DNA of 64,000 nt from Synechococcus sp. J7-Johnson (GTDB lineage: Bacteria; Cyanobacteriota; Cyanobacteriia; PCC-6307; Cyanobiaceae), in the NCBI RefSeq assembly GCF_024345795.1, contig NZ_JAGQBU010000002.1, forward strand, positions 124,001 to 188,000, in the 5' to 3' direction. The notes under the pieces are model-generated. The model worked only from the letters and a program-made list of their open reading frames with translations, was not told the DNA's origin and searched no databases. A program made the translations under genes and the position numbers. Positions 1-64,000 of this stretch are shown piece after piece. Each line of letters opens with the position of its first letter. Within the stretch, counting starts at the first letter, position 1.

Positions 1-576
1 CTTGTTGAACGGTGGCTGCCAGCGGCGGATCAGGGCCTGCTCCAGGGCCCGCCGTGGCCGCACACGGGGCGGCACGTCGCAGCAGAAACGGATGCTGCAG
101 CGGGTCTCCAGGCCCGCCTGGCCCATGGCCTCGCCATAGGCCGCCAGGTAGCCCTTGCAGTCGTGCTCACCTTTCCAGCGCCGGTCGGCCTGGCCGGTCT
201 CGCCCACGTAGAGCAGCAGTGGCGTGGCCAGCCGCGGCGGTCGGTCCATCACCAGGTAGAGGGCAGGGCCCAGCTGGGGCGGTTCTGGCCAGCGCCAGAA
301 CTGCAGGTTCTGAGCCTGGAAGGCCAGGGGGTCGAAACGGCTGGCTCGCCCCTCGGGATCTTCGTCGCCGCTGGAGCCGGTGCTGGGGTCCACGCCAAAG
401 AGACTGGCCTGCTGATGCTCGCTGGCGCTGCCCTCGAACAGCGGCCCCTGAAACACAGCCAGGCGCCGTTGCCACTCGAGCAGCTGGTCTCGCAGCAGGG
501 GAGGCGCCGTTGGGGCCGGGCCGCCACCGCCGCCCCCCCCCCCCTGGAACAGCTCCTGCTGGCGTCCCCTGGTCAT
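1..576 (-). CDS. GIY-YIG nuclease-like protein (3' end beyond the window)
   Basis: The frame starts at ATG 576 and stays open to the left edge, so at least 192 residues are visible and the C-terminus is missing. Near residue 115 a segment reading ALYLV...LLYVGETG, followed by a conserved Arg and the ending EQALIRRWQPPFNK, resembles the core of GIY-YIG nuclease domains, with Tyr-Val-Gly as a variant of the YIG triplet. The first 50 residues are low complexity and include eight glycines, four of them coded by a 12-base G tract. It starts 2 bp after the stop of the HhH gene, so the two are probably cotranscribed. The fold is inferred from motif resemblance. Substrate and activity are unknown. 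Confidence 0.6.
   Translation of the reverse strand, partial: MTRGRQQELFQGGGGGGGGPAPTAPPLLRDQLLEWQRRLAVFQGPLFEGSASEHQQASLFGVDPSTGSSGDEDPEGRASRFDPLAFQAQNLQFWRWPEPPQLGPALYLVMDRPPRLATPLLLYVGETGQADRRWKGEHDCKGYLAAYGEAMGQAGLETRCSIRFCCDVPPRVRPRRALEQALIRRWQPPFNK
533..544. repeat. 12-base poly-C (poly-G on the coding strand) tract
   Basis: Twelve consecutive C on the plus strand lie inside the 5' part of the GIY-YIG-like gene and code four glycines on the minus strand. Gain or loss of one or two bases would frameshift the gene and remove its nuclease-like domain. Such tracts are also prone to sequencing error. Confidence 0.95.
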
Positions 577-578
577 GC

Positions 579-1280
579 TCAGCGGGAGGCCGGCGGCCTG
601 GGCGGCCTGGGCAACTCGGGGCCGATGGGCCCTTGGCCGAAGCACACCCGCCCGATCAGGTCCTCCACCAGCTCGGCAGGGAGTTGCAAGCGCTGCTGGA
701 GATCGGCCAGGTCGCGGAAGGGTGCCCGGCTGCGCTCCTGCAGCAGGCGCCGGCAGCGGGACTCCTCCAGGGCGAGCTGGGCCCCGAGCTGCTCGGCCCT
801 GCAGCGGTTCAGATCGAGCGGTGCCGGGCGTGCCGCCGGCGGGTCGCCATACCAGCGGAATTCCAGCAACGGCGTCCAGCTGCGGATCAGCTCCCCATCG
901 ACATGGAGCAGGTTCTGGAGATCCTCCGTCCCACTCAGCTGCACGCCACCGCTCTGCAGGCGCAGCAGCAGGTCCACGTGGCTGGGAGTGCAGCCCGGCA
1001 GGCGCAACCAGTCGGGGGCGGTGGCGCGGTTCACATCCAGACGCCAGCCCAGGGCCGCGGCCTGGCGCACCTCCTCAGCAGTGCGAAGGCGCAGACCGGG
1101 ATTCTGAGCAAGCTTGAGGGCCAGCAGGTCGCGCTCGACGCTGTCGTCGCCACGGCTTTCGGGCTCACGGCATTCCGGCTCACGGCCCTCGGCCCTCCGG
1201 CGCTCGGGGGCACGGCGAATCTGACCCGTGGCCTCTAGCAGGCTGCGGGCGAGGGGATCCAACCAGTGCCCCTTGGCCAT
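579..1280 (-). CDS. Helix-hairpin-helix domain protein
   Basis: A 233-residue protein starting at ATG 1280. A GTG at 1301 is also in frame but has no ribosome-binding site. It carries repeated short hairpin motifs of the HhH (ComEA-like) kind: one around LDVNRATAPDWLRLPG, where LPG matches the HhH turn, and another around LDLNRCRAEQLGAQL followed by FRDLADLQQRL. HhH units bind DNA without sequence specificity. No signal peptide or membrane segment is seen, so this is not a typical exported ComEA. The GIY-YIG-like gene follows 2 bp later, which suggests a joint DNA-related role. That role is inference. Confidence 0.65.
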   Translation of the reverse strand: MAKGHWLDPLARSLLEATGQIRRAPERRRAEGREPECREPESRGDDSVERDLLALKLAQNPGLRLRTAEEVRQAAALGWRLDVNRATAPDWLRLPGCTPSHVDLLLRLQSGGVQLSGTEDLQNLLHVDGELIRSWTPLLEFRWYGDPPAARPAPLDLNRCRAEQLGAQLALEESRCRRLLQERSRAPFRDLADLQQRLQLPAELVEDLIGRVCFGQGPIGPELPRPPRPPASR

Positions 1281-1411
1281 GGCGCTGGGAAGGCTCCACA
1301 CAACTGGGGGGAAGTTAGCGGCTGTGGCCAGGCTGTTACGTCAATCCGTACTCGCCCCGGGCGCTGGAGGCCCTCAGAATCGTCGTCATCGCCTCATGCC
1401 TGGCACGCCCC

Positions 1412-1735
1412 ATGGCCTTCTTCGAATCCGAGATCGTTCAGGATGAAGCCAAGCGGCTGTTCACCGACTACCAGCAGATGACCCAGCTGGGGGGCGACTA
1501 CGGCAAGTTCGACCGTGAAGGCAAGAAGCTGTTCATCGACCAGATGGAGGATCTGATGGGCCGCTATCAGGTGTTCATGAAACGCTTCGAGCTCTCCGAG
1601 GATTTCCAGGCGAAGCTCACCGTGGAGCAGCTGCGCACCCAGCTGGGGCAGTTCGGCATGACGCCTGAGCAGATGTTCACTCAGATGCACCAGACCCTGG
1701 AGCGGATGAAGCGGGAACTGGAGGCCAGCGCCTGA
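1412..1735 (+). CDS. DUF1825 family protein
   Basis: A 107-residue, highly charged and probably all-helical protein. It begins [17 protein letters not shown] and contains the [20 protein letters not shown] segment typical of the small cyanobacterial family DUF1825. The length is normal for the family. No membrane segment or signal peptide is present, so it should be cytosolic. The function of the family is not known to me. It lies 47 bp upstream of tyrS on the same strand and could share its transcript. Confidence 0.8.
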
Positions 1736-1782
1736 GCCTGGCCGGCGGCTTCCTACGATCCGCCCTGACGCATGGTGCACCG

Positions 1783-3018
1783 ATGGGGGAGGGTTTGCCG
1801 CCTTGGCTGGAGCGCGGACTGGCCGATCTCTTTCCCGCCGGATCGCCGGGGGATCCGGATCAATCCCTGGCTGCGCGGCTGAAGCAGGCCGCCAATGACG
1901 AGCGTCCCCTGCGCATCAAGCTCGGAATCGATCCCACCGGCACCGACATCCACCTCGGTCACTCGATCCTGTTCCGCAAGCTGCGCGCGTTCCAGGATGC
2001 CGGCCATACGGCGGTGCTGATCATCGGCGACTTCACCGCCCGCATTGGGGATCCCAGCGGCAAGAGCTCAACCCGCGTGCAGTTGAGCGCAGCCGAGGTT
2101 GAAGCCAATGCCGACACCTATCTGGTTCAGCTGGGTCTGGGGCAACCTCCGGAGCGGGCTTTGCTCGATTTCACCACTCCTGGCCGCCTGGAGGTGCGCC
2201 GCAACAGTGAGTGGCTGGCAAGTCTGGATCTGCCCCAGGTGATCGAGCTGTTGGGTACGTCCACGGTGGGTCAGATGCTGGCCAAGGAGGAGTTCGCCAA
2301 CCGCTATGGATCAGGCACCCCCATCTCACTGCACGAATTCCTCTACCCGCTGCTCCAGGGCTACGACTCGGTGGCTGTGGCCTCCGACCTGGAGCTGGGG
2401 GGCACCGATCAGAAATTCAACGTGGCCATGGGCCGCGACCTGCAGCGCCACTTCGGCCAGCGGCCCCAGTTCGGTCTGCTGCTGCCGATCCTGCCGGGCC
2501 TCGACGGGGTGCAGAAGATGAGCAAGAGCCTTGGCAACACCGTGGGCCTGAATGAGGGGCCGCTGGCGATGTATTCCAAGCTGGAAAAGGTGCCTGATGC
2601 GGTGGCTGATCAGTACCTGACCCTGCTCACGGACCTGGATCCGGCCCACTGGCCAACAAGCCCAAGGGAGCGCCAGAAGGCCCTGGCTCTGGCGATCACG
2701 GCGGCGTGTCATGGCCTGGACGCCGCCAGCACCGCCCAGGCCGATGCCGCCAACCTGGTGGCCGGGGAGATGGCGGCCCGGACGGTCCCGGAAGCCTCCC
2801 TCGCCACCATCGGTTTCCCCGCCAAGGCCTTCCATCTGCTCAGCGCCCTCGGCCTCTGCGTGAGCAGCAGTGAGGCACGGCGCCAGATCCAGGGCGGCGG
2901 GGTGCGCCTCGATGGCGAGAAGCTCACGGATGTGAACCGCAGCTTCAGCACCGCCTCCGAGCTGGAGGGCCGGGTGCTGCAACTGGGTAAGAAGACCTTC
3001 CTGCGGCTGGTGGCGTGA
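1783..3018 (+). CDS. tyrS: Tyrosyl-tRNA synthetase
   Basis: Charges tRNA-Tyr with tyrosine in the cytosol. The 411-residue protein has the class I HIGH-like signature HLGH at residues 57-60 after IDPTGTDI, the KMSKS loop at 245-249, and a C-terminal S4 RNA-binding domain (about residues 345-405, with [18 protein letters not shown]). The DPTGTD/HLGH form belongs to the TyrZ-like branch rather than the E. coli-like branch. The stop overlaps the GTG start of pyrF in a GTGA, so the two are probably translationally coupled. Confidence 0.97.
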
Positions 3019-3761
3019 GCGTCAGCACCACGACCACTCCTGGCACCGGAGGGCCAGCTGCCGACAAGATCATCCTGGCGCTCGATCGGCCCGATGCTGC
3101 CTCGGCCCTGGCGCTGGTGGCCTCGATTCCCGATCTGCGCATGGTGAAGGTGGGGCTGGAGCTGTTCTGCTCCGCTGGCCCCGAGGTGGTGCGGCAGCTG
3201 CGAGGCGAGGGCCTGCGGGTGTTCCTCGATCTCAAATTCCACGACATTCCTGTGACCATGGCCGGTGCCTGCCGCAGCGCCGCCCGGCTCGGAGCGGAGC
3301 TGATCACGGTCCATGCCAGCGCAGGCCGGGAAGCTCTTGAGGCGGCCCAGGCCGGTGCTCTCGAGGGGGCGGCCCAGGAAGATCTTCACCCGCCCACCCT
3401 GCTGGCGGTCACCGTGCTCACCAGCTGGGAGGCGGCGCGCTTCAAGGCCGAGCTGGCGGTGGCGGAATCCCCTGAGGTCTACGTGCCCCGTCTGGCGGCG
3501 CTGGCGGTGGCCGCCGGCGTCGGTGGGGCGGTCTGCTCCCCCCAGGAGGTGGCGGCCTTGCGCCGGGCCCACCCCGAGCCCTTTGCTCTGGTCACCCCCG
3601 GCATCCGTCCTGCTGGGGCGGCGGCGGGTGATCAGAGGCGGGTGATGACCCCTGCGGCCGCCCTCAGTGCGGGAGCCAGCCGGTTGGTGATCGGCCGTCC
3701 GATCAGTGCCGCCGCCGATCCAGCTGCCGCCTTTGCTGCCTGCTGCGCCGAGCTGGGTTGA
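3015..3761 (+). CDS. pyrF: Orotidine 5'-phosphate decarboxylase
   Basis: Last step of de novo UMP synthesis: decarboxylates OMP to UMP. The 248-residue protein keeps the family core: ALDRPDA (substrate Asp), KVGLELF (Lys), and the catalytic DLKFHDIP block, where Asp-x-Lys-x-x-Asp is the active-site network. The C-terminal VTPGIRP and RLVIGRPI segments form the phosphate-binding end. The GTG start overlaps the tyrS stop by 4 bp. Residues 3-15 are a Thr/Pro/Gly-rich tail not needed by the fold. Confidence 0.96.
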
Positions 3762-3847
3762 ACTCCGCTGAGGCAGCCAGGGGTCCGTTGTCCAGAGTTG
3801 GCATGCGATCTGTCCATACTTGGCTGGTGTTCACCCGGGCCTAGACG

Positions 3848-4555
3848 ATGCGACGGATCCTTGGTGCCCTGGGGGCCGTTCCGCCGCTGCTGGTGCTACT
3901 GGTGCTGCTGCTCTGGCCTGGCCAGGGGGCCTGGGCGGCGGCGCCAGTCTTCACGCTCCCGGCCCTCCCCTATCCCGCCAATGCCCTGGAGCCGGCGATC
4001 GATGCCACCACGATGACGATCCACCACGACCGCCATCACCAAGCCTATGTGGACAATCTCAACGCCGCCGTCGCCAGGGATCCGGCCCTGATGGGTCTCA
4101 GCCTCGAGGACCTGCTGGCGCGGGCCTCCAAGGCCCCGCCGTCCGTCCGCAACAACGCTGGTGGCCATTGGAACCATTCGTTCTTCTGGGCCTCCCTCAC
4201 CCGGCCCGGGCAGGGGGGGGAGCCCAGCGAGGCGTTGCAGGAGGCCCTGGTGCGTGACTTCGGCTCGATCGAGCAGTTCCGCTCCTCTTTCCGGGCCGCA
4301 GGCCTGGCTCGCTTCGGCTCAGGCTGGGTGTGGCTGATCACCGATTCCGACGGCAAGCTCGAGGTGAACTCCACCCCGAACCAGGACAATCCCCTGATGG
4401 ACCTGGTTCCCGGGGGCGGCACACCGCTGCTGGCCAACGACGTCTGGGAGCACGCTTACTACCTCAAGTACCAGAACCGTCGCGCCGACTACCTCGATGC
4501 CTGGTGGTCCCTGGTCGATTGGTCTGTGGTATCCGACCGCTACAGCGCCCGTTAA
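3848..4555 (+). CDS. sodA: Exported superoxide dismutase, Mn type
   Basis: Converts superoxide to oxygen and hydrogen peroxide. The 235-residue precursor has a signal peptide or membrane anchor (residues 1-30, a long Leu/Val run ending AWAA), so the enzyme probably acts in the periplasm or thylakoid lumen. Metal ligands are His59, His110, Asp198 and His202. Gly105-Gly106-His107 before the second ligand, and Gln179 in the NQD motif, are marks of the Mn rather than the Fe type. A second, cytosolic Fe-type SOD lies at 16704. Mn specificity is inferred from the motifs; Fe or cambialistic use cannot be excluded. Confidence 0.93.
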   Translation: MRRILGALGAVPPLLVLLVLLLWPGQGAWAAAPVFTLPALPYPANALEPAIDATTMTIHHDRHHQAYVDNLNAAVARDPALMGLSLEDLLARASKAPPSVRNNAGGHWNHSFFWASLTRPGQGGEPSEALQEALVRDFGSIEQFRSSFRAAGLARFGSGWVWLITDSDGKLEVNSTPNQDNPLMDLVPGGGTPLLANDVWEHAYYLKYQNRRADYLDAWWSLVDWSVVSDRYSAR

Positions 4556-4574
4556 CGCCTCCCTCTGACCGCTG

Positions 4575-5957
4575 ATGCCTCGCGCCGGGATCCTGGCCGC
4601 CCAACCGGCTCTTCGTTTCATCCCGCCGCAGTACAGCCGCTGGGTGCACCGGCTCTGCAGGGCCGCGTTGCCCATGCTGTTGCGTTCCCGGGGTCTGGTG
4701 CGTTTCGAGACTAGCGGCAGCGAGAGCCTTGCCGCCCTGTTCGCCGAGGCCCAGAGCGGCCGCAGCCGCTTGCTGATCGCCTTCCGCCATCCCAGCACCA
4801 CCGACCCGCTGGTGATGGCCCAGCTGCTCTGGCGGGAGGTGCCCCGGGCGGCCAGAGCTGCTGGGCTGAGCCTCAAGGCCCCGGTCCACAGCCAGTTTCT
4901 CTACGACCGCGGCATTCCCCTCTGGGCGGGGGAGGCCGCCGGCTGGATCCTCTCGAAGCTGGGCGGCATCCCGATCCAGCGGGGCAAGCTGGACCGTCTT
5001 GCCCTCAAGACGGCCCGCAATCTCTTCGCCCACGGCCCCTTTCCCCTGGCGATCGCCCCGGAGGGCGCCACCAACAACCATGGCGAGCTGCTCAGTCCCC
5101 TCGAGCCCGGCCTGGCCCAGATGGCCTTCTGGTGCTGTGAGGATCTGGCGGCGGCAGGGCGCCACGAGCGGGTGCTGATCGTGCCGATCGGGCTTCAGTA
5201 TCTCTCCACCAGCGACGACTGGGGACCCATCGATCGCCTGCTGGGGTGCCTGGAAGACCTGCTCGGCCCATCCACCACCTCACCGATGGCCGCCTCCCCG
5301 TTGCCTGCTGATCCAGACCAGGCCCAGCAGCAGCGCTACCAACGGCTGATCGCCCTCTCGGAGCGGCTGCTCTCCCTGCTGGAGGGCTTCTATCAGCGCA
5401 GTGATTGCGCGCCCTGGACCCCTGCTGGGGAGGAGTGCGCTCCAGCCGCTGACTTCCTCGAGCGGTTGAGCCGGCTGCGGGAGCAGGCCCTGGCCGTGGC
5501 CGAGGCCCACTTCCAGCTCTCCCCCAGGGGCAGCGTCAGCGAGCGCTGCCGCCGCATCGAGCAGGCAGGTTGGGCCTGCATCTACCGCGACGACCTGGAC
5601 GATCTGTCCGAGGTGGAACGTTGCCTGGTCGATTGGTCGGCGCGGGAAGCGGACATCCGCATGGGCCACATGCGCCTGGTGGAGCATTTCGCCACGGTGA
5701 GCGGCTCCTATGTGGTCGAGAAGCCCAGCATCGACCGCTACGGGGAGGTACTGATGATCCTCTGGCGGGCGATCGCCTGGATCCGTGGCCGCGAGGGTGA
5801 TCGTCCGCCTGCGCTTGGCCCTTGGCGGGTGCGCATGGTGGTGGCGGAGCCCATCGATGTGGGCGAGAGCAGCACCGCCTACCGCCGCGACCGCCGCGGG
5901 GCTGTGGAGAAGCTCACTGCCGAGCTGCGCCAGCGGCTCGAGGCGGCGATCGGCTGA
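4575..5957 (+). CDS. PlsC-like phospholipid/glycerol acyltransferase
   Basis: A 460-residue protein with an N-terminal acyltransferase domain. The catalytic HX4D motif is H72-P-S-T-T-D77, and the substrate-binding PEGATN motif is at residues 162-167, preceded by the GGIPIQRG block. The C-terminal 200 residues are predicted helical and lack a motif I recognise. This layout fits cyanobacterial lysophospholipid acyltransferase family proteins, which act on membrane lipids at the inner membrane. The acyl acceptor cannot be read from sequence. It starts 19 bp after the SOD stop and converges on a glycosyltransferase gene, also a possible lipid enzyme. Confidence 0.8.
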   Translation: MPRAGILAAQPALRFIPPQYSRWVHRLCRAALPMLLRSRGLVRFETSGSESLAALFAEAQSGRSRLLIAFRHPSTTDPLVMAQLLWREVPRAARAAGLSLKAPVHSQFLYDRGIPLWAGEAAGWILSKLGGIPIQRGKLDRLALKTARNLFAHGPFPLAIAPEGATNNHGELLSPLEPGLAQMAFWCCEDLAAAGRHERVLIVPIGLQYLSTSDDWGPIDRLLGCLEDLLGPSTTSPMAASPLPADPDQAQQQRYQRLIALSERLLSLLEGFYQRSDCAPWTPAGEECAPAADFLERLSRLREQALAVAEAHFQLSPRGSVSERCRRIEQAGWACIYRDDLDDLSEVERCLVDWSAREADIRMGHMRLVEHFATVSGSYVVEKPSIDRYGEVLMILWRAIAWIRGREGDRPPALGPWRVRMVVAEPIDVGESSTAYRRDRRGAVEKLTAELRQRLEAAIG

Positions 5958-5960
5958 GGC

Positions 5961-7187
5961 TCAGGCGGCAAGGCTGCCCTGGGGCACCAGCTCGGCGTAG
6001 AGCTCCTCCAGCTGCTCGATGTTGCGGGCCAGGGTGTAGCGCTCCAGGACCCGCTCCCGGGCCCGGCGTCCCAGCTCGGCGGTCAGCACCGGTTGATCGC
6101 GCAGCACCGGCAGCAGCGTGCGCAGCTGGGTGGTCACGCCCTGGGTGCTGATCACGATGCCGGCGCCTCCCTCCAGCACTTCCCCGTCGGCGCCGGCATC
6201 CGTGGCCACGCAGGCGGTGCCGCTGGCCATGGCCTCCAGCAGGGCCAGGGAGAGCCCCTCAACCAAGGAGGGCAGCAGGAAGACATCGGCTGCCTGCAGC
6301 AGAGCCACCCGCTGGTGCAGGTTCGCTTCGTAGCCCCACCAGAGCACGTCCTGCTCGTCGCTGTTGCCCTGCAGGGCCTGGCGCAGGGGGCCATCACCGA
6401 CGATCACCAGCAGGCAGCCTGCCGGCCGCACCAGCCGCCAGGCCCGCAACAGCGCTTCCACGTTCTTCTCGGTGGCCAGCCGTCCCATGTAGAGGAAGAG
6501 GCGGCGCTGGCCAAGGCGGCCCCGCAGACTGGTCAGTTCCCGCGAGGGTGCCGCCGGATCGGGGGGGCACCACAGGCCGGGATCAACCCCGTTTGGGATC
6601 ACGGCCAGCCGCTCCTCGCGCACGCCCAGCCGGGCCAGCACCTCGGCCTGAAGTTCAGAGAAGACGATCACCCGATCGAAGCGGGCCAGGGCCGGGGCGT
6701 AGAGCTGGTAGGTGAGCTGCTGGGTTCCGGCGGTGATGTTGCGCAAGCCGGCGTCGAAAGCGGGATGGAACGTGGCCACCAGCGGTACCCCCAGGTGCTG
6801 GCAGAGATCCGGCAAGCGGAAATCCAGGGGGGAGAGCGTGAGGCTGGCGTGCACCAGGTCGGGGCGCAGGCGCTCCAGTGATTCCCTCAGCTCCCTCTGG
6901 GCTCCCGGCGAAGGAATCGTGTACACCTGGGATTTGACCAGGTAAGGCAGAGCCACCTCATCAGCCCCAGCCCGGGGGTAATCCGTTGGGACCAGGCTAC
7001 GCGGTTGGGTGCCGTCCAGTTGTTGGCCGGGATCCAAGGAGCGTCCGAGGCCAGTGGCGGGAGTATCGAAATGAATGAAACTGACCTGATGGCCGTGTTG
7101 CCGGAGCCGCTCGGTGGTTGAGAGGCTGTAGGTGACGTTGCCGCAGAAGGGTGACTTCTTGCCCAGCCACGCGATGTGGGCCAACAA
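5961..7187 (-). CDS. Glycosyltransferase family 4
   Basis: A 408-residue GT-B glycosyltransferase. The C-terminal half has the GT4 signature EGLSLALLE (an EX7E motif), and IPNGVDPGLW with YMGRLATEKN mark the donor-binding domain. The start is TTG 7187: a GAGG ribosome-binding site lies 6 nt upstream, and the conserved N-terminus (HIAWLGKKSPFCGNVTY) begins right after it, with no ATG nearby. From memory this N-terminus resembles the cyanobacterial digalactosyldiacylglycerol synthase DgdA group, which would fit the acyltransferase next door. I treat that as a lead only, since GT4 substrates are hard to predict. Confidence 0.82.
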   Translation of the reverse strand: MLAHIAWLGKKSPFCGNVTYSLSTTERLRQHGHQVSFIHFDTPATGLGRSLDPGQQLDGTQPRSLVPTDYPRAGADEVALPYLVKSQVYTIPSPGAQRELRESLERLRPDLVHASLTLSPLDFRLPDLCQHLGVPLVATFHPAFDAGLRNITAGTQQLTYQLYAPALARFDRVIVFSELQAEVLARLGVREERLAVIPNGVDPGLWCPPDPAAPSRELTSLRGRLGQRRLFLYMGRLATEKNVEALLRAWRLVRPAGCLLVIVGDGPLRQALQGNSDEQDVLWWGYEANLHQRVALLQAADVFLLPSLVEGLSLALLEAMASGTACVATDAGADGEVLEGGAGIVISTQGVTTQLRTLLPVLRDQPVLTAELGRRARERVLERYTLARNIEQLEELYAELVPQGSLAA

Positions 7188-7212
7188 TTCAGGCCTCGTC
7201 CTGGAGAGAACG

Positions 7213-8637
7213 CTAGCAGCGCTGCCAGGGCTTCTCGATCAGGGCCGCCACCAGGGTGATCGCCGCCAGTCCCCACAGCACCGGCATCAGTCCATAGCGG
7301 CTCACCACAGCTCCGGCCAGCACCAGGGGCAGGCTGAGTGCCACGTTGATCAGGTTGTTCTGCAGGCCGAAGACTTTGCCGCGCATCGCTTCCGGGGTGT
7401 CGTCCTGGATGGTGGTCTGGGAGGGGATGGCCACCAGCGCCGCGCCGATGCCGAGCAGGCCGCAGAGTCCGAGAGTGAGCAGAAGGCTTCCCCGTCCCTG
7501 GCCAAGCAGCACCAGGCTGAAGGCAATCAGCGTCAGGCCTGTGGAGGCCATGCGCCGGCGGTTGAGGCCCTGGCCCAGCTGGGCTACACCAAGGGCTCCG
7601 CAGGCCATACCCACGCCGCTCATGGCCAGCAAGGTGCCGAAGCGGGTCGGGCCCAGCCCTTCGATGGCCGAGGCCAGGCTGATGGAGAGCACATAGAGCG
7701 CCGCCAGGATGCTGTACAGGAGAACCAGTTGCAGCAGGGCCCTTCGCACACTTGCCCGTTCGCGCAGCACCTCGATTCCCTCGGCGATCTCACTCCAGAC
7801 GCTGGTGCCCCGCTCCACCCGTTCCGGTTCCTCCATCCGGATCGTGCTGATGCACAGGGCCGCCAGCCCGTAGCAAAGCGGCAACAGGACGAATTCCCCG
7901 CCGCCGATGCCGATCGCCTTGAGGCTGGAGCGCAGCAGCCGCAGCACCGGATCACCGATGGCGAAGCCCACGATGGTGGCCCCCATGCTGGTGGCCTGAT
8001 ACAGAGACATGGCCGCAAGCATGCGCGGCCTCGGCACCAGCAAAGGGATTGCGGCCTGCTCGGCCGGCGCGAAGAACTGGGTGAGCACGGACTCCAGGAA
8101 GGTCATGATCACCAGACCCCAATAGCCCCAGCTCAGCCCCAGCCACTGGGGCCCTGGCAACAGTGCAAGAGGGGCCAGCAGGGTGAGGCCGGCTCGCAGT
8201 CCGTTGGAGGCCACCATCACCTGGCGTTTGGGCCAGCGGTCGGCCCAGACACCAGCCACCGTGCCCAGCAGCATCGCCGGGACGGTGTTCGCCACGTAGA
8301 TCCCCGTGGCCAGCAGGGTGATCATCTGGGCTCGGGTGTCCAGATCAAGCCGCAGAGTGGCCGCCGCCTCGGCCAGAACCATGTTGTTCTGGGGGGTGTC
8401 CGTCACCCAGTACTGGGCGATCAGGAACACCATCAGCACGATGTAGAACTTGTCGGCCAGTTGGGAGAAGACCTGCCCAAGCCAGAGCTTGCGGAACTCG
8501 GGGAGGGCCAGCACGGCCTGCAGCCCTGCGGTGCCCGATCCCGCCTCCGGGCCTGATCCTGAGGCGGGGCCCGTTTCAGTGGCTGGGCTGGTGCCTTCGG
8601 AAGGTTCCGGAAGGGGCGTGGCGGTCGGCCGGGACAA
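7213..8637 (-). CDS. MFS transporter
   Basis: A 474-residue membrane protein with about 10-12 hydrophobic segments and the MFS loop motif GVWADRWPKRQ between early helices, so it is a secondary transporter of the inner membrane. The first 40 residues are Pro/Ser/Gly-rich and probably disordered. The FRKLWLGQVFSQLADKFY opening is common in cyanobacterial efflux-type MFS proteins. The substrate is unknown. The stop is 25 bp before the GT4 start, so the two genes may be cotranscribed. recO lies just upstream on the same strand. Confidence 0.85.
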   Translation of the reverse strand: MSRPTATPLPEPSEGTSPATETGPASGSGPEAGSGTAGLQAVLALPEFRKLWLGQVFSQLADKFYIVLMVFLIAQYWVTDTPQNNMVLAEAAATLRLDLDTRAQMITLLATGIYVANTVPAMLLGTVAGVWADRWPKRQVMVASNGLRAGLTLLAPLALLPGPQWLGLSWGYWGLVIMTFLESVLTQFFAPAEQAAIPLLVPRPRMLAAMSLYQATSMGATIVGFAIGDPVLRLLRSSLKAIGIGGGEFVLLPLCYGLAALCISTIRMEEPERVERGTSVWSEIAEGIEVLRERASVRRALLQLVLLYSILAALYVLSISLASAIEGLGPTRFGTLLAMSGVGMACGALGVAQLGQGLNRRRMASTGLTLIAFSLVLLGQGRGSLLLTLGLCGLLGIGAALVAIPSQTTIQDDTPEAMRGKVFGLQNNLINVALSLPLVLAGAVVSRYGLMPVLWGLAAITLVAALIEKPWQRC

Positions 8638-8650
8638 TCCGCTTCAGGTG

Positions 8651-9478
8651 TCAGTCGTTCGGAGCCAATGATGGCGCAGCGCCATGGTGCCCCTGAGCCG
8701 TGGAGCTGAAGCAGCCCTGCAGCAGACGCAGGGCCTTCCCCCGGGAGCCGAGGTGCTCCTGGCACCACACCTGCACCAGTTCCAGCAGGCGCAGCCAGAC
8801 CCAGGCCGGTCCCATCAGGCTGGCGTCGCGGCAGCGGGGCAGACTGGGTCGTGGCAGCCGTTGCAGCAGGGCCAACTCAGAAGCGTTCAGCACCAGCATC
8901 GACCCGGCCACCGAGCCGATCGCCAGCCCCTCGCTGGGCAGCAGGCTGCAGCGCCAGTCGCGGTTGCCCAGGGGAGGGGCCAGGGGCTCACCGCTGCGGG
9001 CACAGCGCTGCAGCGGTAGCCCGTAGCCCCCCAGTGCCAGCAGGTGCACATGCCCTTGCACAGCGATCGCCAGCGCCTCAAGGCTGTCCTGATGCTCGCT
9101 CACCACCGATTCCAGTCGACGCAGCTGCAGGGTGAGGTCGTCGAGGGCTCCAGCCACCCCATCCCCCTCGGGCACCAGGCGCAGGCAGAGCTCCGCCAGC
9201 GACTGGGCGGCTGCGAGGGCTTCGAGGCGCTGGCCCAGCTGGCTGAAGCTGTGGATCACCCGAAGCTGGCGCACACGCCGCAGGCCACGGCCACCGCCGA
9301 CCTGGAGCCGCAACTGGGACAGGGGCACGGCCGCCGCCAGGCTGCTGCGGGGCCGCCGGGCGCCAGGCACCGCCAGGCGGCTGAGGCCACCTCCTTCGCT
9401 GAGCAGGGTGAGCAGCCGGTCGTGCTCCCCGAGGGGGCCACATTTCAGCGAGAGACCCTCCAGCGATTCCTCGGGCAT
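8651..9478 (-). CDS. recO: DNA repair protein RecO
   Basis: RecO helps load RecA on SSB-coated DNA in the RecF pathway. The 275-residue protein has the N-terminal OB-fold pattern with LKCGPLGEHDRLLTLLSEGGG and the central helical part. The zinc-finger region of many RecO proteins is reduced here: only Cys residues in LQRCARSGEP and DWRCSLLP are seen. Its ATG overlaps the deoC stop in an ATGA, so it is translationally coupled to deoC. Confidence 0.9.
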   Translation of the reverse strand: MPEESLEGLSLKCGPLGEHDRLLTLLSEGGGLSRLAVPGARRPRSSLAAAVPLSQLRLQVGGGRGLRRVRQLRVIHSFSQLGQRLEALAAAQSLAELCLRLVPEGDGVAGALDDLTLQLRRLESVVSEHQDSLEALAIAVQGHVHLLALGGYGLPLQRCARSGEPLAPPLGNRDWRCSLLPSEGLAIGSVAGSMLVLNASELALLQRLPRPSLPRCRDASLMGPAWVWLRLLELVQVWCQEHLGSRGKALRLLQGCFSSTAQGHHGAAPSLAPND

Positions 9479-10161
9479 CAGGCCGGGGCGCGCATGGCCT
9501 CGATCAGGGCCACGCCGCGGCTGGTGCCAAGGCGTGTGGCACCGGCGGCCACCAGATCGAAGGCCTGCTCCAGCTCGGCGATGCCACCGGAAGCCTGGAT
9601 TCCCGCCCGCCCCCGGGCCAGCTCGCGCAAGTGGGCCACCTGCTCTGGGGTCACGGGAGATCCGAAGCCACTGCCGGTCTTGAGGTAGGCGGCTCCGGCA
9701 TCGATCGAGGCCTCCACCAGCAGCTCCAGGGCGGCGGAATCCAGTCGTGCCACGTCCTGAATCACCTTGACCGGCAAGCCGAGTTCCACGATCGTCCCCA
9801 GCTCCTCATAAATCAAACTGCCATTCCCATCGGCAAGGGCGCCGAAATCGGGCACAACATCAAGCTCGTCAGCGCCAGCGCTGGCGGCGGCCTCCGCTTC
9901 TGCCAGCTTGATCAAGGCCGGCACCGCGCCGAAGGGGAAGGCCACCACGGCCACCAGCTTGACGCTGCCAGATCCGCCGAGCCGTTCGCGGGCGGCAGCC
10001 ACCCAGCGAGATGAAACGCAGACTGCCGCAAAGCCGTAGTGCCGCGCCTGGTCACAGGCCTGGTGCACATGCTCCAGGCCCCGGTGTGGATCCAGGAGAG
10101 CATGTTCAATGAGTGGGGCCAGATCGGGCAAGGGCCCCCTGAACCTTGAGTCACGCATCAC
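9478..10161 (-). CDS. deoC: Deoxyribose-phosphate aldolase
   Basis: Class I aldolase cleaving 2-deoxyribose 5-phosphate to glyceraldehyde 3-phosphate and acetaldehyde. The 227-residue protein has the Schiff-base lysine K161 (AYLKTGSGFG) and D101 (ELDVV, equivalent to E. coli D102). The second active-site lysine (E. coli K201, normally in KPAGG or KASGG) is replaced by Gln189 in IQASGGI. In E. coli this lysine tunes the pKa of the Schiff-base lysine, so activity may be low or altered. It is followed by recO with a 4-bp overlap. Confidence 0.88.
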   Translation of the reverse strand: MMRDSRFRGPLPDLAPLIEHALLDPHRGLEHVHQACDQARHYGFAAVCVSSRWVAAARERLGGSGSVKLVAVVAFPFGAVPALIKLAEAEAAASAGADELDVVPDFGALADGNGSLIYEELGTIVELGLPVKVIQDVARLDSAALELLVEASIDAGAAYLKTGSGFGSPVTPEQVAHLRELARGRAGIQASGGIAELEQAFDLVAAGATRLGTSRGVALIEAMRAPA

Positions 10162-10186
10162 AGGGGCCAGGGGGAGTCAGCATGGA

Positions 10187-10774
10187 TCAGGATTCCTTCG
10201 GCTGGATCACACCAAATCCACCATGGTTGCGGCGATAGACCACCTGGATACCACCGCTGGATTCCTCCCGGAACACATAAAAATCGTGGTCGATCAGCTC
10301 CAGCTGGTGCAGGGCCTGATCCAGGCTCATTGCAGGCATGGAAAAGTACTTGCGCCGCACGGCGGGAACAGGCAGGGTCGGCTCCCTGTCCCCGATCAGA
10401 TCATGGGGAAGAACTTCCTCCAGGCTGGGCGGTTCGGTATCGTCGCCCATGGCTCCAGATGATCCGGCGCCGTGATGATCACTGAGGCGATCCTTGTAAC
10501 GGCGGAGTTGGCGGCTCAGTTTGCTCGCCACCATGTCGATGCTGGCGTAGAGGTTCTCACTGCGTTCCTGGGCGCGGATCACTACCCCATTGGCATATAC
10601 CGTGACCTCAGCGGTCTGTTGGGCCACCCTGGGATTGCGCGCCACGGAGAGATGAACATCGGCTTCTTTGACCAGCCCTTCGTAGTGATTGATGGCCCGT
10701 CCAAGCTTCGCTTCCGTGTAATCGCGGATCGCCGGCGTGACATCGAGATTGCGGCCGTGAATCAACAGCTTCAT
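10187..10774 (-). CDS. hpf: Long-form ribosome hibernation promoting factor (LrtA type)
   Basis: Binds idle 70S ribosomes and promotes their dimerisation in the dark or under starvation. The 195-residue protein has an N-terminal S30AE/YfiA domain ([19 protein letters not shown] to about residue 100) and a C-terminal dimerisation domain ([30 protein letters not shown]). A variable linker separates them. I chose ATG 10774, which fits the family N-terminus and has a GAGG about 11 nt upstream. In other cyanobacteria this gene is lrtA, a light-repressed transcript. It is divergent from lipB with 53 bp between starts. Confidence 0.94.
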
Positions 10775-10827
10775 CGAGCAGTCCCCTCGCTGGTCGTTGT
10801 GGATCAACTGTAGGAAGCCATTCGCAC

Positions 10828-11505
10828 ATGACTTCGGCCCTCGACGCAATCCTTTTTGAACCACCCCTGCCCGTGCCTTTTGACCAGGCCTGGGCCTGGC
10901 AGCGGCAGCTGCAGGCGCGGCTGCTGCGCGACCCCGATGGCCCAGAAGCTCTGCTGCTGCTCCAGCACCCCCCCTGCTACACCCTTGGCCGCGGCGCCAG
11001 CGAGGGGTTCCTGCGCTTCGATCCCGCCGATCCTCCCGCCCCCCTCTTCCGCATTGACCGCGGTGGCGAGGTGACCCACCACCTCCCCGGCCAGCTGGTG
11101 GCTTATCCGGTGCTGGCGCTGCAGCGCCACGGTGGCGATCTCCACCTTTACCTGCGCGATCTGGAAGGAGCTGTGCTGGAGGTGCTGGCGGCCCTTGGAC
11201 TTCAAGGAGAGCGACAGAAGGGCCTGACCGGTGTCTGGCTGGAGGGGCGCAAGGTGGCGGCGATCGGCGTGAGTGCGCGCCGCTGGATCAGCCAGCACGG
11301 CCTTGCTCTCAACGTGACCTGCCCGCTGGAGGGGTTCAGCGCCATCGTCCCCTGCGGATTGAGGGGTCATGGGGTGACGCGACTGAGCGACTGGTGCCCA
11401 GGGATCACCACCGCGATGGTTCAGATCCTGTTGTGCCAGGCCCTGGCCCGGAGGTTCGGGTTGGGGCTCCGGCCACCGAAGCCCACGGAACTGCCCTGGC
11501 GGTGA
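10828..11505 (+). CDS. lipB: Octanoyltransferase LipB
   Basis: Transfers octanoyl groups from octanoyl-ACP to the lipoyl domains of E2 subunits and glycine cleavage H protein, the first step of lipoate assembly. The 225-residue protein has the [18 protein letters not shown] block, catalytic Lys142 ([10 protein letters not shown]) and the acyl-accepting Cys176 (IVPCG). The likely substrate, pyruvate dehydrogenase E2, is coded about 2.6 kb downstream on the same strand. An AMP-forming acyl synthetase starts 29 bp after the stop. Confidence 0.95.
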
Positions 11506-11534
11506 TAAGCCTGGGCCACGCTCAGGACGAAAAG

Positions 11535-13526
11535 ATGGATGGCAAGGCCTCTGCTGGCAGGCTTTCAGACAGCACAGCCTCGGTTCTCTGGTCGGGGGAT
11601 CGGCTCGATGAACAGGCCCTGTCCCAGCGCGATGACTGGTATGGACTTCAGGGGCTGGAGGGCCTGTGGCCGATCCTTGCTCAGCGTCATGGCGAGGCGA
11701 TCGCTCTCGATGCCCCCCACGCCCGTCCGCCGGAGCAGCTCTCCTTCCGCGAGCTCGACGCCCGCATCGAGTGGGCAGCAGCTGCCTTCGCGCAACTTGG
11801 CCTTGGGGAGGGCGAGGTGGTGGCCCTGTTCGCAGAGAACAGTCCCCGCTGGCTGGTGGCTGATCAGGGGATCATGCGCTGCGGGGCGGCGGATGCCGTG
11901 CGCGGCAGCAGCGCACCCATTGAGGAGCTCCTCTACATCCTTGACGACTGCGGGGCCGTCGGAATGGTGGTGGAGTCCGCGGCTCTGCTGGAGCGTCTGG
12001 CCCAGGAGCCCGGAGCCCTGGCCCGGCTGCGCTTCGTGGTGCTGCTGGAAGACGAAGCTCCAGCAATCGACTGCAGCACCTCATCCACCGGGCCGCGTCA
12101 GCTGAGCTGGGAGGCCTTCGAGACCCTGGGCCGTGGGGAGAACGCCCCCGTTCCGCCATTGCCGAGCCGGGGCCCTGAGCGGCTGGCCACCCTGCTCTAC
12201 ACCTCAGGCACCACCGGCCGACCCAAGGGTGTCCCCCTCAGCCACGCCAATCTGCTGCACCAGCTGCGCACCCTGGGGGTGGCCGTGGCTCCACGTCCGG
12301 CCGATCGAGTGCTCAGCGTGCTGCCGATCTGGCATGCCTACGAACGCACTGCCGAATACTTCCTGCTCTCCTGTGGCTGCCGCCAGAGCTACACCACCCT
12401 CAAGCATCTGCGCCCTGATCTCCAGCGGGTGAGGCCGCAGTACATGATCAGCGTGCCGAGGCTGTGGGAGGCCCTGCTGGCCGGCTTTGAGGACGCCCTT
12501 GAGGCCATGCCTCCCTCCCGTCAGGGCTTGATCCGCCAGGCCCTGCGGCTGAGCCGCTGGCATGGCCAGTCGCGCCGTCGCGCACTTGATCTCACCCTGG
12601 AGCCCGAATCGCTGCCAGGACGTCTGGGCGCAGGCCTTGCCTGGTTGCTGAGCTGGCCGGGGCACCGCCTGGCTGCTGCCCTGCTCTGGCCCAAGGTGCG
12701 CCAGCAGCTCTCGGGCGGAGCCCTGCGCACGGCCATCAGTGGTGGAGGTGCACTGGCCCTGCATGTGGATGGCTTCTTCGAAGCGATCGGCATCGAGCTG
12801 CTCGTGGGTTACGGACTCACCGAAACCAGCCCGGTGCTGGCCTGTCGCCGCCCCTGGCGGAACCGTCGTGGCAGCGCGGGGCAGCCCCTGCCGGATACGG
12901 AATTGCGCATCGTCGATCCCGAGAGCGGCGCGCTGCTGGTCTGGCGCCAGCGGGGCCGGGTTCTCGCCCGGGGCCCCCAGGTGATGGCTGGATACTTCGG
13001 CAAGCCCGAGGCCACCGCCGCTGTGCTGGATGGCGCCGGCTGGTTCGACACGGGCGATCTGGGCCAGCTTCTGGCTGATGGAACCCTGGTCCTCACAGGC
13101 CGGGCAAAGGACACGATCGTGCTCAGCAGTGGCGAAAACATCGAACCGGGTCCTCTGGAGGAGGCCCTGGTGGCCCATCCGCTGGTGGAGCAGGTGATGC
13201 TGGTGGGCCAGGACCGCCGTCAGCTCGCTGCCCTGGTGGTTCCCCGCCCGGAGCCGCTGGCCGCCTTCGCCAGGGCGCGGGAGCTGACGGACCCGGGTGG
13301 CGCTGTTTCCGTAGCCGATCGGGCCCTGCTGAGGGCCCTCAGTGGTGAATTCAACCGACTGCTGGCGGCCAGGCCCGGATCGCGGCCCGACGAACGCCTG
13401 GCCGGGGTGGCGCTGGTGGAGCCCTTCTCGATCGAGAATGGACTGCTCACCCAGACCCTCAAGCAACGCCGGGATCGCATCACCGACCGCGACGCCGGCG
13501 CGATAGAGGCGATCTACCAGGCCTGA
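11535..13526 (+). CDS. aas: AMP-binding acyl-ACP/acyl-CoA synthetase
   Basis: Activates fatty acids through an acyl-adenylate. The 663-residue protein has the AMP-binding P-loop YTSGTTGRPKG at residues 222-232, the GYGLTETSP motif, the adenylate-binding WFDTGDLG and the hinge region LTGRAKDTIVLSSGENIEP. Cyanobacteria generally have one such long-chain enzyme, which acts as acyl-ACP synthetase (Aas) and recycles free fatty acids. The symbol follows that expectation and is an inference. An upstream in-frame extension reaching 11394 would overlap lipB, so I chose ATG 11535, with AGGA 8-11 nt upstream. Confidence 0.9.
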   Translation: MDGKASAGRLSDSTASVLWSGDRLDEQALSQRDDWYGLQGLEGLWPILAQRHGEAIALDAPHARPPEQLSFRELDARIEWAAAAFAQLGLGEGEVVALFAENSPRWLVADQGIMRCGAADAVRGSSAPIEELLYILDDCGAVGMVVESAALLERLAQEPGALARLRFVVLLEDEAPAIDCSTSSTGPRQLSWEAFETLGRGENAPVPPLPSRGPERLATLLYTSGTTGRPKGVPLSHANLLHQLRTLGVAVAPRPADRVLSVLPIWHAYERTAEYFLLSCGCRQSYTTLKHLRPDLQRVRPQYMISVPRLWEALLAGFEDALEAMPPSRQGLIRQALRLSRWHGQSRRRALDLTLEPESLPGRLGAGLAWLLSWPGHRLAAALLWPKVRQQLSGGALRTAISGGGALALHVDGFFEAIGIELLVGYGLTETSPVLACRRPWRNRRGSAGQPLPDTELRIVDPESGALLVWRQRGRVLARGPQVMAGYFGKPEATAAVLDGAGWFDTGDLGQLLADGTLVLTGRAKDTIVLSSGENIEPGPLEEALVAHPLVEQVMLVGQDRRQLAALVVPRPEPLAAFARARELTDPGGAVSVADRALLRALSGEFNRLLAARPGSRPDERLAGVALVEPFSIENGLLTQTLKQRRDRITDRDAGAIEAIYQA

Positions 13527-13593
13527 GCTCCACGCCCCCGCGGTTGACCGCTGGACGCCTGGCTGAGAGCCTGGTCTCTGCGATCCCTCTCCC

Positions 13594-14037
13594 ATGACTG
13601 AAGGCCACACCCTCTCGATCAAGCGCACGATCACGGTGCGGGCCGTGGTCACCCCCCGCTGGAAGGAGGACGCCGAGCGGGAGCTGAGTGCCGCGCTGAG
13701 CAACAGTGATCAGCAGCTGTCCCAGCTGGAGCAGGAGGGCCAGCAGCTGGTGGATGAGATCCGCCGACAGAGCCTGAACCCGCTCGATCCGCGCGTGCAG
13801 GAGCAGGTGGCCTCCGTGCAGCAGCAGGTGGCGGCCAAGCGGGCCGAGTTCGAGGACCAGAAGCGCACTCTGCTGGAGCAGCAGCGCCAGGTGCGCGATC
13901 TCGAGTTCGATCAGATCGTCGACCAGGGCCAGATCGAGGGCACCTGCAAGATCAAGGTGGGCGACAATCTGGTGGAAAAGCTGCAGGTGGCAGTGCTGGT
14001 GCGCGACGGCGTGGTGGAGGCGATCGAGGGGGGCTGA
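13594..14037 (+). CDS. YlqD family protein
   Basis: A 147-residue protein with a central Gln/Glu-rich coiled coil (about residues 35-105) flanked by short beta-rich ends (SIKRTITVRAVVTPRWKED at the start, GTCKIKVGDNLVEKLQVAVLV at the end). This matches the YlqD family, whose role is unknown. No signal peptide or membrane segment is seen. It lies between the acyl synthetase and the E2 gene, separated by 67 and 68 bp, all on the same strand. Confidence 0.75.
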   Translation: MTEGHTLSIKRTITVRAVVTPRWKEDAERELSAALSNSDQQLSQLEQEGQQLVDEIRRQSLNPLDPRVQEQVASVQQQVAAKRAEFEDQKRTLLEQQRQVRDLEFDQIVDQGQIEGTCKIKVGDNLVEKLQVAVLVRDGVVEAIEGG

Positions 14038-14105
14038 TCTTCTGGCTCGGTGATCGGAGGGTTCCCACGTAAAATCCTGACGCAGCCTGCATTGGGATCA
14101 GGACT

Positions 14106-15455
14106 TTGGCGACCCACGAAATCTTCATGCCCGCCCTGAGCTCCACGATGACGGAGGGCAAGATCGTGGAGTGGCTGAAGAAGCCCGGGGATCGCGTCGA
14201 GAGGGGCGAATCGGTGCTGGTCGTTGAGTCCGACAAGGCCGACATGGATGTGGAGGCCTTCCAGGAGGGCTTCCTCGCTTCGGTGCTGCTTCCCTCCGGC
14301 GGCACGGCCCCGGTGGGTGAAACCATCGGTCTGATTGTCGAAACCGAGGCGGAGATCGCGGCGGTTCAGGCTTCTGCGCCGGCGGCACCGGCAATGGCTG
14401 CCCCGGTTGCACCAGCACCAGCGGAGGCCCCAGCCCCTGTGGCTGCTGCTGCTCCTGCCGCTGCTTCTGCAGCGCCACCGGCTGCTGTGGTGATGGCAGT
14501 GCCCGCACCAGTGGTTACTCCTGTGGCCGGCGGGCGGCTGGTGGCCACCCCGCGCGCGCGCAAGCTCGCAGCTCAGCTCGGTGTGGCTCTTGAAAGCCTG
14601 CGGGGCAGTGGCCCCCATGGCCGCATCCAGGCCGAAGACGTTGAGCGGGCCGCTGGTCAGGCCGCCAGCCTGCCCCGAGTGGCGGAGGGCACAGCTCCGG
14701 CGGTTTCAGCCATGCCTGCCCCCGCCGGGTCTGCCAACGGCTCAGCGGCACCGGCCGCCGTCGGTAAGACCTTCGGCAACCCTGGCGACACGGTGGCTTT
14801 CAACACGCTCCAGGCGGCGGTCAACCGCAACATGCTGGCCAGCCTGGCAGTGCCCTGTTTCCACGTGGGCTACACGATCAGCACCGACCGGCTCGATGCG
14901 TTCGCCAAGACGGTGAAGAGCAAGGGTGTCACCATGACGGCCCTGCTCGCCAAGGCGGTGGGTGTCGTTCTAGCCCGTCACCCCCAGGTCAATGCATCCT
15001 TCAGCGAGGCCGGCATGGTCTATCCCCCCGCCATCAATGTCGCCGTGGCGGTGGCCATGGATGATGGAGGTCTGATCACACCGGTACTGGCCGCGGCCGA
15101 CCGCACCGATCTCTACAGCCTCTCGCGCTCGTGGGCCGACCTGGTGGCTCGCTCCCGCTCCAAGCAGCTCAAGCCCGAGGAGTACAGCACCGGTACCTTC
15201 ACACTCTCCAATCTGGGGATGTACGGCGTCGACCGCTTCGACGCGATCCTGCCACCGGGCACAGGTGCGATCCTGGCCGTGGCGGCTTCCCGTCCAGCCG
15301 TGGTGGCCGGCAAGGACGGCTCGATTGCTGTCAAACGCCAGATGCAGGTGAACCTCACGGCCGATCACCGGGTCATCTACGGCACCCATGCCGCTGCTTT
15401 CCTCAAGGATCTGGCCCAGCTGATCGAGACGGCGCCAGAAAGCCTGGCCCTCTGA
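14106..15455 (+). CDS. pdhC: Pyruvate dehydrogenase E2, dihydrolipoamide acetyltransferase
   Basis: Core subunit of the pyruvate dehydrogenase complex; moves the acetyl group from lipoyl-lysine to CoA. The 449-residue protein has a lipoyl domain (residues 1-80, lipoylated Lys in VESDKADMDV), an Ala/Pro-rich linker, an E1/E3-binding domain (TPRARKLAAQLGVALESLRG) and a catalytic domain ending with the active-site His in DHRVIYG. The start is TTG 14106 with AGGA 3-6 nt upstream; later ATGs would remove the conserved MATHEIFMPALSSTM opening. The linker is rich in Ala codons. pdhA lies far away at the right edge. Confidence 0.95.
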   Translation: MATHEIFMPALSSTMTEGKIVEWLKKPGDRVERGESVLVVESDKADMDVEAFQEGFLASVLLPSGGTAPVGETIGLIVETEAEIAAVQASAPAAPAMAAPVAPAPAEAPAPVAAAAPAAASAAPPAAVVMAVPAPVVTPVAGGRLVATPRARKLAAQLGVALESLRGSGPHGRIQAEDVERAAGQAASLPRVAEGTAPAVSAMPAPAGSANGSAAPAAVGKTFGNPGDTVAFNTLQAAVNRNMLASLAVPCFHVGYTISTDRLDAFAKTVKSKGVTMTALLAKAVGVVLARHPQVNASFSEAGMVYPPAINVAVAVAMDDGGLITPVLAAADRTDLYSLSRSWADLVARSRSKQLKPEEYSTGTFTLSNLGMYGVDRFDAILPPGTGAILAVAASRPAVVAGKDGSIAVKRQMQVNLTADHRVIYGTHAAAFLKDLAQLIETAPESLAL

Positions 15456-15494
15456 ACTTTCGTTGTTTCCTCGGCCCCTCCGGGGCCTGCACCC

Positions 15495-16652
15495 CTGAGC
15501 GATCCGTCCGCTGATCTGCGGCTCTCCAGTTACACCTACGACCTGCCGCCGTCGTTCATTGCCCAGACGCCCGTCGAGCCGCGCCACAGCGCCCGCTTGC
15601 TGGCCCTCGGCCCCGCAACAGTTGGCTCAGGCGCAGAGCAGCAGGTCAGACATCTCAGTGTCTGGGACCTGCAGGAGGAGCTTCGCCCAGGTGATCTGCT
15701 CGTGGTCAACGACACCCGGGTGCTCAAGGCCCGGTTGCAGGCCCGCCGCGCCAGTGGAGGTGCAGTGGAGTTGCTCGTGCTCCAACCACACAACATTGCT
15801 GCGCCGCGGGAGGCGGCAGTGGCTTCCAGCGAAAGTTGCTGGATCTGCCTGGTGCGTCCGGGTAAGCGGGTGCGGCCTGGTGAGGTGCTCCAGCTCGAAG
15901 CCGCCGGCCAGCCGTCCCTGCCACTGGAGGTGGTGGCGCTCGATGAGACCACAGGTGGAAGGGTGATCCGCTTCCCCCCCGGCTGCATCGACGCCGCTTC
16001 GATCGAAGCTCTGTTGCAGCGCTACGGGGCGATGCCGCTGCCCCCTTACATCCAGCATCCGGATCCTGAGCAGGAAAGCCGCTACCAGACCCGCTATGCC
16101 ACCAGGCCTGGAGCGGTGGCAGCCCCGACGGCGGGCCTGCACCTGAGTGATGAGCTGCTGGAGGCAATCCGCGCCAGGGGCGTGGAGATAGCCACCGCCA
16201 CGCTGCACGTGGGTATCGGCACCTTTCGCCCCCTGGAGGAGGAGGACCTATCCAGTCTTGATCTGCACAGCGAGTGGGTGGAGATAAGCGAGGATCTGGT
16301 GGATGCCGTGGCTGCGTGTCGGTTGCGGGGCGGGCGGGTGATCGCGATCGGCACCACCAGCGTCCGCAGCCTGGAAGGTGTGGCTGCGTTCCACGACGGC
16401 AACCTGGTGCCCTTCCGCGGACCGGTCAACCTGGTGATCCAGCCTGGATTCCGTTTTCAGGTGGTGCAGGGACTGCTCACTAATTTCCACCTGCCCCGCA
16501 GCTCGCTGTTGCTGCTGGTGAGTGCCCTGATAGGTCGGCCGCGGCTGCTGGAGCTTTACGAGGAGGCCAAGCGGCAGGGTTACCGATTCTTTTCTTATGG
16601 CGATGCCATGTGGATCTCTCCTGAAGCGGTTGAGGAGGCGGCTCGCCCCTGA
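15495..16652 (+). CDS. queA: tRNA preQ1(34) S-adenosylmethionine ribosyltransferase-isomerase
   Basis: Makes epoxyqueuosine at the wobble position of tRNAs with GUN anticodons. The enzyme has the family N-terminus LSSYTYDLPPSFIAQTPVEP followed by RHSARLL, then VNDTRVLKARL, PTAGLHL and FHLPRSSLLLLVSALIG. The first ATG, GTG or TTG codon (15597) lies after the conserved opening, so translation must begin upstream of it. In the open region after the E2 stop only CTG codons (15495, 15516) are plausible, and I used 15495. A sequencing error or an unusual start such as CTG or AUU-type is possible. The product is about 385 residues from 15495. Confidence 0.85.
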   Translation: MSDPSADLRLSSYTYDLPPSFIAQTPVEPRHSARLLALGPATVGSGAEQQVRHLSVWDLQEELRPGDLLVVNDTRVLKARLQARRASGGAVELLVLQPHNIAAPREAAVASSESCWICLVRPGKRVRPGEVLQLEAAGQPSLPLEVVALDETTGGRVIRFPPGCIDAASIEALLQRYGAMPLPPYIQHPDPEQESRYQTRYATRPGAVAAPTAGLHLSDELLEAIRARGVEIATATLHVGIGTFRPLEEEDLSSLDLHSEWVEISEDLVDAVAACRLRGGRVIAIGTTSVRSLEGVAAFHDGNLVPFRGPVNLVIQPGFRFQVVQGLLTNFHLPRSSLLLLVSALIGRPRLLELYEEAKRQGYRFFSYGDAMWISPEAVEEAARP

Positions 16653-16676
16653 GCAGGGAGCCACCTCCGGCTGGAT

Positions 16677-16695
16677 GGCCCCAAGGGAAGGGGCC
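16677..16695. terminator. Hairpin in the convergent queA/sodB gap
   Basis: A 6-bp GC stem (GGCCCC / GGGGCC) with a 7-nt purine loop sits 24 bp after the queA stop and just before the sodB stop. It has no T tract on either strand, so a role as a bidirectional terminator is only suggested. Confidence 0.35.
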
Positions 16696-16703
16696 GGTGA
16701 GAA

Positions 16704-17303
16704 TCAGGCGGCGGCCAGGTTGGCGGCCACGAAGTCCCAGTTCACCAGCTTTTCAAGGAAGGTGGTCATGTAATCCGGGCGCCTGTTCTGATAGTCGAGG
16801 TAGTAAGCATGTTCCCAGACATCCATCGTCAGGAGTGCTTTCTGACCGTGGGCTAGGGGCAGATCAGCGTTGGCGGTCTTGGTGATCTTCAGAGTGTCGC
16901 CATCGAGGATCAGCCAGGCCCAGCCGCTGCCGAACTGGGTGGCACCAGCGGTCTTGAACTGCTCAACGAAGGCCTCGAAGCTGCCGAAGTCGGCGTTGAT
17001 TTTATCGGCGAGGGCTCCGCTGGGCTGGCCGCCACCACCGGGTTTCATGCACTGCCAGTAGAAGCTGTGGTTCCACACCTGGGCCGCGTTGTTGAACACT
17101 CCAGCCTTGGAGGGATCTCCGGCCACGCTTGTGATCACCTCCTCGAGGCTCTGGCCGTCAAGGTCGGTACCTTCGATCAGTTTGTTGAGGTTGGTGACGT
17201 AGGCGGCGTGGTGCTTGCCGTGATGAAACTCGAGGGTGTTCTGCGAGATATGGGGTTCGAGCGCGTTGATGTCGTAAGGGAGAGCGGGCAGCGTGTGAGC
17301 CAT
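16704..17303 (-). CDS. sodB: Cytosolic superoxide dismutase, Fe type
   Basis: A 199-residue enzyme removing superoxide in the cytosol. Metal ligands are His27, His79, Asp161 and His165. Gln75 in NNAAQVWNH and Ala at the Mn-type Gln position (TANADLP) are the Fe-type marks. I chose ATG 17303, where the family N-terminus [11 protein letters not shown] begins; upstream in-frame codons give an unrelated sequence. No signal peptide is present, unlike the Mn-type paralogue at 3848. About 208 bp upstream is non-coding and should hold its promoter. Confidence 0.96.
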
Positions 17304-17511
17304 GAACAGTGCAACGAAGGGGGAAAGGGCGGAGCCCATGGGGGACCGCCTGTTGAGGCGGCATGGCACAGGCCTGTGGCTGAGTCCCGGCGGCACGTCG
17401 AGAAAAGGCGAGCTGGATCTGTCACCAATGTGACCATGAACAGCTTGACCGGCGGTCCACCGGAGCTCTCATATTAACGAGATGAGCCCTGGCCCAGTTG
17501 CAGGATGAGGC

Positions 17512-18183
17512 TCAGCCTCCGACCCCGAGCAGTTCCACCTCAAATGTGAGGGTTGCGTTGGGGGGAATGACGCCGCCGGCGCCCCGTTCGCCGTAGGCCA
17601 GATCCGGTGGGATCACCAGTTTGCGCTTGCCGCCCACCTTCATACCGGCCACGCCTTCATCCCAGCCCTTGATCACCCGACCGGCTCCAAGCGGGAAGGA
17701 GAAGGGGCCACGGCCGTAGCTGCTGTCGAACTCCTTGCCGCTGGCGAGGGTGCCGCGATAGTTGACTTGGACGGGCTGGCCGCTCACGGCCTCTGCACCC
17801 TCGCCGACCACCAGATCGGTGATGCGCAGGCCACTGGGGGTGACCACTTCCTTTGCGGCCACCAATTCGCCTCCCAGGCCGGATGCGCCCACTTGGGCAA
17901 CGGAGGCGTCGGCGAGGGCGGAGGTGTCGTTGGGACTGTCGGAGGCCATGGTGAACAGCGAGGGATTCGGATCGTCGGGGTCGAGCTCGATCCGACCGCT
18001 GGGTGCTGCAGGCGCCTGATTGATGGCTGAGCTGACCGAAGCCACGGCAGCTGAGCCAACGGAGGCAGTGCTGACAGCACCGCTGCCGCTGGCCTCGACT
18101 GTGCTGGGAGAAATCAGCTGACTGGCCAGGGCCAGCAGCAGGCAGGCGACGCAGACGCCGGTGCTGATCAGGATGTCACGCAT
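17512..18183 (-). CDS. FKBP-type peptidyl-prolyl isomerase, membrane-anchored or exported
   Basis: A 223-residue prolyl isomerase. Residues 1-30 form an N-terminal hydrophobic segment ([19 protein letters not shown]), then an Ala/Ser/Val-rich linker of about 80 residues, then a complete FKBP domain (about 115-223) with [36 protein letters not shown] and [18 protein letters not shown]. The domain layout suggests folding help in the periplasm or lumen. The Cys in the hydrophobic segment could be a lipobox-like site, but the pattern is poor. It lies downstream of a phasin-like gene on the same strand, near lnt. Confidence 0.88.
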
Positions 18184-18262
18184 GGAACGGTGTCTGGCTG
18201 CCAGGCCGGAACGAGCTGGCAGGCATTCTGCCAGCGCCGGGGATGACGACTCCTGTGCCCCG

Positions 18263-18604
18263 TCAGTCGGGCACTTCGGCCCCTTCACGTCGGCTGCGCA
18301 GCTGTTGCTCCAGCCGGTCGATGCGGCCCCTCAGCTCATCCACCTCGCGCTGGCGGGCCAGCCCCAGGTCCTGAAGGAAGTGATCGATGCCTCGCTCCAT
18401 GGTGCGCTCGGCCTGCTTCTCCAGCTCGGGGTTCTCCCCCCGCAGCGAGCGCATCACGTCGTCGACGAGCACCGTGGCTTCGCCGGGATCCAGGCGGCCG
18501 CTTGTCACCCAGGCCTGAGTGACGTTGCGCAGACGGTCGGCCACCAGGGAACTGGTGCCCAGTCCACGCAGGATCAGTTGCTGGAGCAGATTGTCCCGGT
18601 CCAT
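18263..18604 (-). CDS. Phasin-like coiled-coil protein
   Basis: A 113-residue helical protein ([19 protein letters not shown]...). Its C-terminal 40 residues are a heptad-rich coiled coil ([19 protein letters not shown]). It resembles the short cyanobacterial phasin-family proteins, but a polyhydroxyalkanoate granule role is not shown by any neighbour here. It is divergent from lnt with only 35 bp between starts, and 79 bp upstream of the FKBP gene. Confidence 0.65.
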
Positions 18605-18639
18605 GGCGGCAAGCGCTGACCATCTGATGATGTCGTTGC

Positions 18640-20109
18640 ATGCCGGCGCAGGCCATGGGAGATGACCGGCGCCTGAGGGTGATCACCGCCCTTGCCGGTG
18701 CCCTGGCGGGACTCTCCCTGGCACCCCTGGGCCTGCCGCCGCTGCTCTGGCTGGCCCTGGTTCCCCTCTGGGGAGCCACTCCTGCTGCCGCCGGCCTCTG
18801 GGGGGGCGTTGCGGTGCTGGTCAGCCATCGCTGGCTGCTTTGGTTGCATCCCCTCGACTGGATCGGTGTCCCCGGCCCCCTGAGCCTGCCGATCTGCCTG
18901 GCGATCTGGTTGGCCTGCGGTCTGGCCGGGGGGGGGCTGGTGGCGATCTGGGGCTGGCTGGTACGCCGCCTTGACCCCCGCCGCCTCGCCACGGCGCTGC
19001 TGGCCTCCGGGCTCTGGGGGCTGGCGGAAGTGCTCCTGGCCGCCGGACCCCTGTTCTGGATCGGGCTGGGTGCCTCCCCCCTGCCCGCCGATCGGGCTCT
19101 GGCCGGGCTGGCGGCTGTGGGCGGATCCGGCCTGGTGGCTGCCGTTCAGCTGTTGATCGGCTGGTTCTGCTGGCGCACTTTGGTGGCGCCTGCGGTCAGC
19201 CGGCGTGGCTGGGGCCTGGGTCTGGCCGCTCTGCTGCTGTTCAGCCATGGCCTCGGCTGGAGCCAGCTGCGGGCCGATCGCGTGGAGCGGGGGGAGTCCT
19301 TCCGGGTGATGGTGCTGCAACCAGCGCTGCCCACCCGGGAGAAGTTCGAGCCCGAGCGCCAGCGGGACCTGCTGGTGCAGATCGCCAGGGCCCGTCAGCA
19401 GGCGGCCGCCCTGGGGGTGCCCCTGCTTCTGCCGGAAGGAACGTTGGTGCTCGGGCAGGCCATGCCCGAGGCCGAGGCGGAAGTCCTCAGTGGTGGCTTC
19501 CGCCTTGAAGGGGAGGAGTTGCGCAGCAGTGTCCTCCGCTTCGAGCCCAGTTCGAGTCAAGCCTCCAGTTGGGTCGACAAGGCCAGGGTGGTGCCTCTGG
19601 GCGAATGGGTGCCCCTGGCGCGCTTCTGGCGCTGGGGTGGACTGTCTGCCGTGGGGGGTGTGGAGCCGGGGCCGCCCGCGCGGCTGCTGAGACGCAGCGG
19701 CGCGGATCCGGCGGTGGCGATCTGCTACGAACTGGCCAATGGCGAGGGCCTGCGCGAGGCCACCGCGGCTGGGGCCGGTTGGTTGATGGCCAGTGCCAAT
19801 CTCGACCCCTATCCAGCCCTTCTGCGTGATCAGTTCACGGCCCTGGCCCAGCTGCGGGCGATCGAGGTGGGCCGCTGGTTGGTCAGCACTGCCAACACAG
19901 GACCCAGTCTGGTGATCGACGCTCAGGGGGTGGTTCGCGCCGCCTTGCCGACGGGGCGGGCTGAGCTGGGGGTGTTCGAACTGGAGCGGCTGAAGCGGGC
20001 CACGACCTATCAAATCTGGCGCGAAGCACCCCTGATCCTGATGATTCTGCTGGGGGGGGCAAGCCGGTGCTTCTGGTTTCAGCGACCTCGCCGCGGCCAT
20101 TCCCACTGA
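18640..20109 (+). CDS. lnt: Apolipoprotein N-acyltransferase
   Basis: Adds the third acyl chain to the N-terminal Cys of lipoproteins at the periplasmic face of the inner membrane. The 489-residue protein has about six N-terminal membrane segments, a periplasmic carbon-nitrogen hydrolase domain (about residues 220-455) and a final membrane helix. The catalytic triad is visible: Glu266 (LPEGT), Lys314 (DKARVVPLGEW) and Cys362 (ICYE). The start may be ATG 18640 or the in-frame ATG 15 bp later. No lgt or lspA is nearby. Confidence 0.93.
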   Translation: MPAQAMGDDRRLRVITALAGALAGLSLAPLGLPPLLWLALVPLWGATPAAAGLWGGVAVLVSHRWLLWLHPLDWIGVPGPLSLPICLAIWLACGLAGGGLVAIWGWLVRRLDPRRLATALLASGLWGLAEVLLAAGPLFWIGLGASPLPADRALAGLAAVGGSGLVAAVQLLIGWFCWRTLVAPAVSRRGWGLGLAALLLFSHGLGWSQLRADRVERGESFRVMVLQPALPTREKFEPERQRDLLVQIARARQQAAALGVPLLLPEGTLVLGQAMPEAEAEVLSGGFRLEGEELRSSVLRFEPSSSQASSWVDKARVVPLGEWVPLARFWRWGGLSAVGGVEPGPPARLLRRSGADPAVAICYELANGEGLREATAAGAGWLMASANLDPYPALLRDQFTALAQLRAIEVGRWLVSTANTGPSLVIDAQGVVRAALPTGRAELGVFELERLKRATTYQIWREAPLILMILLGGASRCFWFQRPRRGHSH

Positions 20110-20319
20110 ACGGATCAGATCGGTCTTGCCAGTGCAGAGAGGATCCTGCAACTTCGCGGCCATGACTCACCTGATCAGGATCAGGATGTCCTGACCGGGA
20201 ATGTGCGTTGAACGGGATCTTCGTTGGATCTGAACTGGCCTGGCCAGGTTGCTTTCTCCGCCAACCTCAACGAACGCACGCCATTCAGTATGTTGTCTAT
20301 GATGTTCTCAAGCAATGCC

Positions 20320-20694
20320 ATGTTGACTGGTGCCGATCTGCTCGCCAAGGTCAAGGAGCTGGGTGAGGTCAGCAAATCAGAGCTGGTGCGCTCTGCCGGC
20401 TACGTCAGTACCAAGAAGGACGGCAGTGAGCGATTGAATTTCACGGCGTTTTACGAAGCTCTGCTGGAAGCCAAGGGCGTCAACCTCGGCCCCAGCGGTG
20501 GCGGTCAGGGAGCCGGCAAAGGTGGACGCAAGCTCAGCTACATCGCCACTGTTCAAGGCAACGGCAACCTGCTGGTGGGCAAGGCTTACACGGCTCTGCT
20601 CGACCTCAAGCCCGGGGATGAGTTCGAGCTGAAGATCGGCCGTAAGCAGATCCGCCTGGTGCCTGTCGGCGCTGAAGACGAAGGGGAGGAGTGA
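20320..20694 (+). CDS. cyAbrB family transcriptional regulator
   Basis: A 124-residue cyanobacterial AbrB-like DNA-binding protein. Other cyanobacterial members help regulate carbon/nitrogen balance and other global programs. The N-terminal half (MLTGADLLAKVKELGEVSKS, ELVRSAGYVSTKKDG, RLNFTAFYEALLEAKG) is the conserved cyanobacterial region. The AbrB-like swapped-hairpin part is C-terminal (NLLVGKAYTALLDLKPGDEF, KIGRKQIRL). I chose ATG 20320 because homologues start with MLTGADLLAK; several upstream ATGs in frame give an unrelated 32-residue leader. A 210-bp gap after lnt holds the likely promoter. Confidence 0.92.
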   Translation: MLTGADLLAKVKELGEVSKSELVRSAGYVSTKKDGSERLNFTAFYEALLEAKGVNLGPSGGGQGAGKGGRKLSYIATVQGNGNLLVGKAYTALLDLKPGDEFELKIGRKQIRLVPVGAEDEGEE

Positions 20695-20753
20695 TCCTTT
20701 CCCCATCTGCATGAAGCGCTTGGGGTGCCCGGACTGTTGTTCAGGGTGCCCCA

Positions 20754-20779
20754 ATAAAAAACCCCGCCTTGGCGGGGTT
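20754..20779 (-). terminator. Rho-independent terminator of the RRM protein gene
   Basis: An AACCCCGCC / GGCGGGGTT inverted repeat with a short loop is followed on the minus strand by six T. It lies about 50 bp beyond the stop of the RNA-binding protein gene. In the plus direction only two T follow, so termination of the cyAbrB transcript here is less sure. Confidence 0.8.
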
Positions 20780-20789
20780 GATCAAAGTG

Positions 20790-20817
20790 CCAAAGATCAG
20801 GCGAACCTGATCTTTGG
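20790..20817 (-). other. Perfect 12-bp hairpin in the RRM gene 3' UTR
   Basis: CCAAAGATCAGG and its exact reverse complement flank a 4-base loop (TTCG on the minus strand). It lies between the stop codon of the RNA-binding protein gene and its terminator, so it would form a stable stem with a UUCG loop in the 3' UTR. It could protect the mRNA from 3' exonucleases or serve as a second terminator. Confidence 0.75.
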
Positions 20818-20830
20818 CTTGGGTGAAGAC

Positions 20831-21190
20831 TCAGTAGCGGCTGCGACCACCGCCGCCGCCGCCGCCGCCGCCGTAGCCACCACCACCACCACCACCACCG
20901 CCGCCGTAGCCGCCGCCACCGCCGCGATTGCCACCACCGCCACCGCCACCGCGGGGCTCAGCCTTGTTGACCCGGATCATCCGATTCATCCATTCGACGT
21001 TCTGAAGATCGTCGATGGCTTTCTGCTCTTCGGCGTCGTTCGCGAGTTCCACGAACGCGAAACCGCGCTTGCGTCCAGTTTCCCGATCAAGGGGCAGGCT
21101 GCACTGGCGCACTTCTCCGTACTGACTGAAAAGGTCACGGAGATCCTCTTGCTCGGCATCGAACGAGAGGTTGCCTACGTAGATTGTCAT
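20831..21190 (-). CDS. Glycine-rich RRM RNA-binding protein
   Basis: A 119-residue Rbp-type protein with one RNA recognition motif (residues 1-80): RNP2 is IYVGNL and RNP1 is RKRGFAFVEL. The 38-residue tail is almost all Gly with scattered Tyr, Arg and Asn, ending GRSRY. Cyanobacterial Rbp proteins of this kind bind single-stranded RNA; some are cold-induced, and some help place photosynthesis mRNAs at thylakoids. The tail is coded by GGC/GGT/GGG runs. It is divergent from the PAP/fibrillin gene. Confidence 0.94.
   Translation of the reverse strand: MTIYVGNLSFDAEQEDLRDLFSQYGEVRQCSLPLDRETGRKRGFAFVELANDAEEQKAIDDLQNVEWMNRMIRVNKAEPRGGGGGGGNRGGGGGYGGGGGGGGGGYGGGGGGGGGRSRY
20846..20953. repeat. 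Trinucleotide repeat block coding the Gly-rich tail
   Basis: Runs of CCG, CCA and CCACCG triplets (plus strand) make an almost pure triplet microsatellite that codes the glycine tail of the RRM protein. Copy-number change would be in frame and alter only tail length. Confidence 0.9.
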
Positions 21191-21321
21191 GTAACTTTAA
21201 ATAACTTGAACGGATCCGTCGACGGCTGGAAGTGTTGCTCTCGCCAGTGATCGAAAAATCAAAAATCACTTTACACACGCCCCCGTCCCTGCCCCCCACC
21301 CTTCCCAACCCCTTTGGTGCC

Positions 21322-21879
21322 ATGACTCCCCGTGAACAGTTGCTTGAAGGGTTGTGCAACCCCGCTGCGCTCGGCGATCAGCGGATCCGCTCCCTGATCG
21401 AAACTCTCGAGCAGGAGTCACCCGCTGATCTGCTGCAACGGCCGGACCATCTGGAGGGGGTCTGGGAGTTGCGCTGGTGCAGCAGCAAGGCTCCTTACCT
21501 GCGGGTTGCTCCATGGATCGACAACCTTCAGGTGCTGGTCCCGGCCCGTGCCCGGGCCATGAACCTGCTGCGCCTCACTGGTGCCTTTTCGGGCCTGGGT
21601 GGCATCGCCGTGCTGGCGCGGATTGCCGTTCAGGGGCCTCAGCGGGTATCGGTGAGCTTTGAGCGGGGAGGTTGGATCGGCCCGGGGCTGGGACCGATGC
21701 AGTTGCGCCTGTTGCGTCAGGTGAGCCAGAGCTACCCGGCCTGGCTGGACATCACCGTTCTGGATCAGGAGTTGCGCATCTGCCGGGGACAGACCGGGAC
21801 TGTCTTTGCCCTGCGCCGACGGGAAGAGCTGTGCTGCGACGACCTTCTCGCCCTGGCTGAACCTGCGCCCCAGCTCTGA
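21322..21879 (+). CDS. PAP/fibrillin (plastid lipid-associated) family protein
   Basis: A 185-residue soluble protein with the fibrillin/PAP pattern: a helical N-terminus, then DHLEGVWELRWCSSKAPYLR and a beta-rich barrel, ending TGTVFALRRRE. The family binds hydrophobic molecules at thylakoids or plastoglobules in phototrophs; its exact ligand is unknown. I chose ATG 21322, since the in-frame upstream part is Pro/Ser/Thr-rich and AT-rich like non-coding DNA. The next gene starts within 55 bp. Confidence 0.85.
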   Translation: MTPREQLLEGLCNPAALGDQRIRSLIETLEQESPADLLQRPDHLEGVWELRWCSSKAPYLRVAPWIDNLQVLVPARARAMNLLRLTGAFSGLGGIAVLARIAVQGPQRVSVSFERGGWIGPGLGPMQLRLLRQVSQSYPAWLDITVLDQELRICRGQTGTVFALRRREELCCDDLLALAEPAPQL

Positions 21880-21933
21880 ACCGTGCAGGTGCAGAGGTTG
21901 GCGCCGCTGGGCTGCCCATGGCACCGTGATGGC

Positions 21934-22212
21934 ATGGATCGGTTTTCCGACTTGGCTCCCGAAGTCGTTCTGATGGAGCCGCGCCGTTTTGAGGACGTCC
22001 TGCAAGCGGTTCAGGCTGTGCGTGAGCGCAAGACAGTGGTGCTCAACTTCGGTTCGATGCCACCGGAGGAGGCCCAGCGCTCGGCGGATTTTGTCTCCGG
22101 CGGAGTTTTCGCTCTCGATGGGCACCAGGAGCGACTCGGGGAGATGGTCTTTCTCTTTGCCCCCTTCGGAGTGGATGTGAGCCGGGATCCCGGCAGCAGC
22201 GCCGAGCCGTGA
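21934..22212 (+). CDS. Short SepF-like protein
   Basis: A 92-residue protein made up of little more than a SepF core domain: MEPRRFEDVLQAVQAVRERK, TVVLNFGSMPPEEAQRSADF, then VSGGVFALDGHQERLGE and VFLFAPFGVDVS. SepF anchors FtsZ to the membrane, but full-length SepF has an N-terminal amphipathic helix and linker, which are absent here. I therefore read it as a short paralogue, not the main division SepF. A GTG at 21883, 4 bp after the previous stop, is an alternative start adding 17 residues without a clear amphipathic helix. Confidence 0.75.
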   Translation: MDRFSDLAPEVVLMEPRRFEDVLQAVQAVRERKTVVLNFGSMPPEEAQRSADFVSGGVFALDGHQERLGEMVFLFAPFGVDVSRDPGSSAEP

Positions 22213-22326
22213 GCCGCCGCCGTGAATCGCTGTGGATCTGCCCCATGGCCCGGTCGTTTCTTGGCCGCCTCTTAACAATGCTCAAAGATTTGTGTTACGC
22301 TTCGCAAAGCACTTCGCTCTCCTCCA

Positions 22327-22470
22327 ATGGCTGACTCCACCACCCGCTTCGGTTTTGTTGCGTTCGCTGAAACCTGGAATGGCCGTCTGGCCATGCTTGG
22401 CTTCGTGATTGGCCTGGCTACAGAGGTCCTCACCGGCCAAGGCATCCTCGGCCAGATCGGCCTGGGCTGA
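22327..22470 (+). CDS. hli: High-light-inducible protein (Hlip)
   Basis: A 47-residue one-helix protein. It has the chlorophyll-binding motif ETWNGRLAMLGFVIGLATE at residues 15-33, followed by LTGQGILGQIGLG as in other Hlips. Hlips bind chlorophyll and carotenoids and protect photosystem II assembly intermediates under strong light. The start is ATG 22327. The AT-rich 110 bp upstream is the probable promoter region. A hypothetical gene follows 31 bp later. Confidence 0.93.
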   Translation: MADSTTRFGFVAFAETWNGRLAMLGFVIGLATEVLTGQGILGQIGLG

Positions 22471-22501
22471 TCGCGGCATCCACGAGCAACAGGTTCCCGT
22501 C

Positions 22502-23248
22502 ATGACGGGCTCATCACCGGCCATGACCACCACCCTGGCGTTCACATTCAGCTTTGCTCCTCCCCGGGAAGGGGAGGAGTCCATTAGCTGGAGCCAAGTA
22601 GTCGCAGATCATCAGGCTTCCCTCTGTGATGCAAGGGCACTGCGCATCCTGCGCTGCCCCAAGGCATGGAGCGGCAGCCTCGATTCCCTCGTACAGGCTG
22701 GGCAGGCCACGATCAGCTGCGAAGATCCTTTCGTTGGCCTGCCCAACACCGGTCCTGCGCGGGAACGGCTCCTATGTGATGCCGTCATTCCTCGTTTCGA
22801 CGCCTCTCGCCTCTGGTTGCAGGTTCACGTCCTGGAAGCCGGCCAAGGTGTTTCGCCTACCGATGCTCCGCTTGGACACGAACGGCTTGATGCAGTTCCG
22901 CTCCAGCAGTTGAGCAACGAAACCTGCTGGTTCTACCCAACCGAGGATGGCGATTACCTTGCGTCGGAACGAACCATTGACGTGCGTTTCGGTCCTGGGG
23001 TGATGGCTGAACCATTGCCGACCTCCCAGCCGTTGTCCTATGACCGCGGCGATCTGCGCCTGCTGTGGTCGCTGATGGCAGATGACGAGGATCTCAGTTG
23101 TGTGGGACTCACCTATCAGCGCCGCCGGATCGAATTCCCCCGCCATGCTGAACAGCCAGCCACCACGGCCACCTGGTCCTCCTTCCGGGTGGACGGCATG
23201 GCCAGTCCCTCCTTCCAGCGCCTCTCGACGATCTCCACCTACGGCTGA
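22502..23248 (+). CDS. Conserved-looking hypothetical protein
   Basis: I do not recognise this 248-residue protein. It has no signal peptide, membrane segment or known catalytic motif. The sequence looks soluble and mixed alpha/beta, with many Trp, Asp and Pro residues (ERTIDVRFGPGVMAEPLP, DRGDLRLLWSLMADDEDL). Codon use matches the neighbours, so it is a real gene. Starts at ATG 22502 or 22523 are both possible. Its position 31 bp after the Hlip stop suggests a shared transcript and perhaps a light-stress link, which is inference only. Confidence 0.7.
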   Translation: MTGSSPAMTTTLAFTFSFAPPREGEESISWSQVVADHQASLCDARALRILRCPKAWSGSLDSLVQAGQATISCEDPFVGLPNTGPARERLLCDAVIPRFDASRLWLQVHVLEAGQGVSPTDAPLGHERLDAVPLQQLSNETCWFYPTEDGDYLASERTIDVRFGPGVMAEPLPTSQPLSYDRGDLRLLWSLMADDEDLSCVGLTYQRRRIEFPRHAEQPATTATWSSFRVDGMASPSFQRLSTISTYG

Positions 23249-23425
23249 TTAGACAGCTTTAGGTCGAGCAGCAAGTCAAGGTGAGGTGCCGTCAGATTTT
23301 TTCAGATCCGAGGCTTGGGCGACAGCCAACCGAATTATCGAGGCGATGCCCCTCAACAGGACCGGCAGGATCGATCGCCTCGTACTGCGGCAGCCTGCTG
23401 TCGGCTCACTTCAGGCCTATTGAAG

Positions 23426-24163
23426 ATGGGATTTGATCCGCGCAGCTGGGCCCGTGCGCCGGCCCGGGGCGCCCATGTCACAGCCAACATTGACGCGCTG
23501 CTCGCCGAGAACGAAGCCCTGCGCCGGGAGGTATTTCTTCTGCGGCAGCAGCTCCTGCGCCAGCAGGCCCCAGGATCCGTTTTCAGGGGCGAAGTCAGTG
23601 TCGAGCGGGTGGAGGCCTGGGGTCAGGCTCTCGCCCGTCATCCCCGCTGGCGTGAGCTTCGGGTGGGCGCCTCGGCTCGGGTGGGGGAGACGCTGGTCTT
23701 CAGCGGCCTGCGTGGCCTGCTTGAGCATCTGAGCCGCCAGTGGAGCGATCCCCGTGCCCAGCTGGAGGAGGAGCTTGATCGCCGCCTGCCAGGCCTCGGC
23801 AGTGCTCTGCGGCAGGCGCTGCGCGGCCCGCAGACCAAGGCTCGCCTGGCGGTACGGGTTGCCTTTGCGGTGTATGGCGTGCGGGCAACTGAATGGCTCT
23901 CGGAATCGCCCTTGCGTGTGGTCGACGAGCTGCTGGAGCGGATTGCCGCCCTGGAGCAGGCGGCCCGCCCGGCTCCGGCCGAGGACAGCACCGATCCAGA
24001 GCGGGCGGCCGCCTTTGCGGCGCTTGGTCTGCGCTGGGGTGCCTCGAGCGAGGCCATCAAGCGGGCCCACCGCCGCCTGGTGAAGACCCACCATCCCGAC
24101 CAGGGTGGAGCCGTTGATGACTTCCGCCGTATCCATGCGGCTTATCAGCTGCTGATGGCCTGA
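23426..24163 (+). CDS. J-domain protein with C-terminal J domain
   Basis: A 245-residue protein with an N-terminal short coiled coil (residues 20-50, LLAENEALRREVFLLRQQLL), a helical middle, an acidic/Pro linker and a J domain at the very C-terminus (about 193-245). The HPD tripeptide that stimulates Hsp70 ATPase is at 223-225 (KTHHPDQGG). There is no Gly/Phe region or zinc finger, so it is a class C co-chaperone. The Hsp70 partner and client are unknown. The in-frame upstream sequence to 23315 is unlikely to be translated. Confidence 0.85.
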   Translation: MGFDPRSWARAPARGAHVTANIDALLAENEALRREVFLLRQQLLRQQAPGSVFRGEVSVERVEAWGQALARHPRWRELRVGASARVGETLVFSGLRGLLEHLSRQWSDPRAQLEEELDRRLPGLGSALRQALRGPQTKARLAVRVAFAVYGVRATEWLSESPLRVVDELLERIAALEQAARPAPAEDSTDPERAAAFAALGLRWGASSEAIKRAHRRLVKTHHPDQGGAVDDFRRIHAAYQLLMA

Positions 24164-24264
24164 GACCATGGCCAATCTCCCTGCTGGAGCGGATCGCCGC
24201 CTTAGCCTGGAGACCTCAGGCTGCTGCTGGCATGCCAGCGCCGAAGTGTTGATCTGGTGATCTG

Positions 24265-25782
24265 ATGAAGCGCCGCTCCCTGGCAGGTTCGATCACCGGG
24301 CTGATGCTCTCGCTCGGGGGATTCGGGGGATGGCTCGTTGGCTCCCTGGAAGTGAAGGCGGATGTGATCCTGCATGCCTTTGACTGGTCGTATGCGGATA
24401 TTGCCGATAAGGCCGAGGCGATTTCGGCAGCCGGCTACAAAGCGGTGCTGGTAACACCCCCTTTGAAATCACCGAAATCAGCGAGTTGTGAGTGGTGGCT
24501 GCGTTATCAGCCTCAGGATTTCCGGGTGATCGACCATTGCGATGGCAATAAGGAATCCCTGGTGCTGGCGATTCAGGCGCTCAAGGCCAGGGGCGTGAAG
24601 ACCTACGCCGATGTGGTGGTCAACCACATGGCCAATGAGAGAAACGGCTCAACGACCTTTCCTGGCGATCTCAGCCTGCGCCAGTATCAGAATGATTCAC
24701 AGTATTGGAGCAGGCAAATTCTTTATGGCGACAGCAATGAAAATGGGGTTCTCGATAATGGAGTGCTGCCTGATGATGGCATTCCCGATGGGCTGTTCGG
24801 AACCCAGGATTTTCACTCTGCAGCCTGCATCCGCGACTACAGCAACTCAATTTCGGTAGTTCGTGATCGCATCTGCGGTCCTTATCCAGATCCCGGTCTG
24901 CCCGACCTCGTTGATACCGACCCAGGCAGGCACTGGGTGAATGATCAGCGCAGGAAGTATATGCAGGCACTCTATGACCTCGGCATCCGCGGTTTCCGCA
25001 TTGATGCGGCCAAGCACATGCCGAATAGCGCCATCAGCTCGTTCATCCCTGAAGAGGTGACCAGAAACTCCCATCTCTTTGCCGAGATCATCACGTCGGG
25101 TGGAGCCACCTCGGGTGATTATCAGCAGTTTCTAGAGCCCTACCTACGGGAACTGCCGCCGCAGTTTGGTGCCTATGACTTTCCCCTGTTCAATGCGCTC
25201 AAGCAGGCATTCTCGTTTGGCCGTCCTCTCTCGGATGTGGCCTTCCCCTATGCCACTGGCAATGCCCTCGAGAACAGCCGTGCCGTCACCATGGTGGTCA
25301 CGCACGATATTCCCTACAACGATGTGTTCCGGTCGCTGATTTTCGATCAAGATGCGCCGTCGTCAGTGGATGAAGGGCTGGCCTATGTGTACATCATGGG
25401 CCGTGATGGTGGAACACCCCTGGTGTTTGACGACCAGTCGGACGGCCGCTCCAACAACGGTCGCTGGCGCGATGTGTGGAGCAGCGATCGCATGCGCCGC
25501 ATGATCGCCTTTCATAACCGCATGCACGGCAAGCCCATGGAGGTGCTGGCCGCCGATGCCTGCACCCTGATGTGGCGCCGGCAGGAAGACGGCATCGTGG
25601 CGATCAACAAATGTGATCAGCAGCGCTCAATCACGGTGGACACCCGCTTTAAACTCAAGTGGAATCACCCCTACCGCGACATGCTCACCGACACGCTGCT
25701 GCCGGAGATCATGGGCCCCAGCTACACCTTCAATCTCCCACCGCGCACCGCACGAATGTGGTTTGCGCTGGAGGGCAGTTAA
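24265..25782 (+). CDS. Secreted GH13 alpha-amylase family enzyme
   Basis: A 505-residue glycoside hydrolase with an N-terminal signal peptide or anchor (residues 1-32). The GH13 motifs are present: region I DVVVNH, region II GFRIDAAKH with nucleophile Asp247, region III acid/base Glu274 (FAEII), and region IV His347-Asp348 in VVTHDI. A DSNENGVLDNGV stretch looks like a Ca2+-binding loop. Likely acts outside the cytosol on alpha-glucans. Third positions are richer in A/T than in nearby genes, a possible sign of transfer. No other glycogen gene is close. Confidence 0.9.
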   Translation: MKRRSLAGSITGLMLSLGGFGGWLVGSLEVKADVILHAFDWSYADIADKAEAISAAGYKAVLVTPPLKSPKSASCEWWLRYQPQDFRVIDHCDGNKESLVLAIQALKARGVKTYADVVVNHMANERNGSTTFPGDLSLRQYQNDSQYWSRQILYGDSNENGVLDNGVLPDDGIPDGLFGTQDFHSAACIRDYSNSISVVRDRICGPYPDPGLPDLVDTDPGRHWVNDQRRKYMQALYDLGIRGFRIDAAKHMPNSAISSFIPEEVTRNSHLFAEIITSGGATSGDYQQFLEPYLRELPPQFGAYDFPLFNALKQAFSFGRPLSDVAFPYATGNALENSRAVTMVVTHDIPYNDVFRSLIFDQDAPSSVDEGLAYVYIMGRDGGTPLVFDDQSDGRSNNGRWRDVWSSDRMRRMIAFHNRMHGKPMEVLAADACTLMWRRQEDGIVAINKCDQQRSITVDTRFKLKWNHPYRDMLTDTLLPEIMGPSYTFNLPPRTARMWFALEGS

Positions 25783-25967
25783 TCACTCTTGAGACCTTCT
25801 ATGCCGGCACCTGCATCCTGAGTTGGCTTGCAGAGGCAAGTTAGAAGAATTGCCGGCCCAGCCGCTTTAGGTTATGGACAGCGAGCCAACAACTTGTCTT
25901 CGGAAATCCTTGGCAGCTGTTCTCATCAAGCGGAGCTTACCCCGAAGTGAGAACCTGGAAAATGATA

Positions 25968-26040
25968 TGGAGCCAAGCGGATTCGAACCGCTGACCCCCT
26001 GCATGCCATGCAGGTGCTCTACCAGCTGAGCTATGGCCCC
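25968..26040 (-). tRNA. tRNA-Ala(GGC)
   Basis: A 73-nt cloverleaf. The 7-bp acceptor stem contains the G3-U70 wobble pair that identifies alanine tRNAs. The D stem is GCTC/GAGC, and the anticodon stem CCTGC/GCAGG has loop ATGGCAT, giving anticodon GGC for GCC codons. The T arm has TTCGAAT. The discriminator is A and CCA is not encoded. Confidence 0.97.
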
Positions 26041-26143
26041 ATGGTTGGCCTGGCGAACCGAACGCTGGTCGATCGGCTGGACCCTGGGGCCCTCGCTTTG
26101 GCAGTCGAAAGCTTACAACGCAGCGGTTCGCCTCACCCAAGGT

Positions 26144-26800
26144 TCAGGGTCTGGGCAGTGCGGTCACCTGGCGCCAGACCGCCACCATGCGGCCCTGGAC
26201 GGTGACCTGCTCAGCCTCAAGCTCGATCGGGGCGTAGGCGGGGTTGGCCGCTTCCAGACGCACCTTGCCGCCCTTGCAGCTGAAGTGCTTCAGGGTGGTG
26301 CCGCTGCCGGCCACGTGGGCGGCCACGATCGTGCCGGGCCGGAGCCGGGCCGGATCGCTCACAGGCTCCATCAGCACGATGTCGCCATCGTCGATGTGGG
26401 CATCCACCATGCTGTCGCCGTTCACAGTGAGAGCGAACAGGCCACGGGTGTCCAGCAGGGGTGTGAGGTCGAGTCGCTCGTGCACGTCGTCGAAGGTTTC
26501 GATCAGGCCGCCGGCGGCTACGGAGCCCAGTACGGGAATCCCTCCGGCGCTGGCGGGACCCAGCAGCTGCAGGGTGCGGGCCTGGCCTTCCTGCCAGGTG
26601 ATCCAGCCCTTCTGCTGCAGGTGCCGCAGCCGGCTCTGGATCGGCGCCGGGGAGCGCAGCCCCATCGCCTCCATCATCTGGCGGATCGAGGGGCTGTGAC
26701 GGTGGTTCTGGATGTACTGCGCCAGCCAGTCGTAGAGCTGCTGCTGGGCGCTGGTTAGGTCCTGCCCGCTGGGAGCGGTTGGTCTGGAGGAGACGATCAC
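26144..26800 (-). CDS. lexA: LexA family repressor
   Basis: A 218-residue repressor. It has an N-terminal winged helix (about residues 10-75: SAQQQLYDWLAQYI, SPSIRQMMEAMGL, SRLRHLQQKGWI) and a C-terminal S24 peptidase domain. The catalytic Ser130 (NGDSMVDAH) and Lys171 (TLKHF) are present, and the Ala96-Gly97 self-cleavage site lies in VAAGGL, so RecA-stimulated cleavage is possible. I chose GTG 26800; upstream codons read as Cys/Pro-rich non-family sequence. A near-consensus LexA box lies just upstream. Confidence 0.93.
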   Translation of the reverse strand: MIVSSRPTAPSGQDLTSAQQQLYDWLAQYIQNHRHSPSIRQMMEAMGLRSPAPIQSRLRHLQQKGWITWQEGQARTLQLLGPASAGGIPVLGSVAAGGLIETFDDVHERLDLTPLLDTRGLFALTVNGDSMVDAHIDDGDIVLMEPVSDPARLRPGTIVAAHVAGSGTTLKHFSCKGGKVRLEAANPAYAPIELEAEQVTVQGRMVAVWRQVTALPRP

Positions 26801-26804
26801 CGGC

Positions 26805-26818
26805 AGTACGCATGAACC
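26805..26818. promoter_or_regulatory. Candidate LexA box upstream of lexA
   Basis: AGTACGCATGAACC matches the cyanobacterial LexA consensus RGTACNNNDGTWCB at all fixed positions but one. It ends 5 bp from the lexA GTG, so it would suit autoregulation. Confidence 0.5.
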
Positions 26819-26876
26819 ATGACACCAGTGTTCCCCCGGGCGTGCCCGTTGTCCAGCCCCTGGGCAGGTTGGCGCT

Positions 26877-27848
26877 TCAGAGGCAGGGCGTTTCCGGATC
26901 GGCCAGCAGGGCCGCCAGCAAGGCCTGCTGCACATGCAGACGATTCTCAGCTTGATCGAACACCCGGCTGGCGCTGCCTTCAATCACGCCGGCGCTGATC
27001 TCCTCGCCGCGGTGGGCCGGTAGGCAGTGGAGAACGATGGCGCGGGGGTCGGCTTCCGCCAGCAGAGCCTCATCGACGCAGAAGCCCGCGAAGGCCTGCA
27101 GTCGCTGCTGCTGCTCCTGCTCCTGGCCCATCGAAGCCCACACATCGGTGTAGAGCACCTCGGCGCCTCGCACCGCCGGCAGCGGCTGATGCAGCACCGA
27201 AATCATGGCTGCGCTGCCTGCCAGTGCCTGCGCCTGTGAAAGCACGGCGGGATCGGGAGCAAAACCCTCTGGGCAGGCCAGCCGCACATTCATCCCGAGC
27301 AGGGCGCCGCAGAGCATCAGCGAGTGGGCCATGTTGTTGCCATCTCCCACGTAGGCCAGGGTGAGGCCCGAAAGGGATCCGAAGCTTTCGCGGATGGTGA
27401 GCACATCAGCCAGTGCCTGGCAGGGGTGCTCCAGGTCGGTGAGGGCATTGATCACCGGAATCGAGGCCCAGTGGGCGTAGTCGGCAAGCTCCTTCTGCTC
27501 AAAGGTGCGGATCGCCAGGGCGTCGACGTAGCGGCTGAGCACCCGGGCGGTGTCGGCCACAGGCTCACCGCGACCCACCTGGGTGACGGAGGGGTTGAGG
27601 TCGAGCACCTGGCCCCCGAGGCGGCCCATCGCCACGGAAAAGCTGACGCGCGTGCGGGTTGAGGCCTTGGTGAAGATCAGGCCCAGCGCCTTGCCGCTCA
27701 GGTCGAGGCGGGCGGAGCCACTCTTGAAGTCGGCCGAGAGCTCCAGCAGCGCCAGGGTTTCATCGGTTCCCAGATCCGCTGAAGACAGCAGATCTCGTCC
27801 GCGCAGGCCAGCGAGACCGGGATAGCGCTGAGCGAAGTGCGGGCCCAT
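26877..27848 (-). CDS. argF: Ornithine carbamoyltransferase
   Basis: Makes citrulline from ornithine and carbamoyl phosphate in arginine synthesis. The 323-residue protein has the carbamoyl-phosphate loop STRTR at 63-67, HPCQ at 141-144, and the ornithine-binding Cys in HCLPAHRGEEI at 274-284, all intact. It lies 57 bp after the ftsH stop and 76 bp upstream of lexA on the same strand. Confidence 0.97.
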   Translation of the reverse strand: MGPHFAQRYPGLAGLRGRDLLSSADLGTDETLALLELSADFKSGSARLDLSGKALGLIFTKASTRTRVSFSVAMGRLGGQVLDLNPSVTQVGRGEPVADTARVLSRYVDALAIRTFEQKELADYAHWASIPVINALTDLEHPCQALADVLTIRESFGSLSGLTLAYVGDGNNMAHSLMLCGALLGMNVRLACPEGFAPDPAVLSQAQALAGSAAMISVLHQPLPAVRGAEVLYTDVWASMGQEQEQQQRLQAFAGFCVDEALLAEADPRAIVLHCLPAHRGEEISAGVIEGSASRVFDQAENRLHVQQALLAALLADPETPCL

Positions 27849-27905
27849 GACCCCATTTCAAAGAACCCTTATCGGGGAGAACGTGCCCCCCCGTCAAGGG
27901 GCGAA

Positions 27906-29786
27906 TCAGACAGGAGCCAGGACGGCTTCGCTGGGAAGGGTGCTGGAGACGAGCAGATCCCTGAGCTCATCCCCCTCGATCACTTCCTTGTCGAGGATCT
28001 TCCCGGCGATGTCCTCGAGCAGGCCACGGTTGCCATGCAGGATCGCCAGGGCTCGCTCGTGGGCTCGGTCAACCAAGGCCCTCACCTCCTTGTCGATGGC
28101 CTGGGCTGTGGCATCACTCACGGAGCGACGCGGGTTGTTTCCGCCGCCGAGGAAGCGGCTGCCGCCCTGCTTGTCGTAGGCGAGAGGGCCGAGGGTGTCG
28201 CTCATGCCGTAGGTGCCCACCATCTGCTCGGCGATGTCGGTGGCGCGTTGCAGGTCGTTGGCGGCACCGGTCGTGACCTCTCCGAAGACGATCTCCTCGG
28301 CAGAGCGGCCGCCCAGCAGGGTGGCGATCTGGCCTTCGAGGTCTTCCTTGGAATTCAGGAACCGCTCTTCGGTGGGCAGTTGCAGGGTGTAGCCCAGGGC
28401 CGCCATGCCGCGTGGCACGATCGAGATCTTGGCCACCTTGCTGCCGCCGGGCATCAGGTGCCCCACGATCGCGTGGCCCACTTCGTGGTAAGCCACCACT
28501 TTCTTTTCATCCGGCTGGAGCACCCGGCTCTTCTTCTCGAGGCCCGCCACCACCCGCTCGATCGCTTCGTTGAGGTCGCTCTGCTCGACCTCCTTGCGGT
28601 AAGCGCGCGCCGCGAGCAGCGCCGCCTCGTTGACGAGATTGGCCAGGTCGGCGCCCGCGAAGCCGCTGGTGGCCTGGGCGATTTTGTCGATATCGATGCT
28701 GGCGGCCAGCTTCACTTTCTTGGCATAGATGTCGAGGATCTTCTTGCGGCCGGAGAGGTCTGGGCGATCCACCAGCACCTGGCGATCGAAACGGCCGGGG
28801 CGCAGTAGTGCTGCATCGAGGGTCTCGGGCTGGTTGGTGGCCGCCAGCACGATCACTGGCTTGTCCTGGCCGGTGAATCCGTCCATCTCGGTGAGCAACT
28901 GGTTGAGGGTCTGCTCCCGTTCGTCGTTACCGCCCACAACGCCCATCGAGCCGGACCGGCTCTTGCCGATGGCGTCGAGTTCGTCGATGAAGATGATGCA
29001 GGGCGCCTTTTTCTTTGCCTCATCGAACAGGTCACGGACGCGAGCGGCGCCTGCTCCCACGAACAGCTCAACGAACTCGGAGCCGGAAATGATGAAGAAG
29101 GGCACGCTGGCCTCACCGGCCACCGCCTTGGAGAGCAGGGTCTTGCCTGTGCCGGGAGGACCAACCAGCAAAACTCCCTTCGGGATGCGGGCGCCGATGG
29201 CGGCGTAGCGCTCGGGAGTCTTGAGGAAGTCGACGATTTCGTTGAGCTCGGTCTTCGCCTCATCCACCCCGGCCACATCAGCGAAGGTGACGCGGGACTC
29301 CTCATCGGGCACGTAGACCTTTGCCTTTGATTTGGTGAAGCTGAGTGCCCCCTGGGCACCGCCTCCCATCTGACGGCGGGCGAAGAACTGGAGCACCAGG
29401 ATGAAGATCAAGGGCGGCACCACCCAGCTCAGCAAGGTCGTGAAGAAATTGGGGCGCTTCGGGGGTGCGGCGGCGAATTCCACACCCTTCTGCTCCAGGC
29501 GCTGGGGCAGATCCATGTCGAAGATCGGAGTGGTGGCAAGCACCGACGGGGCACCTTCCTCAGCGTCGGTGATCTCGTAGCGGATCTGGTCCTGGGTGAT
29601 ATAGGCCCGCTTCACATGGCCATCATTCACCTGATCGATGAACAGGGAATAGGGCACTCTGGGCACCTGGGATCCCTGATTGGGCAGGAAGTTACTGAGC
29701 AGCAGCAGGACCCCGAAGCCGATCAGCACCAGGTTGATGATCCCGAAGCGCCGGTTCGGGGGGTTGTCGTCCTGGCGGATAGCCAT
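27906..29786 (-). CDS. ftsH: ATP-dependent zinc metalloprotease FtsH
   Basis: A membrane AAA protease degrading misfolded or damaged membrane proteins. The 626-residue protein has two N-terminal membrane helices around a 75-residue lumenal or periplasmic domain, Walker A GPPGTGKT at about residue 210, Walker [12 protein letters not shown], the second region of homology ([11 protein letters not shown]), and the zinc site HEVGH at about residue 430. Cyanobacteria have several FtsH paralogues forming heterohexamers; I cannot say which one this is. I chose ATG 29786, where the family N-terminus begins. Confidence 0.96.
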
Positions 29787-29909
29787 GGTCGCGGTGCGCG
29801 GTGATGGAGCCAAACTAAGCGCAGGGGTCGGGGCGCCGGCCCGGCTGGCGGGGGTGAGAACCGAACGTCACGTCGGCCTTAACGTGTGCTTCTGCCTTCT
29901 CTGGCCGCC

Positions 29910-30542
29910 ATGTGTGGTCGGTTCTGTCTCACCACCCAGCTTGATCAGCTTCTGCCCAGGTTGGCTGGGCGACTGCCGGCGGAGTTGGAACGCCACTACG
30001 CACCCCGTCCCCTGATCCAGCCTGGCGAGCCGGTGCTGGCCCTGCGCCAGGAGCACGGGTTGATCGCCAGCGCCCTGATGCTCTGGGGTCTGTTGCCGGA
30101 GTGGGCGAAAGATCCCCTCAACGCGCCCAGGCCCTTCAATGCCCGCAGCGAGACCGTGGCTGAGAAGGCCTCTTTCCGTGGCGCCTGGCGTCATCGCCGC
30201 TGCCTGCTTCCCGCCGATGGCTTTCTGGAGAAGGGCTGGCTGATTCGCCGACTTGACCGCCAACCCTTCTGGCTGGCAGGGATCTGGGACCGCTGGATCG
30301 GCCCCGACGGCAGCGAACTGGAGAGCTGCTGCGTGCTGACCACAAGCCCCAATGCCCTGGTGAAACCCCTGCACCAGCGCATGCCGGTGCTCCTTCCCGA
30401 TGGCCTCGAGCAGGCCTGGCTGGCCCAGGCCGACGGGGCGGGGCTGCGGGCTTTGGCCCCCCTGCTCAGCGGCTGGGATCCCAGCGGCTGGGAGGCGCTG
30501 CCGCCCCAGCATTCCAGGGAGCAGCTCTCCCTCTTCACCTGA
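29910..30542 (+). CDS. SRAP-domain protein (YedK/HMCES type)
   Basis: Forms a stable thiazolidine crosslink to abasic sites in single-stranded DNA and so shields them. After Met removal Cys2 is the reacting residue (MCGRF). The 210-residue protein also has Asn77 (FNARSE), Glu107 (in GFLEK, replacing the more usual GFYEW) and His155 (HQRMPV), matching the YedK active site. I chose ATG 29910 because catalysis needs Cys2. It is divergent from ftsH. Confidence 0.94.
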   Translation: MCGRFCLTTQLDQLLPRLAGRLPAELERHYAPRPLIQPGEPVLALRQEHGLIASALMLWGLLPEWAKDPLNAPRPFNARSETVAEKASFRGAWRHRRCLLPADGFLEKGWLIRRLDRQPFWLAGIWDRWIGPDGSELESCCVLTTSPNALVKPLHQRMPVLLPDGLEQAWLAQADGAGLRALAPLLSGWDPSGWEALPPQHSREQLSLFT

Positions 30543-30629
30543 GCCGCTGGCTCTGCGCCTCGCCTTCGTCACAATGCGACCCAGGCCCGCCGGCCTGCCG
30601 GACCGCTTACTGGAGCTCTGCTGATCCCT

Positions 30630-31415
30630 TTGCGCTTCCCACATCGCGCCAGCCTCTCCAGCGAGGCACGACTGCGGCGGCGTCATCGCTTCTACATCCG
30701 CCTGCTGCTGATCACCCTGTTCGTGATGACCTGTCTGGCGCTGCCCAGGAACCTGGTCAGCCTCGCCGGGATTGGTTACAGCCTGACCACCATGCTCCTG
30801 ATGGTTGAGCTGGAAGGCTCCATCCGCCATGGCGGCAAGGGCAATCCCCTGGATCTGCCCTACCGCCTGCTCGGTCTGCTCACGTTGTTGGCCCAGTGGT
30901 TCTGGTACTTCACGCCCTTGTCGCATCGCGAAAGCGGCTGGCCCCTGCTCGTGCTCACCACCCTTTTCGTGGGCTGGAGCGTGCTGCGTCTGGTGGGATT
31001 TCTGGCGGAGGAAAAGCACGTGAACGGCAGTGTTCTGATGGGGGCAATTTCGGGATATCTGCTGCTGGGCCTGACCGCCGGCCTGTTGTTCACGGGTCTG
31101 GAGACGATCCAACCCGGCAGTTTTTCGAACCTGCACATACAGGGTTCGTCCCAGTTCGCCACCGACCCGATCAGCCAGGCCAGTCCACATTTGCAGCTGG
31201 TGGATTTTGCCCGGCTCAACTACTTCGCCTTTGTCTGTCTGAGCACAGTGGGCTTCGGTGACGTGCTGCCGACCACTCCCCTCTCCCAGATGAGTGCCGT
31301 GGCCTTCACCGTGATCGGCCCGATCTACATGGCTGTGGTGATGGGATTGCTGATCGGGCGCTATGCCGCCGGCAAGGCGGTCCGGACTGACCGCGACGAA
31401 CCCCCCGGCGCGTGA
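30630..31415 (+). CDS. Potassium channel-like membrane protein
   Basis: A 261-residue inner-membrane protein with about five or six hydrophobic segments. A canonical K+ selectivity filter STVGFGD at residues 205-211 is followed by a final pore-lining helix (YMAVVMGLLIGRY). No RCK or cyclic nucleotide domain is attached, so gating is unknown. The start is TTG 30630, the only near-canonical codon before the Arg-rich RLRRRHRFYIRLLL stretch. A Nif11-like gene begins 55 bp after the stop. Confidence 0.82.
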   Translation: MRFPHRASLSSEARLRRRHRFYIRLLLITLFVMTCLALPRNLVSLAGIGYSLTTMLLMVELEGSIRHGGKGNPLDLPYRLLGLLTLLAQWFWYFTPLSHRESGWPLLVLTTLFVGWSVLRLVGFLAEEKHVNGSVLMGAISGYLLLGLTAGLLFTGLETIQPGSFSNLHIQGSSQFATDPISQASPHLQLVDFARLNYFAFVCLSTVGFGDVLPTTPLSQMSAVAFTVIGPIYMAVVMGLLIGRYAAGKAVRTDRDEPPGA

Positions 31416-31470
31416 AGTCGCCATCGGGGCGGCGGCTGGGCTAGTACGGAGAAGTGATGGATCTTTTGCC

Positions 31471-31716
31471 GTGAGCCTTGAGCAACTGGACGCCTTCCTG
31501 CTCCACGCCCGCAGCTCAGCATCTCTGCAGGAGCGACTGCAGCAACAGCTCGACCTGGAGGCCTTCCTGCAGCTGGCCCGGCAGGAAGGTTTCCCCCTCG
31601 AAGAACGTGATGTGCTGGCCGCCCAGCAGCGGGAGGAAGCCCAGCTGAGCGACGTGGACCTGCAACATCGCGCCGGAATGGAAGCTCGCCGGCTGCGCAC
31701 GTTCATCCCCGGCTGA
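31471..31716 (+). CDS. Nif11-like small protein
   Basis: An 81-residue protein starting MSLEQLDAFLLHARSSASLQ from GTG 31471, a typical Nif11-domain opening. In many bacteria Nif11 domains are leader peptides of ribosomally made peptides (RiPPs), and in picocyanobacteria they also occur as stand-alone proteins. Here there is no Gly-Gly cleavage site, Cys-rich core or modifying enzyme nearby, and the tail is charged (MEARRLRTFIPG). I therefore favour a stand-alone protein. The ribosome-binding site is weak. Confidence 0.7.
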   Translation: MSLEQLDAFLLHARSSASLQERLQQQLDLEAFLQLARQEGFPLEERDVLAAQQREEAQLSDVDLQHRAGMEARRLRTFIPG

Positions 31717-31745
31717 GAGATTCATCCCCGGCTGAGACGTCGCAG

Positions 31746-32030
31746 TCAGCGCAGGCGGTCGTGCCCGTGGCCAAAGGGGATCTGCCTGGGCTGTGGTTGC
31801 TCGCTGAGCCAGGCCAGCAGGGCACTGAGGATCAGCAGCAACGCCACCGGCATCAGCCAGTTCCGACGATGACCCCGGCCACCGCTTCCCACGAGGGTCA
31901 GGCGCCGCAAACCACTCGATGCCTGCTGGGCGCCTGGCCCCAGCGGCAGGCTGCAGCGGCCACAGACCATCCGGCCCGCCAGGCTGCGGTCGCGGCGAAC
32001 TTGCCAGCTTCCGCAGCGGGGGCAGGACAT
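31746..32030 (-). CDS. Zinc-ribbon protein with one membrane helix
   Basis: A 94-residue protein with two CxxC knuckles (SCPRCGSWQ and MVCGRCSLP) forming a zinc ribbon in residues 1-30, and a single membrane helix near residues 57-76 (LMPVALLLILSALLAWL). It would be anchored with the ribbon in the cytosol. Function is unknown. It starts 7 bp after the rhomboid stop, so the two are probably cotranscribed. Confidence 0.75.
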   Translation of the reverse strand: MSCPRCGSWQVRRDRSLAGRMVCGRCSLPLGPGAQQASSGLRRLTLVGSGGRGHRRNWLMPVALLLILSALLAWLSEQPQPRQIPFGHGHDRLR

Positions 32031-32037
32031 CAGCGCC

Positions 32038-32649
32038 TCATCTCCCCACGATGCGGGAGGGTTCCCTGTAGACCGCCAGGGCGGCGAGCACTCCACCGGC
32101 GAAGCCGCTCAGGTGGCCGATCCAGCTCACCCCCGCCGGGGTGAAGAAGGGCAGCAGGCCTGGCAGGAAACCGCCGTAGCTCAGGAGGCTGAACAGCGAG
32201 AGCAGCAGGGGCAGGGGGCGTCGCTCCAGGAAGCCGATCACGATCAGGTAGCCCACCAACGCGAAGACAACGCCGGAGAGGCCATGGTTGCCGTTGCTGG
32301 AGAACAGCCACACCGGGACCGCCATCACGTACACCCCCACCCAGACCGCCAGGTAGTCGTGCCAGCTCTTGAGCAGCACCAGCCAGGAGAGGGGCAGGAA
32401 CCAGAGGCTGTTGCCCAGCAGGTGGCCAAGATCGCCGTGGCTGAACGGGGCGGTGAGCACCCCCAGGAACGAGCCTCCGGGCAGCATCGGCAGGTTCCAG
32501 CGCCCACCGAACACGATCTGATCGATCAGTTCCTGTCCCCAGGCCACTGAGAGGATCAGCAGGGGGATCATGGCGGTGCCGCCGAGCCGGCTCAGGAGGC
32601 GATCCAGGCCTTGGCGCGGGCGCTGGCGAATGGGTGTGGGGTTAGCCAT
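32038..32649 (-). CDS. Rhomboid family intramembrane serine protease
   Basis: A 203-residue protein with six predicted membrane helices. The catalytic dyad is Ser125 (HGLSGVVFALVG) and His179 (WIGHLSGFAGG), and the HxxxxHxxxN pattern H71/H76/N80 forms the oxyanion side, so it should be active. Substrates are unknown. I chose ATG 32649; a longer in-frame extension overlaps the divergent DUF427 gene and looks non-coding. Confidence 0.92.
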   Translation of the reverse strand: MANPTPIRQRPRQGLDRLLSRLGGTAMIPLLILSVAWGQELIDQIVFGGRWNLPMLPGGSFLGVLTAPFSHGDLGHLLGNSLWFLPLSWLVLLKSWHDYLAVWVGVYVMAVPVWLFSSNGNHGLSGVVFALVGYLIVIGFLERRPLPLLLSLFSLLSYGGFLPGLLPFFTPAGVSWIGHLSGFAGGVLAALAVYREPSRIVGR

Positions 32650-32679
32650 GCTGACCATTGTCATGGCCAGGGACGGCGA

Positions 32680-33177
32680 ATGGGGAGCAGCGAGCCGTTG
32701 GAGAGCCAAGAACGAGAGCGCGTCTGTGACTATCCGCGTCCACCGGCGCTGGAGCCCAGCGGGGCTTTGGTCGAGGTGCGGGCTCTGGGGAAGCTGCTGG
32801 CGCAAACCCGCCGCTCGCTGCGGGTGCTCGAGACCTTCCATCCCCCCACCTATTATCTGCCGCCAGAAGACGTTCACCTGGAGCTGCTGGCGCCCGCGGC
32901 AGGAAACAGCTTCTGTGAATGGAAAGGCCTGGCCCGCTACTACGACGTGGTGGTGGGTGAGCGCCGGCTGGAGCGGGCGGTGTGGTCGTATCCGCAGCCC
33001 ACAGCAGCTTTTGCGGCTCTCGCCGGTTGGTTCGCCCTTTACCCGGCCTTGATGGATGGCTGCTGGCTTGACGGTGAGGTGGTGATCCCCCAGCCCGGAG
33101 GGTTCTACGGGGGTTGGATCACATCCCATGTTGAGGGGCCGTTCAAGGGGGATCCGGCCCATCCCGAGCTGATCTGA
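32680..33177 (+). CDS. DUF427 family protein (long form)
   Basis: A 165-residue soluble protein with the DUF427 core: YYLPPEDVHLELL, FCEWKGLARYYDVVVG and AVWSYPQP. The C-terminal extension of about 50 residues (LMDGCWLDGEVVIPQPGGFY...) is more than the usual 90-residue core has. The family fold is a small beta-barrel; its function is unknown to me. A second, minimal DUF427 protein is coded at 36526. It starts 30 bp from the divergent rhomboid start. Confidence 0.82.
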   Translation: MGSSEPLESQERERVCDYPRPPALEPSGALVEVRALGKLLAQTRRSLRVLETFHPPTYYLPPEDVHLELLAPAAGNSFCEWKGLARYYDVVVGERRLERAVWSYPQPTAAFAALAGWFALYPALMDGCWLDGEVVIPQPGGFYGGWITSHVEGPFKGDPAHPELI

Positions 33178-33187
33178 GACAGGTCGC

Positions 33188-33376
33188 TCAAGCGGCGGCT
33201 GCAGGGACGCGGCAACCGATCTGGATGCGGCCGGAGTCGAGAAGACGCCCAAGCTTGAGCGCCGCAGCCTCCTCCTGGCGGTTGAAGCCACTCTGCTGAG
33301 CCGCCACCCAGTCGATCTCGTCTTCCGTGATCACACCGGTGGAAAGGCTCTCAAGAAAGAGTTCGCCCATGCCCAT
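33188..33376 (-). CDS. Small conserved cyanobacterial protein
   Basis: A 62-residue helical protein (MGMGELFLESLSTGVITEDE, then IDWVAAQQSGFNRQEEAAAL and LGRLLDSGRIQIGCRV). I recall similar short proteins in marine Synechococcus and Prochlorococcus, none with known function. No membrane helix is seen. It is transcribed alone, convergent with DUF427 by 10 bp. The second Met (33370) may be the true start. Confidence 0.7.
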   Translation of the reverse strand: MGMGELFLESLSTGVITEDEIDWVAAQQSGFNRQEEAAALKLGRLLDSGRIQIGCRVPAAAA

Positions 33377-33492
33377 GGCGTCTCCTGTGCGTGGAATCTG
33401 CAGAACTTATCCCTGGGGTCAGCTGAAGGCCAGGGATGCCACAGCTTTTTTAAGAGCCGAACCCAGACAGTTGGTCTTGGGGAGTGCTCTGC

Positions 33493-34629
33493 TCAGTTCG
33501 AGAAGCTGGGGATGGGCTGAAGCGTTTCGCCCTCCCGGTCCCACAGCACGTACTTGAAGCAGCGTGGGATGTCGGCGATGGTCAGGCGCGTTGCCCCAGT
33601 CAGCAGGGCAGCATTGCGCTCCTGGCAGGCCCGCAGGTGGTAGTTCGGAATGCGCTCGCAGAGGTGATGGATGTTGTGGCAGCCGATGTCAGCGGTGAAC
33701 CAGTTCAGGATGCCTGGAAGCACCAGAAGGCTGGTACCGGCGATCGCACCCTCGATCGGGTCCCACCCCTCGCTGCGGTGGGCGTAGGACCCTTCGAAAT
33801 TGTGCTGAACGAAGAAAATGCAGATGAACAGCGCTGCTGAAGCGGCCATCACAACTGCATACAGGCTCCAGAACAGGCCGGCCCCGATCCAGTGGCATAG
33901 CAGCACCCAACTGACGATCACGCAGATGTTGTTGAGCAGCAGATCGATGAATTCGGCTCCGCTGTACCAATGGCGGGATTGGTACGACAGGACGAGTTCG
34001 GGCCAGGGTGTGCGCCAGTCGGCGCTGAGCCTGGTGCTGACATGGCCTAAGAACTGGGCTGTTCCCAGCAGCAGGGCCAGCCTGGGCTTGATCACCAGGT
34101 AGAAGAAGCCGCCCGGGAATAGCATCAATGGGTGGCGCAGCAGCCGGTACACCCATTGACCGCGCGGGCTGAGCTGCTCGTACTGCTCCAGGCTGATCAG
34201 GGCGGAGGGACCCCGGTAGAGGTCCCAGTTGCCGTTGTGCTTGTGGTGGTAGGCATGTCCCTGCGACCAGGGGTACTGGGGAATGGCGTTGATGACGCCC
34301 AGCAGAAAGCCCACAGCTCTGTTCAGCCGTTTCGAGCTGAACAGGGAGTAGTGACCGCAGTCGTGCATCAGCGAGAAGCAGCGCCCTGAAAGCAGTACGA
34401 GCAGCAGCAGCAGCGGTGGGGTGAGCCAGAGCCACTGCCGAGCAACGACCACAGTGACGGCCCAGAGCAGCAGGTAAGCCCCGACTGTGCTCAGGATCTG
34501 CCATGTGGCAAGGCGATCGTCGCTGGCGATAAAGGGCTTGAGAACGAAATCTCCATACCGGACGCCGCTGGCAGACGGGCTGGAGCGGGACTCGGGGGGA
34601 GAATTCTCGAGCAGAGGGGAGGCGCGCAG
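33493..34629 (-). CDS. Membrane fatty acid desaturase
   Basis: A di-iron desaturase of the membrane with three His boxes: HDCGH, HAYHHKH and HNIHH. It has four or more hydrophobic stretches and a C-terminal lobe like other acyl-lipid or beta-carotene-type desaturase family proteins; the substrate is not clear. The first canonical start (GTG 34452) lies inside the first membrane helix. The same frame upstream reads as coding (RYGDFVLKPFIASDDRLATW then a Leu-rich helix) up to a stop at 34659, with no ATG, GTG or TTG. I extended to CTG 34629; the true start is unresolved. Confidence 0.78.
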   Translation of the reverse strand: MRASPLLENSPPESRSSPSASGVRYGDFVLKPFIASDDRLATWQILSTVGAYLLLWAVTVVVARQWLWLTPPLLLLLVLLSGRCFSLMHDCGHYSLFSSKRLNRAVGFLLGVINAIPQYPWSQGHAYHHKHNGNWDLYRGPSALISLEQYEQLSPRGQWVYRLLRHPLMLFPGGFFYLVIKPRLALLLGTAQFLGHVSTRLSADWRTPWPELVLSYQSRHWYSGAEFIDLLLNNICVIVSWVLLCHWIGAGLFWSLYAVVMAASAALFICIFFVQHNFEGSYAHRSEGWDPIEGAIAGTSLLVLPGILNWFTADIGCHNIHHLCERIPNYHLRACQERNAALLTGATRLTIADIPRCFKYVLWDREGETLQPIPSFSN

Positions 34630-34803
34630 AACCCTGATTTTGTAAGGATTAACACTTTAGGCAGCCGCTCCGGGCCTGGCGGGCCTCCGCCTTAAGCCAA
34701 TCCGCTCATTTGTGTCCGGATTCGTCTGTGCTCAGGGAATCTTTGGGCCGATGGCTCTGTTCGGGAGCATGGTTGGCACGAGCGCCGCTCCCTCTCGATC
34801 TCC

Positions 34804-35847
34804 ATGAACGACCCCAACGGCCCGGCCTGGCAGCGGCTGAGCCACTCCACCCTGCTGCGTTTCCTGTTGTTGCTGGCCTCTGGCTGGGCGGTGGTGCAGC
34901 TGATCGACTATTTCCGGGTGGTGCTGTCCCTGTTCACCGCGGCGGCGGTGCTGGCGGTGGTGCTGGACTATCCGGTGCGGCGGCTGGGGCGTCTGGGCTG
35001 CAGCCGTGGGCTGGCGATCCTGCTCACCCTGCTGGCCGGCATCGGTGTGGCCAGCTTTTTCGTGGCGGTGCTCGGCTTCCAACTGATCAACCAGGGCAGC
35101 AGCCTGATCAATGACCTGATGCTGGGTCTGCAACGCCCCGATCTTCCCTTTCACGGGTTCCTGAAAACGATCAACCTCCAGCAACTGCTGGAGCTGCTGC
35201 GCGCCAGCCTCGGCACGGGTCTGGGGGTGATCGGCGGCGCTTTCTCCAACGTCTTCGGCGGAGTGTTTCTGCTGGTGATCGTGGCCTACATGCTGATCGA
35301 CAACGGGGCCACCTGGAGCCAGGTACTGCGCCTGCTTCCGGAGGATGTGCGCGAGCGCTTCGATCGCAGCGTGCAGAAGAACGTGTTGGGGTTCCTCAGA
35401 GGTCAGATCACGCTGATGATCTTTCTCAGCCTTGCCAGTTTCCTGGTGTTCGCCGTGCTGGGAGTGAAGTTCTCCCTGATCCTGGCGATCCTGGTGGGAG
35501 TGCTGGATGCCATCCCCGGCATCGGCGCCACCCTCGGGGTGATCGTGGCCTCCAGCCTGGTGTTCCTGACCCAGGGGCAGTGGCTGGCCCTGCAGGTGGT
35601 GATCGCCTCGGTGGTGCTGCAGCAGATCCAGGACAACTTCATCCATCCCCGGGTGATGGGCCGCGCCCTGGAGATAAGGCCTGTGGTGCTGTTCTTTGCT
35701 CTGTTCATCGGCGAGCGGCTGGCCGGTCTGCTGGGGGTGTTCCTGGCGATTCCCGTGACCGGCATGATCCTGGGCTGGGGCAAGGAGAGCGAGGAGGACG
35801 ACCCGTCGGTCCAGGCGGATTCCACCCAGCAGGCGGCCAATCTTTAG
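34804..35847 (+). CDS. AI-2E family transporter
   Basis: A 347-residue inner-membrane protein with about eight helices and the family signature in the last third (VGVLDAIPGIGATLGVIVAS and IQDNFIHPRVMGRALEIRP). Members include the AI-2 exporter TqsA, but many export or exchange other solutes (for example Na+/H+), so the family name should not be read as quorum sensing. It stands alone, with 46 bp before the next gene. Confidence 0.85.
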   Translation: MNDPNGPAWQRLSHSTLLRFLLLLASGWAVVQLIDYFRVVLSLFTAAAVLAVVLDYPVRRLGRLGCSRGLAILLTLLAGIGVASFFVAVLGFQLINQGSSLINDLMLGLQRPDLPFHGFLKTINLQQLLELLRASLGTGLGVIGGAFSNVFGGVFLLVIVAYMLIDNGATWSQVLRLLPEDVRERFDRSVQKNVLGFLRGQITLMIFLSLASFLVFAVLGVKFSLILAILVGVLDAIPGIGATLGVIVASSLVFLTQGQWLALQVVIASVVLQQIQDNFIHPRVMGRALEIRPVVLFFALFIGERLAGLLGVFLAIPVTGMILGWGKESEEDDPSVQADSTQQAANL

Positions 35848-35893
35848 CCCATCAAGCTGCCAGCATCAGCACCCTTCCGCTTTCAGCCCGCCT

Positions 35894-36517
35894 GTGCCCA
35901 GCTTCGATCGCCGCGCCACCCTGCTGGCGTGTAATGCCGGCCACTGGGAGGGCAGCTTCATTCGCCTCGATAGCCAGGGCCTCGAGAGCGAGCGCTTCGG
36001 CACACGCCTGCATGTGCACGAGACAGGCGGCCAGATCGAAGCGGCCCTCACTTACTTGAACACCGGCAAGGTGGCGACGATGCGCTTCGCCGAGCCGCCG
36101 ACCTTGATGACTATCAGCCCCGATGGGCACTGGAGCCTCGGTCCCGACAAGACGGGTCCCTGGCCGGCGGTGATGGAGCTTTGCCTGGTGGATGGCCAGC
36201 GGCGGCGGCGACTGGTGGTGCGTCACGGCGCCGAGCGGCTCGAGAGCGTGGTGGTGGTGGTGGAGGCCCGCCCCGGGGTGGTGGATCCGGCTCCGGCGGC
36301 GCCCCTGCGGGCCACGGTTCTGCCGGGTGGCGATGGTTCAGGCCTCGGCTGCTGGCAGCTCACGGACGACATCAGCCTCACCACCGCCCTGGAGCGCCGC
36401 GGTGGAGACCCCCTGGCGGTGAGGCTGTGCTGGCGGCCCCAACCGGGGCGGGAGCTGGTGCTGGAGCGTGCCTATGGCGCCAACGGACTGCCCCAGCAGG
36501 AGCCGCTGCTGGTCTGA
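35894..36517 (+). CDS. DUF3598-like protein
   Basis: A 207-residue, beta-rich soluble protein opening with NAGHWEGSFIRLDSQGLES. This resembles the start of the cyanobacterial DUF3598 family, whose proteins have a lipocalin/CpcT-like barrel look. Function is unknown; ligand binding is a guess. The start is GTG 35894. It converges on a DUF427 gene with 8 bp between stops. Confidence 0.6.
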   Translation: MPSFDRRATLLACNAGHWEGSFIRLDSQGLESERFGTRLHVHETGGQIEAALTYLNTGKVATMRFAEPPTLMTISPDGHWSLGPDKTGPWPAVMELCLVDGQRRRRLVVRHGAERLESVVVVVEARPGVVDPAPAAPLRATVLPGGDGSGLGCWQLTDDISLTTALERRGGDPLAVRLCWRPQPGRELVLERAYGANGLPQQEPLLV

Positions 36518-36525
36518 GGGCAGAT

Positions 36526-36804
36526 TCAGCTCACGCGCACGCCCTTCCAGAAGGCCACCCGGCCCTTGATCTCACTGGCGGCCTGCTTGGGTTCGGGATA
36601 GAACCAGGCGGCGTTCGCGTTCACCTGATCCCCCACCACCACGTCGTAGTAGTGGGCTTCTCCCTTCCAGCCACACACGCTGCGGTGTGATGACGGCCGC
36701 AGGTGCTCGCCGACCAACGCCTCGGCGGGGAAGTAGGCGTTGCCTTCCAGTTTCACGATGTCGTCACTGCTGGCGATTACGGCGTCGTTCCAGCGGGCTT
36801 CCAT
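36526..36804 (-). CDS. DUF427 family protein (minimal form)
   Basis: A 92-residue protein covering just the DUF427 core: MEARWNDAVIASSDDIVKLE, NAYFPAEAL, VCGWKGEAHYYDVVVGDQ and AAWFYPEPK. It shares the W-K-G-x-x-x-Y-Y-D-V-V-V-G signature with the longer paralogue at 32680. I chose ATG 36804 by family length; ATG 36828 is possible. It is 71 bp downstream of the ATP-grasp ligase on the same strand. Confidence 0.82.
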   Translation of the reverse strand: MEARWNDAVIASSDDIVKLEGNAYFPAEALVGEHLRPSSHRSVCGWKGEAHYYDVVVGDQVNANAAWFYPEPKQAASEIKGRVAFWKGVRVS

Positions 36805-36875
36805 GGCAGTGCAGCAAACGTCTTTCATCCTGGAGCCCACGGGAGCCCGTTGTGGTGGTCAGCCGGCGGATCTGC

Positions 36876-38399
36876 TCAGGCCTGCTTCAGCTCCTCGGCC
36901 CCCGCGATCAGTCGCTCCCTGGTGGCCGCGTAGATGAGTTCAGCTTCTTCAGGACTGCGGCCGATGCAGGTCATCCCCAGCTTGCCGAATTCCGAGAGGC
37001 AGCCAAGCAGGTGGAACACGCTGCCGTGCAGTGCGGCTGGGTCGAAGTGCAGACCGGCGGCGGCCACGATGTCGATCAGGTCCACCGGCAGCAGACCCCG
37101 CAGCCTCGGGTCGCAGAGGTTATCCGTGGCGGCATAGAACAGCGACTGGCCGGTGGGGGAGCGGAACAGGCCGCTGGCGCCATCGATGCGGCCGTTGGTG
37201 GCATAGCGCAGGGCCATGTAGGGGTGGGTGGTGCCGCCCTTGCGCAGGTTCACCTCGATCGCCTGCAGATCCCAGTGCTCCCCGAAGCGGCGCGCCACGA
37301 AATCCACCGCATAGCGCTCCAGGGCGCCCTCTGCCGCCAGGGCCTGGCCCACCGCCAGCCCGTGACGCATCAGTTCGGCCCGGTACTGCGTCTGGGCGGG
37401 AAAGCGGCAACCCAGGTAGGTCTGTCCGCTCACGCCGCCGAGCACCTGCTCATGGGTGGAGAGCACCTCCACCGCCCCGCCCGGGTGGATCATCCCCTGC
37501 ACGCTCGGTGAGGCCAGCTCGTCGCCCCCCAGCAGCCAGGCCTCCACCAGGGCACCCTGCTCCTGCAGCAACTGGCGCCACTGGGGTGGTGGCATCGCCA
37601 GGGTCTCGAGGGCCTCGCGCAGGCGAACTCGGCGCTCCCGGCCGCTGAGCTCCGCCAGTTGCAGGGGCTCCAGCTCCAGGGGAGCATTGCCTTCGCCGCT
37701 GAATCCCTGGTCCAGCTTCACCACCACCCGGCTCAGCTCGGGGTGGGCTTCCCACAGCTCGGCCGTCACTTCGCCGAGGGCGTCGAGGTCATGGACCAGG
37801 GAGCTGCCGGGCGGATGGGGCACAGCGCAGCGGCGGAACAGCTCGCGGCTGCCGGCCTTGCCGCCCCAGTGACTCAGGGCTGGATCAGTGCCCAGCAGCG
37901 GCACCTGCAGTCGCTCGGAGAGTTGCTTCTCCTGCTCCGTCACGTTGAAGCAGGTCATGAAGCTGCGCCCGGGACGCAGGCGCTCGCGGATGCGCCCCAG
38001 CAGCGCCGGCCGCTCCAGCAGCTTCTCGGTGAGGGGCCGATTGGAGGCGTCGTCCGTGTCGAACAGATGCAGGCGCCGGCGGGCGTGGGAGGCGGGCACC
38101 CCCGGCAGCAGCTCCAGCACGGCATCCACGACCAGTTCAGGCAGCAGCTTGCTGGTGATGTAAACCGCCCGCACGCCGGGGTCGCGCAGGCGGATCAGCG
38201 AGAACAGCTGCCGTTCCTCGTAGTGGTGGGCCCCGGTCACCAGAGCCATTTGATGGTGATCGAGGCTGAGCGAGGGCACCACCAGCAGATCCCAGCCCTC
38301 ATTGCCGCCTTCACCGCCACTGTTCTGGTTGCTGCCTGGATGGAACTCGCCCCATTCCGGCCGCAACTGTCGCTGGAGTTCGCTGAAACGCAGAGCCAT
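36876..38399 (-). CDS. ATP-grasp ligase related to peptide ligase PGM1
   Basis: A 507-residue protein. The N-terminal 170 residues are a Rossmann-like region (VYITSKLLPELVVDAVLEL, FNVTEQEKQLSERL). The middle is an ATP-grasp fold with the ATP-binding VVVKLDQGFSGEGN loop and the metal-binding DLQAIEVNLRKGGTTHPY (Glu/Asn) motif. The C-terminal 100 residues resemble the PGM1 C-terminal domain of the pheganomycin peptide ligase family. Such enzymes join an amino acid or guanidino acid to a peptide amine. The product here is unknown. No NRPS or RiPP precursor is adjacent; mscS lies just upstream. Confidence 0.78.
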   Translation of the reverse strand: MALRFSELQRQLRPEWGEFHPGSNQNSGGEGGNEGWDLLVVPSLSLDHHQMALVTGAHHYEERQLFSLIRLRDPGVRAVYITSKLLPELVVDAVLELLPGVPASHARRRLHLFDTDDASNRPLTEKLLERPALLGRIRERLRPGRSFMTCFNVTEQEKQLSERLQVPLLGTDPALSHWGGKAGSRELFRRCAVPHPPGSSLVHDLDALGEVTAELWEAHPELSRVVVKLDQGFSGEGNAPLELEPLQLAELSGRERRVRLREALETLAMPPPQWRQLLQEQGALVEAWLLGGDELASPSVQGMIHPGGAVEVLSTHEQVLGGVSGQTYLGCRFPAQTQYRAELMRHGLAVGQALAAEGALERYAVDFVARRFGEHWDLQAIEVNLRKGGTTHPYMALRYATNGRIDGASGLFRSPTGQSLFYAATDNLCDPRLRGLLPVDLIDIVAAAGLHFDPAALHGSVFHLLGCLSEFGKLGMTCIGRSPEEAELIYAATRERLIAGAEELKQA

Positions 38400-38406
38400 C
38401 GTGAGA

Positions 38407-39441
38407 TCAGCCCCTGATCAGGCTGCGCGTGGGGAAGGGCATTCCCGCTTGATGCTTCTCCACCACTTCACCGATGCGCAACAACAGCTCCTGCTGCAGA
38501 TCCCAGGCGGCCTGGATGTCGCCACTGGCCACATAGCAGAGCAGACGCAGATTGAGGCTCGATTCGCCATAACCCACGAAGTGCACCGCCGCTGACTTGT
38601 CGTGATCGATACTCGTGTTCGAATCCAGCTGCTCACGCAGCTCGGAGATGATGGGCTCGATCGCGGCACGGTCGTCGTAGCGCAGCCCGAAGTCGATCCA
38701 GACCCGCCGGCTGTCGATCCGGGCGACGTTGATGATCGGCTTCACGGTGAAGATCGAATTGGGGATGAAGATCGGCTGCCGCTCCGGATCACGCAACTCC
38801 GTGTAGAACCAGCTGATTGTTTGCACGGTGCCGTTGACATCTTCTGCGGGGATTCTGATGAGATCCCCCACCACGAAGGGTCTGTTGATGTAGAGGCTGA
38901 TGCCGCTCAATCCATTTTCCACGATCGTGCGGGCGCCGAAGCCCAGGGCCGCGGCACCGAAGCCACCGGCGGTGGCCAGCAGGGCGGTGGGGGTGCCCAG
39001 CAGCCGCAGCAGCTCCAGGCTGATGATCACAACCACCAGCACCGTGAGCAGCTTGTCGCTGAGATCGAAGAGGTACAGGCGCTCACGCTGGGAAAGATTC
39101 GGGAACACCTGCTGGGAGTAGGTGTCGGCCTTGCGCCAGATCTCGCCCTTCCAGCGCAGCAGCGTCCAGATCAGGCCGATGAAGATCAGCTCATTGCGCA
39201 CGTCCATGCTGCCCATGGGCAGGGGCAGCAGCTCGGGTCCCAGCAAGGACAGCAGCCACCAGGCGGTGGAACTGACCAGGATCGTGAGCGTGAGGCTGAG
39301 GCGGCTGCGCAGCACCAGGGCGCGGCCCAGCGATCCACTGGGAAGCCGTTTGCCAACCAGTTGCAGGCTCAGCCAGGCTCCTGCCGCCAGCAGGATCCCC
39401 AGCAGGGGAATAGGCAGGCTCAGCTGGAGGGGATTGAGCAT
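38407..39441 (-). CDS. MscS family mechanosensitive channel
   Basis: A 344-residue protein with about four N-terminal helices, the Ala/Gly-rich pore helix (TAGGFGAAALGFGARTIVENGL) and the soluble beta domain (PFVVGDLIRI, GTVQTISWFYTELRD, IFIPNSIF). It releases solutes during osmotic downshock or acts as a small-conductance channel. It ends 7 bp before the ATP-grasp ligase start, so the two are almost surely cotranscribed. Confidence 0.9.
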   Translation of the reverse strand: MLNPLQLSLPIPLLGILLAAGAWLSLQLVGKRLPSGSLGRALVLRSRLSLTLTILVSSTAWWLLSLLGPELLPLPMGSMDVRNELIFIGLIWTLLRWKGEIWRKADTYSQQVFPNLSQRERLYLFDLSDKLLTVLVVVIISLELLRLLGTPTALLATAGGFGAAALGFGARTIVENGLSGISLYINRPFVVGDLIRIPAEDVNGTVQTISWFYTELRDPERQPIFIPNSIFTVKPIINVARIDSRRVWIDFGLRYDDRAAIEPIISELREQLDSNTSIDHDKSAAVHFVGYGESSLNLRLLCYVASGDIQAAWDLQQELLLRIGEVVEKHQAGMPFPTRSLIRG

Positions 39442-39473
39442 GGCTGGACTCTAAGGACGGTCGTCCAACGCCC

Positions 39474-40568
39474 TCAGCCGTCGGGTCCGTTCAGCTCCCA
39501 GATCAGATCGGCTCCCGAGCGGCTCAGCCCCATCTCTTGCCAGGAGGGCGCCATAGCCATCGAGTTCAGTTGCAGATCCCCCAGCGGTGTGCGGGCGGCG
39601 ATGCCCCCCAGCAGCTTCGGGGCCACCACCGCCACCAGCCGCTGCACACAACCCTGGCGCAGCGCCGCCGCCGCCAGCTCTGGCCCGCACTCCCACAGCA
39701 CCTGGTTGCAGCCCCTCCGGGCCAGGGCCTGCATCAGCTCCAGCGGTTCGCAGCAGGCCAGCTCCAGCCGCTCCACCCCCAGCCCATCCAGCCGCTGTCG
39801 TGCTGCCTCGGGGGCCTCGGGCCCATGGGCCACCAGGGTGGGAGCCGCACGCTGGTCCCAGAGCTGGGCTCGCTCCGGCACGTTCAGGCCGCGGCTGATC
39901 ACCACCCGCAGCGGCTCAAGCGCACGCCGTCCCCGGCTGGTGAGCAGGGGATCATCCGAGCGCAGGGTGCCGCCACCCACGATCACCGCATCGCAGTGCG
40001 CTCGCAGCTCGTGCACCCTCTGCCGCGATGCTGGCCCGCTGATCCACTGGCTGGCTCCGTTGGACAGGGCCGTGCGTCCGTCCACGCTCATCGCCCACTT
40101 GAGGACCCCCAGGGGCCGGCCGGTGCGCAGCCGGTGGCAGAAGGCGGCATTCAGGTTCTGGGCCTCGGCCTGGCGCACCCCCACCAGCACTTCCGTCCCG
40201 GCCAGGCGCAATGCCTTGATGCCTTCGCCCGCCACCCGCGGATCGGGGTCCTCCATCGCCACGATCACCCGCCGGATCCCGGCGGTGATCACGGCCTCGC
40301 TGCAGGGGGGCGTGCGGCCGTGGTGACAGCAGGGCTCCAGGGTCACCACCAGAGTGCCCCCTCGGGCCCGATCTCCCGCCTGAGCCAGGGCTCCCACCTC
40401 GGCGTGGGTCATTCCGGCAGCGGCGTGGAAGCCTTCCCCCACCAGCAGCCCGCGGGCATCGAGCACCAGTGCGCCCACCAGGGGGTTGGGGCTGGTGCGA
40501 CCCCGCGCCAGGGCGGCCAGGCCGAGGGCGCGGTCCATCCAGGTGCTCCACGGGCACCCCTTGGTCAC
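39474..40568 (-). CDS. ribD: Bifunctional riboflavin deaminase/reductase RibD
   Basis: Carries out the second and third steps of riboflavin synthesis from GTP. The N-terminal deaminase has the zinc motifs HAEV and PCCHHGRTPPC; the C-terminal reductase has the WAMSVDGRTA, GGGTLRSDDP and WECGPELAAA blocks. I chose GTG 40568, whose GTGA overlaps the DUF3122 stop; this gives 364 residues. GTG 40595 and ATG 40538 are alternatives. ribF, the next pathway gene in this window, is at 49996. Confidence 0.93.
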   Translation of the reverse strand: MTKGCPWSTWMDRALGLAALARGRTSPNPLVGALVLDARGLLVGEGFHAAAGMTHAEVGALAQAGDRARGGTLVVTLEPCCHHGRTPPCSEAVITAGIRRVIVAMEDPDPRVAGEGIKALRLAGTEVLVGVRQAEAQNLNAAFCHRLRTGRPLGVLKWAMSVDGRTALSNGASQWISGPASRQRVHELRAHCDAVIVGGGTLRSDDPLLTSRGRRALEPLRVVISRGLNVPERAQLWDQRAAPTLVAHGPEAPEAARQRLDGLGVERLELACCEPLELMQALARRGCNQVLWECGPELAAAALRQGCVQRLVAVVAPKLLGGIAARTPLGDLQLNSMAMAPSWQEMGLSRSGADLIWELNGPDG

Positions 40569-41071
40569 GCCGGAGTGCTCACCAGGCTGCGCCACTCGGC
40601 CACCACGAATGGAGGCACCGGCAGCTCCGTGAACACCCCCGGCAGCCGCAGCCGCAGCGGACGGTTCTGGCTCAGTTCGGCCAACAAAGGGCTCAGATCG
40701 AATTCAGCGGCGGCGGAGCGGCCGTCGTTACTCAACGCCTGGCTCTCGAGGGTCAGATCCTCCAGCTGCCACTGGAACGGGCCCGAGCGCACCTGCAGCG
40801 CCGTGGGGTGATCAAGCCGCACCTTGCCGGGGTAGCCCACCACCCGCAGGTGCAGGGCAGCTCCGGGCGGTCCGTCGCGAAAGGCCACCAGCTGCCATGC
40901 CTGATCATCCAGATCGCGCACGCTCACCAGGCTGCGCAGTACCGGGCTGCCGGTTTCGCTGGGGTGTGCGTGCAGCTGGGCCGCCGCTGGCGTCACCAGA
41001 GCAAACAGGCAGGCCAGCAACAGGCTCAGGGCCAGCAGCAGCCGACCCGCTCGGCGGATCATCCCGCTCAT
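40565..41071 (-). CDS. DUF3122 family exported protein
   Basis: A 168-residue protein with a clear signal peptide (residues 1-31: RRAGRLLLALSLLLACLFALV, then TPAAA|QLHAHP). The mature part is beta-rich. The family is cyanobacterial and its function is unknown. Its ATG overlaps the stop of the GH116 gene in an ATGA, and its stop overlaps the ribD start, so it sits in a tightly coupled operon. Confidence 0.75.
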   Translation of the reverse strand: MSGMIRRAGRLLLALSLLLACLFALVTPAAAQLHAHPSETGSPVLRSLVSVRDLDDQAWQLVAFRDGPPGAALHLRVVGYPGKVRLDHPTALQVRSGPFQWQLEDLTLESQALSNDGRSAAAEFDLSPLLAELSQNRPLRLRLPGVFTELPVPPFVVAEWRSLVSTPA

Positions 41072-43599
41072 GGTTCGCGCTCGGCTCCAGGGATCGGCTG
41101 CCACTGGGTGTGGGTGGCCCAGAGCGCCCAGATCGCCATCGCCCGCAGGTAGTGGCAGGCCCGGAACGTGCCCACCGCCGTGATCGCCTCGGGCGTGCGG
41201 AACTGCAACCCTCCCGCATACACCTGGCCCACCACGGCGCCGCTGATCGCCATGGCCGTGTCGGTCTGACCCATCAGGCGGTAATAGGCCGCCAGACCGA
41301 AATTGATGCCGGTCCATATCTCCAGCGGGTGGGTGCCGTTGGGATCGAGCGGCGTGCCGTCGCGGCGCAGGCCGTTGGCCACCCCCAGCCGCCCCCCCTC
41401 GAAGCGCTCGAAGCAGGCCTCACGAATCGCCGTCAAGGCCGAGAGGGCCCGCTCATCGCTCACCACCGGCGGCAGCCCCAGCAGGCGGGCGTAGAAATCG
41501 CCGCAGAGCTGGTCGGCCATCACCACCGGTGTACCGCTGCCGGCATCGATCCGGTAGTACTCCCCGTTCCAGAGCAGCCGATCGAAGTTGGCCCGTGACG
41601 GCTCCAGCCAGCTGCCAAATTCCCGCTGCTCGGCGCCGGTGTCGAGGCCAAGGTCGAGCTGCAGCCGCTGGGCCATCGCCAGGGCCGCCTCCAGGGCTGC
41701 TATCCAGAGGGCGCCGCAGTAGGCGCTCACTCCCTGCAGTGGCCAGTCGTCAAAGGTCTGATCGGGAGCGCCGCCGTTGTCGGGCAGGCCGTCGTCGTTG
41801 ATGTCGAACTGCTTGAGATAGCGAAGCGACTCCACCACCGCCGGCCAGCAGTCGGCCAGGAAGCGCAGGTCTTCCCCCGATGGGGAAAGCCGGAACAGCC
41901 GCCATACCTGCAGCACGAAGTCGGAGGCCAGGTCCTTCCAGAGGTTGCAGTCTTGATAGGCGGTGTAGTTGGTGGCATCGAAGGGCCGCTCGTTGGGGGC
42001 GCCCAGGTCGTGGGGGGTGGCGCCGGGCAGCTTGCGGGCCGCTTCCACCCGGCCCCGCCCCTGGGTGAAATACCAGCCGATCGGCCGGGGGGTGGCATCG
42101 GCGGCGGGAATGGCCCGCGCGAAGCTTCTAAGCACCGCCTTGTCGAGTTCGGGCCAGAGCTGCAGCAGGGCGAAGGAGCCGTAGAGCCGCACATCCAGGC
42201 TTTCGTACCAGGCGTAGTCGAGGCACTCCAGCACCCCGAAACGGCCCACCGGATCCGTGGAGCTTGCGGCGGTCCAGAGGCTGCCGCCGCTGGCGAGGTC
42301 GTAGAGCTCATTGAGCAGGGCCATGCGCAGGGGCTCAGGCAGGTCGCTGCGTTCCAGCACCGGCTTCTGCCAGGCCTCGATGGCGTCGCGCCACTGACGC
42401 CACGCGCCCAGGGCCTCGGCGGCGATGGCGGTGGCGCTGGTGCCGGTGGCCCCGAAAAAATCCGTGTAGCGGCGCAGGGCGGACGTGCCCGTGGCGAAGG
42501 CGGTCACGGGCAGATCCCAGCTGATCACCACCGGCAGCTCGATTTCAGCCCCCGGCTCCAACCTCAGCCGCAGGGCGATCGCGGCGCTGGCCTGCTCGCT
42601 GCCGGTGCTGCGGCGGTCGTTGTTGCTGTTGGGGATCGAGCCGTCGCGGGAAAACGCCTCCCAGATCTCGCCGCCATCTCCGCTGGGATCCCAGCGGCTG
42701 CAGCGCATCACCTCCACCCCCTCCAGCTGGTCGGGGACCGCCAGGCACCACTGGCCCTCCCCCTCGGCGATCGGCTGGCTCGGCGCCCCCTCCAGCAGCA
42801 CGCCCGTCAGGCCCGGTGTGTCGATCCAGCGGTTGCGCTGGCCCACCCCCGCTCCGATGGCGGGCAGGTAGTTGTGCTCCGGGCTGCCGTCGTCGCGGAA
42901 CGTGACGGCGGCGCTGGGATCGGTGTTGGTGAACCAGCCCACGGTGTTGCGCCAGCTCAGCAGCAACGAGAGATCCAGGGGGACCTTGGTGGGGTTGGCC
43001 AGCCGCCAGCGGAACACCGCCACCGGATAGCTGGTGCGCTGATAGTCGCCGGGGATGATCGGGCTGAAGGCCTCGCAGCTGGCCTCGGCGCGGAAGTCGG
43101 ACTGGTAATCAAGCCAGTGCAGCGGATAGCGGGCGGCGTAGGTGCCGGCCGTGGCGCTGGTTTCGTTGCCGTCGCTGGTCTCGCTTCCCAGCCACTGCCA
43201 GCGGCCCAGGGGACGCTCGCTGGCCTCCGGCCGGGAGTCGTCGTGGTCAGGGGTCATGGCCAGGGCCCGGGCCCGGCTCGCTGTGCCGTCGTGCTCGAAC
43301 AGGGCGAACTGGCAGTCGGGCAGCACCCCGAACCAGTGCTCACCCCCATCGAGGTGCCAGAGGTTGAAGTTGCCGTCAGGTCCGCGGCCGATGCAGCCCG
43401 CACCGAAGCCCCCGAGTGGGGCGCCGTGGTTGGGACCGTCGTCGAGGTTGCTGGCGTAGCGCACCTTGTAGGGGGCCTCCCAGCCCTGGCCGATCGGCCG
43501 TTGCCAGCTGGCAGGGGGGGCCTGGGCGGGCCGACCGGCGCCGGGCCCGCGCAACAGCGTGGAGAGGGCTGACAGGCCGAACGGAGCCATGGTGCTCAT
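41068..43599 (-). CDS. GH116 family glycoside hydrolase (GBA2-like beta-glucosidase)
   Basis: An 843-residue enzyme related to bile-acid beta-glucosidase GBA2. The N-terminal beta-sandwich starts GAPLGGFGAGCIGRGPDGNF. The (alpha/alpha)6 barrel carries the nucleophile Glu near residue 458 (ECLDYAWYESLDV) and the acid/base Asp near 611 (GAPDQTFDDWPLQG). Related enzymes cleave glucosyl-lipids or short beta-glucosides. No signal peptide is seen, so it is cytosolic. Likely substrates include glucosylglycerol-like solutes or glucolipids, which is inference. It overlaps DUF3122 by 4 bp. Confidence 0.9.
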   Translation of the reverse strand: MSTMAPFGLSALSTLLRGPGAGRPAQAPPASWQRPIGQGWEAPYKVRYASNLDDGPNHGAPLGGFGAGCIGRGPDGNFNLWHLDGGEHWFGVLPDCQFALFEHDGTASRARALAMTPDHDDSRPEASERPLGRWQWLGSETSDGNETSATAGTYAARYPLHWLDYQSDFRAEASCEAFSPIIPGDYQRTSYPVAVFRWRLANPTKVPLDLSLLLSWRNTVGWFTNTDPSAAVTFRDDGSPEHNYLPAIGAGVGQRNRWIDTPGLTGVLLEGAPSQPIAEGEGQWCLAVPDQLEGVEVMRCSRWDPSGDGGEIWEAFSRDGSIPNSNNDRRSTGSEQASAAIALRLRLEPGAEIELPVVISWDLPVTAFATGTSALRRYTDFFGATGTSATAIAAEALGAWRQWRDAIEAWQKPVLERSDLPEPLRMALLNELYDLASGGSLWTAASSTDPVGRFGVLECLDYAWYESLDVRLYGSFALLQLWPELDKAVLRSFARAIPAADATPRPIGWYFTQGRGRVEAARKLPGATPHDLGAPNERPFDATNYTAYQDCNLWKDLASDFVLQVWRLFRLSPSGEDLRFLADCWPAVVESLRYLKQFDINDDGLPDNGGAPDQTFDDWPLQGVSAYCGALWIAALEAALAMAQRLQLDLGLDTGAEQREFGSWLEPSRANFDRLLWNGEYYRIDAGSGTPVVMADQLCGDFYARLLGLPPVVSDERALSALTAIREACFERFEGGRLGVANGLRRDGTPLDPNGTHPLEIWTGINFGLAAYYRLMGQTDTAMAISGAVVGQVYAGGLQFRTPEAITAVGTFRACHYLRAMAIWALWATHTQWQPIPGAEREP

Positions 43600-43617
43600 C
43601 GAGATGGCGCCAGCTTG

Positions 43618-43863
43618 TCAGAGCTGGCCGGCCCCGGCGGCCACTTCCTGCTCGATCAGGGCATCAAGGGTGATCGCCGAGCGCACCACCGCCTGGTAGC
43701 GCTGCACCACCCGCCGGTTCCGCTCCAGCCAGAGGCCGGCATCCTCCCCGCCGCCGCCGGTGGCTTCGGGGCTGAGCAGCTCGATCTCGGCCTGCCGCGC
43801 CAGCAGGGCCAGGGCCAGCTCATGCACGCGCTGGCGGCGGGAGGGGGGCTCAGGTGCGGCCAT
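43618..43863 (-). CDS. Small hypothetical protein upstream of GH116
   Basis: An 81-residue protein of mostly charged helices (RRQRVHELALALLARQAEIELL, WLERNRRVVQRYQAVVRSAI) around a Gly-rich loop. I do not recognise it. It ends 18 bp before the GH116 start on the same strand, so it is probably the first gene of that operon. Its ATG lies 23 bp from the divergent cobL start. Confidence 0.6.
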   Translation of the reverse strand: MAAPEPPSRRQRVHELALALLARQAEIELLSPEATGGGGEDAGLWLERNRRVVQRYQAVVRSAITLDALIEQEVAAGAGQL

Positions 43864-43886
43864 GGGCGCTTCTACTCGCGGGCATC

Positions 43887-45206
43887 ATGGCGGGGCCCGG
43901 CCAGCCGCCGCACCGGAGTCGCCACGTGGTTCAACCGCTCCAGCAGCATCGTCTCGAGGTGATCGGCAGCGACGCCGGCGGGCTGGCCTCCCTGCCAGCG
44001 GCGGCGGCGGCCCTGGTGCGCCAGGCCGATCTGCTGGCGGCGCCCGCCAGGCTGCTGCCTGGACTGCGCCAGGCCCTGGCGGAGGAGCTCAAGCCGCCGG
44101 AGTTGGTGGCCAGTGATCGCCCGGAGCAGCTCTTTCCCCAGCTGGAGCGAGCCCTGGCCGCCGGTCGGGCGGTGGTGCTGCTCGCCAGCGGTGATCCCCT
44201 CTGGTTCGGCATCGGCCGCCTGCTGCTGGGTCGCTTTCCCCCCGAGTGCCTCCGCTTTCATCCCGCCCCCTCCAGCCTGCAGCTGGCCTTCGCCCGCCTC
44301 GGCCGCCCCTGGCAGGACGCGGAGTGGCTGAGCCTGCACGGCCGCGACCCCGAACCGCTGGCGAGCCATCTGCAGCAACGTCCGGCGGCCCTGGCGGTGC
44401 TCACCGATCCCGGCCGCGGCGGCGTCGAGGAGGTGCGGCGGATCCTGGCCGCCTCCGGTCTGGAGGCGGCCTATGCCGTCTGGCTGTGTGAACGGCTCGG
44501 CCACCCCGAGGAGAGGGTGCTCCGGCTCGCCCCCCGGGCGGCGCTGCCGGCCGATCTCGATCCGCTGCACATGGTGCTGCTGATTGCAGAGCCGCCTCCG
44601 CCCCCCAATCCCGCCAGCCTGCCGTTGTTCGGCCTCGACGATGGCCTCTGGCTGCAGCAGCCCGATCGTCCCGGCCTGATGACCAAGCGGGAGGTGCGCA
44701 TTCAGTTGCTCGCTGACCTGGAGCTGCCCGCCAGCGGCGTGCTCTGGGATGTGGGGGCCGGGGTGGGCTCGGTGGGCCTGGAGGCCCTGCGGCTGCGTCC
44801 GGGCCTGGAACTCTGGGCCCTTGAGCGGCGAGGCGGTTCAGCGGCCCTGATCCGGGCCAATGCTGAGCGGCTCGACGTTGAGCCAGCGGGGGTGCTCGAA
44901 GGCGATGCCCTCACCGTGCTGCAGCAGGGCGGCCCCCCCGATCCCGACCGGGTGCTGCTTGGTGGCGGCGGCCGCCAGCGCCTGGCCCTGCTCGAGATTG
45001 TGCTGCGGCGCCTGCGTCCCCTCGGACAGGTGGTGATTCCCCTGGCCACCCTCGAAGCCCTCGCGGAGTTGAGGCCGCCGCTGGAGCGGGCCGGGCTGAG
45101 GGTGCAGGTGAGTCAGTTGCAGGCCTGGCGGGGCTCCCCCCTGGCCGATGGCACCCGCCTGGCCCCGCTCAATCCGGTGCTGGTGCTCAAGGGCCGCAAA
45201 GCCTGA
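43887..45206 (+). CDS. cobL: Precorrin-6Y methyltransferase/decarboxylase CobL (CbiE-CbiT fusion)
   Basis: Methylates C5 and C15 and decarboxylates precorrin-6B in corrin ring (B12) synthesis. The N-terminal CbiE domain (residues 1-200) holds ASGDPLWFGIGRLLL. The C-terminal CbiT domain (about 235-430) starts MTKREVRIQLLADLEL and has the SAM motif LWDVGAGVGSVGLEAL. The usual N-terminal GVGPGG-like motif is IGSDAGG. I used ATG 43887; GTG 43926 is possible. No other cob gene is in the window. Confidence 0.92.
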   Translation: MAGPGQPPHRSRHVVQPLQQHRLEVIGSDAGGLASLPAAAAALVRQADLLAAPARLLPGLRQALAEELKPPELVASDRPEQLFPQLERALAAGRAVVLLASGDPLWFGIGRLLLGRFPPECLRFHPAPSSLQLAFARLGRPWQDAEWLSLHGRDPEPLASHLQQRPAALAVLTDPGRGGVEEVRRILAASGLEAAYAVWLCERLGHPEERVLRLAPRAALPADLDPLHMVLLIAEPPPPPNPASLPLFGLDDGLWLQQPDRPGLMTKREVRIQLLADLELPASGVLWDVGAGVGSVGLEALRLRPGLELWALERRGGSAALIRANAERLDVEPAGVLEGDALTVLQQGGPPDPDRVLLGGGGRQRLALLEIVLRRLRPLGQVVIPLATLEALAELRPPLERAGLRVQVSQLQAWRGSPLADGTRLAPLNPVLVLKGRKA

Positions 45207-45214
45207 GCTCGAAC

Positions 45215-45778
45215 CTATGGAGCTTCCGGCTCCCGGAGCCGGATCACGGCAACGCTGCCCTCGCGGATGCCCAGGGCCGCCGCCTCGCCCGCGTCGAGCT
45301 CCACCACCCCATCGGCCGGTTCGCCGGGGCCGTAACTGGGGCAGGGCAGCCGCGGGCAGGGCTGCACGTTGGCCTGGATGGCGATCACCCGCCCCTCGCG
45401 GATGAACAACATGTCGAGCGGGGTGAGGGTGCGGTGCATCCAGAAGCTCACGGCCTGGGCCGGCTCAAAGCGGAACCACATCCCCCGCAACCGTCCAAGC
45501 GCCGGCCGCTGCATCAGGCCCCAGGCGTACTGACGGGGGGTGCGGGGCACCTCCAGCTGGATACAGGTCGGTGGCAGCGTGCTCGCCGCGGTCTCGGCAC
45601 GCTCCAGGCACCATTCCGCCTCAATCGGCAGGAACTGGGGGGGAGCGGCTGGCGAACGGCTGTCCGCCATGGCGGGCCGAGGGTCCGTGTGAAACCCCGC
45701 CGCCAGCAGCCCGGTCGTCAGCAACCCAGTCGTCAAACTGAGGGCGAGCAGGGAACCAGCTCTCAACGGGCTTCTCAT
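45215..45778 (-). CDS. DUF192 family exported protein
   Basis: A 187-residue protein with an N-terminal signal peptide (residues 1-36, Leu/Thr-rich, ending AMA) and a DUF192 domain: TPRQYAWGLMQRPALGRL, GMWFRFEPAQAVSFWMHRTL, PLDMLFI, ending with PADGVVELDAGEA. The family is widespread, small and beta-rich, with unknown function. It is the last gene of the pheS-nadK-regulator-DUF192 run, 16 bp after the regulator stop. Confidence 0.85.
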   Translation of the reverse strand: MRSPLRAGSLLALSLTTGLLTTGLLAAGFHTDPRPAMADSRSPAAPPQFLPIEAEWCLERAETAASTLPPTCIQLEVPRTPRQYAWGLMQRPALGRLRGMWFRFEPAQAVSFWMHRTLTPLDMLFIREGRVIAIQANVQPCPRLPCPSYGPGEPADGVVELDAGEAAALGIREGSVAVIRLREPEAP

Positions 45779-45794
45779 CACGCTGCAGGACGTC

Positions 45795-46463
45795 TCATGT
45801 CGCCGGCCGCTCCGGCTTCGGCGGCCTTTCACACAGGCAGTAGCCCCGGCCGCGCACGGTGTGGATCAGGCGCTGCTCACCCTGTTCCTCCAGCTTCTGG
45901 CGCAGGTAGCGGACATACACCTCCACCACGTTGCTGGCGGCTCCCCCCTGGTCGTTCCACACCTCAGCGAGGATCTGCTCGCGGCTGAGCACCATCCCAG
46001 GCTGTCGCATCAGGGCGAGCAGCAACTGGTACTCGCGGGCGGTGAGCGCGAGCAGACGCCGCCCCCGCCGCACCTGCCTGCTGGCGGGATCCAGGTGCAG
46101 ATCAGCGAGTTGCAGGGGCGGCACCTGGCCGCGGTTGTCGCCGCGGATCTGCAGGTGCAGGCGCAGTCGCATCAGCAGGTCACTGCCGCCGGCGCTGGAG
46201 AGCCAGAAGTCGTCGGCGCCGGAGCTGAAGCAGCGGGAGCGAGCCTCGACGCTGTCGCTGACCAGATCCAGCAGGATCGGCACATCCTCCAGAATCATTC
46301 GCAGGGTTGGAATCGTGGCCACCCCATCCGCTCCCGACACAAGCACCGCCGCCGGCGGATCGGGCAGGGCACCCACCGGCGCGGTGCGGTAACCGGAGGC
46401 CTCCAGGCGCGGCGCCAGCGCTTCGGCCTCCCCCCCCACCAGCAGGATCAGGGGTCCGTTCAC
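45795..46463 (-). CDS. OmpR-family regulator with degenerate receiver domain
   Basis: A 222-residue DNA-binding protein. The C-terminal winged helix (about residues 120-215: [20 protein letters not shown], then [13 protein letters not shown] and [11 protein letters not shown]) is normal. The N-terminal receiver keeps its length but lacks the active residues: the acidic pair is Gly-Gly (ILLVGGEAE), the phospho-Asp position is Ser (VLVSGAD), the Thr is Leu and the Lys is Ser (FWLSS). It cannot be phosphorylated in the usual way, so it is probably controlled by another signal, as for NblR-like pseudo-receivers. Its ATG overlaps the nadK stop. Confidence 0.88.
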
Positions 46464-47416
46464 AGGCGTGCACCGGCGCCGGGGCCGGGGCCGTCACGGC
46501 CGCCGAACTCCCCATTATCGGGCTTGGCCACATGGGGCAGGCCCCAGCCCAGCTTGTTGCGCAGCACCTGGAAGAACTCGTGGTCCTGCAGGCGCACGAA
46601 CCGGGCTGGATGGGGGCTGCGGCGGATCAGCACGCGGTCTTCCGGCCACACGTAGCAGCCGGCGCTGCCATCCACCACCATCATCAGCCGCTCGGGGGTG
46701 GCGGGAAAAACCGTCACCGGTTCCTGGTCGCTGAACACCAGGGCGCGGGAGGCGAGGGAATGGGGTGCGATCGGGGTGAGCTGCAGCACCGGGCAGTCGG
46801 GGGTGATCACCGGTCCGCCGGCGCTGAGGGCATAGGCGGTGGATCCGGTGGGGGTCGAGAGGATCACCCCATCGGCGGAGATGTCCACCGGCACGTGGCG
46901 ACCGATGGCGATCTCGAAATGGCACATGCTGGTGAGCGGTTCCCGGTGCAGGGCCATCTCGTTGAGGCAGAGCACTTCCCAGCGGCGCTGGTCGCCTCGC
47001 ATGACGCTGACAATCAGCATCGTGCGTTCCTCCACGGTCCAGCGGCCGGTGAGGAGCTGCTCCATCGCCCCATCCAGCTCGCTGAGGTAGGCCTCGGCCA
47101 GAAAGCCCAGGTGGCCGGTGTTGACCGTAAGGATCGGCACGCCGATCGGAGCGGTCTGGCGCGCGGCGGAGAGCACGGTACCGTCGCCCCCCAGCACCAC
47201 CGCCAGGCTCATGTCGGGGTGAAAGCTCGCCGGCACGCAGGCGCTGAAACCACGGCTGCGCAACTGGTGGTCGGGATTGGCGAAACCCACCATCCCGCCG
47301 GAGCTGCTCACTCGCAGCACGCTGGTGCCGGCCGCTTCCAGGCGGCTCTGGATGACATCGGCCGTCTTGACGGCCAGATCCTTGCCATCGTTGACGATCA
47401 GTCCGACGCAGGGCAC
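46460..47416 (-). CDS. nadK: NAD kinase
   Basis: Makes NADP+ from NAD+. The 318-residue protein has the GGDGT motif at 76-80 and the NAD-binding [14 protein letters not shown] block. The start is GTG 47416, after which the family opening [12 protein letters not shown] follows; the upstream frame is unlike the family. Cyanobacteria often have two NAD kinases; this one is the long-loop form with [13 protein letters not shown]. It precedes the pseudo-receiver regulator with a 4-bp overlap. Confidence 0.95.
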
Positions 47417-47477
47417 CGGTCGGAGGCGAGAACCAGTCGAGTTTATGAGGAGCCTTCCGGCCGCGGCCCGATTGCCA

Positions 47478-48485
47478 TCAGAACTGCTCCAGGAAGCGCA
47501 GGTCGCTGGTGAACAGCCGGCGGATGTCGTCGATGCCGTGGCGCACCATGCAGAACCTCTCCACCCCCAGGCCAGCGGCGAAACCGCTCCAGCGCTCTGG
47601 ATCAAGCCCCAGTCCCTCCAGCACCGCCGGATCCACCATCCCGCAGCCCATCACCTCCAGCCAGCGCCCCCGCCATTGCACGTCCACCTCCGCCGAAGGC
47701 TCGGTGAAGGGAAAGTAGCTGGCCCGGAAGCGCACCGGCAGATCGCCGAAAAACTGCTGCAGAAAGGTGGTGACGGTGCCGCGCAGGTGGCTGAAATCCA
47801 GCCCTTCATCGATTGCCAGCACTTCCACCTGGTGGAACACGGGCGAATGGGTGGCATCCACCGCATCGCGCCGGTACACCCGGCCGGGCGCCACGATCCG
47901 CACCGGTGGCGGGTTGCTCTCCAGATGGCGGATCTGCACCGGCGAGGTATGGGTGCGCAGCAGCCGGTCACCGGGTAGATAAAAGGTGTCCTGCATGTCC
48001 CGGGCCGGATGGTGCGGCGGGATGTTCAGGGCCGTGAAGTTGTAGTAGTCGGTTTCCGCCTCGGGCCCCTCTTCAACCCGGTAACCGAGCCCGGCGAAGA
48101 TGTCGACGATCTCCTCGATCGTGCGGATCAGCGGGTGGCGGTGCCCCACCGGCACGTAGCGGCTCGGGGCGGTCACATCAAGCCGTTCCCCCGCCAGCTT
48201 TTCGGCCATCGCGGCGCCCCGCAGCCCCTCCAGCCGCTGGCCCATCAGCGCCTGCACCTGCTCCTTGAGCACGTTGGCCCGCTGGCCCACCAGGGGCCGC
48301 TCGGACGCATCGAGCTTGCCCATGGCCCCCAGCACTGCCGAGAGGCGCCCCTTCTTGCCCAGCAGTCCCACCCGCAGCCCTTCCAGCTCAGTGGTGTCTG
48401 AGGCTGCAGCGATCGAGGCCACCGCTTCGGCTTCGAGAGCATCGAGCTGGTCGGTGAGCTGCTGCAGGCTGATCGTGGCGCTCAC
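47478..48485 (-). CDS. pheS: Phenylalanyl-tRNA synthetase alpha subunit
   Basis: Catalytic subunit of the class II PheRS. The 335-residue protein has the N-terminal coiled coil that binds tRNA (residues 1-90), class II motif 2 ([25 protein letters not shown]) and motif 3 ([18 protein letters not shown]). Length is normal. pheT is not adjacent, as is common in cyanobacteria. It is divergent from surE, with 80 bp between the chosen starts. Confidence 0.96.
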
Positions 48486-48565
48486 GAATCGGGGGCGGTA
48501 AAGATCGACTGTACGGAGCGAGCCTGCCTAAGTTGCCGCCTGCGCCCATGCCCCTGCCGGTCCCG

Positions 48566-49360
48566 ATGTCCAGCCTGCGGATCCTGATCAGCAACGACGA
48601 CGGGGTGTTCGCCGAGGGGATTCAAACCCTGGCGGCCGAAGCGGTGGGGCGTGGCCATGTGGTCACGGTGGTCTGCCCCGACCAGGAGCGCTCCGCCACC
48701 GGCCATGGCCTCACCATGCAGACACCGCTGCGGGCGGAGCGGGCCGACCGGCTCTTCGCCGATGGCGTCACCGCCTGGGCCTGCAGCGGCACCCCCTCCG
48801 ACTGCGTCAAGCTCGCCCTCGGCCGGCTGCTGAGCGCCCCGCCCGACCTGGTGCTCTCCGGCATCAACCACGGCCCCAACCTGGGCAGCGACGTCTTCTA
48901 TTCCGGCACGGTTTCAGCGGCGATGGAGGGCACCCTCGAGGGGCTGCCGGCCCTGGCGGTCAGCAGTGCCTGCTTCGACTGGCGCCAGTTCGCTCCGGCC
49001 GCCGTGCTCGCTCTCGATGTGGCCGAAGCGGCCCTGGCCGGGGCCTGGCCGGAGGGCCTGCTGCTCAACCTCAACGTGCCGGCCCTGCCGATCGAGCGGA
49101 TCGGTTCCCTGCGCTGGTGCCGCCCGGCTGTGCGCCGATACCGCGACCAGTTCGACCAGCGCACCGACCCCCGCGGGCGCACCTATTACTGGCTGGCCGG
49201 TGAGGTGGTCGATGACCTGGAATCCGCCACCGCCGGCCCCCGCGACTGGCCCACGGACGTGGCCCAGATCCATGCCGGCGGTGCTGCCCTCACCCCGCTG
49301 CAGCCTGAGCTGTTCTGGCGGGGTGGTCTGGAGGACCTTCCGGTTCAGCTGGGGCGGTGA
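48566..49360 (+). CDS. surE: 5'/3'-nucleotidase SurE
   Basis: A metal-dependent nucleoside monophosphatase linked to stationary-phase survival. The 264-residue protein has the metal-binding [12 protein letters not shown] (Asp-Asp), the [14 protein letters not shown] loop, SGTPSDCV and [16 protein letters not shown] 48566 fits the family N-terminus ([13 protein letters not shown]); ATG 48548 is possible. Its end overlaps the convergent DUF3611 gene by 16 bp. Confidence 0.94.
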
Positions 49361-49926
49361 ACACGCTGCAGCAGCCAGAGGCTCATCCACAGGCCGATCA
49401 GGTGGGCGAACAGCACCTGGGTGTTGCTCAGCACCGAGAGCATCTCGAGTGAGGTGATCGGCAGCCCCATCAGGCCGCCGCGGGTGCCGGGCGGTACCGC
49501 CAGCTGCGCCCCGAAGAAGCCGGGGACCTGCATTGAAGCCTGCACGAACAGACTGCCGGCCAGGGCCTGATAACCCACCGCTGCCAGGGTGAGCCCGGCC
49601 AGATCGGCCAGGGCGCCCCGTTTGATCAGGCGGCTGGTTTCGCCGCGGCTGGGGCGGGCGGGACTGGCCAGGGCCTGGCCGCAGCGCACCACCAGCCAGC
49701 TCTGCCAGAGGCACCAGAGCAGCACGAAAAATGACAGGGTGGTCAGTGACAGCCCGGGACCGAGCCCGAGGGAGCGGGCACTGTTGGCCGCCAGGCGGCC
49801 GCCGATGTTGTTGAACAGCAGCACCCCCACCACCACGACCCCGAGGGCCAACTGGGTCCAGAAACGGATCCAGCCCACCCGGCGCAGGGCAGCCGAGACC
49901 AGCTGAAGATCGAGGCGGTCAACCAT
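49345..49926 (-). CDS. DUF3611 family membrane protein
   Basis: A 193-residue protein with four predicted membrane helices and an opening like the cyanobacterial/chloroplast DUF3611 family ([20 protein letters not shown]). Function is unknown. It is convergent with surE and divergent from ribF with 69 bp between starts. Confidence 0.78.
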
Positions 49927-49995
49927 CGGAGCGCGGAACCGGGAGGGGGCGGAGCGTCACAAACTTGCCACGGCCAGCAGCGCAGGAACCCCCCC

Positions 49996-51075
49996 ATGGC
50001 TGGAACCCCCATGGAAGGATGGTTTCCAAGCCGGGCCCCGTCCGATTCCTTGATTCCCCTGCGCTCCCCCCAGGACGCGATGCGGCCCACCGCCGTCGCC
50101 CTGGGCAGTTTCGATGGCCTGCACCAGGGGCACCGCCGGGTGATCGCCGCCATCGCCGCCGCCCCCACCCCAGGGCTGATTCCCACGGTGGTGAGTTTCT
50201 GGCCCCATCCGCGCGAGCTGCTCTACGGCGAACCGCGCTTACGCCTCGATCTCCCCGGCGAGAAGCTGACCCTGCTCGAGCCCTACGGCATCCGCCAGCT
50301 GGTGCTGGTGCCCTTTACCCGCGCCCTTTCCCTGCTCAGTCCTGAGGCGTTCGTGGAACAAGTGCTGGTGGGGGAGCTCCAGGCCAGGGAGGTGGCCGTG
50401 GGCGAGAACTTCCGTTTCGGCCATGACCGGGCCGGTGATACCGCCAGCCTGCGGGAGATCGGAGGGCGCCATGGTCTGCGGGTGCTGGTCTCCTCGATGC
50501 TTTGGGACGGGGCCGAGCGGATCAGCAGCAGCCGCATCCGCCGGGCCCTGGCCGCCGGCGCCATCGACGAGGCCAACCGCCTGCTGGAGCGTCCTTACCG
50601 CTTCAGCGGCCGGGTCGTGCGCGGGCGGGGGCTGGGCCGGCAGCTCAGTTGGCCCACGGCCAATCTTCAGGTGGACGGCCGCAAGTTCCTGCCCCAGGAG
50701 GGGGTCTATGCCGCCTGGGTGCGCAAGCTCGGGCCCGTCGAGGCAGGCGAGGCGCTGCTGCCCTGTGGCGCTCCCATGGCTGCAGTGATGAACCTGGGTC
50801 CCCAGCCCACGGTGGACCCCCTGGCCCCTTCGGCGGTGGAAGTGCACCTGCTGGACCGTGATCTGGAGCTGGTGGGCCGTGATCTGGAGGTGGAGCCGGT
50901 GCAGCTTCTGCGCCGCCAGCAACGCTTTGCCGGCCTGGAGGAACTCAGCCACCAGATCGGCGTGGACGCGGCGCTGGCCCGTAACCTTCTGCTCCCTGGA
51001 GTCTCAGGGGGCGTAAGCGTTGCTCAGACCCCAGCCGATGAAGGCGGCGATGCCCCCGAGCAGCAGGATTCCTGA
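49996..51075 (+). CDS. ribF: Bifunctional riboflavin kinase/FAD synthetase RibF
   Basis: Phosphorylates riboflavin to FMN and adenylates FMN to FAD. The 359-residue protein has the adenylyltransferase motif GSFDGLHQGHR at 37-47 with SSSRIRRAL, and the kinase domain with GRGLGRQLSWPTANL, EGVYAAWV and PTVDP. The last 28 residues (after ALARNLLLPG) lie outside the family core and are read from DNA that also codes a small ORF on the other strand. An earlier Met than residue 29 may not be needed. Confidence 0.93.
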   Translation: MAGTPMEGWFPSRAPSDSLIPLRSPQDAMRPTAVALGSFDGLHQGHRRVIAAIAAAPTPGLIPTVVSFWPHPRELLYGEPRLRLDLPGEKLTLLEPYGIRQLVLVPFTRALSLLSPEAFVEQVLVGELQAREVAVGENFRFGHDRAGDTASLREIGGRHGLRVLVSSMLWDGAERISSSRIRRALAAGAIDEANRLLERPYRFSGRVVRGRGLGRQLSWPTANLQVDGRKFLPQEGVYAAWVRKLGPVEAGEALLPCGAPMAAVMNLGPQPTVDPLAPSAVEVHLLDRDLELVGRDLEVEPVQLLRRQQRFAGLEELSHQIGVDAALARNLLLPGVSGGVSVAQTPADEGGDAPEQQDS

Positions 51076-51117
51076 GATCAGCACCAGCATCGGACTGTCA
51101 CCACCGCCGAATTCCAT
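51004..51117 (-). CDS. Possible 37-residue single-helix membrane protein
   Basis: This short frame starts at ATG 51117 and codes MEFGGGDSPMLVLISGILLL followed by a Gly/Ala/Ile-rich helix and the ending SNAYAP. It has one membrane span and looks like a small photosystem or NDH-type subunit, but I cannot match it to a named one. It overlaps the last 72 bp of ribF in antisense, and its ATG overlaps the thiE ATG in the palindrome CCATGG. No clear ribosome-binding site is seen, so it may be chance. Confidence 0.4.
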   Translation of the reverse strand: MEFGGGDSPMLVLISGILLLGGIAAFIGWGLSNAYAP

Positions 51118-52216
51118 GGCCACCGAGCTGGAGTCGCCATCACCTTACGCAGGTTCCGCTCCTTTGACTGCCGCCCCGACAACGCCTGAGCCAGCCGTGC
51201 TGCGCCTGCTCGATGCCAACCTCGACCGTGCCCGCGAAGGCCTGCGGGTGCTGGAAGACTGGTGTCGCTTCGGCCTCGACCGCCAGGATCTGGTGGCTCG
51301 GCTCAAGGACCTGCGCCAGCGCCTGGGCCGCTGCCACCTCCCCTCCTACAAGGCGGCCCGCCACACCGCCAGCGATTGGGGAGCGGGCCTGGCCCATCCA
51401 GCCCAGGCCGAGCGAACGCAACCCGCCCAGGTGGTGGCCGCCAATGCCGGCCGTGCCCAGGAGGCACTGAGAGTGCTGGAGGAGTTCGGCCGCGCCAGTG
51501 ATCCGCTTCTGGCCGCCGAGGCTGCAGCCATCCGCTACGCCCTCTACGACCTGGAGGTGGATCTGATGCGGGCCTGTGGTGCTGCAGCGGGCCGCCGTGA
51601 CCAGCTGCTCCGCTGCCATCTGTATCTGATCACCAGCCCATCGACCCACCTGCTCGAAACCGTGGCCGCGGCCCTTGAGGCGGGGGTGCGCCTGGTCCAG
51701 TACCGCGCCAAGGAGAGCGCCGACCTGGAGCGCTGGCAGGAGGCCCGTGGCCTGCGCCAGCTCTGCTCACGCCATGGTGCCCTTTTCATCATCAATGACC
51801 GGGTGGATCTGGCCCTGGCGGTGGAGGCCGATGGGGTGCACCTGGGCCAGGGAGATCTGCCCCCCGCCGAGGCGCGCCGCCTGTTGGGTCCGGATCGCCT
51901 GATCGGCCGCAGCACCCACCGGATCGAGCAGTTGCATCAAGCAGTGGCCGATGGCTGCGATTACGTGGGCGTTGGCCCCATCAACGCCACCCCGACCAAG
52001 CCCGGCCGTGAACCAGTGGGCCTGGCCTACGTGCATCAGGCAGCGGCTGAAAGCCCGATTCCGTTCTTCGCGATCGGAGGGATCGATGCCACCACCCTGG
52101 CGCCGGTCCAGGCGGCGGGTGGCCGCCGGGTGGCGGTGGTGAGAGCGATCATCGAGGCGAGCGATCCGGGCGCGGCCAGCCTCGGGTTGCTCAAGACCCT
52201 GGGGGAGGAGGCATGA
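51116..52216 (+). CDS. thiE: Thiamine phosphate synthase, long cyanobacterial form
   Basis: Joins HMP pyrophosphate and the thiazole phosphate to thiamine phosphate. The C-terminal 200 residues are a TIM-barrel ThiE (YLITSPSTHLLETV, VRLVQYRAKES, DGVHLGQGDLPPAEAR, VGVGPINATPTKPG, FFAIGGID). The N-terminal 165 residues form the extra helical domain found in cyanobacterial ThiE (LDANLDRAREGLRVLEDW), of unknown role. The start is ATG 51116 or GTG 51197; the latter would leave the small antisense ORF free. The stop overlaps thiS in an ATGA. Confidence 0.93.
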   Translation: MATELESPSPYAGSAPLTAAPTTPEPAVLRLLDANLDRAREGLRVLEDWCRFGLDRQDLVARLKDLRQRLGRCHLPSYKAARHTASDWGAGLAHPAQAERTQPAQVVAANAGRAQEALRVLEEFGRASDPLLAAEAAAIRYALYDLEVDLMRACGAAAGRRDQLLRCHLYLITSPSTHLLETVAAALEAGVRLVQYRAKESADLERWQEARGLRQLCSRHGALFIINDRVDLALAVEADGVHLGQGDLPPAEARRLLGPDRLIGRSTHRIEQLHQAVADGCDYVGVGPINATPTKPGREPVGLAYVHQAAAESPIPFFAIGGIDATTLAPVQAAGGRRVAVVRAIIEASDPGAASLGLLKTLGEEA

Positions 52217-52446
52217 GCGAGGAGCACTGGGCCAGCGGCAGCCTCAGGATCCAGCTCAACGGGGAAGCGCGCACCTGCCCGGCTCAGCTTCCACTGCTGG
52301 AGGTGTTGTGCCACTTCGGCTATGAACCTCGGCTGGTGGTGGTGGAGTTCAACGGCGACATCCTGCCCCGCACGGCCTGGGCCCAGCAGGCCGTTGGTGA
52401 GGACGCCGTACTGGAGGTGGTCACCATCGTGGGGGGTGGTTCCTAG
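52213..52446 (+). CDS. thiS: Sulfur carrier protein ThiS
   Basis: A 77-residue ubiquitin-like protein that carries sulfur as a thiocarboxylate for thiazole synthesis. It has the beta-grasp pattern (LRIQLNGEARTCPAQLPLLE, VVVEFNGDILPR) and ends VTIVGGGS. The C-terminal residue is Ser, while the active form needs a terminal Gly-Gly, so trimming would be needed. It overlaps thiE by 4 bp. thiG, its partner, is not in the window. Confidence 0.9.
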   Translation: MSEEHWASGSLRIQLNGEARTCPAQLPLLEVLCHFGYEPRLVVVEFNGDILPRTAWAQQAVGEDAVLEVVTIVGGGS

Positions 52447-52466
52447 ATTCAGCGCACTCGCTTCGG

Positions 52467-53453
52467 GTGACACCTGTGTCCCCTCGTCCTTTTCCGATCG
52501 GTTTCGCCAGGCTCCGCCGGCTTTCCCTGCTGGTCCTGATGCCGCTCCTGGCCAGTGGCCTGCTGCTGCTGTCATCGCCGGCCCCCAGCTGGGCGGCCCG
52601 CGGTGGGCGCATCGGCGGCGGCAGCTTCCGCTCGGCTCCCTCCATGCCTCGCAGTTACAGCGGCGGTGGCGGCGGCTATCAGGGTGGCTACGGCGGTGGC
52701 GGTTACCGCGGTGGCTATGGGGGCGGGATCGGTTTCCCCTTCCTGATCCCCATTTTCGGTTTCGGCGGCGGGGGGCTCTTCGGCTTCCTGATCCTCATGG
52801 CGATCGCTGGTTTTCTCGTCAACACCCTGCGCGGTGCTGGCGGCGGCATGACCAGTGGCGGCGGTGGTTCCCTGGCTGCTGCTCCCCGCGCTGATGGACC
52901 GGTCACCATCGCCCAGTTGCAGGTGGGTCTGCTGGCTTCTGCCCGTGAACTTCAGGACGATCTGCGCCGCCTGGCCGCTACCGCCGACACCACCGGCAGC
53001 ATCGGTCTGCAGCGCCTGCTCCAGGAAACCAGCCTGTCTCTGCTGCGCCAGCCCGACCTCTGGGTTTACGCCAACAGCGAACTGGGTCAGGTGCCCTTCG
53101 CCAGCGCTGAATCCACCTTCAATCGCCTCTCCATGACCGAGCGCAGCAAGCTGCGCAGTGAGGTCACCTCCAACGTGAGCGGTCGGCGCTTCCAGGATGA
53201 AGCCGCCGCCAGTGGCCCCACTGATGCCACCAGCGATTTCATCGCCGTCACCCTGCTGGTGGCAAGCCGGGGCCGCATTCCCATCAAGACCATCAGCAGC
53301 GCCGATGATCTGCGCGATGCCCTCGGCGTGATCGGCGCTGTTTCAGTCGGCGATCTGATTGCCCTGGAGGTGATCTGGCAGCCGGAGGGCAAGGGAGAAG
53401 TTCTCAGCACTGAGGAGCTGCTTACGGCCTATCCGCAGCTGCAGCACCTCTGA
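52467..53453 (+). CDS. DUF1517 family exported/membrane protein
   Basis: A 328-residue protein with an N-terminal signal segment (residues 14-44, ending SWAARGG), a Gly/Tyr/Ser-rich stretch (48-90), a membrane helix (IPIFGFGGGGLFGFLILMAI) and a soluble C-terminal DUF1517 domain (about 150-328, FIAVTLLVASRGRIPIKT). The family occurs in cyanobacteria and plastids; its function is unknown. The start is GTG 52467 or GTG 52476. It starts 20 bp after thiS and its 3' end overlaps larB. Confidence 0.85.
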   Translation: MTPVSPRPFPIGFARLRRLSLLVLMPLLASGLLLLSSPAPSWAARGGRIGGGSFRSAPSMPRSYSGGGGGYQGGYGGGGYRGGYGGGIGFPFLIPIFGFGGGGLFGFLILMAIAGFLVNTLRGAGGGMTSGGGGSLAAAPRADGPVTIAQLQVGLLASARELQDDLRRLAATADTTGSIGLQRLLQETSLSLLRQPDLWVYANSELGQVPFASAESTFNRLSMTERSKLRSEVTSNVSGRRFQDEAAASGPTDATSDFIAVTLLVASRGRIPIKTISSADDLRDALGVIGAVSVGDLIALEVIWQPEGKGEVLSTEELLTAYPQLQHL

Positions 53454-54135
53454 GTGCCAACAGGATGCGCAGGGCCGCCATGGCGGCCCCGTAGCCGTTG
53501 TCGATGTTCACCACACTCAGCCCAGGGGCGCAGCTGGCCAGCATCCCGTTGAGGGCGGCCACCCCACCGGCACTCACGCCATAGCCCACCGACACTGGAA
53601 CGCCGATCACCGGCTGGGGCAGCAGCCCCGCCAGCACGGTTGGCAGCGCGCCTTCCATGCCGGCGCAGGCGATCAGCACCTGGGCGCCCCGCAGGCGCGG
53701 CAGCTCCTCCAGCAACCGGTGCAAACCGGCCACACCCACATCAACCACCAGTTCGGTGCGCACCCCATGGCAGCGCAGAGCCAACTGGGCTTCATGGGCC
53801 ACGGGCAGATCACTGGTGCCGCCGCAGAGCACCTGCACCAGCCCCAGAGCCAGATCCTCGCTGGGCAGAGCGCCGCTGGTCAGGCAGCGGGCCAAGCGGT
53901 GGTGATCCAGGTCGGCGGCGATCTCGGGTCGTTCGCGTTGGAGCCATTCCTTGATCGCCGCGGCTTTCTCGGCGGTCACCCGGGTGACCAGAGCGAGCTC
54001 ACCGGCCTGGTGCAGGCGCTCGAGGATCACCGTGATCTGATCGACGTCCTTGTTCTCACCCCAGACAGCTTCCAGCATTCCCAGCCGCTCGCGCCGCCCC
54101 AGATCAAGCCGCGCCAGTTGCTCGGGAGGTGTCAT
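53422..54135 (-). CDS. larB: LarB, nickel-pincer cofactor biosynthesis protein
   Basis: A 237-residue homologue of LarB, which carboxylates and hydrolyses nicotinic acid adenine dinucleotide in NPN (nickel-pincer) cofactor synthesis. It has CGGTSDLPVAHEAQL, VLIACAGMEGALPTVLAGL and PVSVGYGVSAGGVAALNGML, conserved with PurE-like enzymes. Neither larC nor larE is nearby, and no lactate racemase is visible. The 3' end overlaps the convergent DUF1517 gene by 32 bp, and its ATG overlaps the TIGR03792 stop. Confidence 0.9.
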   Translation of the reverse strand: MTPPEQLARLDLGRRERLGMLEAVWGENKDVDQITVILERLHQAGELALVTRVTAEKAAAIKEWLQRERPEIAADLDHHRLARCLTSGALPSEDLALGLVQVLCGGTSDLPVAHEAQLALRCHGVRTELVVDVGVAGLHRLLEELPRLRGAQVLIACAGMEGALPTVLAGLLPQPVIGVPVSVGYGVSAGGVAALNGMLASCAPGLSVVNIDNGYGAAMAALRILLALRGAAAADRP

Positions 54136-54599
54136 TGGGGGATCAGCTCACCGCTGAATAGCAAGGGAAAAGGATGGGGATCGCTGCGGCCGGTTCCGCG
54201 GCGCGCCAGCTGATCGAAACATTCCTGCACCCGCTCCACCTCGGCGGCGGCGATGCCCTGCCACTGGGGACGGCTGGCCCAGTTGATCAACAGCACTCCC
54301 TCTTCGCTGGTGGAATCCCAGTAAACCCGCCGCTCGAGGAAGCCGCTCTGCTTCTGCAACCAGGGCTCCCAGCTCTGCCGCTCAGCCACCAGCCAGGCCT
54401 CCCGATCGGCAGCGGGCACCTTCAGGCGCAGGATTTCAACCACCGTCTGCAGCTCGACAACGTTGCCGGCACCCATGGAGCTGGTGCTCACGCTGGATGG
54501 GGGCACGGAAGCGCCTGCAGCTGCCACGTTGGCGGGTGTCACACCCAGAAGCATGGTCACCATCAACAGGGCCAGTACCCAAAACCTACCCATTCCCAT
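54132..54599 (-). CDS. TIGR03792-type exported protein
   Basis: A 155-residue protein with an N-terminal signal peptide (residues 1-28, ending VAAAGAS) and a dimeric alpha/beta-barrel-like domain ([51 protein letters not shown]). It resembles the cyanobacterial family TIGR03792, of unknown role. ATG 54599 is chosen. It overlaps the end of the trmD-ispF gene by 14 bp and larB by 4 bp. Confidence 0.75.
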
Positions 54600-55815
54600 C
54601 TCCTGAGCGCCCCAGCAGCGCCACGGCGTGGCAGGCGATTCCCTCTTCACGTCCAGTGGGACCAAGGGTCTCATTGGTGGTGGCCTTGATGCCCACCTGG
54701 TCAGGATTGAGTCCCATGCGTTGGGAGAGCGCGGCGCGCATGGCGGCGATATGGGGCCGCAGCTTCGGGCGCTCGGCGACCACCACCGTATCCACGTTCA
54801 CCACCTGCCAGCCGCGCTCGCGCACCAAGGCCATCACCTGCTCCAGCAGCACCAGGCTGTCGGCACCGCGCCAGCGCTCTTCGTCCGGGGGGAAGTGCTG
54901 GCCGATGTCTCCCAGGCTGAGGGCACCCAGCAGGGCATCCATCAGGGCGTGCACCAGCACGTCGGCGTCGCTGTGGCCATCGAGGCCCAGCCCGGCGGGG
55001 TGTTCCAGAGTCTGGCCTCCCAGGATCAGCGGGCGGCCCGGCACCAGCCGGTGGATGTCGTAGCCGTTGCCGATCCGCATCTGCATGCCCCCATCCTGAA
55101 GGTTGGTGGCCTCCAGCCCTGCCGCGCTCTGCTGCTCCCGCCAGCGGCGGTGCAGGTCGGGGCGCCGCCGCTTCGTGCGCTCCTGTTGCTGCTGGGCCCG
55201 CCAGCGGGCGATGGCGCCGTGGTCGCCGCTGCGCAGCACCTGCGGCACCGCCAGGCCCCGGAACTCGGCCGGACGGGTGTAGTGGGGGTGCTCCAGCAAC
55301 AGGGCGCTGTGGCTTTCCTCCAGCAGCGACTCGGCGCAGCCCACCGTGCCCGGCAGCAGCCGCACCACGCCGTTGATCAGCACCATGGCTGCCAGCTCGC
55401 CGCCGGTGAGCACGAAATCCCCCAGTGACACCTCCTCGTCAGCGAGGCTGCGGATGCGCTCGTCGAAGCCCTCGTAGTGGCCGCACAGCAGCACGAGTTG
55501 GTCGTGCTCCCGGGCCCAGCGCTGCAGGTCGGCCTGACGCAGGGGCTGACCCTGGGGGCTGAGCAGCAGCACCCGGCGCCGCTCCAGCACGGGGATCGAC
55601 TCGAAGGCCGCGAACACCGGCTCCGGCTTGAGCACCATGCCTGCCCCGCCGCCGTAGGGCTGGTCGTCGACCTTGCGGTAGCGATCGCTGGCGTGATCGC
55701 GGGGGTTGTGGGTATGCAGTTCGGCGATGCCGGCGTTGAAGGCCCGCCCGATCACGCCGAGGCTGGCGAGCGGCGCAAACGACTCGGGAGCCAGGCTCAC
55801 CACATCCATCCGCAT
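54586..55815 (-). CDS. trmD-ispF: TrmD-IspF fusion: tRNA m1G37 methyltransferase and MEcPP synthase
   Basis: A 409-residue open frame without any stop between two enzymes. Residues 1-225 are Trm[39 protein letters not shown] and [11 protein letters not shown], the trefoil-knot SAM site. Residues 246-409 are Isp[33 protein letters not shown] and [11 protein letters not shown]. The link is charged ([18 protein letters not shown]). IspF makes 2-C-methyl-erythritol 2,4-cyclodiphosphate for isoprenoids. A separate IspF from the internal ATG at 55080 is possible. TrmD has no stop of its own. The GAAGG site fits ATG 55815. Confidence 0.93.
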
Positions 55816-55820
55816 CGCCT

Positions 55821-56330
55821 TCAGCTCTCTGCTGGGGCCGGGCGGCTGACGCGGCGGATCTCCGAGCAGAAACTGGCCTGCTCCGGCTGGCCATCGGCGC
55901 CGTTGATGATCACGCTGCGCAGGCGCAGGTTCGGTTTGGTGAACCAGATCCGCTCGCGCTGCTCCTGACCATCGCTGGCGATCACCAGCTCCAGGCTGCC
56001 GTCGGGCCACAGCTGCCAGTGGCCGATGCTGCCCTCGGCGCCCAGCAGAATTCCGCCGGCCTCGAAGTCGAGCTGTCGTGCCTGGCCATCTGGAGCCGTC
56101 ACTTCCAGCCCACCCAGGGAGCGGCCAGGTGCGCCCGGGCGCAGGCTCACTCCCAGGTCGCCGCGGTTGCTGTCATGCCAGGCGTCATCGTCCCCGCTGG
56201 CGGCCGTGGTGGCCTCCATCCGACTGCGCAGCACCATCCACTGACCGGCGCAGAGGTCGAGAAAAGCTTGCAGATCCTCGGGGGGGAAGGCGGGGCTGGT
56301 GCCGTTCACGGCGGGGGCGCGCTCTGGCAC
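55821..56330 (-). CDS. cpcS: Phycobilin lyase, CpcS/CpeS family
   Basis: A 169-residue lipocalin-fold protein that attaches bilins to Cys of phycobiliproteins. It has [16 protein letters not shown] near the start and the family C-terminus [17 protein letters not shown], then [12 protein letters not shown]. The symbol is a family call: cpcS, cpeS or cpeU specificity cannot be told. It is 5 bp upstream of the trmD-ispF start on the same strand. Confidence 0.87.
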
Positions 56331-56371
56331 TCCATCCTCTCAGTCGCCGTAGCAGGCCGCAGAGGCGGCCC

Positions 56372-57403
56372 TCAGTCGCCGCGGTAGCCGAGTTCTGCCA
56401 GCCGCGCCGGGTTGCGCCGCCAGTTGGGCACCACTTTCACGAACAGCTCCAGATACACCGGCCCGTCAAACACTTTCTGCATCTGAGCCCTGGCTCCGCT
56501 GCCGATCTCCTTGAGCATCTGGCCGCGTTTGCCGATCAGGATTCCCTTCTGGCTGGAGCGCTCCACCAGCACCGTGGCCAGCACAGCGATGCGCTTGCCG
56601 TCTTCGACGATCCGCTCCACCTGCACGGCCACGGAGTGGGGCACCTCCTCCCGGGTGAGAGTCAGCACCTGCTCACGGATCAGCTCCGCCAGCAGCAGTT
56701 GCTCTGGTTGATCGCTGACTGCATCCGGCGGATAGAGATGGGGGCCGAGGGGCAGCCGAGCAGCCAGGGCCTCCACCAGCTCGGCGCAGCCCGCACCGTT
56801 GCTGGCGCTGCAGGCCAACAACGGCCAGTCGCTGCGGCGCTGACCGGGATCGGCCGGATCGGCGCGCTGATCGGAGAGCGTCAGCAGCTCCCGGTAGCTG
56901 GCTTCCAGTTCGGCCGCTCTGGCGGGGTCCACCAGATCGCTCTTGTTGAGTGCCACCAGCACTGGCGCACGGCTGAAGCGCAGCAGCTCCACGATGAAGC
57001 CATCGCCGCGTCCTGCCGGCTCGCTGCCATCCACCAGCAACAGCACCACATCCACATCGCCGATCGCGGCGCGAGCGGTTTTCACCAGACGCTCCCCCAG
57101 CAGGTGATGGGGCTTGTGGATGCCGGGGGTATCGAGCAGCACCAGCTGGGCGCTGGGGGTGGTCAGGATGGCCCGCAGCCGGTTACGGGTGGTCTGGGCA
57201 ACTGGGGAGGTGATCGCCACCTTCTCGCCCACCAGGCGATTGAGCAGGGTCGACTTGCCGACATTCGGGCGCCCGATCAGGGCCACGAAGCCGGAGCGAA
57301 AGCCTTCGGGAGCTTGCTGCGGAAGTGGTGGAGGCAGCGGCACAGGCAGCGCTGCGCCCAGCTGCTGATCCGGTTCGATCTCGCTCGGGCCAGGCTTGTC
57401 CAT
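56372..57403 (-). CDS. era: GTPase Era
   Basis: Essential GTPase in 16S rRNA and 30S maturation. The 343-residue protein has G1 GRPNVGKST, G3 DTPGIHK, G4 NKSD and G5 SASNGAG, and a C-terminal KH domain (SSQKGILIGKRGQMLKEIG). The first 35 residues are Pro-rich and not part of the core. ATG 57403 lies 31 bp from the divergent next gene start. It is upstream of the phycobilin lyase gene by 41 bp. Confidence 0.96.
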   Translation of the reverse strand: MDKPGPSEIEPDQQLGAALPVPLPPPLPQQAPEGFRSGFVALIGRPNVGKSTLLNRLVGEKVAITSPVAQTTRNRLRAILTTPSAQLVLLDTPGIHKPHHLLGERLVKTARAAIGDVDVVLLLVDGSEPAGRGDGFIVELLRFSRAPVLVALNKSDLVDPARAAELEASYRELLTLSDQRADPADPGQRRSDWPLLACSASNGAGCAELVEALAARLPLGPHLYPPDAVSDQPEQLLLAELIREQVLTLTREEVPHSVAVQVERIVEDGKRIAVLATVLVERSSQKGILIGKRGQMLKEIGSGARAQMQKVFDGPVYLELFVKVVPNWRRNPARLAELGYRGD

Positions 57404-57434
57404 AACCTCAACACTGCCAGCCCACCGATCCGTG

Positions 57435-57962
57435 ATGACGGCTTCAACCCCAGCGACCCCCACCTTTCCCCAGGCGATGGAGATCGCGGCGGCCTGGCTG
57501 GGCCACTGGGAGAACGGCGAGCTCAGTGATGAGGTGCTTGCGGATCGGGTGGGAGAGCTGGTGGCCAGCCTCGATGGCGCTCGCGGCTTCTTCGTGGTGG
57601 CCCTAACCCATGACACCCCGCTGATGGACCGGCTGCCCGAGGCCCTGGTGCTGAGCCTGCGCCAGGCCGGTGATGGGGTGGTGGATCTCAGTGCCCGCAA
57701 CCTGGCCATGAGCACGGCTATGGCCTTGCATCACGAGCGAGCTGGTGATGATGGCCAGCGGGCTGGCTCCATGCGCGTTGGCCGCCGTTGCACTGAACTG
57801 CTGCGACTGCTTGAGCCAGTGGCGGTGAAGCGTCGTTTGGAGGTGCTGCTGGCCGGTGCCGAGGGATCCGGGGATGATCTGGCATTCCTGGATCGCTGGG
57901 GCTACGACCAGGCCCAGCGTCAGGCCATCCGCTCAGCTGTGCTGGCGGTGGCCGACGACTGA
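57435..57962 (+). CDS. Conserved-looking hypothetical protein
   Basis: A 175-residue soluble protein, mostly helical, with the features ATPTFPQAMEIAAAWLGHWE, FFVVALTHDTPLMDRLPEAL and a helical C-terminal half. I do not recognise a known family. Codon use is like the neighbours. The start is ATG 57435 (or GTG 57432). It is divergent from era and convergent with the BI-1 gene by 22 bp. Confidence 0.65.
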   Translation: MTASTPATPTFPQAMEIAAAWLGHWENGELSDEVLADRVGELVASLDGARGFFVVALTHDTPLMDRLPEALVLSLRQAGDGVVDLSARNLAMSTAMALHHERAGDDGQRAGSMRVGRRCTELLRLLEPVAVKRRLEVLLAGAEGSGDDLAFLDRWGYDQAQRQAIRSAVLAVADD

Positions 57963-57984
57963 GGAGAACCGAGAGCCTGGTGGC

Positions 57985-58719
57985 TCAGTCGCGGCGACTA
58001 CCGCCGTTGAGGGCGATGATCAGCCGCAGGATGAAGATGAACAGGTTGATGTAAGTGAGGTACATGCCCAGGGCGCCGGCCAGATACTGGTCGTCGCTGT
58101 AGGTGCGGGGCATGGTGTAGAAGTCGAGGAAGGCGGCTCCCACGAACAACACGGTGCCGAAGCCGGCGATCAGCAGCTCAAAGCCGCTGCCACCGAAGCC
58201 CGGAATGAAGATGCCGCCCACGATCTGGATGACCATGGCGATGATCAAGCCGAGGATGCCCAGGCCCACCACACCAGCCAGGGCCTGACCGATGGAGTCG
58301 CTCATGCGACGCCCCACCACGGAGGCGATCAGGAAGGTGATGCCAGTGGCCAGGGTGGCGGTGCCGATGGCGCCGACCCCAGCGACGCTGAGGGCGTAGG
58401 CCACGATCCCGCTGAGGGTGAAGCCGGTGATCAGGCTGTAGGCCGTGAGGATCGGCAGGGCCGTGCCGTTGTTCCCCTTGGTGGCCGCGCTCTGGGCCAC
58501 GAAGAAGAGGATGAAATTGCCGATCAGGGCGACCCAGAACAGGGGCATGAACAGCCCTGGGCTGCTGGCCATCAGGGTGAGGCCCCCCATCACGCCGGCG
58601 GCGGTGAGCACCATGCCACCACCCACGTAGGGCAGTGCCTTGTTGACGACGTTGGGACCGACCAGCGCGCCCTGCTGGGCCTCGCGGATCGCTTCCTGGA
58701 AATTGCTGCTGGCTGGCAT
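57985..58719 (-). CDS. Bax inhibitor-1/YccA family membrane protein
   Basis: A 244-residue protein with about seven membrane helices and the family-like ending FYTMPRTYSDDQYLAGALGM, LTYINLFIFILRLIIAL. BI-1 proteins may act as Ca2+ leak channels, and YccA inhibits FtsH in E. coli. The role here is unknown; an ftsH is 28 kb away. It is 82 bp downstream of phoH on the same strand. Confidence 0.88.
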   Translation of the reverse strand: MPASSNFQEAIREAQQGALVGPNVVNKALPYVGGGMVLTAAGVMGGLTLMASSPGLFMPLFWVALIGNFILFFVAQSAATKGNNGTALPILTAYSLITGFTLSGIVAYALSVAGVGAIGTATLATGITFLIASVVGRRMSDSIGQALAGVVGLGILGLIIAMVIQIVGGIFIPGFGGSGFELLIAGFGTVLFVGAAFLDFYTMPRTYSDDQYLAGALGMYLTYINLFIFILRLIIALNGGSRRD

Positions 58720-58801
58720 GGGACCAGGGAACTCAGTTCTCACCATCCTGCCAGTGTCGGCGGGGTGTGAGTGTGCGGTTCTCCCCATCTCCGCTGGGCG
58801 C

Positions 58802-59800
58802 TCATCCCCGCTGGGCCGTCCGGGGAGGTCCGGCCGAGTCGCGGCGGGCGTAGGCCTGCACCATGCGCTGGACCAGAGGATGGCGGACCACATCGGCAGC
58901 TGTGAGGTGGCAGATCGCCACGCCCTCCACATCCGCCAGTACGCCGGCGGCTTCCACCAGGCCACTGAGCTGGTCGCGGGGCAGATCCGACTGGGTGGGA
59001 TCCCCGGTGACCACCATCCGCGAGTTCTCCCCCAGCCGGGTGAGCACCATGCGCATCTGGGCGGTAGTGGTGTTCTGGGCCTCGTCAAGGATCACGAAGG
59101 CATCGGCCAGGGTGCGGCCGCGCATGTAAGCCAGCGGCGCCACCTCAATCACCCCTTTCTCCAGCAGAGCTGTGGTGCGCTCCGCCCCCAGCAGCCCGTG
59201 CAGGGCGTCGTAGAGCGGCCTGAGGTAGGGATCGACCTTCTGCTGCAGATCCCCGGGCAGGAAGCCCAGTCGCTCGCCGGCCTCAACCGCGGGCCGGGTG
59301 AGGATCAATCGCTCCACCCGCCGCTCCTGGAGCATGCGTACAGCCTGAATCGTGGCAAGGAACGTCTTGCCGGTGCCGGCTGGTCCCAGGGCGAGCGTGA
59401 GATCGTGGCGCTCCATCGCCTCGACGTAGGCCTTCTGGCGCACCGTGCGGGCGCGCAGCAGCTTGCCGCTCTGACTGCGAGCCAGCACCTGCTGAGAGAG
59501 TTCGCGATGCTCGCTGCTGCGGCCGGTGTCAAGGGCGGTGAGGGCGGTCTGCAGATCCACAGCCCCGATCGCCTGACCCTCCGCCCAGAGGGGCCGCAAC
59601 AACTCCACCAGGGCCGAGGCCCGCTCCAGCTGAGGGGCCTTGGCCTGGATCACCAGTTGCAACCCCCGCAGTACCAATGAGGCCCCGGTGAGGGCCTCAA
59701 GGCGATGCAGGGTCGCTTCGGCCTCCCCTGCCAGGGCAAGGGCGGCTTCCTGGTGGGGAAGATCGATCGAAAAGCAGGGAAGCGTTTCAGCCCCGGCCAT
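58802..59800 (-). CDS. phoH: PhoH family ATPase
   Basis: A 332-residue RNA-linked P-loop ATPase. The N-terminal 110 residues are a KH-like part, and the PhoH domain carries [11 protein letters not shown] (Walker A), [28 protein letters not shown] (Walker B) and [11 protein letters not shown]. It may act in RNA processing or stress. The stop of the upstream gene rpsP is at 59812, so the two are 11 bp apart and likely cotranscribed. Confidence 0.93.
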
Positions 59801-59811
59801 GGGCCGTCCGC

Positions 59812-60249
59812 TCAGGCATCGGCGCTGACGGCCTCGGTTTCAGACTCGGCGGCAGCAGCGGCTGCGGCTTCAGCAACCTTGGCGGCTTCGGCAGCAGCAG
59901 CCTCGGCTGCAGCGGCAGATTCAGCAGCAGCGGCCTTCGCGGCTTCCTTCACCGCTGACTCGCGGGCGGCGGCCTGCTTGGCCTTGCCGACGGTTTCACC
60001 GGGACGGATGGTTTTCTCGATCAGGCCGCCCTTCTCGAGCAGGGAGCGGACGGTGTCGGTGGGTTGGGCGCCTTGGCTCAGGCGCACCCGGATGGCTTCG
60101 GCGTCCAGGCGGGTTTCCTTGGTGCGGGGGTTGTAGAAGCCCAGCTCCTCAAGCGGCAGACCGTCCCGCCGGGACGTGCTGTTGGTGGCTACCAGACGGA
60201 AACTCGCTTCCCGTTTCTTGCCGAACCGCTTCAGGCGGAGCTTGATCAT
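59812..60249 (-). CDS. rpsP: Ribosomal protein bS16 with Ala/Glu-rich tail
   Basis: A 30S subunit protein. Residues 1-80 are the normal bS16 core ([20 protein letters not shown], then [15 protein letters not shown] and [16 protein letters not shown]). It is extended by about 60 residues of almost only Ala, Glu and Ser/Thr, making the total 145 residues against about 80-90 in most bacteria. The tail is acidic and may be helical. It lies between ffh and phoH; the three genes read in one direction. Confidence 0.96.
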
Positions 60250-60345
60250 CGTTGCCTTGCCTTGCTGACTTAGTGAATGGGGTGGACGGAAATTCCGCCT
60301 GGCGGTTGGTTCAGCCGCCAATTGACGACCATACCTTGCCGCCCA

Positions 60346-61764
60346 TCAGAGCTGGCCGAATCCCTTGCGCTTCTTGGCTGGACGACTGGCCTTGCGGGAG
60401 CCACCGCCCCGCCCTGCCGCGGCCGGCATTCCAGGCATTCCAGGCATCCCCGGCATTCCGGGCATGCCGCCGCGGGTCATCTGCTGCATGAAGCCGCGCA
60501 TCTTCTGGAAGTCGGCGAGCACCTTGTCGACATCGGCGGGGCTGTGGCCGCTGCCTGCCGCGATCCGCCGCCGCCGTGAGGGCTGGGCCGCCAGCAGTTG
60601 GGGCTGCTCCCGTTCAGCTGCCGTCATCGAGCCGATCATCGCCTCGATCTTCCTGAGCTGCTCTTCCCCCTGCTTGAGCATGCCGTCGTCGATCTTGTTC
60701 ATGCCCGGGATCAGCTTCATCAGGCCGCCAAGGGAGCCCATGCGCTTGATCAGGCGCATCTGCTGCAGGAAATCAGAGAAGTCGAACGAGGCTTCCTGCA
60801 GCTTCTGCTGCATCCGCTCCACATCGGCCAGCTCCACCTCCTTGGAGGCCTTCTCCACCAGGGTGAGCACGTCGCCCATGCCCAGGATGCGGCTGGCCAT
60901 CCGCTCGGGGTGAAAGGGCTGCAGCGCCTCCACCTTCTCGCCGGTGCCGATGAACTTGATCGGAGCACCGCTCACTTTGCGGATCGAAAGGGCAGCTCCA
61001 CCGCGGGAGTCGCCGTCGAGCTTGGTGAGCACTGCCCCGGTGAGGCCCACCTGCTCGTGGAAGGCGCGGGTGAGCTCAGCCGCCTCCTGGCCGATCATCG
61101 AATCCACCACCAGCAGCACCTCATCGGGCTGGCAGGCAGCGCGGATGCGCACCATCTCCTCCATCATCGATTCATCGATCTGGAGCCGGCCGGCGGTGTC
61201 CACCAGCACCGTGTCGAAGCCCTCCTCCTTCGCTTTGGCGATTCCGGCGGCGGCGATGTCTTCGGGCCTGACGTCAGCTCCAAGGCTGAAGACCTCCACC
61301 CCGATCTGCTTCCCCAGCGTCTGCAGCTGGTCGATGGCGGCGGGCCGGTAGACGTCGGCGGCCACCAGCAGCGCCCGTTTCCCCTGTTCCTTGAGGTGCA
61401 GCCCGAGCTTGGCGGTGGCGGTGGTCTTGCCGGCCCCTTGCAGACCCGCCATCAGGATCACCGTCGGGGCCTGATCCGCCACCGCCAGCGGGGCGTTCTC
61501 GCCGCCCATCACCTCCACCAGAGCCTGATGCACCAGCTGGATGAACTGCTGGTCGGGGCTGACGCCACGCACCACCTCGGCGCCCACCGCCTTGGCGCGC
61601 ACCTCTTCGATGAACCCCTTGACAACCTCCAGGCTCACATCGGCCTCGAGCAGGGCACGGCGCACCTGTTTGAGAGCCCCCTCCACGTTGCTTTCCGTGA
61701 TCCGGTCCTGGCCCTTCAGGCTCTTGACCGCATCCTCAAAACGCTGGGAAAGCTCGTCGAACAT
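60346..61764 (-). CDS. ffh: Signal recognition particle protein Ffh
   Basis: Binds signal sequences on nascent membrane proteins and docks them at FtsY. The 472-residue protein has the N domain, G domain with GLQGAGKTT, DTAGRLQ and TKLDGDSRGGA, and the Met-rich M domain. The M domain ends in a GMP-repeat tail (residues 432-446) and a basic KASRPAKKRKGFGQL end. rpsP follows 96 bp later. Confidence 0.96.
   Translation of the reverse strand: MFDELSQRFEDAVKSLKGQDRITESNVEGALKQVRRALLEADVSLEVVKGFIEEVRAKAVGAEVVRGVSPDQQFIQLVHQALVEVMGGENAPLAVADQAPTVILMAGLQGAGKTTATAKLGLHLKEQGKRALLVAADVYRPAAIDQLQTLGKQIGVEVFSLGADVRPEDIAAAGIAKAKEEGFDTVLVDTAGRLQIDESMMEEMVRIRAACQPDEVLLVVDSMIGQEAAELTRAFHEQVGLTGAVLTKLDGDSRGGAALSIRKVSGAPIKFIGTGEKVEALQPFHPERMASRILGMGDVLTLVEKASKEVELADVERMQQKLQEASFDFSDFLQQMRLIKRMGSLGGLMKLIPGMNKIDDGMLKQGEEQLRKIEAMIGSMTAAEREQPQLLAAQPSRRRRIAAGSGHSPADVDKVLADFQKMRGFMQQMTRGGMPGMPGMPGMPGMPAAAGRGGGSRKASRPAKKRKGFGQL
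60425..60469. repeat. Five 9-bp tandem repeats in ffh
   Basis: Five imperfect copies of GGCATTCCA (plus strand) code the (Gly-Met-Pro) repeats near the Ffh C-terminus. Similar Met/Gly-rich tails occur in other Ffh proteins, so this is in-frame length variation, not damage. Confidence 0.9.
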
Positions 61765-61823
61765 GGCGTAGTTGAAGGGGTGAGCCCAGGCGGCTGGATC
61801 GTTGAACCAGACCCTGACACAGC

Positions 61824-61839
61824 GGCAGGGGACCCTGCC
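61824..61839. other. Short hairpin between ftn2 and ffh
   Basis: A GGCAGG / CCTGCC stem with a GGAC loop lies in the 92-bp gap between the ftn2 stop and the ffh start. It has no T tract, so a terminator role for ftn2 is unsure. Confidence 0.25.
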
Positions 61840-61856
61840 GATCAGGGCATGAACCC

Positions 61857-63725
61857 TCAGCGGCGACTGCGGAAATCAGCCAGTTTCCAGGTGCCGCCAT
61901 CGCGGGCGAACACATAGATATTGCGCAGTTCGGCTTTGGTTCTGGGCTGGATAACCTTGCCGCCTGCACGGCGCTCCTCGCTGTAGTCGAGCTGCACATC
62001 GGCTTCGATGCGCCGTGGACTCTGGTTGATGACCTTGAACTGCTGAATCCTTGCCTGCACCTGTTGCTGCTCCCCCCTGGCTTTGAGTGTTCGGGCCTGG
62101 GAGCGCAGATCTGCCACCAGGGCCGGGCGGGCGAGCTGATCGAGGTTGGCCTGGCTGTTGCCTCCGTCCAGAATGGCTGCCTTGGCCGCTAACCAGTCGT
62201 CAAGCAGCCGGCGCACCTCCTCCTGGCTGGGGGCGTCACTGGTGAGAGGGGCTGGGGTGGTGAGTGCCGATTGTGCCGGTCTGGGGCTGGTGGGGGCCTG
62301 GCCACTGACGGGGGGAGAAGCCAGCGGCGGTGCTGCCGGCCGGGGACGCATCACCAGCCAGAGGCCGGCGATCAGAGCTGCCCCAGCGGCCAGGGTGATC
62401 CCGGCCAGGGCCAGAGGCCTGGTGGTCCGTGGTCGTTGCTCACTGACCACCGCTTCAGGGGGCGGCTCCAGCTCGGGCATGGCCCAGCCCGCAGCGGTCG
62501 CCGCGATTGGATCCGCTGCTTTGGTCATAACAGCCTGACCGCGGGCCTGACGGCGATCCTGCTGATCCACGAAGGCCTGCACATCGCGGTCGGCGAAGTA
62601 GGCCTCGAGATCGGCATCCACCTCGATGTCCCGGTAGCCGGGGAGGACGTCCCGCCCCAGCCAGTCGCGGCAGTAAGCGCAGAGCTGGGCGAGGGGGGCA
62701 TCGGCCTGTTCTTCTGCCCAGGCCTTGAGATCGGGCCCCGCTCCGGAGCTGAAATGCTGCACGGCCGGCTCGATCTGGCCGAGCAGCAGATGCAGGCAGG
62801 CCAGCAGGGGCTGGATGCCTGGCTGGGCGGAGGCCTCCAGACGGCCCTGGGCAGCAGCGATGCGCTCAGGCTTGCGCTGGGCGAAGCCTGAGGCGGTGAG
62901 GGCGTAGCAGGCCAGGAACTCCGCCGTCGCCGAGCCGCCCCGGGCCCAGCGGTCGAAGAGATCCACCTGTTCCTGGACGGTGAGGAAGAGCCGGATCTGC
63001 TTGATGAAGGCCTGGAAGTCGTCGCGGGGCAGGGTGGGATCGTCTTCGCCCTCCAGCCCTCCGCGGCGGTTCACGAGGCTCTCGAGGAGCTCCAGACCTT
63101 CGCCCCGCTCCTGGGTGGCTGTGAGAGGCCGGCTGACCAGACCCAGCACCCGGAAGGGCAGCAACGCGTGCAGGTCATTGGAGAGCTGCAGCCGCTGATC
63201 AGGCAACTGGCCCATGCGTTGCAGTTGCTGGAGGCCTTGCTGCAGGAGCTTGGCCGCGGCCTCGTAGTGGCGCTGGTCACGCATCTCCGCGGCGGCGGCG
63301 CGGCAGGCCAGGGCCGCCAGCAGGCAAAGGTCGGCTTCGCGGCCGCTGCCCAGGGCCGGAGCCTGGGGAGGCTGCAGGCAAGCAATGGTGGCCTCGAAGG
63401 CCTCAAGCGGCATCCCCGCCTCCAGCAGCAGCATCAGGCCACCGAGTTCCTTGGATGGCGCCACGTCGAGGCCAGCTGCCAGCCCTTCCCCTTCGCTGCC
63501 CTGCTCGATCGCCATCAGCTGGGCCTCGTAGGCCTGGCGGCGCTGGGTATCGGAGAGCACGTCGGCACTGGCCTCGAGCAGATCGGCCCGGGCCCGGATC
63601 GCCTCCAGGGTGAAGCCCTGATCAGGCACCTTCTCCAGGCGATGCTGAAGGGTGTGCAGCACGTTCTGGGCATCGCTCGCCGGGCTCACGCCGAGCAGAC
63701 GGAAGTGGTCGATCGGCAGTTCCAA
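61857..63725 (-). CDS. ftn2: Cell division protein Ftn2/ZipN (ARC6 homologue)
   Basis: The cyanobacterial membrane anchor of FtsZ rings. The 622-residue protein has an N-terminal J-like domain without HPD (MELPIDHFRLLGVSPASDA), a large helical middle, one membrane helix near residue 468 (LALAGITLAAGAALIAGLWLV), and a C-terminal ARC6/IMS-type domain of about 115 residues (EEVRRLLDDWLAAKA, ending WKLADFRSRR). I chose TTG 63725 because the family opening MELPLDHFRLLG starts exactly there; the in-frame upstream residues look non-coding. It is divergent from pdhA. Confidence 0.92.
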   Translation of the reverse strand: MELPIDHFRLLGVSPASDAQNVLHTLQHRLEKVPDQGFTLEAIRARADLLEASADVLSDTQRRQAYEAQLMAIEQGSEGEGLAAGLDVAPSKELGGLMLLLEAGMPLEAFEATIACLQPPQAPALGSGREADLCLLAALACRAAAAEMRDQRHYEAAAKLLQQGLQQLQRMGQLPDQRLQLSNDLHALLPFRVLGLVSRPLTATQERGEGLELLESLVNRRGGLEGEDDPTLPRDDFQAFIKQIRLFLTVQEQVDLFDRWARGGSATAEFLACYALTASGFAQRKPERIAAAQGRLEASAQPGIQPLLACLHLLLGQIEPAVQHFSSGAGPDLKAWAEEQADAPLAQLCAYCRDWLGRDVLPGYRDIEVDADLEAYFADRDVQAFVDQQDRRQARGQAVMTKAADPIAATAAGWAMPELEPPPEAVVSEQRPRTTRPLALAGITLAAGAALIAGLWLVMRPRPAAPPLASPPVSGQAPTSPRPAQSALTTPAPLTSDAPSQEEVRRLLDDWLAAKAAILDGGNSQANLDQLARPALVADLRSQARTLKARGEQQQVQARIQQFKVINQSPRRIEADVQLDYSEERRAGGKVIQPRTKAELRNIYVFARDGGTWKLADFRSRR

Positions 63726-63850
63726 CCCCGGAAGCTCGCGGGCCCTTGATCCTGGGCGTTGGGGCGAGTGTAGGCAGCGGCATCGATTTTGACCTTTCCT
63801 GCTCAGGCCTCCCCCTACAGTTGGTTTCAACAGCCTCGACTCCCTTTGCC

Positions 63851-64000
63851 ATGACTCAGGAGATCGCCGCCACACTCCAGAGCGCCGTCGATGGGGCTGC
63901 CGCAGCAGCAGCCGGCAGCCACGCCGAACGCCTGGCGGCGCTCTACCCGGCGGGTCCGGCCACGGTGAGCCGTGAGGAGGGCCTCACCCTCTACCGCGAC
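63851..64000 (+). CDS. pdhA: Pyruvate dehydrogenase E1 alpha subunit (start only)
   Basis: The first 50 residues run off the right edge. The end of this piece, HAERLAALYPAGPATVSREE followed by GLTLYRD, matches the start of cyanobacterial pyruvate dehydrogenase E1 alpha, before the thiamine-diphosphate domain. The N-terminal 25 residues are Ala-rich. ATG 63851 is 125 bp from the divergent ftn2 start. The E2 subunit gene is at 14106. Confidence 0.75.
   Translation, partial: MTQEIAATLQSAVDGAAAAAAGSHAERLAALYPAGPATVSREEGLTLYRD

Follow-up and report, generated by a model that had tools for sequence, protein, structure and literature searches.

The window, a 64,000-nucleotide stretch of DNA from Synechococcus sp. 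J7-Johnson, carries on its minus strand a run of genes in which a predicted ATP-grasp ligase follows ribD and a mechanosensitive channel gene (mscS) and precedes a small DUF427 gene. The features are listed below, with the source of each assignment in parentheses.

39474..40595, minus strand: ribD, riboflavin deaminase/reductase, 32 bp upstream of mscS (domain matches)
38407..39441, minus strand: mscS, MscS-type mechanosensitive channel, 344 amino acids (Pfam)
38400..38406, minus strand: 7-bp gap from the mscS stop to the ligase start (sequence)
36876..38399, minus strand: ligase gene, 507 amino acids, PGM1/BesA-type ATP-grasp carboxylate-amine ligase (ORF, Pfam, PDB search, AlphaFold model)
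37221..37256, minus strand: E382-x-N384-x-R386 motif followed by GGTTHP, ligase residues 382–393 (alignment)
36927..37082, minus strand: PGM1_C domain of the ligase, residues 440–491 (Pfam)
36526..36840, minus strand: DUF427 gene, 104 amino acids, 35 bp downstream of the ligase, gap 36841–36875 (Pfam)

The coordinates and the 7-bp gap given in the original prediction are exact, and open reading frames and Pfam matches verify its ATP-grasp/PGM1_C, MscS and DUF427 genes. Absent from it was ribD, which is a steadier partner of mscS than the ligase is. The channel gene matches the beta domain (PF00924), the C-terminal domain (PF21082) and the TM2/3 helices (PF21088) of the MscS family, all above their Pfam cut-offs. 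By ligase identity the nearest named relatives are Synechococcus sp. 1G10 and Cruz-7E5 (97%) and WH 5701 (92%). The locus is not a product of chance, since relatives of the ligase are found in 89 of 292 genomes of the phylum (protein search, E ≤ 0.001) and dN/dS against eight hand-picked relatives is 0.10–0.28, values that show the coding sequence to be under purifying selection. No defence gene model matched the ligase, mscS or DUF427 genes, and there was no match to phage records. A search of positions 36300–41400 for promoter and terminator consensus sequences found none, which carries little weight because 0.2 and 1.1 were expected. The window contains two DUF427 genes, at 32611–33177 and 36526–36840, on opposite strands and about 4 kb apart; a relative of the former lies directly after mscS, on the other strand, in seven of ten fetched mscS loci that lack an adjacent ligase.

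Family and fold of the ligase

The ligase matches the ATP-grasp_IQCH family (PF24923) at 58.4 bits, against a cut-off of 27, and this match is followed by a PGM1_C domain (56.4 bits; cut-off 22.5). A search of PDB sequences retrieves BesA (8yi6), the L-propargylglycine–L-glutamate ligase of Streptantibioticus/Streptomyces cattleya, with a phmmer E value of 2e-40 and a profile E value of 2.5e-57, and no other chain at E ≤ 0.01; two further phmmer rows (E 0.055 and 0.55) are at chance level. The AlphaFold model, made from 40 sequences, has a pLDDT of 89.2 and a pTM of 0.90, with residues 21–32 poorly modelled. It superposes on BesA with a Z score of 38.5 (rmsd 2.7 over 443 residues, 30% identity), on 3wvq with 29.4 (rmsd 3.0, 408 residues), on the Streptomyces ATP-grasp peptide ligase 8ynd with 27.4 (rmsd 3.2, 388 residues) and on 8ynq with 25.8, after which carboxylases and PurK follow at Z ≤ 21.7.

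In an alignment of 38 rows, comprising 33 hand-picked cyanobacterial sequences and five from outside the cyanobacteria, K181, K228, E286, D366, E382, N384, R386 and H392 are invariant. The two lysines, the E-x-N motif and the aspartate have known roles with ATP and Mg in ATP-grasp enzymes, in which the glutamate and asparagine bind metal. The PGM1_C domain placed after the ATP-grasp core, the modelled fold and the conserved ATP/Mg residues confirm a PGM1/BesA-type ligase at the level of family and predicted fold, such that the PGM1-like ATP-grasp identity first proposed is borne out by Pfam, by the PDB sequence search, by the fold search and by residue conservation. The rival class named at that time was a cyanophycin-like ligase. 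Cyanophycin synthetase-like enzymes combine ATP-grasp and Mur-ligase domains; no Mur-ligase or cyanophycin model of Pfam or NCBIfam matched at E ≤ 0.001, which lends this class no support.

BesA shares the fold of the ligase over its whole length, together with the ATP-grasp residues. It differs, however, at 55 of the 115 positions that are invariant in the 33 cyanobacterial rows, so the BesA substrate cannot be transferred to the ligase. In the S. cattleyicolor BesA row, whose letters equal those of 8yi6 wherever both are displayed, VGPSHV stands in place of the GGTTHP segment. A score of 142.1 bits against the NCBIfam BesA model (NF042917; cut-off 750) agrees with a differing substrate. On these comparisons, the ligase probably shares its chemistry with BesA and probably acts on something else. 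The entries 3wvq and 3wvr, titled "ATP grasp protein," we take to be PGM1 of the pheganomycin pathway. PGM1 has the PGM1_C domain and the 3wvq fold in common with the ligase, but 3wvq gave no sequence match at E ≤ 0.01, and 50 distant ligase loci are without recurrent biosynthetic neighbours. PGM1 couples a small core peptide to a nonproteinogenic guanidino acid (PMC8939145). The kind of enzyme is already known. Passages of PMC4431377, PMC11867202 and PMC13185094 treat other ATP-grasp ligases; in the open literature searched we found no paper on cyanobacterial members of this ligase.

The match of the ATP-grasp half to a family named for IQCH leaves room for a protein substrate. Proteins might be modified by the ligase with an amino acid or short peptide, a role perhaps shared by eukaryotic IQCH-type ATP-grasp domains, and it is consistent with such a role that the S. 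cattleyicolor BesA row reaches 26.6 bits against PF24923, just below the cut-off that the ligase clears, and that no small-molecule gene cluster was found near the ligase in 50 distant cyanobacterial loci. Among 14 control genomes, PF24923 is matched in Synechococcus elongatus only. Against a protein-modifying role, the closest experimental structure belongs to a small-molecule ligase and aligns over 443 residues, and there is no candidate protein substrate. We consider such a role unlikely, and prefer an enzyme that joins small molecules.

Neighbours of the ligase and of the channel

Of the loci with at least 1.2 kb of upstream sequence, 66 named and 59 from whole genomes, the tblastn neighbour tables place mscS next to the ligase in 10 and 7, respectively. 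Five whole-genome loci among these 17 (L204, L205, L207, L208 and L210) are apparently repeats of named ones, which leaves twelve pair loci besides the window. The gap between mscS and ligase is 3–19 bp across all 17, and among the loci seen the pair is limited to three related genera. Within the family of the source strain, 30 of 121 genomes have mscS, 41 have the ligase and 21 have both, with the two side by side in eight, a count made by hand from fully listed genomes. Four of the 21 (G310, G342, G347 and G387) have an mscS match of only 30–32% identity and may carry paralogues, and some non-adjacent pairs are split between contigs of draft genomes.

Within the lineage the order ribD-mscS-ligase recurs, with GH116 upstream wherever the contig extends far enough. 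Elsewhere in the family, mscS adjoins ribD in nine of ten fetched loci without an adjacent ligase (L203, L211, L212 and L214–L219, with L213 the exception), the ten being drawn from the 22 genomes with a non-adjacent mscS, mainly those whose mscS is nearer. Two genomes separate the genes from either side: in G351 the ligase follows ribD and there is no match to mscS at E ≤ 1e-20 (locus L202, apparently the same as L035), and G356 has mscS and falls outside the 41 genomes with the ligase. These genomes, together with the family-wide ranges, make the adjacency narrow and dispensable from both sides. In G356 (locus L203), a 769-residue glycosyltransferase family 2 protein at 8822–11131, with a weak cellulose-synthase match and a borderline PilZ match, occupies the place that the ligase has in close relatives.

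The ranges of the ligase and of the ribD-mscS pair suggest the direction of change: the ligase probably inserted later, beside an older ribD-mscS pair. With gaps of 3–19 bp, co-transcription of mscS and ligase within the lineage is likely, which does not show shared function. Between the ligase and the DUF427 gene, the distance in close relatives ranges between tens of bp and about 1.7 kb, and DUF427 is therefore probably outside the unit.

The original prediction had coupled ligase and channel, with the ligase producing a small peptide or amide solute for the channel to release; such release would follow osmotic downshift. The short gap kept in each of the 17 pair loci, across three genera and in 8 of 21 family genomes, speaks for such a coupling, as do proposals that cyanobacterial mechanosensitive channels release glutamate (PMC10897207) or compatible solutes (PMC9948718). 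The adjacency is nevertheless not conserved beyond one lineage in either the named or the whole-genome loci; the pair is missing from most ligase loci examined, mscS stays with ribD elsewhere in the family, and G351 and G356 each keep one gene of the pair. Moreover, the gene at 38407–39441 is one of eight MscS-domain places in the source genome, and MscS channels are unselective. Synteny speaks against a functional ligase-mscS unit, on account of the narrow adjacency and of ribD as the steady neighbour of mscS, and we regard release of the product through this channel as highly unlikely. A tempting lead is thereby corrected, in that the adjacent channel is not the steady partner of the ligase.

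The search for other partners compared frames of at least 80 amino acids (blastp E ≤ 1e-15) up to 7–8 kb on each side, as far as the contigs reached, a scale at which small peptides would be missed. Across the 50 distant cyanobacterial loci, no neighbour family occurs in more than five, and those that recur do so at varied distances and on varied strands. Six of the 50 share a frame that runs antisense to the ligase. Cyanobium-type genomes have other genes syntenic with the ligase, in about ten loci; among these genes are frames that, to judge from their sequences, presumably encode folD, an HD-domain protein and leuA, and we take the arrangement as background synteny. Upstream of the ligase, an NtcA-type pattern is present in 2 of 48 regions, against 1.7 expected, and in one together with a −10 box, against 0.2; two other patterns were absent from the 48 regions, and no 6-, 8- or 10-mer there exceeded the largest shuffle value. 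Wide as its distribution in cyanobacteria is, the ligase is an orphan, with no partner genes found among the 50 distant loci.

Distribution and inheritance

The PGM1_C model matches 128 of 194 genomes of the class, which represent 81 of 110 genera; 122 of the 128 have a single match and the remaining six have two. The other 66 genomes gave no match to the model, and the ligase is therefore not essential to the class. Many of the listed family genomes without the ligase are small (1.3–1.9 Mb), and some are larger. Among the 14 control genomes, PGM1_C and the ligase are again confined to Synechococcus elongatus.

A quick tree was built from 75 rows, with the picocyanobacterial named loci thinned to 18 and five incomplete or split rows left out (L055, L096, L103, L104 and L155). 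One branch, with support 100, separates the picocyanobacterial rows from the rest, and the 70 cyanobacterial rows group together against those of Gemmatirosa, Nonomuraea, BesA, Streptomyces and Robbsia, with support 83 on a branch that is not starred; the non-cyanobacterial rows sit on long branches. Families f7, f13, f14, f15, f18, f19, f20 and f23 cluster, whereas f2, f6 and f11 are scattered. The clustering by family and the grouping of the cyanobacterial rows suggest that inheritance has been mainly vertical.

Relatives also occur outside the cyanobacteria, including on six plasmid records of other phyla. Plasmid 1 of Gemmatirosa kalamazoonensis encodes one of 46% identity (L159, 8001–9467) that keeps GGTTHP, which suggests that the cyanobacterial type exists in Gemmatimonadota. 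A distant relative of 27% identity on plasmid p3 of Robbsia andropogonis (L158), already annotated as "peptide ligase PGM1-related protein," is flanked by SDR, aldehyde dehydrogenase, amidinotransferase and SIS-domain genes, so some relatives may belong to biosynthetic clusters. That the cyanobacterial ligase itself serves, like PGM1, in a specialised pathway to an antibiotic-like peptide with a ribosomal core is very improbable: the PGM1_C domain and the plasmid-borne relatives, one of them beside the amidinotransferase, aldehyde dehydrogenase and SDR genes, fit it, but the 50 distant loci have no common biosynthetic neighbours among frames of at least 80 amino acids, and the wide, mainly single-copy distribution with clustering by family is unlike that of a specialised cluster.

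A record titled Bifidobacterium breve (L043) carries a cyanobacterial ligase of 76% identity to that of the window and is probably a mislabelled bin. Split or second, broken copies of the ligase are present in three genomes (G342:C1:501128-502172, G068:C1:4174063-4175464 and G348:C1:1123587-1125079); one of these genomes has a second copy bearing a stop, and the other two have copies split in two frames.

Proposed reaction and role

In the reading that we prefer and hold to be reasonably probable, the gene encodes a working ATP-grasp ligase that forms a small amide or dipeptide, is inherited mainly vertically, normally in single copy and without a linked cluster, and has neighbours that are local to its lineage. 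Other ATP-grasp ligases convert a carboxylate and ATP to an acyl phosphate that is attacked by an amine, as described in PMC11867202. By analogy, we infer acyl-phosphate chemistry and an amino acid substrate for the ligase. With ATP and Mg2+ it would probably convert a small carboxylic acid, for which an amino acid is the likely choice, to the acyl phosphate, and transfer of the acyl group to an amine would yield the small amide or dipeptide. The enzyme would act without a linked gene cluster and would normally be single-copy and mainly vertically inherited. In the source lineage it would lie just downstream of the more widely kept ribD-mscS pair, probably on the same transcript.

Purifying selection and a mostly single-copy state in 81 of the 110 sampled genera argue for a general role of the ligase. 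The undescribed small-molecule pathway envisaged in the original prediction is possible on the sequence evidence. More tentatively, and with rather less confidence than doubt, we suggest that a small amide or dipeptide, never yet identified, is made in about two thirds of cyanobacteria by a near-core ligase, and that Prochlorococcus-type and other lineages lacking the ligase do without the compound. The product, if identified, would be an addition to known cyanobacterial metabolism, and the ligase itself is open to direct study in Synechococcus elongatus, which carries it.
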